A DNA stretch of 47,270 nucleotides, from NCBI GenBank assembly GCA_029882915.1, contig JAOUJZ010000013.1, forward strand, positions 1 through 47,270. The letters run 5' to 3'. The translations under genes and the position numbers were made by a program. Source of the stretch: Gammaproteobacteria bacterium. GTDB taxonomy: Bacteria; Pseudomonadota; Gammaproteobacteria; Nitrosococcales; Methylophagaceae. Within the stretch, counting starts at the first letter, position 1, and every line of letters begins with the position of its first letter. The notes under the pieces are model-generated. The model was not told the DNA's origin and ran no database searches. It saw nothing but the letters and a program-made list of their open reading frames with translations. Below are positions 1 to 47,270 of the stretch, in pieces.

Positions 1-38
1 CCATCATAAGCAATCTGCACGTCTACTATCACCGTCAT
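1..38 (-). CDS. ybeY: Endoribonuclease YbeY, N-terminal fragment at the window edge
   Basis: Reading leftward from an ATG at 38, the first 12 codons give MTVIVDVQIAYD, close to the start of E. coli YbeY as I remember it (MSQVILDLQLACED). The ATG overlaps the phoH stop codon in an ATGA arrangement, so the two genes should be translationally coupled. YbeY is a metal-dependent endoribonuclease acting in 16S rRNA maturation and ribosome quality control. The order miaB-phoH-ybeY is standard in gammaproteobacteria and supports the call. The catalytic His motif lies outside the window. Confidence 0.75.
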   Translation of the reverse strand, partial: MTVIVDVQIAYD

Positions 39-1012
39 AGAGTTGATCGCTCAGCATTTTCATATGCCAGAATCACCTTCTGCACCAGAGAGTGGCGCAC
101 TACATCTTTGGCCTGAAAGAAAGTAAACCCAATACCCTCAACATCCTTCAACACTTCTATGGCATGGCGCAAACCTGATTTCTGAGAACCCGGCAAATCA
201 ACCTGTGTAATATCACCGGTGATCACTGCCGTTGAGTTGTACCCCAGACGAGTTAAAAACATTTTCATCTGCTCTGTGGTGGTATTTTGAGCCTCATCCA
301 GAATAATGAATGATTCATTCAATGTTCGTCCACGCATATAAGCTAATGGTGCCACTTCAATCACATTTCGCTCAATCAGTTTTGCTACCCGTTCAAAACC
401 AAGCATTTCATACAATGCATCATATAAAGGACGTAAATAAGGATCGACTTTTTGAGTTAAATCCCCTGGCAAGAAACCCAGTTTTTCACCGGCCTCAACA
501 GCAGGTCGCACCAATACAATTCGACGAGCAAAATCTCGTTCCAGTGCTTCGACAGCACACGCCACAGCAAGATAGGTTTTCCCCGTTCCGGCAGGGCCAA
601 TACCAAAGTTAATATCGTGAGTCATCACTCGCTGTAAATAGGCCTGTTGATTTTCACCCCTTGCTTTTACCAATCCACGTTTAGTTTTAATGGTAATTTC
701 TTTTTGTTCGGGTGTTATAATCGCGTCTATACCGCCTACTTGTCTGATGGCTAAATGCACCTGCTCAGGCACTAAAACCGTCTGTGAAGTTTCAGCATAT
801 AACTCATGAATTACATTTTGAATATCTGCCAAAACATCTGAATTTCCAATGATCTGGAATTTACCGCCTCGATTATTAATTTCTACTCCAAAACCACGCT
901 CCATCATTCTTAAATGTTCATCGAGATGGCCGCATAGATTAGCTAAGCGAGGATTGTCTTCTGGGCTTAATTCAAAACTGATACTGTCCAATACTGGGGA
1001 AGATGTGGTCAC
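35..1012 (-). CDS. phoH: PhoH-like P-loop ATPase (PhoL type)
   Basis: 325-residue PhoH family protein, usual length for the ybeZ/phoL subfamily. An N-terminal region with a KH-like look (about residues 30-75) is followed by the ATPase core. The Walker A motif GPAGTGKT is at residues 139-146, and a Walker B-like stretch ending ILDEAQN lies near residue 240. The start is GTG, preceded by AGGAAC about 9 nt upstream. The family is linked to RNA metabolism and ribosome maturation together with YbeY, whose gene overlaps the stop codon. The gene lies 21 nt after miaB and is very probably cotranscribed with it. The exact biochemical activity of this subfamily remains uncertain; nucleotide binding is secure. 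Confidence 0.93.
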   Translation of the reverse strand: MTTSSPVLDSISFELSPEDNPRLANLCGHLDEHLRMMERGFGVEINNRGGKFQIIGNSDVLADIQNVIHELYAETSQTVLVPEQVHLAIRQVGGIDAIITPEQKEITIKTKRGLVKARGENQQAYLQRVMTHDINFGIGPAGTGKTYLAVACAVEALERDFARRIVLVRPAVEAGEKLGFLPGDLTQKVDPYLRPLYDALYEMLGFERVAKLIERNVIEVAPLAYMRGRTLNESFIILDEAQNTTTEQMKMFLTRLGYNSTAVITGDITQVDLPGSQKSGLRHAIEVLKDVEGIGFTFFQAKDVVRHSLVQKVILAYENAERSTL

Positions 1013-1033
1013 AAATAAATGTTCCTGAAATGT

Positions 1034-2374
1034 TTAGTAAATCACGCTATTGGCAACTAACTCACCGCGTAAGGAATTCGAATAAGCTTCACTAATAGTG
1101 ACGTCAACAAACTTACCAAGCAATGATTCATCGCCCGCGAAAATAACTGATCGATTATTTTCTGTTCGTCCTACCATTTCGCCATCCTGACGTTGTGCTA
1201 CTTTTTCGACTAGGATGCGTTGTGTTGATGCCAACATTTTCTGGCTATGTGCGCTTTCTAATTCAAGCAAGCGATCCTGAACCATTTTCAATCGTTGTTT
1301 TTTAACCTCATCAGGCACTGAATCTATAAATGCTGCTGCCGGAGTACCCGGACGTGCGCTGTAGATAAAACTAAATGAATGGTCAAAACCAATATCATTA
1401 ATTAATTTCATTGTAGCCTGAAAATCATCGTCACTTTCATCTGGAAAACCAATAATAAAGTCACTCGACATACTGATCTCCGGGCGCACCTCACGCAAGC
1501 GGCGAATTTTATTTTTATATTCTAAAGCTGTGTGCCCACGCTTCATCATCGCCAGAATTCGATCTGACCCTGATTGTACTGGCAAATGTAAATGATTCAC
1601 CAGCTCTGGTACTTCTGCAAAAGCCTCAATCAAACTATCTGAAAATTCAACGGGATGTGAGGTGGTAAAGCGAATACGATCTATACCATCAATGGCAGAA
1701 ACATAGTGAATCAATAGAGCCAAATCAGCGACATCATCGCCATCGAGTTCACCGCGATAGGCATTGACATTTTGTCCTAACAAATTGACTTCGCGTACGC
1801 CTTGTGCAGCAAGTCCACGGATCTCGGTCAATACTTTATCAACTGGACGACTGACTTCTTCGCCTCGGGTGTATGGCACCACACAGAACGTGCAGTATTT
1901 GCTACAGCCTTCCATGATCGACACAAAGGCTGTTGGGCCATCAGCACGTGGAGCAGGCAAATTATCGAATTTTTCTATTTCTGGGAACGAAATATCTATC
2001 CGTGGCTGATGATTTTTTTTGACGTCATCCAGCATTGCAGGCAGACGATGTAATGTCTGAGGACCAAAGATTAGATCCACATATGGAGCTCTGCGTCGAA
2101 TGGCGTCGCCTTCCTGACTGGCCACACAACCACCGACGCCGATGACTAAATTCGGCTTATCATCTTTCCAGCGCTTCCAGCGCCCCAGTTGATGAAACAC
2201 CTTCTCCTGCGCTTTTTCGCGAATCGAACAGGTGTTAAGCAATAGTACATCTGCATCCTCAGCCACATCCGTGACTTCTAACTGATGTGAGTCTGCGAGT
2301 ACTTCTGCCATTTTTGATGAATCATATTCATTCATCTGACAACCAAAGGTCTTTATATAGAGTTTACCGGCCAT
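1034..2374 (-). CDS. miaB: tRNA-2-methylthio-N6-dimethylallyladenosine synthase MiaB
   Basis: 446-residue radical-SAM methylthiotransferase that adds the 2-methylthio group to i6A37 in tRNAs reading UNN codons. The N-terminal domain has the three auxiliary cluster cysteines C12 ([12 protein letters not shown]), C49 (NTCSIREKA) and C83 (GGCVAS). The radical-SAM motif CxxxCxxC is at C157, C161 and C164 (GCSKYCTFC). A C-terminal TRAM domain of about 65 residues carries the sequence [11 protein letters not shown]. Length and motifs are all canonical. It heads the miaB-phoH-ybeY unit and is divergent from radC across about 125 bp. Confidence 0.97.
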
Positions 2375-2499
2375 GCAATTTAATCGTAAAAAAGGTCACA
2401 TAGAATACTATTTTTATTGTCTTAATTCAAAACAAGTTATTGTTTTTATTAAAAACGACATGTTAAATTAGCATCAACTTTATGGAAAGGAAGCGACTC
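2375..2499. promoter_or_regulatory. Divergent AT-rich promoter region between miaB and radC
   Basis: AT-rich 125-bp gap between two divergent starts, so it must hold both promoters. It contains two small perfect inverted repeats: AAAACAA-GTTA-TTGTTTT at 2429-2446 and, overlapping it, GTTTTT-ATT-AAAAAC at 2442-2456. These could be an operator or just AT-rich symmetry. I cannot place -35/-10 pairs with confidence. Confidence 0.35.
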
Positions 2500-3175
2500 A
2501 TGGCGATCAAGGACTGGCCTGCCGATAAAAGACCGCGTGAAAAACTATTGACACTGGGGGCTCAGGCACTCTCTGATGCGGAACTATTAGCCATATTTTT
2601 ACGCACCGGTGTCACTGGGCTGTCTGCTGTTGAATCAGCAAGGCAGTTGCTTGGTAACTTTGGTGGCCTGCGCGCACTACTGGAAGCAGATCAAAAATCC
2701 TTCTGCCAACAACACGGTCTAGGCACTGCCAAATATGTGCAATTAAAAGCTGTATTGGAAATGAGTCGTCGCCATCTTGAATCTACCTTATCGCGAGGCA
2801 ATGCACTCACTGATGCCGCCACAACCAAACATTATCTACAACAGCGTTTACGCGCTTATCCCTATGAAGTGTTTGCCTGTTTATTTCTAGACAACAAACA
2901 TCGAATGATTGCCTTTGAAGAATTGTTCCGTGGCACTATCGATGGCGCCAGTGTTCTATCCTCGTGAAGTGGTGAAACAGGCTCTGACCCATAATGCAGC
3001 GGCCGTGATCTTTGCTCACAATCATCCTTCAGGCATTGCCGAACTCAGTCAGGCTGATCACAACATCACGCAACGACTCAAATCTGCCCTTGAGTTAGTC
3101 GATATTCGCGTGCTGGATCACATTGTAGTAGGTGATGGTGAAACGGTTTCCTTTGCTGAAACTGGACGCTTGTAA
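2500..3175 (+). pseudogene. radC: RadC / JAB-domain DNA repair family protein, interrupted by a single-base frameshift
   Basis: The reading frame opens at ATG 2500, with AGGAAG at 2488-2493 as ribosome binding site; an upstream in-frame ATG at 2482 contains that site and is less likely. The first part encodes the helix-hairpin-helix region and the start of the JAB domain up to [10 protein letters not shown], then meets a stop at 2965-2967. The continuation [10 protein letters not shown]...[15 protein letters not shown]...[11 protein letters not shown] is in another frame. Removing one base near 2956 restores a protein of 224 residues, matching the 222 of E. coli RadC as I recall it. The zinc-binding HNHPSG and following Asp fall after the break. 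The downstream half is fully conserved, so this is either a recent mutation or a sequencing error. The cellular role of RadC proteins is unsettled. Confidence 0.85.
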
Positions 3176-3182
3176 TAAAAAC

Positions 3183-3923
3183 CTAGTCTGTATCAACCGG
3201 TTTTTCAGCAAACATCTTGTTACCGGTAAACATGGCTGATACCAGACTATTACGTTCGCGCAGCTCAGTCACAATCACACCCAGTAAGTGCAACAACACG
3301 ACGGCTAACAGAATATAGAAAGTGTAATAATGCGCCGTGATAAATGGTTTTCTGAAATCACGCATTTCCTTGTAAGCAACTTCATCAACGCCCTCTTTCG
3401 AATAAGGCTGGATAGTTGTTATCGTTGATGGATCTGCTGCCACCCATTGCTTTATCGTATTGCCAAAAGGCGGCATATACACATCCGTACCTGCCAGCAC
3501 CAGACCGGTTACCGCCTGAAGACTAAGCAATAGGAACAGTAAAGAAATCATCAGTCGTGCAATCGGGTTATGCCCCAAAAATCCAACTTGTTGACCTGCT
3601 TTCGCACCAGCAATCATAGTTGATAATTGGGATTTATAGTCCGCGCCGAAGGGAAGTATTGAGGACCATCGCGCATAACGACTGCCAATAAAGCCCCACA
3701 CAATTCGCCAGAGCAGATTTATCGCAAAGAGATATCCAATATAGACATGAACAGTTTTTAATAAAATTTTTCCGTCAGTAGTGACGCCTAACACTTTACT
3801 GTTCAGGATCACCGTGCCAACAGCAATCAAGCCTAATACACATAACACATTAACCCAATGAAAAATTCGTACCGCTTTATCCCAAACTGGATAAGCTGTT
3901 AATTTCTGTTCTTGTTGTTTCAT
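3183..3923 (-). CDS. Cytochrome b561-type di-haem membrane protein
   Basis: Integral membrane cytochrome b of the cytochrome b561 / hydrogenase-type b subunit superfamily (CybB/COG3658-like). Four hydrophobic segments carry candidate haem-ligating histidines at H23 (RIFHW), H60 (KTVHVYIG), H199 (ITAHYY) and H213 (LLHLLG), numbered from the upstream Met at 3926. This is the usual two-pair arrangement. Two adjacent ATGs exist; the second (3923) has AGGAG at a better 7-nt spacing. Such proteins pass electrons between quinone and a partner such as a periplasmic cytochrome c, but no partner gene is adjacent, so substrate and partner are unknown. It follows thyA on the same strand and converges on radC with a 7-bp gap. 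Confidence 0.8.
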   Translation of the reverse strand: MKQQEQKLTAYPVWDKAVRIFHWVNVLCVLGLIAVGTVILNSKVLGVTTDGKILLKTVHVYIGYLFAINLLWRIVWGFIGSRYARWSSILPFGADYKSQLSTMIAGAKAGQQVGFLGHNPIARLMISLLFLLLSLQAVTGLVLAGTDVYMPPFGNTIKQWVAADPSTITTIQPYSKEGVDEVAYKEMRDFRKPFITAHYYTFYILLAVVLLHLLGVIVTELRERNSLVSAMFTGNKMFAEKPVDTD

Positions 3924-3995
3924 CATAGTACTCCTAATTAAGTTCGCTTTCGACTCTATTGCCCGATATGAAACTCCTTTTAACTTAACAAAAAA

Positions 3996-4820
3996 TTAAA
4001 CAGCAACAGGGGCCTTAATTGGAGGATGGGGGTCATAGCCCACTAACTCAAAATCTTCCAGCCGGTAATCATAAATGGAGGCAGGCTTACGATTGAGTTT
4101 AAGTTGCGGCAATGTTCTTGGCTCTCGAGATAACTGAGTTTGAACTTGTTCAATATGATTGTTATAGATATGTGCATCGCCTATTGATATAACCAAATCG
4201 CCCAACTCCAATCCGGTTTGCTGGCATAACATATGTACCCAAAGTGCTGCCTGAGCCGTATTAAACGGATTACCAAGAAAGAGATCATTCGATCGAATGG
4301 TACACATCAGACTGAGCTTGTTATCAATCACGTTGAACTGGTACAAAAGGTGACAGGGAGGCAAGGCCATTTTGCCATTTTGGGCATTTTCTTCCGGGCT
4401 TAATTTTTCATCTGGCAGGTATTCACAATTCCAGCCATGAAATAAAATGCGTCTTGAAGTTGGATTGTTTTTAAGTAAATCAACCACATAATCTATCTGA
4501 TTAATACTGCCACCGTCTTTTGTCGGCCAGGCAGTCCACTGACGACCATATACTGGTCCTAAATCACCTGTTTCAGTCGCCCATTCATCCCATATGGTTG
4601 CATCAAGATCATGAATATTTGTACTACCAGATAAAAACCACAGTAACTCATTCACTATCGATTTAAAATGCACCTTTTTGGTGGTTAAAAGAGGGAAACC
4701 CTGAGATAGATCATGTCTAAATTGACGGCCAAATACAGAACGTGTCCCCGTGCCTGTACGATCATCCTTGCTGACACCATTGTCCATTACATCCTGTAGT
4801 AATGCTAAATATTGTTTCAT
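3996..4820 (-). CDS. thyA: Thymidylate synthase ThyA
   Basis: 274-residue thymidylate synthase that converts dUMP to dTMP with methylenetetrahydrofolate, leaving dihydrofolate. The N-terminal [11 protein letters not shown] phosphate-binding region (residues 21-31) and the catalytic cysteine C156 in [10 protein letters not shown] are present, as is the C-terminal [13 protein letters not shown]. It is about ten residues longer than the E. coli enzyme. The extra residues lie just before the catalytic cysteine (about 132-150), a known variable insertion site. No dihydrofolate reductase gene is visible nearby. Confidence 0.97.
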
Positions 4821-4881
4821 GTAAACCCTTGTTAGAAGCGAAACCCTACAAGCGCTACTTTAAGTCACAATGAGATATAAG

Positions 4882-5820
4882 TTAAGGTTCTAGAGAATAT
4901 TTCTGCATCCTGTAAAGCAGGGTATCTCGACTAATGCCCAACAGTCGAGCCGCACGTGAACGATTCCCGGCTGCCATTTCCAAAGCTTGCTCAATTAAAT
5001 CCAGCTCGACTTGCGCTAATTTGATACCCGTAGGAGGCAAGGTAAATACATGTTCACTGGCAGCCGCCTCTGGCAACATTTCTGGAGGTAAATCTTCCAG
5101 ATGCAACGCCTTGCCAGGATAAAGCAGGGCCATACGCTGACAAAAATTGAGTACCTCACGCACATTACCTGGCCATGCATACGTTTGCAGGCAATGTTCA
5201 GTCACTTTAGGGTAACGCACAACAGCATTATTACCTGCAAACTCGTTCCCAAAATGACGTAATAACAGACTAATATCTTCTCTGCGTTCTCTTAATGGCG
5301 GCATCGTTATTGGCACCACTTGCAACCGGTAAAACAAGTCCGCTCTAAATTTGCCTTCTGTCACTGCTGTCTGCAAATTAATGCTGCTTGCAGCTAGTAT
5401 CCTTACATCTGCCAGATGCAGTTTGTGACTTCCTTGCAACTGACATTCACCCGCCTCTAAAAATCGCAGCACCTTTGCTTGTACAGATAAAGGCAGTGAA
5501 TCCACTTCATCAAGAAAGACTGTGCCACTGTCAGCCGCCAACAGACGACCGCGATATTCAATATTGCCTTCAGAATCGCAACGTCCGAACAAATCTGCTT
5601 CGACACCTTCCGATGTCAGGGCAGCACAATTTATCGTCACCAAAGGCTTATCATGCCGGCGGCTTTCTGCATGCAGTGCGTGAGCCAGCAATTCTTTACC
5701 CGTTCCGGTTTCGCCATAAATCAACACACTGGCATCACTGGCCGCGATCATAGGAATGGTTCGAAGTATGTGAGTAATCTGGGGAGATTGTCCTAATATC
5801 TGTTTCATATCACCATCCAT
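4882..5820 (-). CDS. Sigma54-type AAA+ regulator lacking GAFTGA and lacking a sensory domain
   Basis: 312-residue protein that is only an AAA+ domain plus a Fis-type helix-turn-helix. Walker A is GETGTGK (36-42), Walker B is VFLDEVD (101-107), and the arginine-finger region reads FRADLFYRL. The C-terminal helix-turn-helix reads AAGNRSRAARLLGISRDTLL. Where enhancer-binding proteins have the sigma54-contacting GAFTGA loop, it reads FGRCDSEGNIEYRGRL, so that motif is gone. There is no receiver, GAF or PAS domain in front. In the family, loss of GAFTGA (as in TyrR) means control of sigma70 promoters or repression instead. The start is 2 nt after the stop of the TauE/SafE-like gene; a second ATG at 5808 is possible. 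A role in regulating its neighbour or the divergent receptor is an inference. Confidence 0.85.
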   Translation of the reverse strand: MDGDMKQILGQSPQITHILRTIPMIAASDASVLIYGETGTGKELLAHALHAESRRHDKPLVTINCAALTSEGVEADLFGRCDSEGNIEYRGRLLAADSGTVFLDEVDSLPLSVQAKVLRFLEAGECQLQGSHKLHLADVRILAASSINLQTAVTEGKFRADLFYRLQVVPITMPPLRERREDISLLLRHFGNEFAGNNAVVRYPKVTEHCLQTYAWPGNVREVLNFCQRMALLYPGKALHLEDLPPEMLPEAAASEHVFTLPPTGIKLAQVELDLIEQALEMAAGNRSRAARLLGISRDTLLYRMQKYSLEP

Positions 5821-5822
5821 CC

Positions 5823-6554
5823 CTACATTGTGTGATGCGCGCGTGGACTATGTTGTTCATGACCACCTTGCTCGCCACCATGATTCATCGGCCAAAGTAA
5901 GGTCGCTAATGCCATGGCAATAATCAACACTCCCGCAATTTGTCGCAGGTGTTTTGCTCTCGCCATTGAGGCTAACAACCCTGTAAACATACCTGCCCCC
6001 ATGACAGCCGGTAAGGTACCAGCACCAAATGCCAACATCACCATTGACGCTTTTACCGGTTCTCCTACCGTCGCAGCGACAGCCAATGCAGCATAGACTA
6101 AACCGCAAGGTAACCATCCCCATACCATGCCCAGAAAAAAGGCCTGTGAAAATTTACGTACTGGTAATAATTTCTGACCTATGGGTTGTAGCCATCGCCA
6201 TATCGGAGCGCCCATACGTTCCATATGAGCAAACTTTGGGAACCAACCGGCCAGATAAAGTCCCATCGAAATCATCACAATGACGGATAAATAGCGCAAC
6301 ACCAAGTGGCCATTTAAGGCGGTCAATGGCGAACTTAAGAATCCGACGATTGCACCCGCTATGGCATAACTTAACAATCGCCCTAAATTATAATTAAAAA
6401 TGTAGGGCAACATTTTACGCTGATTTTCACGCACTTCAGAAGGCAAGCTGAGTGTTAAGGCGCCAATCACTGAACCACACATGGCAATGCAATGTATGGT
6501 ACTAAAAAGCCCTAATAAAAAAGCAGTAATATATGAACTGGTAATGGCTTCCAT
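5823..6554 (-). CDS. TauE/SafE-like (COG2836) membrane protein with His-rich tail
   Basis: 243-residue polytopic membrane protein, about six hydrophobic segments, of the family annotated as sulfite exporter TauE/SafE or UreH-like. The first helix contains the family motif HCIAMCG (H21, C22, C26) and a later helix has GWLPCGLVY (C149). The C-terminus is histidine-rich (NHGGEQGGHEQHSPRAHH, from about residue 224), suggesting metal binding. Relatives often sit beside cbb3 oxidase assembly genes and are suspected in copper delivery; sulfite export is not established for this branch. The gene is divergent from the OprC-like receptor and coupled to the downstream AAA+ regulator. Metal handling is inference from motifs and context. 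Confidence 0.78.
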   Translation of the reverse strand: MEAITSSYITAFLLGLFSTIHCIAMCGSVIGALTLSLPSEVRENQRKMLPYIFNYNLGRLLSYAIAGAIVGFLSSPLTALNGHLVLRYLSVIVMISMGLYLAGWFPKFAHMERMGAPIWRWLQPIGQKLLPVRKFSQAFFLGMVWGWLPCGLVYAALAVAATVGEPVKASMVMLAFGAGTLPAVMGAGMFTGLLASMARAKHLRQIAGVLIIAMALATLLWPMNHGGEQGGHEQHSPRAHHTM

Positions 6555-6728
6555 TATCTAAAACCTAGACTGACACTTCAAAATATCGACACCTTAACAT
6601 GCCATAAAAAATGAAAATTGGGTTATTTCACACACTTATTCTGCATAAAACACACTTATTACAATTGTTATGTCATTAAAATAGCTCGGTTTTATTATTT
6701 CAGAACTCACAAATTGGAACTAAACTCG
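6555..6728. promoter_or_regulatory. Divergent control region with an 11-bp direct repeat (6630-6640, 6650-6660)
   Basis: The 174-bp gap between the TauE/SafE-like gene and the TonB receptor carries ACACACTTATT twice, exactly 20 bp apart from start to start. That is about two helical turns, so both copies face the same side of the DNA. Just downstream is a small palindrome ACAATTGT. I see no cobalamin riboswitch elements. The arrangement looks like an operator serving one or both divergent genes. Confidence 0.45.
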
Positions 6729-8957
6729 ATGCCTAGAATTAAATCTCTTGCTCTCTTCCTCATCATCGTTAGTGGCTTACCTGCTTACTCTTATGCTGAG
6801 CATAGCCATGACAGTGTAGCGTTAGCAAAAGTAACCATCTCAGGTCAAACGTTAGATGCATTGCTAAACCAAACCGGACTGCTTAATCAAGACGAAATTG
6901 ATGCCCTTCAATCCTCCGTGACGGATACTGCTCAATTACTCGATGGCTTACCTGGCGTTTCACTATATGGTGCGGGCGGTGTTTCGAGCTTACCTGCTCT
7001 CCATGGTCTAGCTGATGATCGCCTCAGAATAAAAGTCGATGGTATGGACTTGGTTTCGGCATGTGCCAATCACATGAATCCACCGTTGTCATACATTAAT
7101 CCAGCAAACGTCGATAACATTCAGTTATATGCAGGCTTATCTCCCGTCAGCATGGGGGGCGATAGTATTGGCGGCACAATTCTCGTTGAATCTACCCCAC
7201 CAGCGTTTGCTCAATCGCCAGATGAAGTGCTCACCAAAGGTGAATTAGGTGCTTATTATCGTTCTAATGGCGATGTTAGAGGTGGCAATATTTCAACATC
7301 ATTAGCGACCGATCATCTCAGCATCAACTACAATGGATCTACAGCAAAAGCCAACAACTATTCTGCTGGTGATGATTTTAAGCCAGCTGGATCAGCCGCA
7401 AGCGATCGTGGCTATCTAGATGGTGATGAAGTCGGCTCATCGAGTTATGAGTCAAACAATCATTCCATAGGCGTTGCATTACATCAAGATAATCACTTAC
7501 TTCAACTAAAGCTGGGTTATCAAAATATCCCTTATCAAGGCTGGCCAAACCAGCGCATGGATATGGTTGAGAATAAAAGTAATCAAGTCAACCTTATGTA
7601 TAAAGTTACATTTGATTGGGGCTTACTCGAAACAGCTCTTTACAGTGAAAAAACACATCATAAGATGCAGTTTGGCGAAGACAAACAATATCTGTATGGC
7701 ACAGCATCAGGCATGCCAATGGAAACCGAAGGCGACAATGTCGGTTTTTCTCTAAAGACAGAAATCACACTGTCAGAGCATGACTTAGTTCGCTTAGGCA
7801 CAGACATTCAACAATATAAGCTTGATGATTATTGGGAAGCCTCTGGTACTGGCAGTATGTCTCCCAATACTTTCTGGAATATCAATAATGGCGAACGCGA
7901 TCGATATGGTTTGTTTGCTGAATGGGAATCGGCATGGACTACCAAATTATCTACTTTAGCCGGTATTCGTTATGAAACCGTGAAAATGGATGCTGGAGAC
8001 GTTCAGGGATACAGCTCTATGTTCAGTATGGCTGACAGAGTGGCTTTCAATAATTCAGGCCATGAAAAAACCGATGATAATTTTGATATCACGTTACTCA
8101 GCAATTATCGACCATCGGCATCACAAACCTACGAAATAGGGTATGCCCAGAAAACTCGTTCACCAAACTTATATGAAAGATATTCATGGGCGACACATAG
8201 TATGGCAATGCGTATGGTTAATCTTGCAGGAGATGGTAACGGCTATGTCGGTAATATCAATCTGGAACCCGAAATAGCACATACAATCAGTGCTACAGCA
8301 AACTGGCATGATGCAGCGCAACAAAACTGGAATGTCACATTAACCCCATACTTGAGCTATGTTAATGACTACATTGATACCTCTCGCTGTAAAGTGAATG
8401 GGGTCATGATGGGTGGATGTAGTGCTGGTAATCAAACTCTGACTGATGGCTTTGTTTATTTGAGATATCAAAATCAGTCTGCTCGCCTCTATGGAATAGA
8501 CGCATCAGCTTATAAGACCTTTATTGATTCTACTGACATCGGCACGCTCATAACTAAAGCTAATGTGAATTATGTGCGAGGCAAAAACCGTGATACTGGT
8601 GACAACCTGTATAACATCATGCCACTTAACGCTAAATTTTCAATTGAGCACAACCTTAATCGTTGGAAAAACACTGTCGAATGGGAAGTGGTTTCTGCTA
8701 AAGATGATGTCAATGCTGAACGAAATGAAGTAGGTACATCAGGTTATGGACTGCTTCATCTACGTACCAGTTATGAATGGAAACAAGCGCGATTTGATTT
8801 AGGCATAGAGAATGTATTTGATCGATTCTACTCAGCACCACTTGCTGGCGCATATTTAGGCCAAGGCATGACAATGTCCGGTACTGGTGTCGAATGGGGA
8901 ACAACCGTTCCTGGCGTAGGTCGTTCAATTTATGCGGGTACTACTTTCAAGTTTTAA
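6729..8957 (+). CDS. TonB-dependent outer-membrane receptor, OprC/NosA-like, probably for copper
   Basis: The proposed start at 6729 gives a clean signal peptide (MPRIKSLALFLIIVSGLPAY, cleaved near SYA-EH) and a 742-residue precursor. An in-frame ATG at 6618 would add 37 residues ahead of the signal and is rejected. A plug domain (about residues 35-155) is followed by a 22-strand-type barrel ending in aromatic TFKF. The plug contains SACANHMNPPLSYI, with C112 and M116 in a CxxxM pattern. The barrel has KTHHKMQF, with H311 and M313 in an HxM pattern. These match the CxxxM-HxM copper site known in Pseudomonas aeruginosa OprC. No TonB/ExbB/ExbD genes are nearby. Receptor identity is firm, copper as substrate is likely but unproven. 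Confidence 0.9.
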   Translation: MPRIKSLALFLIIVSGLPAYSYAEHSHDSVALAKVTISGQTLDALLNQTGLLNQDEIDALQSSVTDTAQLLDGLPGVSLYGAGGVSSLPALHGLADDRLRIKVDGMDLVSACANHMNPPLSYINPANVDNIQLYAGLSPVSMGGDSIGGTILVESTPPAFAQSPDEVLTKGELGAYYRSNGDVRGGNISTSLATDHLSINYNGSTAKANNYSAGDDFKPAGSAASDRGYLDGDEVGSSSYESNNHSIGVALHQDNHLLQLKLGYQNIPYQGWPNQRMDMVENKSNQVNLMYKVTFDWGLLETALYSEKTHHKMQFGEDKQYLYGTASGMPMETEGDNVGFSLKTEITLSEHDLVRLGTDIQQYKLDDYWEASGTGSMSPNTFWNINNGERDRYGLFAEWESAWTTKLSTLAGIRYETVKMDAGDVQGYSSMFSMADRVAFNNSGHEKTDDNFDITLLSNYRPSASQTYEIGYAQKTRSPNLYERYSWATHSMAMRMVNLAGDGNGYVGNINLEPEIAHTISATANWHDAAQQNWNVTLTPYLSYVNDYIDTSRCKVNGVMMGGCSAGNQTLTDGFVYLRYQNQSARLYGIDASAYKTFIDSTDIGTLITKANVNYVRGKNRDTGDNLYNIMPLNAKFSIEHNLNRWKNTVEWEVVSAKDDVNAERNEVGTSGYGLLHLRTSYEWKQARFDLGIENVFDRFYSAPLAGAYLGQGMTMSGTGVEWGTTVPGVGRSIYAGTTFKF

Positions 8958-8965
8958 TCAGTTGT

Positions 8966-8999
8966 CCTCCCTCAATGATAAAAGCTTCATCGAGGGGGG
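8966..8999. terminator. Imperfect hairpin between converging genes
   Basis: CCTCCCTCAATGA near 8967 pairs with TCATCGAGGGGGG ending near 8999, with 11 of 13 positions matching and a loop of about eight bases. It lies after the receptor gene and overlaps the last codons of the convergent secreted-protein gene. No good T-tract follows on either strand, so it is only a weak terminator candidate. Confidence 0.3.
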
Positions 9000-9574
9000 G
9001 CTTGAAGCTTATCGCTGATATTGGACAATTTAAACTTAGCCTGCCGTGTCTCCCCTGATTCAGTGGTATATCGAAAAACAGCAATATCTCCCTGCTTAAA
9101 CTGTTGCCATAACAAATCAACCGCCAATTCACCTTGAATCGGAAAGTCAACCACTTCAGGTCTTCTATCCGATCTCATGTGATGAAAAGAATCATTATCC
9201 CAACCCACCAGCTTTAAAATTTCGGGCTTATTTGTAGTCAGCTGACTAAATTGCCACTGAGCATGGTCAGCTTCTTTATCAAAGAGAAAACCTACTTTTT
9301 GCTCTTGTCGCAAACCACCACCACATTGTTTTTGATGATCAAGCTTTATCGGCTTGTTGTGATCGACTTGCAAGATGATCAGTTCATTATCTGCAAAGCT
9401 ATCGACAATCTGATCAGTAATCATAAAACTGCCCCATAATTCACCATTATTCAGACGATGAATCATTAAGGTATCACCAGTTTTACTCGTCAAACTTAGT
9501 GAGTCCTTTGCCTGAATTGATAAAACGGTGCCAAGCAATAACAGTACAGCGATAGTTTTGAATAAAGGCCGCAA
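8987..9574 (-). CDS. Secreted protein of unknown function, TTG start
   Basis: I do not recognise this 195-residue protein. It begins at a TTG supported by AGGAG six bases upstream. It has a typical signal peptide (RPLFKTIAVLLLLGTVLS, cleaved after IQA), so it is probably periplasmic. The mature part is rich in charged residues and has one cysteine (KQCGGG), with no metal-site cluster or repeat. It lies 41 nt after ppx on the same strand and may be the last gene of the phoB-phoR-ppx transcript. It also lies tail-to-tail with the TonB receptor. The context allows a link to either phosphate or metal physiology, but nothing in the protein decides this. Confidence 0.7.
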   Translation of the reverse strand: MRPLFKTIAVLLLLGTVLSIQAKDSLSLTSKTGDTLMIHRLNNGELWGSFMITDQIVDSFADNELIILQVDHNKPIKLDHQKQCGGGLRQEQKVGFLFDKEADHAQWQFSQLTTNKPEILKLVGWDNDSFHHMRSDRRPEVVDFPIQGELAVDLLWQQFKQGDIAVFRYTTESGETRQAKFKLSNISDKLQAPPR

Positions 9575-9615
9575 CTATTTCTCCTCTACCTCGTCTTCCT
9601 ATTAATAACCACTCA

Positions 9616-11145
9616 TCATTTAGCCGGGCGATCCTGCTTAATTTTAAGTTTAATGTCTATGGCCTTGAGATAATCGGCTTCTTGCAACAAATCAGCAGCT
9701 GTTAATGGATGTTCATTCAACCAGTCCTCTGGCAAGGTTAGCCACAATCCACTGTTTGTTACTTTCAATTTCACAACTGTATCGGTTTGCTCTGATCGGC
9801 CACGATTAAATACCATAGCTAATCGCAATAACACTGTCAGCAGCTTCGATGACTGTTGTAACTCCTCGGGTAATTTTTTAATGTCTTTTTTGGGAAACTT
9901 TCGTCGTTGCCCTTTAACTATCACTGCCAAAGCATGCTGTTCTTCTCGCGAAAACCCCGGCATATCTGAATGTGCCACTAGATAGGCTGAATGCTTATGA
10001 AATTGATCATGTGACATGACCAGACCCACTTCATGCAACATGGCTGCCCACTGCAAACGATCTAAATACTCTTCCGCATCAATCATCCAGTCTTTTGAAA
10101 CTTGTTCAAATAACTGCGTTGCCATATTAACCACACGCTCGGCATGTGGCTCATCGACCTGATAACGTCTAGCCAAAGCATGTACAGTGCGATCACGCTC
10201 ATCATCATGCTGGATACGACCCATCAAGTCATATAACAACCCTTCACGAAGGGCACCATCAGACACCGTCATCCGATCAATTTCAAGTCGGTCAAACGCG
10301 GCTCTTAATATTGCCACACCACCGGGAAGTACCGATGCCCGCTCACTACTCAAACCAGAAAAGGATAAATTATTAACGTGGCCTTCAGCTATCATTGCTG
10401 CAATCAAATTATCCAGTGCCTCTGGCGTTATCACCCCATCATCTGCCCAGGTATTTTCTTTTACAATATCCGCAACACACCGTATGGTACCCGAAGAGCC
10501 TACGACTTCAATCCAGCCCATCTTCTTGTATGGTCGCTGAATATCACGCAGTTTTGTGGCTGCTGCAATTAATGCATTCTCCATTCTAGAACTACTAATT
10601 GTGCCATCACCAAAAAATTGTTGAGAAAAACTGACACAACCCATTTCCAGACTTTCTCTGCGCAAGCCTGAAAAACCTTCACCAATAATAAATTCAGTAC
10701 TCCCGCCACCAATGTCCACCACCAGTCGGCGGGAATTATCAAATGCAAGTGCATGGGCTACACCAAGATAAATCAATCGCGCTTCTTCTTCACCGGCTAT
10801 AATTTCAATTGCATGACCACCTAAAGCCTGTCTGGCTTTATACAAGAATGATTGACTATTTTTTGCCCGCCGCAAGGTATTGGTGCCCACCACCCGCACG
10901 CTACTGGCGGGTAAATCTTTGATCCGCTCGCCAAAACGCTGGAGGCACTCAATGGCTCTATCTTGTGCCTCATCACTTAAAAATTCATTTTTACTGAGAC
11001 CTGCCCGTAACTGCACCATTTCACGCAGTTTGTCCATCACCTGAAAATGACCATCGCGCAATCGTGCAATGATCATATGAAAACTGTTTGAGCCTAGGTC
11101 AATGGCGGCGAGTACATCATGTTCAGCTTGTTGTTCCATTATCAT
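9616..11145 (-). CDS. ppx: Exopolyphosphatase / guanosine pentaphosphatase family protein
   Basis: 509-residue Ppx/GppA family enzyme that releases phosphate from polyphosphate ends or converts pppGpp to ppGpp. The actin-like ATPase core has the phosphate loops AAIDLGSNSFHMIIARL near the N-terminus and VVDIGGGSTEFIIGEG in the middle, plus the family GEEEARLIYLGV. A C-terminal HD-like region (about 310-500) includes WAAMLHEVGL and FHKHSAYLV, as in long-form Ppx. Ppx rather than GppA is favoured by length and by its place after phoB-phoR, the usual order in this group. The start ATG has AGAAG five bases upstream; an ATG two codons later is possible. Confidence 0.92.
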   Translation of the reverse strand: MIMEQQAEHDVLAAIDLGSNSFHMIIARLRDGHFQVMDKLREMVQLRAGLSKNEFLSDEAQDRAIECLQRFGERIKDLPASSVRVVGTNTLRRAKNSQSFLYKARQALGGHAIEIIAGEEEARLIYLGVAHALAFDNSRRLVVDIGGGSTEFIIGEGFSGLRRESLEMGCVSFSQQFFGDGTISSSRMENALIAAATKLRDIQRPYKKMGWIEVVGSSGTIRCVADIVKENTWADDGVITPEALDNLIAAMIAEGHVNNLSFSGLSSERASVLPGGVAILRAAFDRLEIDRMTVSDGALREGLLYDLMGRIQHDDERDRTVHALARRYQVDEPHAERVVNMATQLFEQVSKDWMIDAEEYLDRLQWAAMLHEVGLVMSHDQFHKHSAYLVAHSDMPGFSREEQHALAVIVKGQRRKFPKKDIKKLPEELQQSSKLLTVLLRLAMVFNRGRSEQTDTVVKLKVTNSGLWLTLPEDWLNEHPLTAADLLQEADYLKAIDIKLKIKQDRPAK

Positions 11146-11248
11146 CTGATCTTCTAATTACATAACGGCATTCTGCATCACATTGCCTTCATACACCATA
11201 GCCTAACCAGTGAAACATTAGCGATGAGTAACTATTAACCTTTAGTTT

Positions 11249-12553
11249 TTACTCTCTCTCTAATTGGAGACTGTCATTTTCTGCAATAGATGTTATAGGG
11301 AAACAGCAACAAAATTGTGTACCGACACCTATTTCACTACTGATTTTGAGTTCAGCACCGTGACGCTGTAAAACATGTTTAACTATCGCCAATCCCAAGC
11401 CTGTTCCTCCTGCATCTTGCGAACGACCGCTGTCCACGCGATAAAAACGTTCCGTCAATCTTTCCAGATGATGTTCTGGAATGCCCTCACCTTCATCGTT
11501 GACTTCAATTCTTGCGCCATTTTCACCCACGCACCATCGAACAGTAATTTTCGTGCCAGATGGAGTATATTTAACTGCATTAAATACCAAATTAGAAACG
11601 GCACTTCGTAACTCATCTACATCTGCTAGCAAATGGTGTTTACTCGCAATATCAAGTTCCAACTTATGGCCGTGGTACTGCTCCAATTTCTTGGCATCTT
11701 CAATAACGGCAGCAAGTAGCACTGCAATATCGGTATCTTCATGACACAACTCTTTTTCACCGGTCTCTAGTTGTGACAACTCCAGCAAATCCTTGATCAT
11801 CAAATGCATACGCTGTGCTTGTTGCCGCATCACCGGCATAGCTGCCCCCCATTGCTCCGCGGGGCTTTGTTGAGTAAATGTTTCTAAGTAGCCTCGCAAC
11901 ACAGTCAATGGTGTTCTTAATTCATGTGATACATTTGCCACAAAATCACGCCTCATTCGTTGCAGCTTTACCGTCTGTGTTATATCTCGTGCGATCAATA
12001 AACGACCACTTTTCATATATCTCACAATCTTCATTTCTAGCAGCATGTCCTCCTTGATGGGGGAAGACACAATAATGACTCGTCCTCCATCGACAGCCGC
12101 AGATAACAATTGTTGAAACTCAAAATCCTGAATAAGACTGGCCAGTCTGACCTGGCTGTCTCGCGGCCAGTGGATACCCAGTAAATCTGCAGCTGCAGCA
12201 TTAGACCAGTCAACTAGACCATCATCGCCGAGAACGACAATAGCATCAGGCAAAGCCGCGGTAGTTGCCTGAAAACGTTTTAGGTAATCCGCTAGTTTTT
12301 TCTTACGCGATCTATTTTGCTTGCGAACACGTTCAATCTGTCCACACACATCATTCATCACGCCTTCGGCGCTGGGAGGGAGGTGTTTTTTTGGCTTTTT
12401 CACCCAGCTATAAAGCTGATACCAACTACGTTGAAGCCACAAAGCATAGACAAACGTAGCCACAAACATAAAAATCACCATTTGTCCGAACAGAAGACCA
12501 ACAAAGCCTGCCAAACAAACGATAATTAATAGTCGCAAATAATCCCAATTCAT
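11249..12553 (-). CDS. phoR: Phosphate-regulon sensor histidine kinase PhoR
   Basis: 434-residue membrane kinase that phosphorylates PhoB when phosphate is scarce. It has two adjacent transmembrane segments (about 5-42), no large periplasmic domain, and a basic linker. A PAS domain (about 95-195) is followed by HisKA with H210 in FVANVSHELRTPL and HATPase_c with NLVFNAVKYTP, DEGEGIP and GGTGLGLAIVKH. This is the architecture and length of E. coli PhoR. It follows phoB by 14 nt in the same transcript. No pst or phoU genes, which normally relay the phosphate signal, lie within the window. Confidence 0.95.
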   Translation of the reverse strand: MNWDYLRLLIIVCLAGFVGLLFGQMVIFMFVATFVYALWLQRSWYQLYSWVKKPKKHLPPSAEGVMNDVCGQIERVRKQNRSRKKKLADYLKRFQATTAALPDAIVVLGDDGLVDWSNAAAADLLGIHWPRDSQVRLASLIQDFEFQQLLSAAVDGGRVIIVSSPIKEDMLLEMKIVRYMKSGRLLIARDITQTVKLQRMRRDFVANVSHELRTPLTVLRGYLETFTQQSPAEQWGAAMPVMRQQAQRMHLMIKDLLELSQLETGEKELCHEDTDIAVLLAAVIEDAKKLEQYHGHKLELDIASKHHLLADVDELRSAVSNLVFNAVKYTPSGTKITVRWCVGENGARIEVNDEGEGIPEHHLERLTERFYRVDSGRSQDAGGTGLGLAIVKHVLQRHGAELKISSEIGVGTQFCCCFPITSIAENDSLQLERE

Positions 12554-12567
12554 AAATTCAAGTCAGT

Positions 12568-13260
12568 CTAGTCTGCAGCAAATCGATAACCCACACTACG
12601 TACTGTTTGCACTAGATTTTCATGTCCTGATGGCTCTAGCGCTTTACGCAAGCGACGAATATGGACATCCACCGTTCGCTCTTCAATATAAACGGTATCA
12701 CCCCATACATGATCGAGTAATTGTCCTCGACTATAGGCACGTTCAGGATTTTTCATAAAGAAATGTAACAGTCGAAACTCTGTTGGACCTAAATCAAGCC
12801 TCTGACCATCGACACTGACCCTGTGACTCTTGGTATCCAAAGACAATCCCACGAATTCGAGTTGTTGATTTTCCTCTGTTTCAGGTGGACGACAACGCCG
12901 TAATACCGCTTTCATTCTGGCAATAAGTTCTGGTGGGGAAAAAGGCTTATTAACATAATCATCGGCACCTACACTTAGACCCTGAACTTTGTCTTCACTC
13001 TCGCCTTTGGCAGTCAACATAATGACTGGGATATCAGCCAGGTATTCATTGGCACGTAAACGTCGAATAAATTCAATGCCGTCAATACCGGGTAACATCC
13101 AGTCCAGTAAAATCATATCTGGCTGCTGCTCTCCTAACCATTTTAATCCTTGTTCGCCATCACTGACTGACTCACAGCTAAAACCAGAATGTCTAAGTGA
13201 AAAACACAACATATCTCTAATTGCTGCATCATCTTCTATCACTAAAATTGTTGTTGTCAT
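12568..13260 (-). CDS. phoB: Phosphate-regulon response regulator PhoB
   Basis: 230-residue OmpR-type response regulator. The receiver domain has the acidic pocket ED-D and phospho-acceptor D53 (LLDWMLPG), with the later K in VNKPFSP. The winged-helix DNA-binding domain (about 135-230) includes [11 protein letters not shown] and [15 protein letters not shown]. It binds Pho boxes, and one lies in its own promoter at 13312-13329, indicating autoregulation as in E. coli. It is the first gene of phoB-phoR-ppx. Confidence 0.96.
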
Positions 13261-13295
13261 GGTCTAAAACCCTGAGTCAATGAATTAACAGATGA

Positions 13296-13329
13296 ATCAT
13301 ACTTGGTAATTGTTACAGATTTATAACAA
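13296..13329 (-). promoter_or_regulatory. Pho box and -10 element of the phoB promoter
   Basis: On the minus strand, TTGTTAT-AAAT-CTGTAAC (13329 to 13312) fits the Pho-box pattern of two CTGTCAT-like heptamers separated by an AT-rich tetramer. It is followed after exactly 10 nt by TATGAT (13301 to 13296) as -10. This is the normal layout of a PhoB-activated promoter in which the box replaces -35. The start codon of phoB is about 35 nt downstream. Confidence 0.72.
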
Positions 13330-13350
13330 TACCCAATGCAATAATCATAG

Positions 13351-15465
13351 CTACATGGTGGCCTGTACGCACCTTAAAATACCATAATCAACTTTCCCAC
13401 CCAGTTCATCATAAACAGATTTAAGCCGACCTTCCTGTTCCTCATCTAGGGATTCAATGAGAAAAACAATCTCTTTGTATTCGGCATCACCCAGACCAAT
13501 AACATCACGAACATCTAACAATCCGACTTCAATGGCATCCGCCAAATGGGTATAAACAGTGTTGGTTTTAACTTCTCGCTGTTGTGCAATTTTATCAATC
13601 GTCAGGCCTTGCTGATAAAGCACCAGCGTTTCATTGACTGTCATACTGAGACGATTATTGAGCAACTCTGATAAAGGATATTTTGCAATTTCATTCAAGA
13701 ATGCTTGGCCGTAGCGTGCTAATTTTTGCTCGCCAACACCAGAAATACGGCTGATATCACTCATAGTCACCGGTCTTTTTGTCACCATTTCCTGTAGGGT
13801 CGAATCATGAAAAATCACATAAGGCGGCACGCCATGCTCGGCTGCCAACGTTGTTCTCAGCGCTCGCAAACCGTCCCATAATGGCTGATCTTGCGGTCGT
13901 ACCTGACTTTTTGATTGTGTTTGTTTTGTTGCCCTTTCTGATTTTGCCTGTTTTCTTAATTCCAGTCTTTGCTCACCACCCAATACTGGTCGACACTTTT
14001 CGGTAAGACACAATGCACCGTGCCGCTCCATATCAATATTGATATAACCTAGAGCGATCAACTGCCTGAAAAGACTTCGCCATTCTGTCACCGAGGTGTC
14101 CTGTCCGATGCCAAAAGTGCTGATGGTATCGTGGCCATTACGTTGAATACGCTCATCCACTTTACCGTGCAGAATATCGATGATGTAGTTCACACCAAAA
14201 CGCTGTTCTGTTCGATATATGCACGACAGTGCTTTTTGTGCTAATTCAGTGCCGTCCCACTTTTCGGGTGGACGTTGGCAGTTATCACAATAGCCGCATG
14301 GCTCTGCAATCGTTTCATCAAAATAAGTCAGTAATGTCTGTCTGCGGCAGGTAATCAACTCACACAGCCCCAGCATGGATTCGAGCTTGTGATGTTCTAT
14401 CCGTTTATGGGTTTCATCCGCATTGGAGTCCAGCATAAACTGTCTGAGTGTAATAACATCCTGCAAGCCATACGCCATCCAGGCATTAGCTGGCTCACCA
14501 TCACGTCCTGCACGACCGGTTTCCTGATAATAAGCTTCAATGCTTTTGGGCAGGTTTAAATGCGCCACGAAACGTACATCTGGCTTATCAATACCCATTC
14601 CGAACGCAATAGTGGCAACAATAATTACTCCTTCTTCACGCAAAAATCGTTGCTGATTTTTCTGCCGTAGCTCCTGAGTCAAACCCGCATGATACGGTAA
14701 TGCTAATCGGCCACGTTCTGATAGCCAGTCAGCGATCGCTTCCACTTTTTTTCGTGACAGGCAATATACAATTCCAGCATCATTTGGATGATTTTCTTCA
14801 AGAAATTGCCACAAACGTTGCTTTGGATTATTGCCTTCTGAAATTGCATAGTGGATATTAGGTCGATCAAAGCTGTTGATAAAAATATGGGCATCACCCA
14901 ATTGAAGTTGAACGACAATTTCATCACGTGTTCGTTGGTCAGCAGTCGCGGTAAGGGCAATACGGGGAACAGAAGGGTAACGTTGATGCAGAATCTTTAA
15001 GCGTTGATATTCTGGTCTAAAATCATGCCCCCATTGTGAAACACAGTGAACCTCATCAATGGCAAATAGAGACAATTGGCACTGATCAAGCAACTCCAGC
15101 ATCTGACTCGTCAGTAATCTTTCTGGTGCTATATAAAGCAGAGCAAGTTCATTTTGAAGCAGTTGCTGTTCTACACGATGGGCTTCATTCAGATCCAAGC
15201 TGGAATTTAAAAACGCTGCCCTGATCCCCAGTTGCTGTAAGGCATCTACCTGATCTTGCATCAAAGCGATCAGTGGTGAGATAACAATTGCCGTTCCCTC
15301 ACGTACCAGAGCAGGGATTTGGTAACACAGGGATTTGCCGCCGCCCGTAGGCATTAACACCAACGCGTCATCACCGTTAATCAGTGTCTGTATTATGTCT
15401 TGCTGATCGTGACGAAACTGATCGTAACCAAAGATGGATTTAAGGATGTCCTGCGCGCGCTTCAT
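13351..15465 (-). CDS. recQ: ATP-dependent DNA helicase RecQ with C-terminal extension
   Basis: 704-residue 3'-5' superfamily 2 helicase of the RecF recombination pathway. Walker A is [12 protein letters not shown] (K44), and Walker B is DEVH within [15 protein letters not shown]. Motif VI is [13 protein letters not shown]. The zinc-binding cysteines [11 protein letters not shown] precede the RQC winged helix, and an HRDC domain covers about 525-600. E. coli RecQ ends near residue 609. Here about 90 further residues form a helix-turn-helix-like segment ([19 protein letters not shown]), resembling the HTH_40 tail found in some RecQ proteins. It lies between pit and phoB without sharing their Pho boxes directly. 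Confidence 0.95.
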
Positions 15466-15476
15466 TCAGAATGTCA

Positions 15477-15541
15477 TCCTTTGACAGTAAAGGACTGAAA
15501 AATGCAGTCCTAGATAATGAAAATATACATTATCTAGAACT
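15477..15541 (-). promoter_or_regulatory. Nested inverted repeats in the recQ leader / pit trailer
   Basis: Three potential hairpins sit in the 103-bp gap between pit and recQ. AGTCCTAGATAATG (15506-15519) pairs with CATTATCTAGAACT (15528-15541) at 13 of 14 positions around an 8-base loop. AGGACTG (15491-15497) pairs perfectly with CAGTCCT (15505-15511), overlapping the first stem, so the two exclude each other. A third, CCTTT-GACAGT-AAAGG, is at 15478-15493. On the minus strand a TTTTT run follows the long stem. It could end the pit transcript or attenuate read-through into recQ. Confidence 0.5.
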
Positions 15542-15568
15542 GTATTAGCATAATCAAACTATTTGATT

Positions 15569-17218
15569 TTATGACATAAGCCCTTTAATCATATAGAAAA
15601 TTGAAGCAGACAACACGGCTGCCGCTGGCACAGTAATTAACCAAGCTGTAAGTATTTTCTTGATGGTATCTCGCTTCACATACAAGCTCTTCACGTCTTT
15701 TTTCAACGTTTTTTTCGCTTTTTTGATCATTTTTGTTTCTTTATTAATCAACCGGTAAAGCTCTGTTACCCGCCGATAATCTTGATCTGATTTTTTCGCT
15801 TTAGCTTCTAGCGTTTTCAGCTCAGATCGCATGGCCTGAAGCTGTTTCTTTTCATCCTTTATCTCAGCTTTATCTTGTGCAATTTCTTGCTCAATACTGG
15901 TTGCAGAATCCAGCCATTCACGCAAAAATCCCACTCCAAACACACCGCCGATAGCAATATGAGTTGAACTCACCGGCAAGCCTAATTGACTGGCAATAAT
16001 TACCGTAATTGCTGCCGCCATCGCTACTGAAAAAGCACGCATTTGATCCAGCTCAGTAATTTCTCCACCCACCGTTTTAATCAAACGCGGACCATACAAA
16101 GCCAAACCTATCGCAATACCAAAAGCACCCACCGCCATCACCCAGAAAGGTATACCCGCTTTGGCTGAAATACCTCCTGACATGACCGCATCGTTTATTG
16201 CTGCTAATGGTCCAATCGCATTGGCAACATCATTTGCACCATGCGCAAAGCTTAATAAAGCAGCGGCAAAAATTAATGGAATAGTAAACAAGACATTCAC
16301 ATCGCTACGAGTATTTTTCAATGTAGGCAATTTGTTTTTAATTGTTCTTTTCACCCTGAAATAAACCATCACAGCAACCACCGCTCCAATCATGAACGCT
16401 GTTTCAAATGTTGGTTTTTTAGTCACCTCTACCGTGATAAACATCACGTCATTGAATGACGTCAGAATTTGCGGCCATATCTTTTTCAACCCTTTTAGAA
16501 CCAGATAGGTCACAAAAGCCCACGACATAATCGCGACATAAACAGGTACCCATTTATAAGATGCGCTGACCTTGTCATCTTTGAAAATAATCGTTTTTTT
16601 AATAGCGAACAAAAATCCAGCTGCGACCACACCGCCGATGACAGGGGAAATTACCCAGGAACTGGCAATTTTTCCCATCGTGCCCCAATCAACAATACTA
16701 AAACCCGCGGCGGCAATCCCGGCACCCATAACACCGCCCACAATAGAATGAGTCGTTGATACCGGTGCTTTTGCCATCGTTGCCAAATTCAACCATAACG
16801 CTGCAGCCAGTAATGCAGCCATCATCGCCCATAAAAAACTGTCCGTATCATCACCAAAGGCATTGATGTCTATAATGCCTTTTTTTATGGTCGACACCAC
16901 GTCACCGCCCGCAATAAACGCACCGCCCGCTTCGAAAATCATTGCAATAACGATCGCACCACCCATGGTCAATGCTTTGGAACCGACAGCTGGCCCCACA
17001 TTATTGGCGACATCATTGGCACCAATGTTCATGGCCATATAACCACCAAACACAGCCGCTATCGCTAAAAACATATGATTGGGCACACCGCCGCTAGTTG
17101 CAAAGCTAAACGCTAAAACTCCCGCTAAAAAGAAGAGTGCAAAGCCTATTCGGGCCAACTCATTATGACTCTTTTTCATTGCCTGCTTTTCTAGTTGATG
17201 GATCGTTTTTATTTCCAC
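15569..17218 (-). CDS. pit: PiT-family inorganic phosphate transporter with cytoplasmic coiled coil
   Basis: Large PiT permease (phosphate/metal-phosphate symport with H+ or Na+) of 549 residues from the proposed GTG at 17218. The two PD001131-type signatures are GANDVANNVGPAVGSKAL near the N-terminus and HGANDVANAIGPLAAI in the second half, with about ten hydrophobic segments between. Before the last helix lies a charged, heptad-like stretch of about 75 residues (roughly 440-515, rich in K, E and Q). This should be a cytoplasmic coiled coil and is absent from E. coli PitA. The frame also extends upstream to a TTG at 17242. However, the Pho-box promoter places the transcript start close to there, and GTG 17218 (after AAAGAGAG) or ATG 17179 are better starts. 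Confidence 0.93.
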   Translation of the reverse strand: MEIKTIHQLEKQAMKKSHNELARIGFALFFLAGVLAFSFATSGGVPNHMFLAIAAVFGGYMAMNIGANDVANNVGPAVGSKALTMGGAIVIAMIFEAGGAFIAGGDVVSTIKKGIIDINAFGDDTDSFLWAMMAALLAAALWLNLATMAKAPVSTTHSIVGGVMGAGIAAAGFSIVDWGTMGKIASSWVISPVIGGVVAAGFLFAIKKTIIFKDDKVSASYKWVPVYVAIMSWAFVTYLVLKGLKKIWPQILTSFNDVMFITVEVTKKPTFETAFMIGAVVAVMVYFRVKRTIKNKLPTLKNTRSDVNVLFTIPLIFAAALLSFAHGANDVANAIGPLAAINDAVMSGGISAKAGIPFWVMAVGAFGIAIGLALYGPRLIKTVGGEITELDQMRAFSVAMAAAITVIIASQLGLPVSSTHIAIGGVFGVGFLREWLDSATSIEQEIAQDKAEIKDEKKQLQAMRSELKTLEAKAKKSDQDYRRVTELYRLINKETKMIKKAKKTLKKDVKSLYVKRDTIKKILTAWLITVPAAAVLSASIFYMIKGLMS

Positions 17219-17252
17219 GATGTATTCTCTCTTTGAGACCAAAAGTGCAGCA

Positions 17253-17286
17253 ATTATTGCAGTAAATTATTACAATAATGTGACAT
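17253..17286 (-). promoter_or_regulatory. Pho box and -10 element in front of pit
   Basis: On the minus strand ATGTCAC-ATTA-TTGTAAT (17286 to 17269) matches two Pho-box heptamers (five of seven each to CTGTCAT) with a 4-bp AT spacer. Exactly 10 nt later comes AATAAT (17258 to 17253). The geometry is identical to that at phoB in this window. It implies PhoB-dependent expression of the PiT transporter. Confidence 0.62.
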
Positions 17287-17379
17287 CAATTTCGATATAT
17301 TCATTTATTCTCTTAATTAATGAAACAATCACCTGCTAACATAGTCCATATAAAACAACATCATCAACATGAATAAACC

Positions 17380-19215
17380 ATGAGAAAAATTTTTTTACTA
17401 TTTTTGCTACTCACCACGCTATCTGTTCATGCGCGGCCTGGATTATTAGATAGTCTTGGGTTGAGCAACGACATGGCAACACCTCCTGATGTTGATGAAG
17501 CATTTGCCTTTTCTGCACAGATACAAGACCCTCAGAATCTGCTGGCCCACTGGTCTATTGCGGAAGGGAATTACCTTTATCGTGACAAAATCAAGTTTGA
17601 GATAGTTGATAATAACCAGGTGGAACTATTGCAAGCTTCACTGCCTGCCGGTGAAAATAAAATGGATGAAATCTTTGGCTTGAGTGAGGTTTATCACCAT
17701 GACACTGAAGTTGTCCTTCCTATAAAACGTAGTAGTGAAACCCAACAAATAATCTTAAAGGCATATTATCAAGGTTGCTCGGAAACCTTTAATATTTGTT
17801 ACCCGCCGACACAGCGTACTATCAAGCTATCATTACCTGCCTTGCCGGAATCATCAGATCACTATACCCTCGCCCCCTCCCTAGCCTCGGCAGCTGCAAC
17901 ACTTTTACCAGAACAGGATCGCATTGCACAAAGTCTTGCTCAGGACAGCCTCGCCAAGATATTACTTGGCTTTTTTGGCTTAGGAATATTACTCGCCTTC
18001 ACTCCTTGCGTCTTTCCGATGATTCCAATCTTATCCAGCATCATAGTGGGCGAAGGTGAAAATATCACTACCAGAAAGGCATTTGTATTATCCCTAACCT
18101 ATATACTCACCATGTCTCTCACCTACACTGCTGCCGGTGTTTTAACCGGTTTATTAGGAGAAAACTTGCAAGCCATGCTGCAAAATGCGTGGGTTATCGG
18201 CAGTTTTAGTGTGCTATTTGTTATTTTGGCTTTGTCGATGTTTGGCTTGTTTGAGTTGCAACTACCCCATGCGCTACAACACCGATTACATCAAATCAGC
18301 CATCAACAACAAGGTGGTAGTTTGGCGGGTTCCGCATTGATGGGATTATTATCAGGTTTAATAGTCGGCCCTTGTTTAGCGCCACCGCTGGCTGGGGCAC
18401 TTATTTTTATAGGACAACATGGCGACCCCATTTTAGGTGGCTCTGCCTTATTTTCACTCAGCATCGGCATGGGATTGCCATTATTAATCATTGGCACCTC
18501 TGCTGGTACGTTATTGCCTAAAGCCGGTGATTGGATGAACAACATCAGAGCTATTTTTGGGGTGTTGATGCTGGCACTGGCTATCTGGATGCTAGAACGT
18601 ATTATCCCAGGTTGGGTAAGCTTATTATTATGGGGTGGCTTATTAGTCGTCACCGCTGTCTATTTAGGCGCACTGAATACACTTAGAGTCGACGCGAATG
18701 GTTGGGAAAAACTGTGGAAAGGCATTGGACTTATTTTGTTAATTTACGGCAGCTTGCTTATCTTCGGTGGTGCCAGCGGCAGTCATAATATCTGGCAACC
18801 ATTACAAGCCTTCGCTTCAAGCAAAAAGGATGACTCCAAAATTTCAACTGGCTTATCGTTTACTCAATTGAGTAATTTAACTGAACTTAATCAATATTTA
18901 TCCACGTCAAATAAACCTGCCATGCTCGATTTTTATGCTGACTGGTGTGTCGATTGCAAAAGAATGGAATCGACTACATTTCAAGATCCTGCATTAATAG
19001 CCGCCCTCGCCAACTATGACACATTACAAATTGATATGACTGCCAATACGCCCGAACATAAGGCCATTCTCAAGTATTTTGGTGTATTTGGCCCCCCTAC
19101 CATTTTATTCTTTGATGCCGATGATCAAGAATACCCCCAGCATCGTTTGATAGGGGCTGTCTCTGCCTCTGAATTGATCGACCACCTTGCCATGCATTCA
19201 GCAAATCAACAGTAG
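17380..19215 (+). CDS. dsbD: Thiol:disulfide interchange protein DsbD
   Basis: 611-residue inner-membrane reductant transporter that carries electrons from cytoplasmic thioredoxin to periplasmic DsbC, DsbG and the cytochrome c maturation thiols. A signal peptide (to about residue 18) leads into the N-terminal immunoglobulin-like domain with C133 and C140 (YYQGCSETFNIC). The eight-helix domain has paired cysteines C210 (FTPCVFPM) and C332 (VGPCLAPP). The C-terminal thioredoxin domain has WCVDC (C523, C526). All six catalytic cysteines and the usual three-domain order are present. It is divergent from pit and stands alone on its transcript. Confidence 0.97.
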   Translation: MRKIFLLFLLLTTLSVHARPGLLDSLGLSNDMATPPDVDEAFAFSAQIQDPQNLLAHWSIAEGNYLYRDKIKFEIVDNNQVELLQASLPAGENKMDEIFGLSEVYHHDTEVVLPIKRSSETQQIILKAYYQGCSETFNICYPPTQRTIKLSLPALPESSDHYTLAPSLASAAATLLPEQDRIAQSLAQDSLAKILLGFFGLGILLAFTPCVFPMIPILSSIIVGEGENITTRKAFVLSLTYILTMSLTYTAAGVLTGLLGENLQAMLQNAWVIGSFSVLFVILALSMFGLFELQLPHALQHRLHQISHQQQGGSLAGSALMGLLSGLIVGPCLAPPLAGALIFIGQHGDPILGGSALFSLSIGMGLPLLIIGTSAGTLLPKAGDWMNNIRAIFGVLMLALAIWMLERIIPGWVSLLLWGGLLVVTAVYLGALNTLRVDANGWEKLWKGIGLILLIYGSLLIFGGASGSHNIWQPLQAFASSKKDDSKISTGLSFTQLSNLTELNQYLSTSNKPAMLDFYADWCVDCKRMESTTFQDPALIAALANYDTLQIDMTANTPEHKAILKYFGVFGPPTILFFDADDQEYPQHRLIGAVSASELIDHLAMHSANQQ

Positions 19216-19229
19216 CATTTTTCTATTTT

Positions 19230-19260
19230 CGGCGAATTTAGCGACATAACGCCGCTTTTT
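19230..19260 (+). terminator. Possible terminator after dsbD
   Basis: A short GC stem CGGCG (19230-19234) pairs with CGCCG (19250-19254) around a 15-base loop and is followed by CTTTTT. The stem is short and the loop long, so this is only a moderate rho-independent terminator candidate. Confidence 0.4.
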
Positions 19261-19339
19261 CTCCTAAAAAACTGGACAATATTAGATCGTTGATGCAAAA
19301 TTCGCCTATTATTCAATCGATTTAGATGCGAACATTCTG

Positions 19340-19789
19340 ATGTCAAAAATTTTAGTGTTACATGGTCCGAACTTAAACCTTCTCGGTACACGTGAGCCTG
19401 AACATTATGGCAGTGATTCTCTAAGCGATATTATTGATCGCCTGCAGCTGCATGCTGTTGAAGGCAATCATCAACTGGAAAGCTTCCAAAGTAATGCCGA
19501 ACATGAGCTAGTTGATAAAATTCATGAAGCAAAATCAAACAATACCGACTTTATCATTATCAATCCTGCAGCATTTACTCATACCAGTGTCGCGTTGCGT
19601 GATGCGCTGTCTGCAGTAGAAGTTCCATTTATCGAAATACATCTTTCCAACGTGCATGCACGGGAAGCATTCCGTCATCAATCCTACCTGTCAGACATCG
19701 CTGTTGGCGTGATCTGCGGGCTGGGAGCACAAGGTTATGAACTCGCTTTACAAGCGGCCATTGCATATATCAATAAAAATAAAGGTTAG
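19340..19789 (+). CDS. aroQ: Type II 3-dehydroquinate dehydratase AroQ
   Basis: 149-residue enzyme that dehydrates 3-dehydroquinate to 3-dehydroshikimate in the shikimate pathway. The N-terminal [17 protein letters not shown] contains the catalytic tyrosine and arginine region. The [16 protein letters not shown] and [18 protein letters not shown] signatures bind substrate and supply the catalytic histidine. Length is standard for the dodecameric type II enzyme. It stands 3 nt before accB, the usual aroQ-accB-accC arrangement of gammaproteobacteria. Confidence 0.97.
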
Positions 19790-19792
19790 CCC

Positions 19793-20245
19793 ATGGACAT
19801 TCGTAAAATTAAAAAACTGATTGATTTAATTCAGGAATCTGACGTTGCAGAAATCGAAATTCACGAAGGCGAAGAGTCAGTTCGTATCAGCCGTGCCAAT
19901 AGCTCTGCACCGGTTATGATATCGGCTCCCGCTATGCCTGCACCTGCGGCTATCTCACAGGCTCCAGCAGCAAGTGAAGTTATTGTAGCTGCTGCTGATA
20001 CAAATAATTTTGCCAATGCCGTTAAATCACCAATGGTCGGCACTTTCTATCGATCTTCTTCGCCTGAATCTCCAGCCTTTGTTGAAGTCGGTCAAACTGT
20101 CAACGCCGGTGATGTTATTTGCATTATCGAAGCGATGAAAATGTTTAACCAAATTGAAGCAGACCGTAGCGGTACGGTTAAAGCAATTCTGGTTGAAAAT
20201 GGTCATCCAGTCGAATTTGATGAGCCTTTGGTCATCATTGAATAA
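19793..20245 (+). CDS. accB: Biotin carboxyl carrier protein of acetyl-CoA carboxylase
   Basis: 150-residue BCCP. The N-terminal dimerisation segment ([20 protein letters not shown]) is followed by an Ala/Pro-rich flexible linker (about residues 38-65) and the biotinyl domain. The biotin attachment lysine is K116 in [13 protein letters not shown], and the protruding thumb region reads [11 protein letters not shown]. It carries the carboxyl group from biotin carboxylase to the transferase in fatty acid synthesis. It lies directly upstream of accC. Confidence 0.97.
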
Positions 20246-20318
20246 AATCTCGTTATACCGTTAGTACACCATGCAAGCTGTGCAGGTGCTCATCCCTAAC
20301 TGTGGATAAAGAAACATC

Positions 20319-21659
20319 ATGATCGATAAAATAGTCATAGCCAATCGGGGTGAAATCGCCCTCCGTATTCTCCGTTCCTGCAAAGAGTTAGGCATTAAAA
20401 CAGTTGCTGTTCACTCTGATGTAGATCGCGATTTAAAACATGTTTTGATCGCCGATGAAACCGTCTGTATCGGCCCTGCACCATCAGCAGAAAGCTATCT
20501 TAATGTGCCAGCCCTGATCAGTGCCGCTGAGATTACTGATGCCTCTGCCATTCATCCTGGTTACGGCTTTCTCTCTGAAAATGCTGACTTTGCTGAACGA
20601 GTTGAAGAAAGCGGCTTTATCTTTATTGGTCCAAAATCTGAAACCATTCGCATGATGGGCGATAAAGTATCTGCGATCTCAGCAATGAAAGAAGCAGGCG
20701 TACCCTGTGTACCGGGTTCGGACGGCGGCTTAGGAGATGATGATGAAACTAATCTTCGTCTAGCCCGAGCCATTGGCTATCCACTTATCATCAAAGCATC
20801 AGGCGGTGGTGGTGGTCGTGGTATGCGTGAAGTGCATAGCGAAGCCCATTTATTAAATGCTATTTCATTAACAAAGAGCGAATCCAAATCATTATTCGGT
20901 AATGGCACAGTGTATATGGAGAAATTTCTTCAAAACCCTCGCCATATTGAGTTTCAGGTTTTAGCTGATCAACATGGTAATGCAGTTCATCTAGGTGAGC
21001 GTGATTGTTCAATGCAACGTCGTCATCAAAAAGTGGTTGAAGAGGCACCCGCACCAGGTATCACAGCTGAACTGCGCAATCGTATGGGTAAAATCTGTGC
21101 TGACGCTTGTATCCGAATTGGCTATCGTGGTGCAGGTACATTTGAATTCCTATACCAAGATGGTGAATTTTATTTCATTGAAATGAATACTCGGATCCAG
21201 GTTGAACATACCATTACAGAACAAATTTCTGGTATTGATTTAGTAGCAGAGCAAATCCGTATTGCTGCAGGCGAACCTCTGTCATTCACTCAAGACGATA
21301 TCGTTCTTAACGGTCATGCAATTGAATGTAGGATCAATGCTGAAGATGCTAAAACCTTTATGCCTAGCCCCGGTACAATCACGCATTACCATGCGCCCGG
21401 TGGTATAGGTATCCGTATGGATTCGCACGTTTATAGTGGTTATCGAGTACCACCAAACTATGACTCAATGATTGGCAAATTAATCTCCTATGGCCCAACC
21501 CGTGAATCAGCGATTGCACGTATGAAAACTGCGTTGAATGAGATTGGCATCGAGGGCATTAAAACAAATGTCAAACTGCAACAAGAGATTATGGACGATA
21601 CTCACTTTCAAGAGGGTGGCACCAACATCCATTACCTCGAAAAGAAATTGGAGCTGTAG
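20319..21659 (+). CDS. accC: Acetyl-CoA carboxylase biotin carboxylase subunit
   Basis: 446-residue ATP-grasp enzyme that carboxylates biotin on AccB. The N-terminal domain starts [20 protein letters not shown]. The glycine-rich ATP loop is [13 protein letters not shown] (about 158-170). The active-site region [22 protein letters not shown] and the C-terminal domain signatures [14 protein letters not shown] are conserved. Length equals that of the E. coli enzyme within a few residues. It is separated from accB by 73 nt without an obvious terminator and precedes prmA by 16 nt. Confidence 0.98.
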
Positions 21660-21675
21660 TAATACATAATCAGGT

Positions 21676-22551
21676 ATGGCTTGGATACAATTTATCTTTA
21701 ATAGTACACCGGATGCTGCCGATCAGTTATCGGATATGCTGTCAGTGTGTGGTGCAGGTGCCGTTACCTTTCAAGATAATGCTGATCAACCTATCTATGA
21801 ACCCGCCATTGGTTCAACGCCTCTTTGGTCTGCAACTAATGTCATTGCCTTATTTGATGCGGCAATCGAACCTGATGAAATCATTCAGGCTCTCACTGAG
21901 CAATTAGCACCACAAGTACTGCCAAACTACCGTATAGAAGCGGTCGAAGATAAAGACTGGGTGCGAGAATGGATGGAGAATTTTCATCCCATTTGCTTTG
22001 GAAAAAAATTATGGATCTGTCCCAGTTGGCGTAAGCCACCACAAGACGATACCATTAATATCATGCTCGATCCAGGTTTGGCATTTGGCACCGGGACCCA
22101 TCCTACAACTGCTTTATGTTTGAATTGGCTTGATCAGGCCGATGTCAAAGGCAAATATGTTATCGACTATGGGTGTGGCAGCGGTATCTTAGCCATTGCA
22201 GCAGCCATGCTGGGTGCTAAAAAAGTGATTGGTATTGATACTGATCCACAGGCATTAGAGGCCACTCAAGCCAATGCTGAACGTAACAGGGTACAAGTAG
22301 ACACCTATTTGCCTGATGATTGTCCAGAGATCCCTTGTGACCTTTTACTGGCAAACATTTTAGCTGGTCCATTACAGTCACTTGCTGAACAATTTGCAGC
22401 TTTAACCCTTCCCCATGCTCCAATCGTATTGTCTGGCATTTTAGATGTTCAAGCCGAGGCTGTTAGCAAAAGTTATCAACCTTGGTTTACCATGCAAGCT
22501 CCTGTGCAAAAAGAAGAATGGATCCGCTTGACAGGCAAACGTAATGACTAA
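21676..22551 (+). CDS. prmA: Ribosomal protein L11 methyltransferase
   Basis: 291-residue SAM-dependent methyltransferase that trimethylates ribosomal protein L11. The N-terminal substrate-recognition domain (about 1-95) is linked to a Rossmann domain. That domain has DPGLAFGTGTHPTTALCL (substrate loop), IDYGCGSGILAIAAAML (motif I) and LLANILAGPL (motif IV). Length and motifs are standard. It follows accC closely and its end overlaps the start of dusB by 8 nt, indicating translational coupling. Confidence 0.96.
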   Translation: MAWIQFIFNSTPDAADQLSDMLSVCGAGAVTFQDNADQPIYEPAIGSTPLWSATNVIALFDAAIEPDEIIQALTEQLAPQVLPNYRIEAVEDKDWVREWMENFHPICFGKKLWICPSWRKPPQDDTINIMLDPGLAFGTGTHPTTALCLNWLDQADVKGKYVIDYGCGSGILAIAAAMLGAKKVIGIDTDPQALEATQANAERNRVQVDTYLPDDCPEIPCDLLLANILAGPLQSLAEQFAALTLPHAPIVLSGILDVQAEAVSKSYQPWFTMQAPVQKEEWIRLTGKRND

Positions 22552-23545
22552 GTCTGCCATAAAAATTGGTTCATATATACTGCCGAACAATCTATTTCTA
22601 GCTCCCATGGCTGGTGTGACGGATCGACCATTCCGCCAACTATGTCGACGCTTGGGTGCTGGGATGGCGGTATCAGAGATGATCACCGCCAACAAATCAT
22701 TATGGGCCAGTAAAAAATCATTACTACGTGCTAATCATACAGGTGAGCCGGAGCCTCGTTCAGTGCAAATTGCTGGCGCTGATCCACAAATGATGGCAGA
22801 CGCAGCGCAACATAATGTTAATCAAGGAGCCCATATTATTGATATTAATATGGGTTGTCCTGCGAAAAAAGTCTGTAATGTAATGGCTGGTTCTGCCCTG
22901 TTACAAAATGAAAAGCTGGTCGGTGAAATTTTGACTTCAGTAGTTAGTGCTGTAGAAGTCCCCGTCACACTAAAAATTCGCACCGGTTGGGATCCAGATA
23001 ACCGTAATGGCATCGCTATTGCTCGTATTGCTGAGCAAAGTGGCATTCAGGCTCTGGCAGTGCATGGTCGCACCCGAGCATGTGGCTATAAAGGTGAGGC
23101 AGAATACGACACCATTGCTGAAATCAAATCCAGCATTAACATTCCTGTTATCGCAAACGGTGATATTAATAGCCCTGAAAAGGCAAAACAAATTCTGGAT
23201 TACTCTCAGGTCGACGGTTTGATGATAGGGCGTGCTGCTCAAGGGAATCCGTGGATCTTTCAGCAAATTAATCACTTTTTGACTCATGGCGAACATTTGG
23301 CCGCTCCAACGGTGATTGAAGTTAGAGAAACCTTGATCGAACACCTCCATACCCTGTACGATTTCTATGGTGATTACACTGGTGTTCGCATGGCTCGCAA
23401 ACATATTGCTTGGTACAGTAAAGGTTTACGTAATGGCAACTCTTTCCGCCAGCATATGAATACCCTTGAACATCCACAACAACAATTAGATTTCACCGAG
23501 CAATTCTTTGCTCAACTGGAACATCGGGGTACGATTGCAGCATGA
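22544..23545 (+). CDS. dusB: tRNA-dihydrouridine synthase B
   Basis: 333-residue FMN enzyme reducing uridine (U17) in the tRNA D-loop. The TIM barrel begins with LAPMAGVTDRPFRQLCR. The catalytic cysteine C105 lies in INMGCPAKKV, and the barrel continues with TLKIRTGW, AVHGRTR and VIANGDI; a C-terminal helical domain follows. It overlaps prmA by 8 nt and fis by 4 nt (ATGA). The dusB-fis pair is the classic arrangement in which dusB transcription sets Fis levels, so the promoter probably lies upstream of this gene cluster. Confidence 0.97.
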   Translation: MTKSAIKIGSYILPNNLFLAPMAGVTDRPFRQLCRRLGAGMAVSEMITANKSLWASKKSLLRANHTGEPEPRSVQIAGADPQMMADAAQHNVNQGAHIIDINMGCPAKKVCNVMAGSALLQNEKLVGEILTSVVSAVEVPVTLKIRTGWDPDNRNGIAIARIAEQSGIQALAVHGRTRACGYKGEAEYDTIAEIKSSINIPVIANGDINSPEKAKQILDYSQVDGLMIGRAAQGNPWIFQQINHFLTHGEHLAAPTVIEVRETLIEHLHTLYDFYGDYTGVRMARKHIAWYSKGLRNGNSFRQHMNTLEHPQQQLDFTEQFFAQLEHRGTIAA

Positions 23546-23832
23546 CTCAAACCATCGACAAACAAGCCGCAGCCTGCTTCGATTTAGGTATCACAGATAA
23601 ACATAAACATGCTCCATTAAGTGAATGTGTTGAAACCGCATTAAAAGAATATTTCGAACAACTAGATGGACATCCCGCCGCTAACTTGTATGACATGTTA
23701 TTAGCAGAGGTAGAAGCTCCTTTATTCAGAGCCGCTTTAGAACATACCAATGGCAATCAAAGTCGTGCCGCCGAAATTTTAGGGCTCAATCGCGGTACCT
23801 TACGCAAAAAATTAAAAACTTACGGCTTATAA
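23542..23832 (+). CDS. fis: Nucleoid-associated DNA-binding protein Fis
   Basis: 96-residue Fis, close to the 98 of E. coli. The C-terminal helix-turn-helix reads NQSRAAEILGLNRGTLRKKL, followed by KTYGL at the end, and the central helices (about 30-60) form the dimer core. It bends DNA at promoters, rRNA upstream regions and recombination sites. It is coupled to dusB by a 4-nt overlap and is followed 27 nt later by purH, an order also known from pseudomonads. Confidence 0.96.
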   Translation: MTQTIDKQAAACFDLGITDKHKHAPLSECVETALKEYFEQLDGHPAANLYDMLLAEVEAPLFRAALEHTNGNQSRAAEILGLNRGTLRKKLKTYGL

Positions 23833-23859
23833 GCTTTAAAACACTATCAGGAACAATTC

Positions 23860-25425
23860 ATGACTAAGATCCAACGTGCACTACTCAGTGTGTCAGATAA
23901 GACCGGCATTCTGGAGCTGGCACAACAATTAAACCAGCTGGGTATTGAACTACTTTCAACCGGCGGCACCGCAAAACTACTACAAGATGCTGGTTTGCCC
24001 GTAAAAGAAGTGTCTCAACACACTGGTTTTCCAGAAATGATGGATGGACGCATTAAAACCCTGCATCCTAAAATCCATGGTGGCTTATTAGGTCGACGCG
24101 GCAGGGATGAAGCCATTATGGCTGAACATGGTATTGCTCCTATCGATTTGGTGGTGGTGAACCTGTACCCATTTGAAGCAACTGTTGCACGCAATGACTG
24201 CACTTTGCCAATGGCGATTGAGAACATTGATATTGGTGGCCCAACGATGTTGCGTGCCGCGGCTAAAAATCATGCTTCTGTCACCGTGTTAATTGACCCG
24301 GCAGACTATGGCCGTGTGACTCAACAAATTGAAGCTACTGGTGGTGTTGATGATGCCACTCGTTTTGATCTGGCGGTGAAAACATTTGAACATACTGCTC
24401 ACTATGATGGCGCAATTGCCAATTACCTTGGCACCATTACCAATGTGGATAACAAAGCAACATTTCCCCGCACTTTTAATGTTCAGTTTCATAAAGCACA
24501 AGAAATGCGTTATGGAGAAAACCCACATCAAAAAGCGGCATTCTATACTGAGAAACAGCCTGAATCTGGCACCATTAGCGCAGCTGTACAGATACAAGGT
24601 AAAGAACTGTCATACAACAATATCGCAGATACAGATGCCGCTTTAGAATGCGTTAAAGCCTTCCCCGAATCACCCGCCTGTGTAATTGTAAAACATGCCA
24701 ATCCCTGTGGTGTTGCAACAGCAGGTGATTTATTAACCGCCTACGATTTAGCCTATCAAACAGATACCACCTCTGCTTTTGGTGGCATTATTGCCTTTAA
24801 CCGCACATTGGATGCCGCCACTGCACAAGCCATTGTCGAACGCCAGTTTGTTGAAGTGATTATCGCACCGGAAATCAGTGATGAAGCCAAAGCAATAGTC
24901 AGTCAGAAAGCCAATGTACGCCTGCTGACTTGTGGTGCATTTCCTGCTCATGCATCACAAGGGCTAGACTACAAACGTGTAACTGGAGGTCTGCTCGTTC
25001 AAGATCGTGATACTGCGCTCGTGAGTGCCGATGAACTCAAAGTGGTCACTAAAAAAGCACCGACCGAGCAGCAAATGCAGGATTTATTATTTGCGTGGCG
25101 AGTTGCCAAATTTGTTAAATCCAATGCCATTGTCTATGCCAGCCAACAGCAAACTGTGGGTATTGGTGCTGGTCAAATGAGCCGTGTAGTCAGTAGCCGA
25201 ATTGCTGGAATTAAAGCCAATGACGCGGGCTTAACCGTTCCCGGTGCAGTGATGGCCTCTGATGCCTTTTTCCCATTCCGAGATGGTCTGGATGCTGCTG
25301 CTGAAGCAGGTATTAGCGCTGTTATTCAACCAGGAGGTTCCATGCGTGATGATGAAGTGATTGCCGCAGCAGATGAGCATGGCATTGCGATGGTCTTTAC
25401 TGGCATGCGTCACTTCCGACATTAA
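23860..25425 (+). CDS. purH: Bifunctional AICAR transformylase / IMP cyclohydrolase PurH
   Basis: 521-residue enzyme of the last two steps of IMP synthesis. The N-terminal cyclohydrolase (MGS-like) domain covers about 1-150, with [37 protein letters not shown] and NLYPFEATV. The transformylase domain has the catalytic [12 protein letters not shown] and the substrate regions [13 protein letters not shown] and [21 protein letters not shown] before the ATG is a good ribosome binding site. It is followed 18 nt later by the adenylate cyclase homologue, whereas purD follows purH in many relatives. Confidence 0.98.
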
Positions 25426-25443
25426 TAATTATATGGATAACTA

Positions 25444-28101
25444 ATGGAGCAGTTGGAACTCCTTACTCATGTACAAGCACTTAATCGCTCAAGGATAGAG
25501 CGATTAAGTGCATTATCTCCATCTCAGCAACAGCCTTTTTTTGAGCTTCTTCCTTTACTTTTTCACTTGAATTCTGCTGATTTACCCGGCTATATCGAAA
25601 AAAATGCACCCGTTGGCATTGTTGATTATCAGCCCTCAAAATCTCAGATAGATGTCGCAAAAAAACTCTATCCAGGTTTTCAGTATCGCCGCAGGGCTTT
25701 ACGAAGCTATCCAATCGTAGGACTCTACCTGATCAATAATAGCGGCCTGATAAATTATCAGAATCAATCCAGCTTTGAATTATTGCTGGTTCACGCTACC
25801 GACCTTACTGATGCTAAACAACAGGCATTACAGTACAAGCTTATGGTTATCAGCCAGTGGGCTGCATCGTTTGGGATCGCCATTACAACACGCTTATTGG
25901 CTGAAAATGCACTGGCTCAACACCCCCTATCTAGTTATGAACTGGATCGTTTTTATCTCAATGGCTTAATTGTCGCTGGCGCTATTCCACTATGGTGGTT
26001 CATTCCCCCTGGTGAGGATTATCATGAAAATGCTCCTACATTACTTGAACAACGTTCGCTGCATATTCGTTTGGTAGACTTTGGTGATGTCCCTCACTCC
26101 CCCAGCAGTGCTCAGCCATTGTTTGATGAGGCAATAAAGTGCTTAGAAAACAGCCTTGAACATGGCTTAATGCATGTTTTACAGCTCTTACACTTACAGT
26201 ATCATCTCCGACAATATCCCAATCTACCCTGGCTAAGCACCGATCTTAAGCAAGCCATATATCAAGGAGAAACAGAGCCTCTACACGTTGACTACAGGTC
26301 ATTACAGCTTCAGCAACTTGTACAGTCAGATGCACCTGCTGAACTACTGCAACTGGCACGTCAGTCTTTTTATATTCAAGCCAAAGAACGCCTGTCACAA
26401 TCTGTTGACCAACCCAAATATGTCTGGCGACGCACCTTTGTGGCGAAAACGTGTCAGAAATGGCAGTGGCGAGATGATGACTTTAAACTGCTTGATCAGC
26501 GTAGTAATGCTTCATACCAGCACTGTCTAATAGAACATCAACAGACATATCCAATCTTTAAAGATATGAGCACAACACTCAAAACCTTTGCCAAACAGCA
26601 GAGGTTAATCGTCAGGCCACAATATCAATTGATCGACAAAAAACTTCAGCGACTTATTACTGACAATCCCGATATCATTCGTCCATTACCCATTGATCTT
26701 TTAGCCAAACATAACGAGGAGCATCTCTATTTATATCGTTTTGCAGCAGATGGTGAATGGAAAATAAGCACTATTACGCTTACATCGTCAACACAAACGC
26801 CACTCCATCAAAGCTCATCACTACTCAATATACTGGCATGGGCAATTTGTAATCGGGTTCTTACGCGAACTTCCCGAGTTCGGGTTTCTGATAATAGCAA
26901 TGCCATTACCATAACGACTGTTCTGCCTCTGATCCAACAGTTACTGACCTCTCCGTTGGCCGAACCCATCAAAATAATGGATAACGCTCTATTGCAAGCC
27001 CCAGAATTAATGCATGTGCTTCTTTTTGCCAATCTGGGGCAGCAACCCATGGCAAAATTGAGTCAGCAAGGCCTCAAATTATCGAGCTTGAAAAATGATC
27101 CTCTGCATTATGCCAACCGTGGTGAAAGCCTGATTATCCGTATTGATGGATTGATCTGCTCAAGCTGGGGAGAGTGGCATACTTTCGAACATGAGGGAAA
27201 AACAGCCCCTATTGAAATGTTAACAACGCTAATACATTGGTGGAATTCTGATCACAAAGAAGCCCCCAGCTTTCACTGCTGGTCTCCTTCCGATATCTAT
27301 AGCCACATCATTAGCGATCGCCTTGAAAAACTATATATGCAAGTGAAGGATCACTATCATAACTACCCAGATGCCGGCGATTATCTTCTTGTTATTGCGG
27401 ATATGTTTTATCAATTACAATGGCAGTCCGGTAGCTGTGATTTCATCCCCCTGTCACAGACCACAGATATAATGACCGCCCTCGGAAAAGCGCGAACACA
27501 TTTTTCCGCCACTAGAGTTGATGCAAGCCTAGATCCGACAGGCTTATTTTCAACATTATTGAAATATCAATCTGATTCACAGATATCGCTATTTCTGCAT
27601 AGTCATCATCAATCTATTTCCATCTATCTGCTGGATGATCTTGGCGGCCTGTTTCTGCAAAACTATACCAACATCAGCGAATCAACACTGACCCGGCATT
27701 TCCATCGCTTTCTTGGCACACTTAAAGAGCAGAAAAAATTATCTCGACTGCGCTTTTTCAGTATTGACAATCATCATGGTGATGGTAACTGGCATACTAG
27801 AGCGCTGCCACTACCGAACAGCTCAGATAAACATAGTTATCTGCCAGTCGCAGTCACCATGGACAATCCACAACAAGATTCGCTCTGCACGATTACCTGT
27901 GGTTCCAAACAGTTTGTTGGTAAGGCCAATGACGCAGCTCTGTTTGAGCAAGTATCGAAACTTCTGATGAGTTTACGTCAATCCAATAATTATTATGCCC
28001 TTTATATTACCGAACTTAACTTCTCTGAGCCCGCTACCGTGCCTACTCGGGACTACATAGTGTTAAAACAACAGCTGGAAAAGCGACTTAATGCAGGATA
28101 A
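25444..28101 (+). CDS. Class I adenylate cyclase homologue with degenerate catalytic motif (probable pseudoenzyme)
   Basis: 885 residues, similar along most of its length to E. coli CyaA. Shared marks include FFELLPLLFHLNSADLPGYI near the N-terminus, VISQWAASFGI, YVWRRTFVAK, LLNILAWAICNRVLTRTSR and SWGEWHTFEHEG. The nucleotidyltransferase signature, GSTSSVGQSCSSDLDIW in E. coli, is here replaced by NNSGLINYQNQSSFELLL (residues 98-115). The Gly-Ser, both metal-binding aspartates and the Trp are therefore gone; only the Ser before the first Asp remains. As far as I recall, those residues are essential in CyaA. The fold is kept but cyclase activity is unlikely, so a regulatory or binding role is possible. 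It is transcribed with purH and followed by a terminator at 28117-28147. Confidence 0.82.
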   Translation: MEQLELLTHVQALNRSRIERLSALSPSQQQPFFELLPLLFHLNSADLPGYIEKNAPVGIVDYQPSKSQIDVAKKLYPGFQYRRRALRSYPIVGLYLINNSGLINYQNQSSFELLLVHATDLTDAKQQALQYKLMVISQWAASFGIAITTRLLAENALAQHPLSSYELDRFYLNGLIVAGAIPLWWFIPPGEDYHENAPTLLEQRSLHIRLVDFGDVPHSPSSAQPLFDEAIKCLENSLEHGLMHVLQLLHLQYHLRQYPNLPWLSTDLKQAIYQGETEPLHVDYRSLQLQQLVQSDAPAELLQLARQSFYIQAKERLSQSVDQPKYVWRRTFVAKTCQKWQWRDDDFKLLDQRSNASYQHCLIEHQQTYPIFKDMSTTLKTFAKQQRLIVRPQYQLIDKKLQRLITDNPDIIRPLPIDLLAKHNEEHLYLYRFAADGEWKISTITLTSSTQTPLHQSSSLLNILAWAICNRVLTRTSRVRVSDNSNAITITTVLPLIQQLLTSPLAEPIKIMDNALLQAPELMHVLLFANLGQQPMAKLSQQGLKLSSLKNDPLHYANRGESLIIRIDGLICSSWGEWHTFEHEGKTAPIEMLTTLIHWWNSDHKEAPSFHCWSPSDIYSHIISDRLEKLYMQVKDHYHNYPDAGDYLLVIADMFYQLQWQSGSCDFIPLSQTTDIMTALGKARTHFSATRVDASLDPTGLFSTLLKYQSDSQISLFLHSHHQSISIYLLDDLGGLFLQNYTNISESTLTRHFHRFLGTLKEQKKLSRLRFFSIDNHHGDGNWHTRALPLPNSSDKHSYLPVAVTMDNPQQDSLCTITCGSKQFVGKANDAALFEQVSKLLMSLRQSNNYYALYITELNFSEPATVPTRDYIVLKQQLEKRLNAG
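25477..25511 (+). repeat. Perfect 14-bp inverted repeat inside the start of the adenylate cyclase homologue
   Basis: GCACTTAATCGCTC (25477-25490) is the exact reverse complement of GAGCGATTAAGTGC (25498-25511), with a 7-base loop AAGGATA. It lies about 33 nt after the start codon, spanning codons 12-23. In mRNA it would form a long, stable hairpin just inside the reading frame. No T-tract follows, so it is not a terminator. Confidence 0.8.
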
Positions 28102-28116
28102 GTCCTTTCGCTTTCT

Positions 28117-28147
28117 GCCTTACTCTTTTATTATGTAAGGCTTTCTT
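28117..28147 (+). terminator. Rho-independent terminator after the adenylate cyclase homologue
   Basis: GCCTTAC (28117-28123) pairs perfectly with GTAAGGC (28135-28141) around an 11-base loop, and TTTCTT follows. It is 15 nt after the stop codon and ends only 18 nt before the argC start codon. If it works, argC needs read-through or initiation within this short gap. Confidence 0.6.
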
Positions 28148-28165
28148 GGGGCAACGAGTCAAAAC

Positions 28166-29194
28166 ATGATCAAAGTCGGCATTGTAGGCGCTACAGGTTA
28201 CACCGGAGTAGAACTATTACGCCTGCTCGCAACACATCCTGAAGTGTCGCTGCACATAATCACTTCACGTACTGAAGCTGGCATGGAGGTAAGTGAATTA
28301 TTTCCCAACTTGCGCGGCCATATTGATCTGCGCTTTACTGAACCTGATATAGACCAGTTGTCCACATGTGACGTTGTATTTTTTGCAACACCACACGGTG
28401 TAGGCATGGAAATGGTTCCTACTCTAATTGAGCGTGGCATACGTGTCATCGATTTATCTGCAGACTTCAGATTACGCGATCCCGATCTGTGGCAACAATG
28501 GTACAACACCCCGCATAATTGCCCTGATTTACTCTCACAAGCTGTATATGGTCTACCAGAACTAAATCGTGAAGCTATACGTAGTGCGCAACTTATTGCT
28601 GTGCCTGGTTGTTACCCCACAGCAACTCAACTTGGCTTTTTACCACTGTTAGAACAAGGCATCATTGATCCTCTGCACCTGATTGCAGATGCAAAATCAG
28701 GTGTCAGTGGTGCTGGCAGAAAAGCCGCCATAGGCACATTGCTCACCGAAGCATCAGAAAACATGAAAGCTTATGCTGTCACTGGTCATCGTCACTTACC
28801 AGAGATTGAGCAAGGCCTGAATATGATAAGCCACCACCCAGTCAAGCTTACCTTCGTGCCGCATTTAACGCCGATGATTCGTGGTATTCATGCCACTCTC
28901 TACGGCAGACTAACAAAAGTCATTGACCTACAAGAGCTGTTCGAGCAACGTTATACCGATGAACCTTTTGTGGATGTATTACCTGCTGGCTCACACCCCG
29001 AAACTCGCAGTGTCCGTGGAAGTAACACGTGCCGTATCGCTGTTCACCAACCTCAACAAGGGGATACAGTCGTCGTATTATCGGCCATTGATAATTTGGT
29101 TAAGGGTGCATCTGGTCAGGCCATCCAGAACATGAATATTATGTTCGGCTTTGATGAATCACTCGCTATCAACGACATCGCGATCTTGCCCTGA
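28166..29194 (+). CDS. argC: N-acetyl-gamma-glutamyl-phosphate reductase ArgC
   Basis: 342-residue NADPH-dependent reductase of arginine biosynthesis. The dinucleotide fold starts [20 protein letters not shown]. The catalytic cysteine C149 lies in [13 protein letters not shown], followed by [11 protein letters not shown] and the histidine-bearing [13 protein letters not shown]. This is the standard type 1 family with complete length. No other arg gene is adjacent, and the next gene starts 3 nt after its stop. Confidence 0.97.
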
Positions 29195-29196
29195 TT

Positions 29197-29895
29197 ATGT
29201 CATCAAATGCTAAATATGTTATCCATCAGCCTAAGCCTTTTCGCTGTGCGATAATCGTCTTTTCTGCGATAAGCATTACCATAGTGTCAATGTGGCTCTA
29301 TCTGAATCAACAGTCAATAGGACAATTACATACAGAACTACTGATCCAACAACAGCGTAATCATACATTATCTGAAGAGAATCAGGATCTTAAAAAAGAG
29401 GCTCGGAAACAAGCTCGGAAACTAGAAACACAACAGCATTTTCTGAACATCCAGAAAGTCACAGATCAACAATTGCAACTCCAGTTGAAAGAACTCCAGG
29501 ACAAAGTGGTTAATCTGAATAAAGAACTTATTTTTTACCAGAACTTCACTCTGGGTATTAGCGGTGAAAAATTACAAATTCGTGAACTGCATCTACGCGC
29601 AGATGACTTACTACCTGATATATTTAGATATCGTTTAGTTATTACTCAGGGAAAAGACATCAAAAAACCTATTACTGGAACTATCCAACTAACACTTAAT
29701 CAGCGTGATAGTGATAACAATGCTCCACTTAATATTGGCGAGCACGAACTTAGGTTACGTCATGTGCAAGTGTTTGAAGGAAAAATAAAATTGGCAGATA
29801 ACATGGTTCCAGATAATATTACTGTCACTCTAAAACAAAATAATAAAATAGCCCTATCGAAAACATTTGACTGGCTACCTACTGCCACCCACTAA
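29197..29895 (+). CDS. Membrane-anchored coiled-coil protein (DUF6776-like)
   Basis: 232 residues with one N-terminal transmembrane segment (about 17-37) and then a long charged, heptad-rich coiled coil (about 40-115). An internal duplication of the motif ARKQ/ARKL is visible. A C-terminal globular domain (about 120-232) should lie in the periplasm. It resembles the DUF6776 family, which is often found immediately ahead of bactofilin in gammaproteobacteria. The start overlaps the neighbourhood of the argC stop (3-nt gap) and bactofilin follows 18 nt later. A role in cell-envelope organisation is inferred only from the bactofilin neighbour. Confidence 0.7.
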   Translation: MSSNAKYVIHQPKPFRCAIIVFSAISITIVSMWLYLNQQSIGQLHTELLIQQQRNHTLSEENQDLKKEARKQARKLETQQHFLNIQKVTDQQLQLQLKELQDKVVNLNKELIFYQNFTLGISGEKLQIRELHLRADDLLPDIFRYRLVITQGKDIKKPITGTIQLTLNQRDSDNNAPLNIGEHELRLRHVQVFEGKIKLADNMVPDNITVTLKQNNKIALSKTFDWLPTATH

Positions 29896-29912
29896 TATAG
29901 TAAAGGTAAATC

Positions 29913-30362
29913 ATGTTCAACAAAGGAAAAACAACCCGTATTGACACACTTATCGGCCAGCATACACACATTAAAGGTGATATCAGCTTTAATGGTGGTT
30001 TGCGCATTGATGGCAGTGTTGCTGGTAACATCAATGCTACTGGTGACAATAAGTCAGTACTCTCATTGAGTGAACATGGTCATATTGAAGGTGAAATCAG
30101 AGTGCCACACCTGATTATCAATGGCACGATGTCGGGAAATGTCTACGCGTCACAACATGTCGAGCTTGCGCCTAAGGCAATGATAAAAGGTAATGTTTAC
30201 TATAATCTTCTTGAAATGGCGATGGGTGCAAAGGTAAATGGTCAGTTAATTCACATCAATGAGCAAGACAACAATATTCTCGACTTAGAACATGAAATTG
30301 TAGATGACAGTGATACAACAGAACAGCTGGAATTATCGCGCAATAATAGTGAGGAACTATAA
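29913..30362 (+). CDS. Bactofilin (polymer-forming cytoskeletal protein)
   Basis: 149-residue bactofilin (DUF583). The core of about 100 residues is a right-handed beta-helix built from short repeats such as GDISFNGGLRIDGSVAGNI and HIEGEIRVPHLIINGTMSGN. Short flexible tails flank it; the C-terminal one is acidic. Bactofilins polymerise without nucleotide into filaments at the membrane and help localise cell-wall enzymes. A good ribosome binding site (AAAGGT) precedes the ATG. The penicillin-binding protein gene follows after 367 nt. Confidence 0.92.
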   Translation: MFNKGKTTRIDTLIGQHTHIKGDISFNGGLRIDGSVAGNINATGDNKSVLSLSEHGHIEGEIRVPHLIINGTMSGNVYASQHVELAPKAMIKGNVYYNLLEMAMGAKVNGQLIHINEQDNNILDLEHEIVDDSDTTEQLELSRNNSEEL

Positions 30363-30729
30363 AACCGGCTTTGCTGTGTAAAATCTGTGTCCAATAAAAT
30401 CAGACATGTTAAAGATGAACATCTAATATCTGTTTGATTATCATCTGTCAGATTGTTTACTGCTATCGATTATTCAAGAACGCGACCGTAGAATATTTTT
30501 AAACACTTACCTACATTCTGTCCGCTGAATCGAAATGGTTAACATCATCATCAATTTGAGCATGTTTTTCATTAATGCCTTCAGGTGTTCGCTCTATTCA
30601 GTTCCATGCCCTTACGTTCCTGCTAACAAACCACCCTATTGAACTTGCTGCCATTATTGGTATCTAAACACGGGCACTTTTAAACAAACTCAGTGACTTA
30701 TCGCCAAACAAAAAAGTTGAATACAATCT
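30363..30729. other. 367-bp intergenic gap with a possible promoter for the PBP1b gene
   Basis: No convincing gene lies here. A 35-codon frame at 30535-30642 lacks a ribosome binding site and is not credible. A possible promoter is TTGAAC (30639-30644), a 16-bp spacer, then TATCTA (30661-30666), about 65 nt before the PBP1b start. No tRNA, riboswitch or strong hairpin is visible. The gap is unusually long for this gene-dense window. Confidence 0.4.
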
Positions 30730-33081
30730 ATGGCAACAAAAAAAGCGACAAAACTACCACAGCGTCGACCTCGTCGTACTAACAAAAATGTTAAATTTGG
30801 TTTCAAAAAGAAATTGGCGCGCATTGCGATCAAGCTATTTTTCGCTGTAGTTGTAATTTCAGGGCTCGGCTTTCTATACCTGGACACTCACATTCGTAAC
30901 CAGTTTGAAGGTAAGCGTTGGGCCTTACCCGCAAAAGTCTATGCTCGTCCTCTGGAACTTTATGCCGGCTTACCAATGTCACTTGCCGAACTGAAAATTG
31001 AGTTACGCGGACTCGGTTATCAATTTGTAAAAAAAGTAACGCACCCTGGCCAAGCTGAATTCTCTGAAACCAGGGCCATTATTTATAGCCGTGGATTTCA
31101 GTTTCCTGATGGTATAGAACGAGCACAACAACTCATACTTGAGTTTTCAGGTTCTCAATTAACACGCATCCAGCGCTATCAAGGGGATCCTATTGCCCTT
31201 GTGCGATTAGAACCCATTTTGATTGGTGGTATCTACCCTTTAAATAATGAAGACAGGGATCTCATTCAGCTTCATGATGCACCGCATGGACTGACTGACG
31301 CGTTGATCGCCATTGAAGATCGTGACTTTTATCAGCATGTAGGCATTTCACTAAAAGGTATTAGCCGCGCCATGTGGGTGAATATCAAAGCAGGTCGTTT
31401 TGTGCAGGGGGGAAGTACGCTTACCCAACAATTGATAAAGAATTTTTACCTGACATCTGAGCGTAGTTTAGCGCGTAAATTGCTGGAGGTGCCAATGGCC
31501 ATGCTATTGGAACTGCACTACAGCAAGGATGAAATTCTAGAAGCTTATCTTAATGAAGTCTATTTAGGGCAAGAAGGTGCACGCGCAATACATGGTTTTG
31601 GACTGGCGGCGCAATATTACTTTGCTCAACCTATTCAGGAGCTTAAATTGCATCAGCTTGCATTATTGGCAGGTCTGGTAAAAGGCCCTTCATATTATGA
31701 TCCTCGGCGCCATCCACAACGAGCAAAAAAACGACGTGATCTTGTACTTAAAGTACTTCACAACCAAGGTAAAATTACCGACAAGCAATATCAGCAATCC
31801 ATAGCTACCCACTTGGGTATAATAAAACAGGCGAGTTTACTTAAAGGTGCTTATCCTGCTTATCTGGATTTAGTAAAAAGACAATTACGACAAAGTTATC
31901 GTGATCAAGACCTCAGCACCGAAGGGTTACGCATTTTCACCAGTTTAAATCCGATTGTTCAGCATAAAGCAGAAACAGCGCTGGTATCTACTATAAACAA
32001 ACTTGAAAACTGGTATGGAAATAATAAAGTAAAAGGGCTACAGGGCAGTATGGTTGTGACCAATCCACAAACTGGAGAGGTGATGGCCATTATTGGCGGT
32101 CGAAATACGCGTTATCAAGGTTTTAATCGTGCATTGGATGCCGTGCGTCCGGTTGGTTCCTTAATCAAGCCGGCTATTTATCTGACTGCAGTTGAACAAG
32201 ACTACACTCTGGCAAGCAAACTTGATGATTCACCCTATAATCTCACCATGCAAGATGGAAAAACTTGGAACCCTGAAAACTTCGATCATCAATCACATGG
32301 TGACGTAGCATTACATACTGCCCTTGCACACTCTTATAATCTCTCCACAGTGCGTCTTGGCATGTCCATCGGCCTTAATCCTATTATCAACACTCTGGAG
32401 CGCCTAGGTGTTTCCAGACCTATAGACCCTTATCCTTCTTTATTGCTTGGGGCTCAAGGCTTATCGCCTATAGAAGTGGCCGCTATGTATCAAACCATGG
32501 CATCCAATGGTTTTCAAATGCCATTACGCTCAATCAGACTAGTCACAGACAGCGCCGGACAGGAGCTATCAAGATATCCCTTCCAACTTAAACAAACAAT
32601 TAGTTCAAGTGTCTTACATTTGCTGCAATATATGCTGCAGGAAACAGCGCGGTCAGGTACCGCCCGCTCCATCTATCAACATTTAGATCCCACCATTAAT
32701 GTAGCAGGTAAAACAGGAACATCGGATGATCAGCGAGACAGTTGGTTTGCTGGTTTTTCAGGTAATCGTCTCGCCATTGTCTGGCTGGGACGTGATGATA
32801 ATAAACCTTTGCCTTTTACAGGTTCGGGTGGTGCATTAAAAGCATGGATATCATACATGAGCAATGAAACTCTAGAGCCTTTTATTGCCCCCATGCCCGA
32901 AGATATTGAATATTTATGGATTGCCCCCAAAAGTGGTCTCGTTTCTAATCAGACCTGTCAAGATGCTCAACAACTACCCTTCATAACAGGAACAGGACCA
33001 ACATCAATGGACGATTGTGTTAAAAAAAATAATGATCCTGATTCAAATTCAGCCAATTGGCTACACCACTTATTCAGATAG
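30730..33081 (+). CDS. mrcB: Penicillin-binding protein 1B (bifunctional transglycosylase/transpeptidase)
   Basis: 783-residue class A PBP. A basic cytoplasmic tail leads to a transmembrane segment (about 32-50) and a UB2H domain (about 70-160). The GT51 transglycosylase has catalytic E196 in ALIAIEDRDFY and the GGSTLTQQLIKN motif. The transpeptidase has the SxxK serine S477 (VGSLIK), SxN in HSYNLS, and KTG at K661. It polymerises and crosslinks peptidoglycan in the periplasm. UB2H is the docking site for outer-membrane activators. The next gene encodes a TPR lipoprotein of that kind. Confidence 0.96.
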   Translation: MATKKATKLPQRRPRRTNKNVKFGFKKKLARIAIKLFFAVVVISGLGFLYLDTHIRNQFEGKRWALPAKVYARPLELYAGLPMSLAELKIELRGLGYQFVKKVTHPGQAEFSETRAIIYSRGFQFPDGIERAQQLILEFSGSQLTRIQRYQGDPIALVRLEPILIGGIYPLNNEDRDLIQLHDAPHGLTDALIAIEDRDFYQHVGISLKGISRAMWVNIKAGRFVQGGSTLTQQLIKNFYLTSERSLARKLLEVPMAMLLELHYSKDEILEAYLNEVYLGQEGARAIHGFGLAAQYYFAQPIQELKLHQLALLAGLVKGPSYYDPRRHPQRAKKRRDLVLKVLHNQGKITDKQYQQSIATHLGIIKQASLLKGAYPAYLDLVKRQLRQSYRDQDLSTEGLRIFTSLNPIVQHKAETALVSTINKLENWYGNNKVKGLQGSMVVTNPQTGEVMAIIGGRNTRYQGFNRALDAVRPVGSLIKPAIYLTAVEQDYTLASKLDDSPYNLTMQDGKTWNPENFDHQSHGDVALHTALAHSYNLSTVRLGMSIGLNPIINTLERLGVSRPIDPYPSLLLGAQGLSPIEVAAMYQTMASNGFQMPLRSIRLVTDSAGQELSRYPFQLKQTISSSVLHLLQYMLQETARSGTARSIYQHLDPTINVAGKTGTSDDQRDSWFAGFSGNRLAIVWLGRDDNKPLPFTGSGGALKAWISYMSNETLEPFIAPMPEDIEYLWIAPKSGLVSNQTCQDAQQLPFITGTGPTSMDDCVKKNNDPDSNSANWLHHLFR

Positions 33082-33098
33082 GAAACACTCGTTTTATT

Positions 33099-33665
33099 AT
33101 GACAACAAATCGATTACTTATCGTAGTGATTGCAATGGTATTTACCGGATGCTCAACCATGCAACCAGTCCATCAGGCACCAATTGAAGATCGTGCAGCA
33201 CAGACTGATCCAGTCAAATCAAGTGAGCCTCTTCTTGTTGAACCAACGCCTAAAGGATCTGCAACAAAACCTGATTATGACAATAAAGAGTCTCAATCAA
33301 AATCTACAGTGCCCGTATCTCCTTCAACCTTCTCAGCGACCACACAAAATGCAGCCGTCATCGCCTTACTAGAGTCTGCTCAACATCAATTTCAACAAGG
33401 AGATTTACATTCCTCTCAGAGCAGTCTGCAACGTGCACAACGCATCGCGCCACAGGATCCAGAAGTCTATTACGCTCTGGCAAACACTCATCGTGGTTTA
33501 CAAGATTATGTGCTTGCTGAACAGGTCGCACTTAAAGGGATATCAATAGTTCAAGGACAGTCCGAACAGTTAAGCAGGTTCTGGAATTTGATTGCTGATA
33601 TACGAACAAATGCAGGTAATATCAGTGGCGCCAAAAAGGCACGTGATACAGCAAAACGTTATTAA
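33099..33665 (+). CDS. lpoP: TPR lipoprotein, probable LpoP-type activator of PBP1b
   Basis: The start at 33099 gives a lipoprotein signal (RLLIVVIAMVFTGCSTM, lipobox cysteine C17) and a 188-residue product. The frame opens upstream at 33057 inside mrcB, but that would bury the signal peptide. A disordered, Ser/Pro/Lys-rich linker (about 20-85) would span the periplasm. A C-terminal TPR region of about 100 residues includes ALLESAQHQFQQGDLHSSQS and PEVYYALANTHRGLQDY. The layout and the position directly after mrcB match LpoP, the PBP1b activator of Pseudomonas and Acinetobacter. The function is inferred from that match. Confidence 0.75.
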   Translation: MTTNRLLIVVIAMVFTGCSTMQPVHQAPIEDRAAQTDPVKSSEPLLVEPTPKGSATKPDYDNKESQSKSTVPVSPSTFSATTQNAAVIALLESAQHQFQQGDLHSSQSSLQRAQRIAPQDPEVYYALANTHRGLQDYVLAEQVALKGISIVQGQSEQLSRFWNLIADIRTNAGNISGAKKARDTAKRY

Positions 33666-33720
33666 TACAACCTAAAACTCAACAATATGTTGCATCTTCG
33701 TAAAAGGAAAAGACGCTAAC

Positions 33721-34533
<813 letters not shown>

Positions 34534-34618
34534 CTAATCCTAAAAGTTTAACGTCTTCTAATTTGACCTGAGCTTAACATTCGATGGCATTGAGTTAAAG
34601 CACCATTCGAATTTAAAT

Positions 34619-35725
34619 CTAATCAAAGAACTTTTTAACTGCATCCATCCATGAACTGTGTTTCGGACTATGCTTACTAGTGCCATGCATACTTTGTTCA
34701 AACTCTTGAAGCAGTTCTTTTTGTTTTTTTGAGAGTTTTACGGGTGTTTCAATGATCGCACGACAGATTAAATCCCCTATTGCACCACCACGCACAGATT
34801 TCACACCTTTGCCACGGAGGCGAAATTGCTGTCCAGTTTGTGTTCCTTCAGGGATTTTCAAACTTGCTTTACCAGATAAAGTCGGTACTTCCAGATCACC
34901 GCCCAATGTTGCGGTCACAAAAGCAATGGGCACATCACAATACAGATTACTACCATCACGAGTGAATACATCATGACGTTTTACCTGCACTTCAACATAA
35001 AGATCGCCAGGGCCCGCCCCTCCTGTACCTGCTTCACCCTCACCCGCCAAGCGAATACGATCACCCGTGTCCACACCAGCGGGGACTTTAACCGATAAGG
35101 TTTTATGATCCTGAATCTGTCCTTCACCATAACAGTCTGGGCATGGCTCTTTAATCATCTGGCCTGTGCCACGGCAATGTGGACATGGTTGCTGTACAGA
35201 GAAAAAGCCTTGTTGCATTCTCACTTGCCCATGGCCAGCACAGGTTGTGCAGGTCGTCGGTTGCGTACCTTTTTTAGCACCACTACCATTACAGCTTTGA
35301 CACTCAACATGCACAGGAATACGTATATTTACTGTTGTTCCAGCAACCGCATCTTCAAGAGATAAATCTAGGTGATAACGTAGATCGGCACCGCGATAGT
35401 TTTGTCTTCCTCCACCGGAAGCACCAAAAATATCATTGAAGACATCACCGAAAATATCACTAAACCCACCTGAACCACGGTGGCCGCCTCCAGCGGACTG
35501 ATCTACACCCGCATGACCAAATTGATCATAGGCAGCGCGTTTTTGTGCACTGGACAGAATTTCATAGGCTTCCTTTGCCTCTTTGAATTTTTCTTCGGCA
35601 TCTGCATCATCAGGATTACGATCTGGGTGATGCTTCATTGCCATGCGACGATAGGCTTTCTTTATTTCTGCCTCTGTTGCAGTGCGCGAAACACCCAATA
35701 TCTCGTAAAAATCTCGTTTTGCCAT
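34619..35725 (-). CDS. dnaJ: Chaperone protein DnaJ
   Basis: Class A J-protein. The start chosen (ATG 35725, AGGA upstream) gives the expected [14 protein letters not shown]-terminus and 368 residues; a further in-frame ATG at 35755 adds ten unrelated residues and is rejected. The J domain carries HPD ([10 protein letters not shown]). A Gly-rich stretch ([18 protein letters not shown]) follows. Four CxxCxGxG zinc repeats start at CQSCNGSG, and the C-terminal substrate-binding domains complete it. It delivers clients to DnaK and stimulates its ATPase. A hairpin separates it from dnaK. Confidence 0.97.
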
Positions 35726-35754
35726 TGCTTGTCCTACACCCTTCCAATACAACA

Positions 35755-35785
35755 AAACAGGCGCAGGAAAAACCTACGCCTGTTT
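35755..35785 (-). terminator. Hairpin between dnaK and dnaJ
   Basis: On the minus strand AAACAGGCGTAGG pairs with CCTGCGCCTGTTT around TTTTT, with 12 of 13 positions matching, followed by a T-rich TTTTGTTGT run. It lies 25 nt after the dnaK stop and 30 nt before the dnaJ start. It probably ends or slows many dnaK transcripts, lowering dnaJ expression relative to dnaK. Confidence 0.68.
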
Positions 35786-35809
35786 CTCTCAAATAATCTC
35801 TATCAAAGA

Positions 35810-37723
35810 TTATTTTTTGTCGTCATCAACCTCTTCAAACTCAGCGTCAACAACATCATCAGCAGCTTCGCCAGCAGCCTCTTCTGTTGCACCACCTGCT
35901 TCTGCATTTTCTGCATAAGCCTGTTCTGCCATTTTCGCAGATGCTTCAGTCAAAGCAGTAGTTTTAGCTTCGATATCATCTTTATCTTCACCTTTCACTG
36001 CTTCTTTCAATGCTTCAATCGCTGCCGTGATAGTTGTTTTTTCTCCAGCATCCAGCTTATCGCCTAACTCCGTCATTGATTTCTCAGTGGTGTGGATCAA
36101 GGCATCAGCCTGATTGCGAGCAGTGACCAGTTCATGGAACTTACGATCTTCATCCGCATGCGCTTCCGCATCTTGTACCATTTTTTCAACTTCTTCGTCA
36201 GACAGACCACTTGATGCTTTGATCACGATAGATTGCTCTTTACCTGTCGCTTTATCTTTAGCTGAGACATTCAAAATACCGTTAGCATCAATATCAAATG
36301 TAACTTCGATTTGTGGTTGACCTCGCGGCGCAGGCGGGATATCTGCCAGATCAAATCGACCTAATGACTTATTACCTGATGCAACTTCGCGTTCACCTTG
36401 AAGCACATGGATTGTCACTGCTGGTTGATTGTCATCCGCCGTTGAGAATACTTGATTTGCTTTCGTTGGAATGGTTGTGTTTTTCTCAACCAACTTGGTC
36501 ATGACACCGCCCATGGTTTCAATACCCAGACTCAATGGTGTCACATCAAGCAATAATACGTCTTTAACATCGCCCGCTAATACCGCTGCCTGAATAGCAG
36601 CACCTGCCGCGACAGCTTCATCAGGATTAACATCTTTACGTGGTTCTTTGCCAAACAGTTCTTTAACCGCTTCCTGAACCTTAGGCATGCGAGTTTGACC
36701 GCCGACCAAGATAACTTCGTCAATATCTGAAAGAGACAGACCCGCATCTTTAAGTGCCAGTTTACAAGGCTCCATGCTGCGTTTAATCAAGTCATCGACC
36801 AATGATTCCAGTTTGGCACGTGTCAAACGAAGTTCCATATGTTTCGGGCCAGAAGCATCCGCAGTCACATAAGGCAAGTTAATATCAGTTTGCTGGCTTG
36901 AAGACAGCTCAATTTTTGCTTTTTCAGCCGCATCTTTCAGGCGTTGTAATGCCAATGGATCTTTTGACAAGTCAACACCCTGATCTTTTTTGAATTCATC
37001 AACCAGATGTTCAATGATGCGTTGATCGAAGTCTTCACCACCCAAGAAAGTGTCACCGTTAGTGGCCAATACTTCAAACTGGTGCTCACCTTCAATATCT
37101 GCAATTTCGATAACAGATACATCAAAGGTACCACCACCTAAGTCATAAACAACAATGGTTGAATCGCCACGTTTTTTATCCATACCATAAGCCAATGCTG
37201 CTGCTGTCGGCTCATTGATAATACGTTTTACTTCCAATCCAGCAATTTTACCGGCATCTTTTGTTGCTTGACGCTGAGAATCATTAAAGTACGCAGGAAC
37301 AGTCACCACCGCCTCGGTAACTGCTTCACCTAAAAATTCTTCCGCTGTTTTTTTCATTTTCATCAAAACACGAGCCGAGATTTCTGGTGGTGCCATTTTT
37401 TTATCGTTAGCTTCTACCCATGCATCGCCGTTATCCGCTTTAGAAATGGTGTAAGGCACCATATCAATATCGCGTTGCACAACATCGTCTTCAAATTTAC
37501 GACCAATTAAGCGTTTGATTGCAAATAAGGTATTTTTAGGATTTGTGACTGCTTGTCTTTTCGCTGATTGACCAACGATTACTTCGTTATCTTTGGTAAA
37601 AGCAACAATTGACGGGGTTGTACGATCGCCTTCACTGTTTTCAATAACACGGGCTTTTCCGTCTTCCAACACCGCTACACAGGAATTTGTCGTTCCTAAG
37701 TCAATACCAATAATTTTACCCAT
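35810..37723 (-). CDS. dnaK: Chaperone protein DnaK (Hsp70)
   Basis: 637-residue Hsp70. The nucleotide-binding domain has [29 protein letters not shown] and the [13 protein letters not shown] signature. The interdomain linker reads [13 protein letters not shown], then comes the substrate-binding domain and helical lid, ending in the acidic [10 protein letters not shown] tail. It is the central ATP-dependent folding chaperone, with GrpE as exchange factor and DnaJ as co-chaperone, all encoded here. It has its own sigma32-type promoter at 37779-37806. Confidence 0.99.
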
Positions 37724-37778
37724 TATTTATCTCCATCATTCTTAAATTTTGGCCAGTTACACCAGCTGTTGACTAGTA

Positions 37779-37806
37779 AAGTGGGGGACGAAAATTTAAT
37801 TTCAAG
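37779..37806 (-). promoter_or_regulatory. Heat-shock (sigma32-type) promoter of dnaK
   Basis: On the minus strand CTTGAAA (37806 to 37800), a 13-bp spacer, then CCCCACTT (37786 to 37779). This matches the sigma32 consensus CTTGAAA-N13-15-CCCCATnT with only small changes in the -10 half. It lies 56 nt upstream of the dnaK start codon. Confidence 0.82.
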
Positions 37807-37839
37807 CCCTTACAGCCACTTTGTTGTTTTTAGTCGAGA

Positions 37840-38391
37840 TTATTGTGAGACAACGACCATCGCCGGACGTAATAATCGACCATTGAATTGATAGCCTTTT
37901 TGCGCCACCGTTAGCACCTGATTCGCCTCAACACCTTCCACCTCTTGCATCGCCATAGCCTGATGCAATTCAGGGTCAAAAGCTTGGCCTTCTGGGTTAA
38001 CTTGTTCCAGACCAAATTTACTAATTGAAGTTAAGAACATTTTCATGGTCATTTCCAAACCATCACGGACTGTTTCTAATGACGCTTCCTCGCTGTTAGC
38101 GGCATTTAAACCCAATTCCATACTGTCATAAATCGGCAGTAATTCTGCTACAAATTTATCTAGCGCATGTTTATGGGCATTTTCCAGATCACGTGCCTGT
38201 CGACGACGCAAATTTTCCATATCTGCACGTGCTCTCAGCAGCTCATTCCAGTGTTCATCTGCTTTATTACGTGCATCCTCAAGCAATTTTTCGGAATTCA
38301 CTTCCGCTTGTTGTTGGTCAGCTTCATGTTCAGCATCAACATTTGTTTCTGGTTGTTTTACTTCTGGGTTATCAATTTCTTCGCTACTCAT
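37840..38391 (-). CDS. grpE: Nucleotide exchange factor GrpE
   Basis: 183-residue co-chaperone that releases ADP from DnaK. An acidic, disordered N-terminus is followed by a long coiled coil (about 30-85). The C-terminal beta-wing domain contains the signature FDPELHQAMAMQEVEGVEANQVL and QKGYQFNGRLLRPAMVVVSQ. Length is close to E. coli GrpE. It heads the grpE-dnaK-dnaJ cluster behind its own sigma32-type promoter. Confidence 0.97.
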   Translation of the reverse strand: MSSEEIDNPEVKQPETNVDAEHEADQQQAEVNSEKLLEDARNKADEHWNELLRARADMENLRRRQARDLENAHKHALDKFVAELLPIYDSMELGLNAANSEEASLETVRDGLEMTMKMFLTSISKFGLEQVNPEGQAFDPELHQAMAMQEVEGVEANQVLTVAQKGYQFNGRLLRPAMVVVSQ

Positions 38392-38413
38392 AATTCCAAA
38401 TTCCGGTTTTTGA

Positions 38414-38459
38414 AAATTTACTAACCGGTAAATTTGGGGATAAAAAATTCAATTTCAAG
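38414..38459 (-). promoter_or_regulatory. Heat-shock (sigma32-type) promoter of grpE with adjoining inverted repeat
   Basis: On the minus strand CTTGAAA (38459 to 38453), a 13-bp spacer, then CCCCAAAT (38439 to 38432), with the same spacing as the dnaK promoter. A perfect 8-bp inverted repeat AAATTTAC-TAACCG-GTAAATTT (38414-38435) overlaps the downstream edge of the -10 and covers the likely start site. It is not a CIRCE element. It could be an operator or a 5' leader hairpin. Confidence 0.8.
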
Positions 38460-38509
38460 CCCAAATAATGTTTTTCTGATCTTTTTTCTTCAATGTTCCC
38501 TGAATACAA

Positions 38510-41140
38510 CTACCTTTCGGCCATATTTTGCAAAGTGTCCATCAACTCTGTGAAATCAACCGGCTTGGTAAGGTATGCATCGAAGCCTGCATAATGTCCT
38601 CGCTCGACTTCGGTGACTAATGCATTAGCTGACAAAGCGACTATCGCCATTTTCTCTGTCAACCCTTCACGCTTCATGATTTCTAACGCTTCAAATCCGT
38701 TCATCCCCGGCAGGTTGATATCCATTAACACAATACTAGGCAGAACCTTCCGAGCCATCTCAATCCCTTCTTCTGCTGTTTCAGCTTCTAGAAGCTGATA
38801 TTGTGAATGCCGCATCAATAACCGCCTAACCAACATCATATTGGCAGGGTTGTCCTCTATATAGAGAACTTTTATTATTTTCCCCTGTTCCGTCATAGTA
38901 TCTCTCTCTTCCGCCGTAGATTCATTATTAATATTGTAACCTAAGGGTTGTTCGGCTATGGGTAATTCTACCCAAAAAACTGATCCCGCCTTCGTACTTT
39001 CAAACCCTAAGTCCCCATGCATCAGTGTGGTTAATTCACGACTAATTGTTAGTCCAATACCTGTACCTTGAATATCAGAATTTTCTTTACCTAGACGGTT
39101 AAACGGCTCAAAAAGCGTTTGTTTGTATTTTTCTTCAATTCCATATCCTGTATCCCTAACAGAAATACGTACTTTATCTGTTTTCTGTTGGCTTATGGCA
39201 ATAATGATGTGGCCATGGGGACGATTGTACTTGGCGGCATTAGAAAGCAGATTCAGTAATACCTGTTTCAGTTTCATATAATCAGCCATCACCCAAATGT
39301 CACTTTGTGAGAAATACTCTGATGTCAAAGTGAGTCTCAGCTGGGGTAATTGTGTTTTCAAAAAAGGTTCTATTTCAGCGATAAGTTGTCGTATATTGAC
39401 AGCTCTAAGTGACAAATCCACTTTCCCACTTTCAATTTGAGAGAGGTCAAGCACATCATTAATCAGATCGAGCAAATGTTTGCCTGAACGACTGATCATC
39501 GCTACTGACTCTCTTTGATCTTCCGTCAACTCATCTACCGACAATAGTTGAGAAAACCCCAAAACAGAATTAAGAGGTGTTCTTAATTCATGACTCATAC
39601 TCGATAAAAATTCACTTTTAGCCTTATTGGCTTGCTCAGCCAGATCCTTAGCATCACGCAATGCTTGTTGTTGTTGATAGCGATCAGTGATATCGCGCAA
39701 AATGCCTACAAAATATTTATCCTCACCTAATTTCATTGGTGAAACAGTAAGCTCAATTGGAAACAGACTACCATCTTTTCGGCAGCCACTTAACTCTCGC
39801 ACCTTGCTCAAGACCATCGGTTCATGAATAGTAGAATTACGGATATATACATCATGTGCTGCCCGCTCTTCCCTTGGAAGCAACATGGATACATTTTTCC
39901 CCACCATCTCATCAACATCATAGCCAAACATCTTGGCTGCTGATGGGTTAACAATCGTCATCAAACCTCGTGCATCAATCGTAATAAGCCCTTCTGCCGT
40001 ATTATTGATAATGGCATCACGCTGGTGCCGAAGATAAAGCCCTTGTCGAACAGAACGGCTGTATAAGATTGTTGCCAATAAAATAAAGACCAGAACGCTG
40101 GTCACGCCTATCTGAATATTGATTACGGTTTTCTGGTAAAGAGCAAATGCCTCATCAACATCCGTTTCAGTGGCTATCCCCATCTGAAGCCCTTCGTCCC
40201 AACGCCATGCCCCAATAACTGGAACACCCCTATAATCAGCATAACCAGTGAGGTTGCTTCCTTGTTCACCACGACTGATAGCTTGAGCCATTTCAGTTAA
40301 TGGGCGGTTTTGACTTAAATTAGTTATCGCCGATGGATAAGTAACTAAATTAATGCCGGGATCAATCAGCATCAAATGCAGATCTGAATGGCGGATATCT
40401 TCTGTCAACAAACCTATCTCTCTCAACTGCGCCGAATATTTACTTTCCGTAAGCAACATTCCATCACGATTTAATCCATAGGTTTCGCCCGTTTTTCCCA
40501 CCTGATTATAGTGAAAGCTTGGTATAAATATGTCATCTGGATCAAGCTCAAAGGCCAATAAGCTTATAGTCTCCTTATTTTTACCAACAACTGGAGCCAA
40601 AATAAGCATGACTGGTAAACCCTCCGATCCACCTCCATCTTTGTTTTTCCATGCTCGTGACACTATGAAAGGATGGCTTGCTTCGACTGAACCTTGCCAA
40701 GCTCTGAATATGAACTCATCTAGCTCATCCATGGGAAGTGTCTGACCAATATCACGCCCAGAATGTGACGCTAATACTCTGCCCTGTTTATCTAACAACT
40801 TATAATCGTTATAGCCATGTTTCAGGATGCCCACTAAGCGTTCATCTATTTCATTGCCAACACTAGTAGCTATTGTTGAATCTTTACCTAACAACGCCTC
40901 AATAGACTGAATAAGTTCAGGTTCATTAGCCCAGTGGTAAACCGCTGTTTTGCGCTCATCAAGTCGGCGCTTAACCTGAAAAATTGACCCTTCCAGAGTT
41001 GCCTGTAGTTGTTGATCCAGATCGGCTCTGGTCTGTGATGATAATTGCCCAATGACTGTACCTGCGGCAACCACCACCACCATCGATACTAACACTGCAA
41101 CAATGGCTGGTTTCAGCGCAACACCAAGTGAACGTATCAT
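38510..41140 (-). CDS. Hybrid sensor histidine kinase with periplasmic sensor, PAS and receiver domains
   Basis: 876 residues. A transmembrane segment (about 10-30) is followed by a large periplasmic Cache-like sensor (about 35-335) and a second transmembrane segment (340-362). A PAS domain with PAC (about 370-490) leads to HisKA with H517 (FLSSMSHELRTPLNSVLGFS). HATPase_c follows (NLLSNAAKYN, DTGYGIEE, GTGIGLTISREL). A C-terminal receiver has D807 in VLMDINLPG and the pocket IEDN. It ends with the receiver and has no output or Hpt domain, so a separate phosphotransfer partner is expected. No response regulator is next to it. The ligand is unknown. Confidence 0.93.
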   Translation of the reverse strand: MIRSLGVALKPAIVAVLVSMVVVVAAGTVIGQLSSQTRADLDQQLQATLEGSIFQVKRRLDERKTAVYHWANEPELIQSIEALLGKDSTIATSVGNEIDERLVGILKHGYNDYKLLDKQGRVLASHSGRDIGQTLPMDELDEFIFRAWQGSVEASHPFIVSRAWKNKDGGGSEGLPVMLILAPVVGKNKETISLLAFELDPDDIFIPSFHYNQVGKTGETYGLNRDGMLLTESKYSAQLREIGLLTEDIRHSDLHLMLIDPGINLVTYPSAITNLSQNRPLTEMAQAISRGEQGSNLTGYADYRGVPVIGAWRWDEGLQMGIATETDVDEAFALYQKTVINIQIGVTSVLVFILLATILYSRSVRQGLYLRHQRDAIINNTAEGLITIDARGLMTIVNPSAAKMFGYDVDEMVGKNVSMLLPREERAAHDVYIRNSTIHEPMVLSKVRELSGCRKDGSLFPIELTVSPMKLGEDKYFVGILRDITDRYQQQQALRDAKDLAEQANKAKSEFLSSMSHELRTPLNSVLGFSQLLSVDELTEDQRESVAMISRSGKHLLDLINDVLDLSQIESGKVDLSLRAVNIRQLIAEIEPFLKTQLPQLRLTLTSEYFSQSDIWVMADYMKLKQVLLNLLSNAAKYNRPHGHIIIAISQQKTDKVRISVRDTGYGIEEKYKQTLFEPFNRLGKENSDIQGTGIGLTISRELTTLMHGDLGFESTKAGSVFWVELPIAEQPLGYNINNESTAEERDTMTEQGKIIKVLYIEDNPANMMLVRRLLMRHSQYQLLEAETAEEGIEMARKVLPSIVLMDINLPGMNGFEALEIMKREGLTEKMAIVALSANALVTEVERGHYAGFDAYLTKPVDFTELMDTLQNMAER

Positions 41141-41211
41141 CCTTCTTACTTCATTGGCCTGTTCAATTATTGGCCAAGTAAAATATGATTCGGCATCATC
41201 TTGTTCATCAT

Positions 41212-41946
41212 TTATTCACCTTCTTTCAACCATACACATTGACCGTCGCTAATCTTATTCAAATTCTGTAAATTTGCTTCGTGTGCTGCCAATTCAGCTT
41301 TATTGGCCTTTATCACACGTAATGGGCCCCGATTGTTTTTAGCTATTACAACATCGCCTTCCTGAGTAGATGTAGCAACTGATTTTTCCGCAGCAAGAGA
41401 CAGACTAACTTGTCCACCAGTCATTGCCAAATAAACATCAGCTAAAATTTCAGAATCCAGTAAAGCACCATGCAGTTCACGATTAGAGTTATCAACCTCA
41501 TAACGCTTACATAGTGCATCAAGATTATTCTTCTGTCCTGGGTGTTTGTCTCGTGCCAGTTTAAGTGTATCAAGCACCGTACACACGGCATTAATTCGAC
41601 GTGATTCTGCTTCTATTTTTGCCAGTTCATAGTCTAGAAAACCAACATCAAATGCGGCGTTATGAATGATGAGTTCCGCACCATCGATAAAACGCATAAA
41701 GTCATCGACGATTTCAGCGAATTTAGGTTTATCCTGTAACGCTTCATTGGTAATTCCATGCACTTCCATTGCACCAGCATCAATGTCACGTTCTGGATTG
41801 ATGTATTGATGGAAGGTTTCACCCGTCAACCGACGATTAATAATCTCAACACAACCAATCTCAATAATGCGGTGATCGTCCGCTGTACTTAGACCCGTCG
41901 TTTCAGTATCCAGTACTACCTGTCTTTTTATTTGTTGTTGATCCAC
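41212..41946 (-). CDS. dnaQ: DNA polymerase III epsilon subunit (proofreading exonuclease)
   Basis: 244-residue 3'-5' exonuclease. DEDDh motifs are visible: Exo I QVVLDTETTGLS, Exo II around IIHNAAFDVGFLDYEL, and Exo III HGALLDSEILADVYL with the catalytic histidine. The C-terminal QCVWLK should bind the alpha subunit. The start is GTG 41946, two codons after the rnhA stop, with GGGGTGAT inside the end of rnhA as ribosome binding site. In E. coli dnaQ and rnhA are divergent. Here they are tandem and coupled. Confidence 0.96.
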   Translation of the reverse strand: MDQQQIKRQVVLDTETTGLSTADDHRIIEIGCVEIINRRLTGETFHQYINPERDIDAGAMEVHGITNEALQDKPKFAEIVDDFMRFIDGAELIIHNAAFDVGFLDYELAKIEAESRRINAVCTVLDTLKLARDKHPGQKNNLDALCKRYEVDNSNRELHGALLDSEILADVYLAMTGGQVSLSLAAEKSVATSTQEGDVVIAKNNRGPLRVIKANKAELAAHEANLQNLNKISDGQCVWLKEGE

Positions 41947-41949
41947 CTA

Positions 41950-42399
41950 TCACCCCACATCATTTGTTGACACTTTATCACGCGCCAGAACAGCCAACTG
42001 ATCGGCCCGCTCATTTTCAGGGTGCCCCTGATGTCCACGCACCCACTCCCATTTTAATTGATGTGATTGTGCTGCTTTTTCCATTCTTTGCCACAAATCA
42101 ACATTTTTCACTGGCTTTCTTGCTGCAGTTTTCCAGTTACGCTTTTTCCAATCCGGCAGCCATTCCAGCATGCCCTTCATTACATATTGTGAGTCCGTAG
42201 TAATTTTGACTGCACAAGGTCGCGTTAATGCCTCTAAAGCCGCAATAACGGCCATCATTTCCATACGGTTATTGGTGGACTCTTTTTCACTGCCTGACAG
42301 TTCTTTTTCCACACCATTGAATCGTAAAATCGCTCCCCAACCACCCGGCCCAGGGTTGCCGCTGCATGCTCCATCTGTAAAAATTTCTACCTCATCCAT
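41950..42399 (-). CDS. rnhA: Ribonuclease HI
   Basis: 149-residue RNase H1 that degrades RNA in RNA-DNA hybrids. The DEDD catalytic set is in [19 protein letters not shown] (first Asp), [14 protein letters not shown] (Glu), [11 protein letters not shown] (Asp) and the last Asp in NERADQLA, with the histidine in [11 protein letters not shown]. Length is close to the 155 of E. coli. It overlaps the yafS-like gene upstream by 8 nt and is followed by dnaQ. Confidence 0.97.
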
Positions 42400-43126
42400 T
42401 TATTTTTTCTCTCGTTACTGGTTTATTCACTAATCGACCTGTAGGAAATAATTGTCCTGTTCGCCAATTCATCGTCACTGGCGTTAACGGGATAGTACGT
42501 TTTTTCGCTACCATTATTCTGGCACCAGAAAATGCAGGCCATATTCGCATCCCCACACGTTCCATGAAAGCAAAGCAGCCTAACCATTTCTCAGAACGAA
42601 CAGGCGGGCAAAATAAAAACCGCTCTATTGTTATCACTTCAAAGTTTAACAATGCTAACCAGTCCTTTATTCTAGACTGACTAAAAAAGTGGCCATGCCA
42701 AGGAGGGTTAGACTGCCATGAAAATAGACGTCTCAAACCCCATAAACTCCATGGGTTGAAACAGCATAGAATCAATGTCCCATCTGCCACTAATACTCGT
42801 TCAACTTCACGCAATACTTGATGAGGATCAGCAGCAAACTCCAACTCGTGGCTTATCAACAAAGTATCGATACTATGGCATTTGAATGGCAAAGCTTCAC
42901 TATTTCCTTCCACATCAGCACTTCTAGCCATTATTTTTTGCTGACTGGGAATGGATACCTCTGGCAGCATTCTCTTATCAATACCAATTTGCAGCTGATA
43001 ATAACCATAAAAATGGCTGACTAGCGATTTTAATAACGCTTTTTCATGCATTAGAACATGCTGGCCGAGTGGACTTTTCCACCAGTCAATCATCATCTTT
43101 GGGTTATTCGTTTTATAATCAACCAT
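42392..43126 (-). CDS. YafS-like class I methyltransferase-fold protein
   Basis: 244 residues, typical of the YafS family between rnhA and gloB. The N-terminus has the characteristic [21 protein letters not shown]-methyltransferase fold is suggested by the later motifs [25 protein letters not shown] and [20 protein letters not shown]. The glycine-rich motif I of true SAM enzymes is poorly kept, so activity is uncertain. It overlaps rnhA by 8 nt and is divergent from gloB. Some family members have been linked to ubiquinone or cell-envelope methylation only by annotation, so I assign no substrate. Confidence 0.8.
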
Positions 43127-43151
43127 AACTGTCCTGACCGTGGTAACTCTG

Positions 43152-43922
43152 ATGCTGACTATACAAGCTATTTCTGCTTTTAATGATAATTATATCTGGC
43201 TCATTGAAGATCCCGATACACGTCGCGTGCTAATCATTGATCCCGGTGATGCTGCACCTGTTATCAATGCCATTAATCAGCAACAGCTTATTCCCTCGGC
43301 CATACTCATTACCCACCATCATTCTGATCATATTGGGGGAATTACTGCATTAACTAAACAGTATAAACTGCCTGTTTATGGCCCTGAAAGCGAGTCCATT
43401 ATTGGACTCACTCACCCCCTGTCAGACAATCCTTTGTTGATGATTGATCCTGCTTTTCCTGTTATCACAGTTCTAGCTGTGCCTGGGCATACTGCTGGGC
43501 ATATTGCATTTTTGATCAATGATTGCCTATTTTGTGGTGACACTTTGTTTGCCGCTGGTTGTGGCCGTTTATTAGGCGGTACAGCGGAAGAACTCTTCCA
43601 CTCTCTACAACAACTCGCGTCACTACCCATACAAACCAGAATTTTTTGTGCTCATGAATATACTGAAGCAAACCTTCGATTTGCAGCTACCGTTGAGCCT
43701 AAAAATATAGCTATCCAACAACGCATTAAAGATACTTCAACCCTTCGTCAGCAAAATCTGCCTAGTCTTCCTTCCACTCTGGCGCTAGAGCTTGCTACTA
43801 ATCCATTTCTACGTTGCGATCAAGAAGCCCTGACCCAATCTGTCCAGCAATTTTCAGGCAAGACGTTATCTACACCTGTTGAGGTCTTTTCCGCACTTAG
43901 AGCATGGAAAGACCTGTTTTAA
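43152..43922 (+). CDS. gloB: Hydroxyacylglutathione hydrolase (glyoxalase II)
   Basis: 256-residue metallo-beta-lactamase-fold hydrolase that splits S-lactoylglutathione in methylglyoxal detoxification. The start ATG 43152 gives MLTIQAISAFNDNYIWLIE, matching the family N-terminus; a GTG at 43140 adds only four residues. Metal ligands are in ITHHHSDHIGG, VPGHTAGHIAF and CGDTLF, with FCAHEYTEANLRFA further on. Family gene order with yafS-rnhA-dnaQ supports it. Its stop codon overlaps the convergent lipoprotein gene by 4 nt. Confidence 0.96.
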   Translation: MLTIQAISAFNDNYIWLIEDPDTRRVLIIDPGDAAPVINAINQQQLIPSAILITHHHSDHIGGITALTKQYKLPVYGPESESIIGLTHPLSDNPLLMIDPAFPVITVLAVPGHTAGHIAFLINDCLFCGDTLFAAGCGRLLGGTAEELFHSLQQLASLPIQTRIFCAHEYTEANLRFAATVEPKNIAIQQRIKDTSTLRQQNLPSLPSTLALELATNPFLRCDQEALTQSVQQFSGKTLSTPVEVFSALRAWKDLF

Positions 43923-44335
43923 TCATCCCAATCCGGCTTTTTACCTTTACCAGGGTGCTCTTTATGGTGTTTTGAATGCTTGCCTTTATGTTTTCTAGCT
44001 TTCCATAAACCTTTTGGTACATCATGGTCACGAGCATCTTTCCATTCACCATCATTTAAACTAGCACTCATTTGCCAGCGGCCATCTCGAAATCGGAAAT
44101 AAAAACCCTCATCAAAATAGTGTTCTAGCCATCCAACGACCACATAAGCACGAATTCCAGAGTCATAAATCATGTCATGTTGCTGATGTTTATGACGGTA
44201 ACCATGTGCAGGAGCATGAGGTGGTGGCCCTTTTTTATAATGAGGTGCTGAATCACCATATTTAACAGAAGCAGAGTCAACACAGCCAACCAGCAATGCA
44301 GCCAACAAGGCAATAAATATTGTTTTTATCTTCAT
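43919..44335 (-). CDS. Small basic lipoprotein of unknown function
   Basis: 138 residues. A lipoprotein signal MKIKTIFIALLAALLVGC with lipobox LVGC places C18 at the membrane. The first mature part is Pro/His-rich (GPPPHAPAHGYRHKHQQHD). A conserved-looking core follows (YDSGIRAYVVVGWLEHYFDE, YFRFRDGRWQMS). The tail is strongly Lys/His-rich, ending HKEHPGKGKKPDWDD. Similar small proteins with an YVVVG...HYF core are common and uncharacterised in gammaproteobacteria. The histidines could bind metal, and the positive tail could bind peptidoglycan or nucleic acid; neither is shown. Confidence 0.75.
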   Translation of the reverse strand: MKIKTIFIALLAALLVGCVDSASVKYGDSAPHYKKGPPPHAPAHGYRHKHQQHDMIYDSGIRAYVVVGWLEHYFDEGFYFRFRDGRWQMSASLNDGEWKDARDHDVPKGLWKARKHKGKHSKHHKEHPGKGKKPDWDD

Positions 44336-44370
44336 AAATCACTCTTCCTTAGAACAAAACCTTATATTGG

Positions 44371-44396
44371 TGTTTGATTGTGCATCAATCACTCAT
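44371..44396. repeat. Small inverted repeat upstream of the lipoprotein gene
   Basis: TGATTG (44375-44380) and CAATCA (44386-44391) form a perfect 6-bp inverted repeat around TGCAT. It sits between the mscS stop and the lipoprotein start with no T-tract. An operator or weak processing hairpin is possible. Confidence 0.3.
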
Positions 44397-45191
44397 CTAT
44401 TTATCTGTATGAACATCCATTTGAGGATAAGGAATTGAAATACCATTACTATCAAATGCAAGCTTAATTTTTTCAATCAAGTCTGAGCGAACACCCCAGT
44501 AATCCCCACTGTTTACCCATGGGCGGACATTGAAATTAACACTACTATCAGCTAGTTCCGCCACTGCCACTGCTGGCGCAGGATCGTCCAGTACTAATTC
44601 ATGTTCCTGTAAAATATCTTCCATGATTTGTTTAGCGACCAGCATATCATCGTCATAACCAATGCCAAATACCATATCAATGCGGCGGGTGTCTCTAGCA
44701 GAAAAATTAGTGATCGCACTTGAATAGATCTGGCCATTAGGGATGATGATTTCACGGTTATCCCCTGTTTTCATAATAGTACTGAAAATACTGATATGTT
44801 CAACAACACCTGTTACTCCGCCTGCTTCAATAAAATCACCATCTTTGAAAGGACGGAAAACAATCATCATCACACCGGCTGCGAAATTCTGTAACGATCC
44901 TTGTAACGCCAGACCTACAGCCAAGCCTGCCGCACCTAAGACCGCAATCAATGATGTAGTATTTACACCAAGCTGATCCAACGCTGCAATAAATACAAAC
45001 AACAACATCACGGCATTGGCGATAGAACTGGCAAAATTTATCAGTATCGGATCAAGATCTGCTCGCACCATAATCTTACGGATTAATTTTACCAACCACT
45101 TCACAACCGTACGACCAATGACAACAATCGCTATAGCAAACACAATACTGGTCAGCCACTGCAAGATCACACTACCTGTTTCAGCATCCAT
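44397..45191 (-). CDS. mscS: Small-conductance mechanosensitive channel (MscS family)
   Basis: 264-residue MscS-type channel that opens on membrane tension to release solutes after osmotic downshift. Three transmembrane helices occupy about 1-110. The pore-lining TM3 has the family sequence AVLGAAGLAVGLALQGSLQN. The beta domain (DGDFIEAGGVTGVVEHISIF) and the C-terminal alpha/beta cage follow, ending GISIPYPQMDVHTD. The length is close to E. coli MscS. It starts 2 nt after the pyrD stop, so it is probably cotranscribed with pyrD. Confidence 0.95.
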   Translation of the reverse strand: MDAETGSVILQWLTSIVFAIAIVVIGRTVVKWLVKLIRKIMVRADLDPILINFASSIANAVMLLFVFIAALDQLGVNTTSLIAVLGAAGLAVGLALQGSLQNFAAGVMMIVFRPFKDGDFIEAGGVTGVVEHISIFSTIMKTGDNREIIIPNGQIYSSAITNFSARDTRRIDMVFGIGYDDDMLVAKQIMEDILQEHELVLDDPAPAVAVAELADSSVNFNVRPWVNSGDYWGVRSDLIEKIKLAFDSNGISIPYPQMDVHTDK

Positions 45192-45193
45192 TT

Positions 45194-46216
45194 TTATTTC
45201 CTCTTCTCAATTGACTTAACTATATCATTAATTAATTTCGGCCCCTGGTAGATTAACCCGCTATAAATCTGGACTAGATTGGCACCGGCATCCAGCTTCT
45301 GTATTGCATCATTACCAGACATAATTCCGCCTGCCGCTATGATCGGCATATCCTCAGGCAATGCCTGCCTGAACTGACAAACCACTTCGGTTGATTTCTC
45401 AAACACAGGTCTTCCACTTAGGCCACCTGATTCATCGCCATGATTTAATCCCTCGACCCCACCACGAGACATAGTGGTATTGGTGGCAATCACTGCATCA
45501 ATTTCAAACTGAGCGAAGGCCTGCGCCAACTGAATCACTTCTTCAGCATCTAGATCAGGCGCGACCTTGACTGCCATCGGAACATAACGACCATAATATT
45601 GCTGTAATTTTGTCTGTTCATCTTTTAATGCATCCAATAATTCATTCAGTGATTCACCAAACTGCAACGTTCTTAAGCCCGGTGTATTGGGTGACGAAAT
45701 ATTGATAGTCACATAATCAGCGTACGAATAGACTTTATTCAGCCCTATCAAATAATCTTCAACCGCTTTATCAACTGGAGTGTCCACATTCTTGCCAATA
45801 TTAATGCCGATGACAGCATCCGTTTGTGCAACTTTCACTTGTTCGATCAAGTGATCAACACCCAGATTATTAAAGCCCATTCGGTTAATGATCGCTTCAG
45901 CTTCCGGTAGTCTGAATAATCGAGGCTTTGGATTACCTGGCTGCGGTCGAGGTGTCACGGTTCCAACTTCGACAAACCCAAATCCCAGCGCGGCTAATGC
46001 CTCTATATAATCACCATTTTTATCCAGTCCAGCCGCCAGACCAACCGGATTGGGAAAGGTTAAGCCCATTACCCTGATAGGTGTTGCTACTGGCCTTGGA
46101 TATAGTATCGATGCAAGTCCACTCATTTCCAGGACGTTCACGCTTTTTAGGCCAATTTCATGTGCTTTTTCTGCATCAAGCTGAAACATCAAGGCGCGCA
46201 TTATTTTGTAAAGCAT
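45194..46216 (-). CDS. pyrD: Dihydroorotate dehydrogenase (quinone), class 2
   Basis: 340-residue FMN enzyme that oxidises dihydroorotate to orotate using membrane quinone. The N-terminal helical extension (about 1-40) is the quinone and membrane site of class 2. The barrel has [20 protein letters not shown], the catalytic serine region [24 protein letters not shown] and ATNTTMSR. The C-terminal FMN phosphate loop includes IAAGGIMSG. The start overlaps the stop of the DUF2797 gene by one base (TAATG). Confidence 0.97.
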
Positions 46217-47052
46217 TAATCAACTACCATTTTTATTTGATACCCACTGAACTTACGAATATTTAATACCCCTGTATCAAGAATCAGATACTGGCCTTTA
46301 ATCCCTTGTAACACACCGCTAATCTCGGATGTTTTATCAAAATTAAATGATGTCACCTTTTCCGGATACTGTTGTACAGGATAGTCAATCTCAGTCACTG
46401 TTTCATTCAATAAGGGCAGGATAGCCTGTTCGCCAAAACGCTGCTGAATACTGGCTATCTCATCGCGACATTCCATCATTAACTGATCACGCACTGCGAT
46501 CAGATCAACGGAAGTTGCCTGTCCTTTCAACATTTTACGCCAGTCTGTTCGATCCGACACGTGAGCTTTGAACATGACCTCAACCAAGCCAGATTGATAG
46601 CGACTTTTTACCCGAAAAATTGGCAATGCTTGTGTGGCTCCCTGATCTATCCAGCGAGTTGGCACTTGATTAATTCGAGTGATCCCCACCTTTGTTCCAG
46701 AACTATTGGCCAGATATACAATATGATCCTGCATGCATACGGTCTCGCCCCATTCTGGTTCTCGGCAGGTTCCCACATCATAGTGACAGGTTTCAGGCTT
46801 CATGAAACACAGGTCACACTGTGCTAACTTTTGACAACATGGAAAACAAAAACCACCACTGTAACTTTTTTTCGTTAAACGACCGCAGGCTTGACAGTGA
46901 ATTTCACCCAAAAACTGTAATCGGATATGTTTTCCAATTAATGGATTCATCGCAATCCTATGGTCACTCAATACCATCTTGTAGCTTGCCGGCGACTGTT
47001 CTACGGGCAATGCTGCGACCATTTTTGACAGCAGACCTTGAACTTCACTCAC
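46216..47052 (-). CDS. DUF2797 protein with cysteine-rich domain and GIY-YIG-like segment
   Basis: The frame extends to a TTG at 47109, but GTG 47052 with AAGAGGTG five bases upstream is the better start, giving 278 residues. After about 50 residues there is a cysteine-rich segment of four or more Cys pairs (CQAC, CFPCC, CDLC, then single cysteines in PETC, GTC and ETVC), probably binding zinc. Next comes [18 protein letters not shown] and RWIDQGA, resembling the core of T5orf172/GIY-YIG nuclease domains. The family is uncharacterised. Nuclease activity is a guess from the motif. It forms a unit with pyrD and mscS. Confidence 0.8.
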
Positions 47053-47157
47053 AAAAACACCTCTTACATCACTAAATTTGTACCAGTTTAACGTAAACTG
47101 CCCAAGCAAAATTAAACTGTGATTCAGATTCTAAACTTCTAGTCGCTATTTAATAGG

Positions 47158-47188
47158 CAAAAAAAAGCCCGACACAAGTGCCGGGCTT
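47158..47188 (-). terminator. Strong rho-independent terminator, minus strand
   Basis: AAGCCCGACAC (47165-47175) pairs with GTGCCGGGCTT (47178-47188) at 10 of 11 positions around a 2-base loop. Reading on the minus strand the stem is followed by eight T residues (47166 to 47159). On the plus strand TTCTTTATTT follows, so it may work both ways. It should end a minus-strand gene lying beyond the right edge. The remaining 82 bases to the edge hold only an AT-rich trailer and perhaps the last few codons of that gene, which I cannot identify. Confidence 0.85.
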
Positions 47189-47270
47189 CTTTATTTAGGT
47201 TTTTATATATTAAAAAGTTTAATACATAAAAGGTCTTATAGGCTAAATACGCTTAAAACACCACCCAGGT

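Follow-up and report, generated by a model that had tools for sequence, protein, structure and literature searches.

A full-length class I adenylate cyclase descendant with a nearly erased active site suggests a non-catalytic role in most members of a methanol-using bacterial family

Class I adenylate cyclases are known from textbooks as regulators of how bacteria use carbon. What does such a protein do once its active site is nearly gone? This question is raised by a gene in the window analyzed here, a stretch of 47,270 nucleotides from a member of the Methylophagaceae. The gene (25444..28101, + strand) is one intact open frame of 885 codons, as originally predicted, and Pfam matches and alignment identify its product as a degenerate class I adenylate cyclase (pseudo-CyaA). 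The proposed homology to CyaA is borne out by two domains, Adenyl_cycl_N (PF12633; 117.8 bits, 8.1e-34) and Adenylate_cycl (PF01295; 158.3 bits, 3.8e-46), both above the cut-off of 27. While full-length homology, both Pfam domains, and a similar length link the 885-residue protein to E. coli CyaA, it stays far under every NCBIfam equivalog cut-off for class I cyclases, with a top score of 444.1 bits against a cut-off of 1300; the intact orthologue L003 reaches 1445.7 bits on this scale. A second, intact cyaA elsewhere in the genome, for which a search had been proposed, can be rejected within an assembly of 1.94 Mb in 94 contigs (90.2% complete), where pseudo-CyaA is the single class I match. 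A first contig scan with pseudo-CyaA as single-protein query gave no match.

The active site was read from an alignment of 41 Methylophagaceae rows, distinct sequences from which near-copies had been removed, with 54 other class I cyclases (E. coli and 53 more). Two of the 41 rows (L096 and L101) are open N-terminal pieces whose frames are interrupted further downstream, and the set leaves aside the broken copies of G003, G007, G013, and G063 as well as G074, G077, G078, and G079. From a class sample of 184 genomes with 53 ordinary class I matches, 50 matches were aligned, G089, G218, and G228 being left out; the match in G099 (19.9 bits) lies below the cut-off, and its region yielded no relative.

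All 54 other cyclases retain Gly102, Ser103, Ser113, Asp114, Asp116, Trp118, Gly175, Glu185, and Arg188 (E. coli numbering). In pseudo-CyaA, Asn98-Asn99 (25735..25740, + strand) occupy the positions of Gly102-Ser103, and Ser109-Ser110-Phe-Glu112-Leu-Leu114 (25768..25785, + strand) those of Ser-Asp114-x-Asp116-x-Trp118. The replacements of Gly-Ser by Asn-Asn and of Trp118 by Leu114 are as first proposed. In contrast, the claim that both Asp positions had become Phe, Glu, or Leu needs correction: Asp114 is replaced by Ser110 and Asp116 by Glu112, so that the first acid is gone while the second position is still acidic. As the catalytic hairpin measures 23 residues in intact and in Methylophagaceae rows alike, the alignment register is plain; a misregister in the original prediction is thereby rejected, and only its Asp assignment was off.

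Further lesions follow downstream. The span from Lys136 to Tyr187 comprises 52-53 residues in 54/54 intact rows vs 39-41 in 41/41 Methylophagaceae rows, and the deletion of about 12 residues, placed by this spacing at approximately 25921..25944 (+ strand), takes out the Gly-Ser-x-Gln loop. Arg169 and Leu172 (25948..25959, + strand) stand for Glu185 and Arg188. Pseudo-CyaA carries none of the Gly-Ser hairpin motif, the Ser-Asp-x-Asp-x-Trp motif, the Gly-Ser-x-Gln loop, or the Glu and Arg of Leu-Asp-Glu-Phe-Tyr-Arg. It differs from E. coli CyaA in lacking Gly-Ser, the first Asp, this loop, Glu185, Arg188, and several lysines.

The loss is shared by the relatives. Gly102 and Arg188 are retained in none of the 41 rows, Glu185 in one, Ser103 and Asp114 in two each, and Ser113 only in the window protein itself (Ser109); the segment with Gly175 and Gln178 is absent from every row, and several lysines of the catalytic site are lost in nearly every one. 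Trp118, which the window protein has replaced, persists in 35/41 rows. By comparison, the structural positions Arg19, Lys136, Tyr187, Gly195, and Trp200 are retained in 41/41. At 15 chosen positions, 53 of the 54 other cyclases (E. coli counted) match E. coli throughout and the Methylophagaceae rows at 1-4 positions each, a count that is illustrative because the positions were hand-chosen from the 58 that reach 96% conservation or more among intact rows, most family-kept ones being omitted. The unpicked version is the retention over all 58 in the Methylophagaceae: 0.33 for polar residues (24 positions), 0.60 for glycine and proline (12), and 0.61 for hydrophobic and aromatic residues (22). As read from the alignment, this is the pattern of a fold kept and a site discarded. 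We take Ser103, Ser113, Asp114, Asp116, and Trp118 to be required in E. coli CyaA; on this requirement, in part deduced from conservation, pseudo-CyaA appears to have lost residues needed for catalysis.

The genomic context indicates where this protein comes from. Its gene starts 18 bp after purH (23860..25425, + strand) and is followed after 64 bp by argC (28166..29194, + strand), and by the conserved neighbours encoding a DUF6776 protein (29197..29895, + strand) and a bactofilin (29913..30362, + strand); purH is named by its sequence and position, and argC and most other neighbouring gene names are likewise presumed. Eight Methylophagaceae regions that carry the gene whole were inspected over a longer stretch (L037-L044), and their genes run accC, prmA, dusB, purH, pseudo-cyclase, argC, DUF6776, bactofilin. 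In f2, a different family of this order, which we take to be probably Nitrosococcus and kin in GTDB, the genomes G039 and G040 show accC, prmA, and purH followed by an intact cyclase, argC, and homologues of the DUF6776 and bactofilin genes; f2 is the only other family of the order searched, and these are the two of its six genomes with a class I cyclase. Since the intact cyclase holds the same place in the operon, pseudo-CyaA is its orthologue, and the purH context is inherited rather than part of the change. A new operon context is therefore rejected as an explanation: the operon with purH, to which the original prediction pointed, is ancestral. Moreover, a single branch of the tree, with full support, sets all 41 Methylophagaceae rows apart. 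If the cyclases of G039 and G040 are active, as we assume from their motifs, pseudo-CyaA would descend from an active enzyme.

Methylophagaceae denotes here family f1 (NCBI places Methylophaga in the Piscirickettsiaceae). The N-terminal cyclase domain was found in 48 of its 57 genomes, and in 39 of these 48 the frame stays open for 850 codons or more. The carriers (30 loci) comprise Methylophaga isolates and metagenome-assembled genomes labelled Methylophaga, Methylophagaceae, Piscirickettsiaceae, Gammaproteobacteria, or Pseudomonadota. The isolates M. sulfidovorans DSM 11578 and M. aminisulfidivorans MP show the same residue loss. Judged from these sequences, the loss is family-wide and neither chance nor a single bad assembly.

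Selection still acts on the protein, in line with the original prediction. Six close Methylophagaceae pairs, evaluated with an own script after Nei and Gojobori, give pseudo-cyclase dN/dS values of 0.209, 0.188, 0.109, 0.146, 0.129, and 0.167, compared with 0.134 for the intact pair G039/G040; the values of the more distant among these pairs are rough because dS exceeds 1 there. For the adjoining purH, the values are 0.023-0.054 in the six pairs vs 0.081 in the intact one, so that the cyclase-to-purH ratio amounts to 2.5-5.6 in the pseudo-cyclase pairs vs 1.7 in the intact pair. Thus, the pseudo-cyclase is under purifying selection, yet more relaxed relative to purH than the intact enzyme.

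It is the former catalytic half that has relaxed most. Among 26 intact rows, which are fewer than the 54 above and include a few frames that begin before the true start, the catalytic half is more conserved than the C-terminal half in 306/325 pairs vs 86/300 Methylophagaceae pairs. At a C-terminal identity of 0.30-0.42, identity of the catalytic half is 0.330 in 211 Methylophagaceae pairs vs 0.525 in 187 intact pairs. Constraint has moved off the former catalytic half, and the C-terminal half (residues 421-885; 26704..28098, + strand) is now about as conserved as the catalytic one. Cyclase chemistry is probably gone, as these alignments suggest, with the C-terminal half still selected. Regulation of E. 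coli CyaA resides in its C-terminal half, which is connected with the PTS, and by analogy we take residues 421-885 to be regulatory as well.

We consider it moderately probable that pseudo-CyaA is a vertical descendant of a class I cyclase which lost its catalytic core in the Methylophagaceae ancestor, and that it is kept as a pseudoenzyme for its regulatory half in a binding or scaffold role. An ordinary class I cyclase in this ancestor would have lost Gly102, the Gly-Ser-x-Gln loop, and Arg188 as the core of the catalytic site and would have retained the fold and the C-terminal half. The regulatory half may still bind whichever partner or signal formerly governed the cyclase, and the pseudo-cyclase may relay this input by protein contact rather than through cAMP. 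Because the protein remains under selection, its most probable role is that of a pseudoenzyme; we infer that it makes no cAMP and serves in binding or as a scaffold. The pseudoenzyme originally predicted is upheld by the family-wide loss of catalytic residues, the kept scaffold, purifying selection, the single class I match, and synteny with an intact orthologue. Bacterial pseudoenzymes are inactive homologues kept for binding or scaffold roles, and pseudo-CyaA resembles them in general by keeping its scaffold under purifying selection without catalytic residues. It differs in that they include no class I cyclase example in the open-access PMC literature, where no paper combines “class I adenylate cyclase” with “pseudoenzyme” and searches brought up no description of such a pseudoenzyme. 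The earlier assertion of novelty holds to this extent: The family-wide pseudo-cyclase is real and, within the literature searched, undescribed.

To our knowledge, how the C-terminal half of class I cyclases senses signals is poorly understood, and natural proteins in which this half is selected and the catalytic residues are lost isolate it for study. Modelled alone, the C-terminal 285 residues reach a pLDDT of 90, and Foldseek returned no convincing PDB match for this fold. An actin-like domain was rejected, since the match to 3hrg (E 3.8e-4) has a TM of only 0.19 at an rmsd of 13 Å. No PDB chain matches E. coli CyaA by sequence.

The nucleotidyltransferase core (residues 85-190; 25696..26013, + strand) retains its predicted fold despite the loss of catalytic-type residues. 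The AlphaFold2 model, based on 25 family rows, has a mean pLDDT of 88, and its top Foldseek match is spectinomycin adenyltransferase (E 1.9e-3, TM over target 0.36, weak), followed by matches of the same kind (aminoglycoside nucleotidyltransferases). These weak matches are consistent with the expected nucleotidyltransferase fold. The protein might accordingly have kept the fold and changed its chemistry, now using or binding another nucleotide. This would agree with the weak resemblance to nucleotidyltransferases, an identity of 0.44 within the family over residues 85-190, an invariant Lys136 (41/41), and an invariant Leu-Ile-Asn at 96-98 in the 25-row alignment. We regard such a role as unlikely, as the invariant lists, inspected by eye, hold no new polar set like an active site, and the former first Asp position varies freely among species.

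Alternatively, pseudo-CyaA may still make cAMP, weakly or via an altered site in which Glu112, an acid at position 300, and others replace the lost residues. Position 116 is acidic in 34/41 Methylophagaceae rows (Asp in 16, Glu in 18); ten rows carry an acid at each of the two Asp positions, one of them as Asp-x-Asp. Position 300 (E. coli numbering) is Asp or Glu in all 41. Further, a strong Crp match (E <1e-25) occurs in 50/57 genomes, two of them partial (G013 and G066), and yet 55/57 show no class III cyclase. Such a cyclase as replacement is rejected: it is present in two of the 57 genomes and not in that of the window (G000), compared with 22 of 26 comparison genomes. The comparison sets of 24 and 26 genomes were hand-picked, not sampled. 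Residual synthesis is nonetheless very unlikely, since 41/41 rows lack Gly102, the loop glycine, and Arg188 and 39/41 lack Ser103, losses seen in 0/54 intact rows. The remaining cAMP system speaks against it as well, CpdA being missing and Ser83 of Crp having drifted. No CpdA above cut-off was found in any of the 57 genomes, 11 of which gave weak matches.

Of the 54 genomes with a Crp match, 30 were examined for the residues of the Crp pocket, whose numbering and meanings we presume; in G013 they come from two fragments. Glu72 is retained in 30/30 and Arg82 in 29/29 readable Methylophagaceae rows. Ser83 is Ser in 4/29 rows (Thr in six more) vs 19/21 outside the family, where the exceptions are Thr (G247) and Asp (G036, a genome that has neither a class I nor a class III cyclase). 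Thr127 persists in 22/30 vs 21/21. The window genome's Crp retains both Ser83 and Thr127, and this, together with the kept Glu72 and Arg82, implies that cAMP sensing may persist in some species. The cAMP system thus appears reworked across the family, while the Crp of the window species could still bind cAMP. An obligate pairing of Crp and pseudo-CyaA was rejected: strong matches to Crp occur in 45 of the 48 genomes with the pseudo-cyclase gene and in 5 of the 9 without it (Fisher p 0.009 for all 57 genomes, 0.045 for the more complete ones), an association we do not rely on because it is confounded by genome reduction and completeness. The Methylophagaceae are a lineage whose cAMP synthase, hydrolase, and receptor all depart from the E. 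coli pattern, and a class I cyclase domain match in a genome need not mean that this enzyme makes cAMP.

Pseudo-CyaA might also be the remnant of a cAMP system now lost, and be in slow decay. It changes faster than the adjoining purH and argC, and the gene is absent from 9 of the 57 genomes. Six of these (G011, G018, G020, G022, G031, and G060) have purH directly adjoining argC, so clean gene loss has occurred. In G013 the gene lies in pieces between whole neighbours; the short-framed copy of G063 is probably a sequencing error because prmA and dusB are split there as well. With nine genomes lacking it and at least one broken copy (G013), the gene is dispensable in places. We nevertheless judge simple decay improbable, as dN/dS is 0.11-0.21 overall and 0.09-0.18 even in the nucleotidyltransferase core alone, the long frame persists in 39 of 48 genomes, and invariant residues run through rows whose identity to the window protein is 34-60%. 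Metagenome assemblies make up many of the genomes, but an assembly or alignment artefact is practically excluded by the equal hairpin lengths and by Gly102, loop Gly175, and Arg188 being lost in 41 distinct rows, including those of both isolates, and kept in 54/54 others, which also settles the assembly-error check asked of the relatives.

Degenerate class I cyclases occur in a second clade. In the class sample, G183 scores 83 bits vs at least 213 bits for the 53 ordinary matches, and in its family (f123) 10 of 54 genomes together carry 11 degenerate copies. Like pseudo-CyaA, these are full-length homologues with a destroyed catalytic hairpin. Unlike the substituted hairpin of the Methylophagaceae, theirs is shortened by six residues, to 17 instead of 23 in 11/11 copies. 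The flanks differ as well, with an MFS gene in 10/10 genomes and a response regulator gene directly upstream in 6/10. All ten genomes with degenerate copies have class III cyclases, for which reason the class I enzyme was probably superseded there, in contrast to the 55/57 Methylophagaceae that show no class III replacement. The tree, in which long branches meet, does not tell one event from two; separate losses are favoured by the differing lesions and by the intact orthologue of f2. It is conceivable, though we think it quite unlikely, that the change from class I cyclase to signal-transducing pseudoenzyme has happened at least twice. In the Methylophagaceae, the pseudo-cyclase and the pocket-drifted Crp would then form a cAMP-free switch in which the pseudo-cyclase hands its old regulatory input on, through direct contact, to Crp or a different partner, and in f123 the input would come from a dual-receiver response regulator. 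The one f123 response regulator scanned with Pfam contains two receiver domains, and Ser83 of Crp is retained in 8/8 f123 genomes examined for Crp.

Residue 83 of the cAMP receptor protein homologue Crp (E. coli numbering), a cAMP contact in E. coli, is not Ser in 25 of the 29 Methylophagaceae rows, where Met, Gly, Thr, Lys, Gln or Ala is found instead (loci L111-L140). This position is also changed, to Asp, in the Crp of G036 (L245, G036:C1), a genome of the same order outside Methylophagaceae in which neither cyclase class, I or III, has a match.

Among the Methylophagaceae copies of the degenerate class I cyclase, the Asp motif closest to the ancestral Ser-Asp-x-Asp-x-Trp is Ala-Asp-Phe-Asp-Leu-Trp, found in Methylophaga sp. 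41_12_T18 (L084), whose 94%-complete genome (G032) yields no strong Crp match (E below 1e-25). The sole strong match to a class III cyclase domain in Methylophagaceae (L109, G033:C8:26484-27008) sits in a 737-residue frame. In the single-contig genome G063, prmA, dusB, and the pseudo-cyclase gene are all split (L213, G063:C1:1673000-1684000), and their joint disruption makes indels from sequencing a likelier cause than true decay of the genes.

A second set of degenerate class I cyclases occurs in 10 of the 54 genomes of family f123 (L210, G183:C7:600500-612500; L211; L212; L197-L206). These genes are adjoined by an MFS gene and, in six of the 10 genomes, by a response regulator gene, which in the single copy scanned encodes two receiver domains. 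G297, which already carries one degenerate copy, holds an additional, highly divergent class I cyclase-like copy (L207/L215, G297:C14:47000-57500) with about 20% identity to the G183 copy.

Upstream of purH in the window, the dusB-purH interval contains a short frame (about 23548-23832) whose predicted product we take to resemble Fis.
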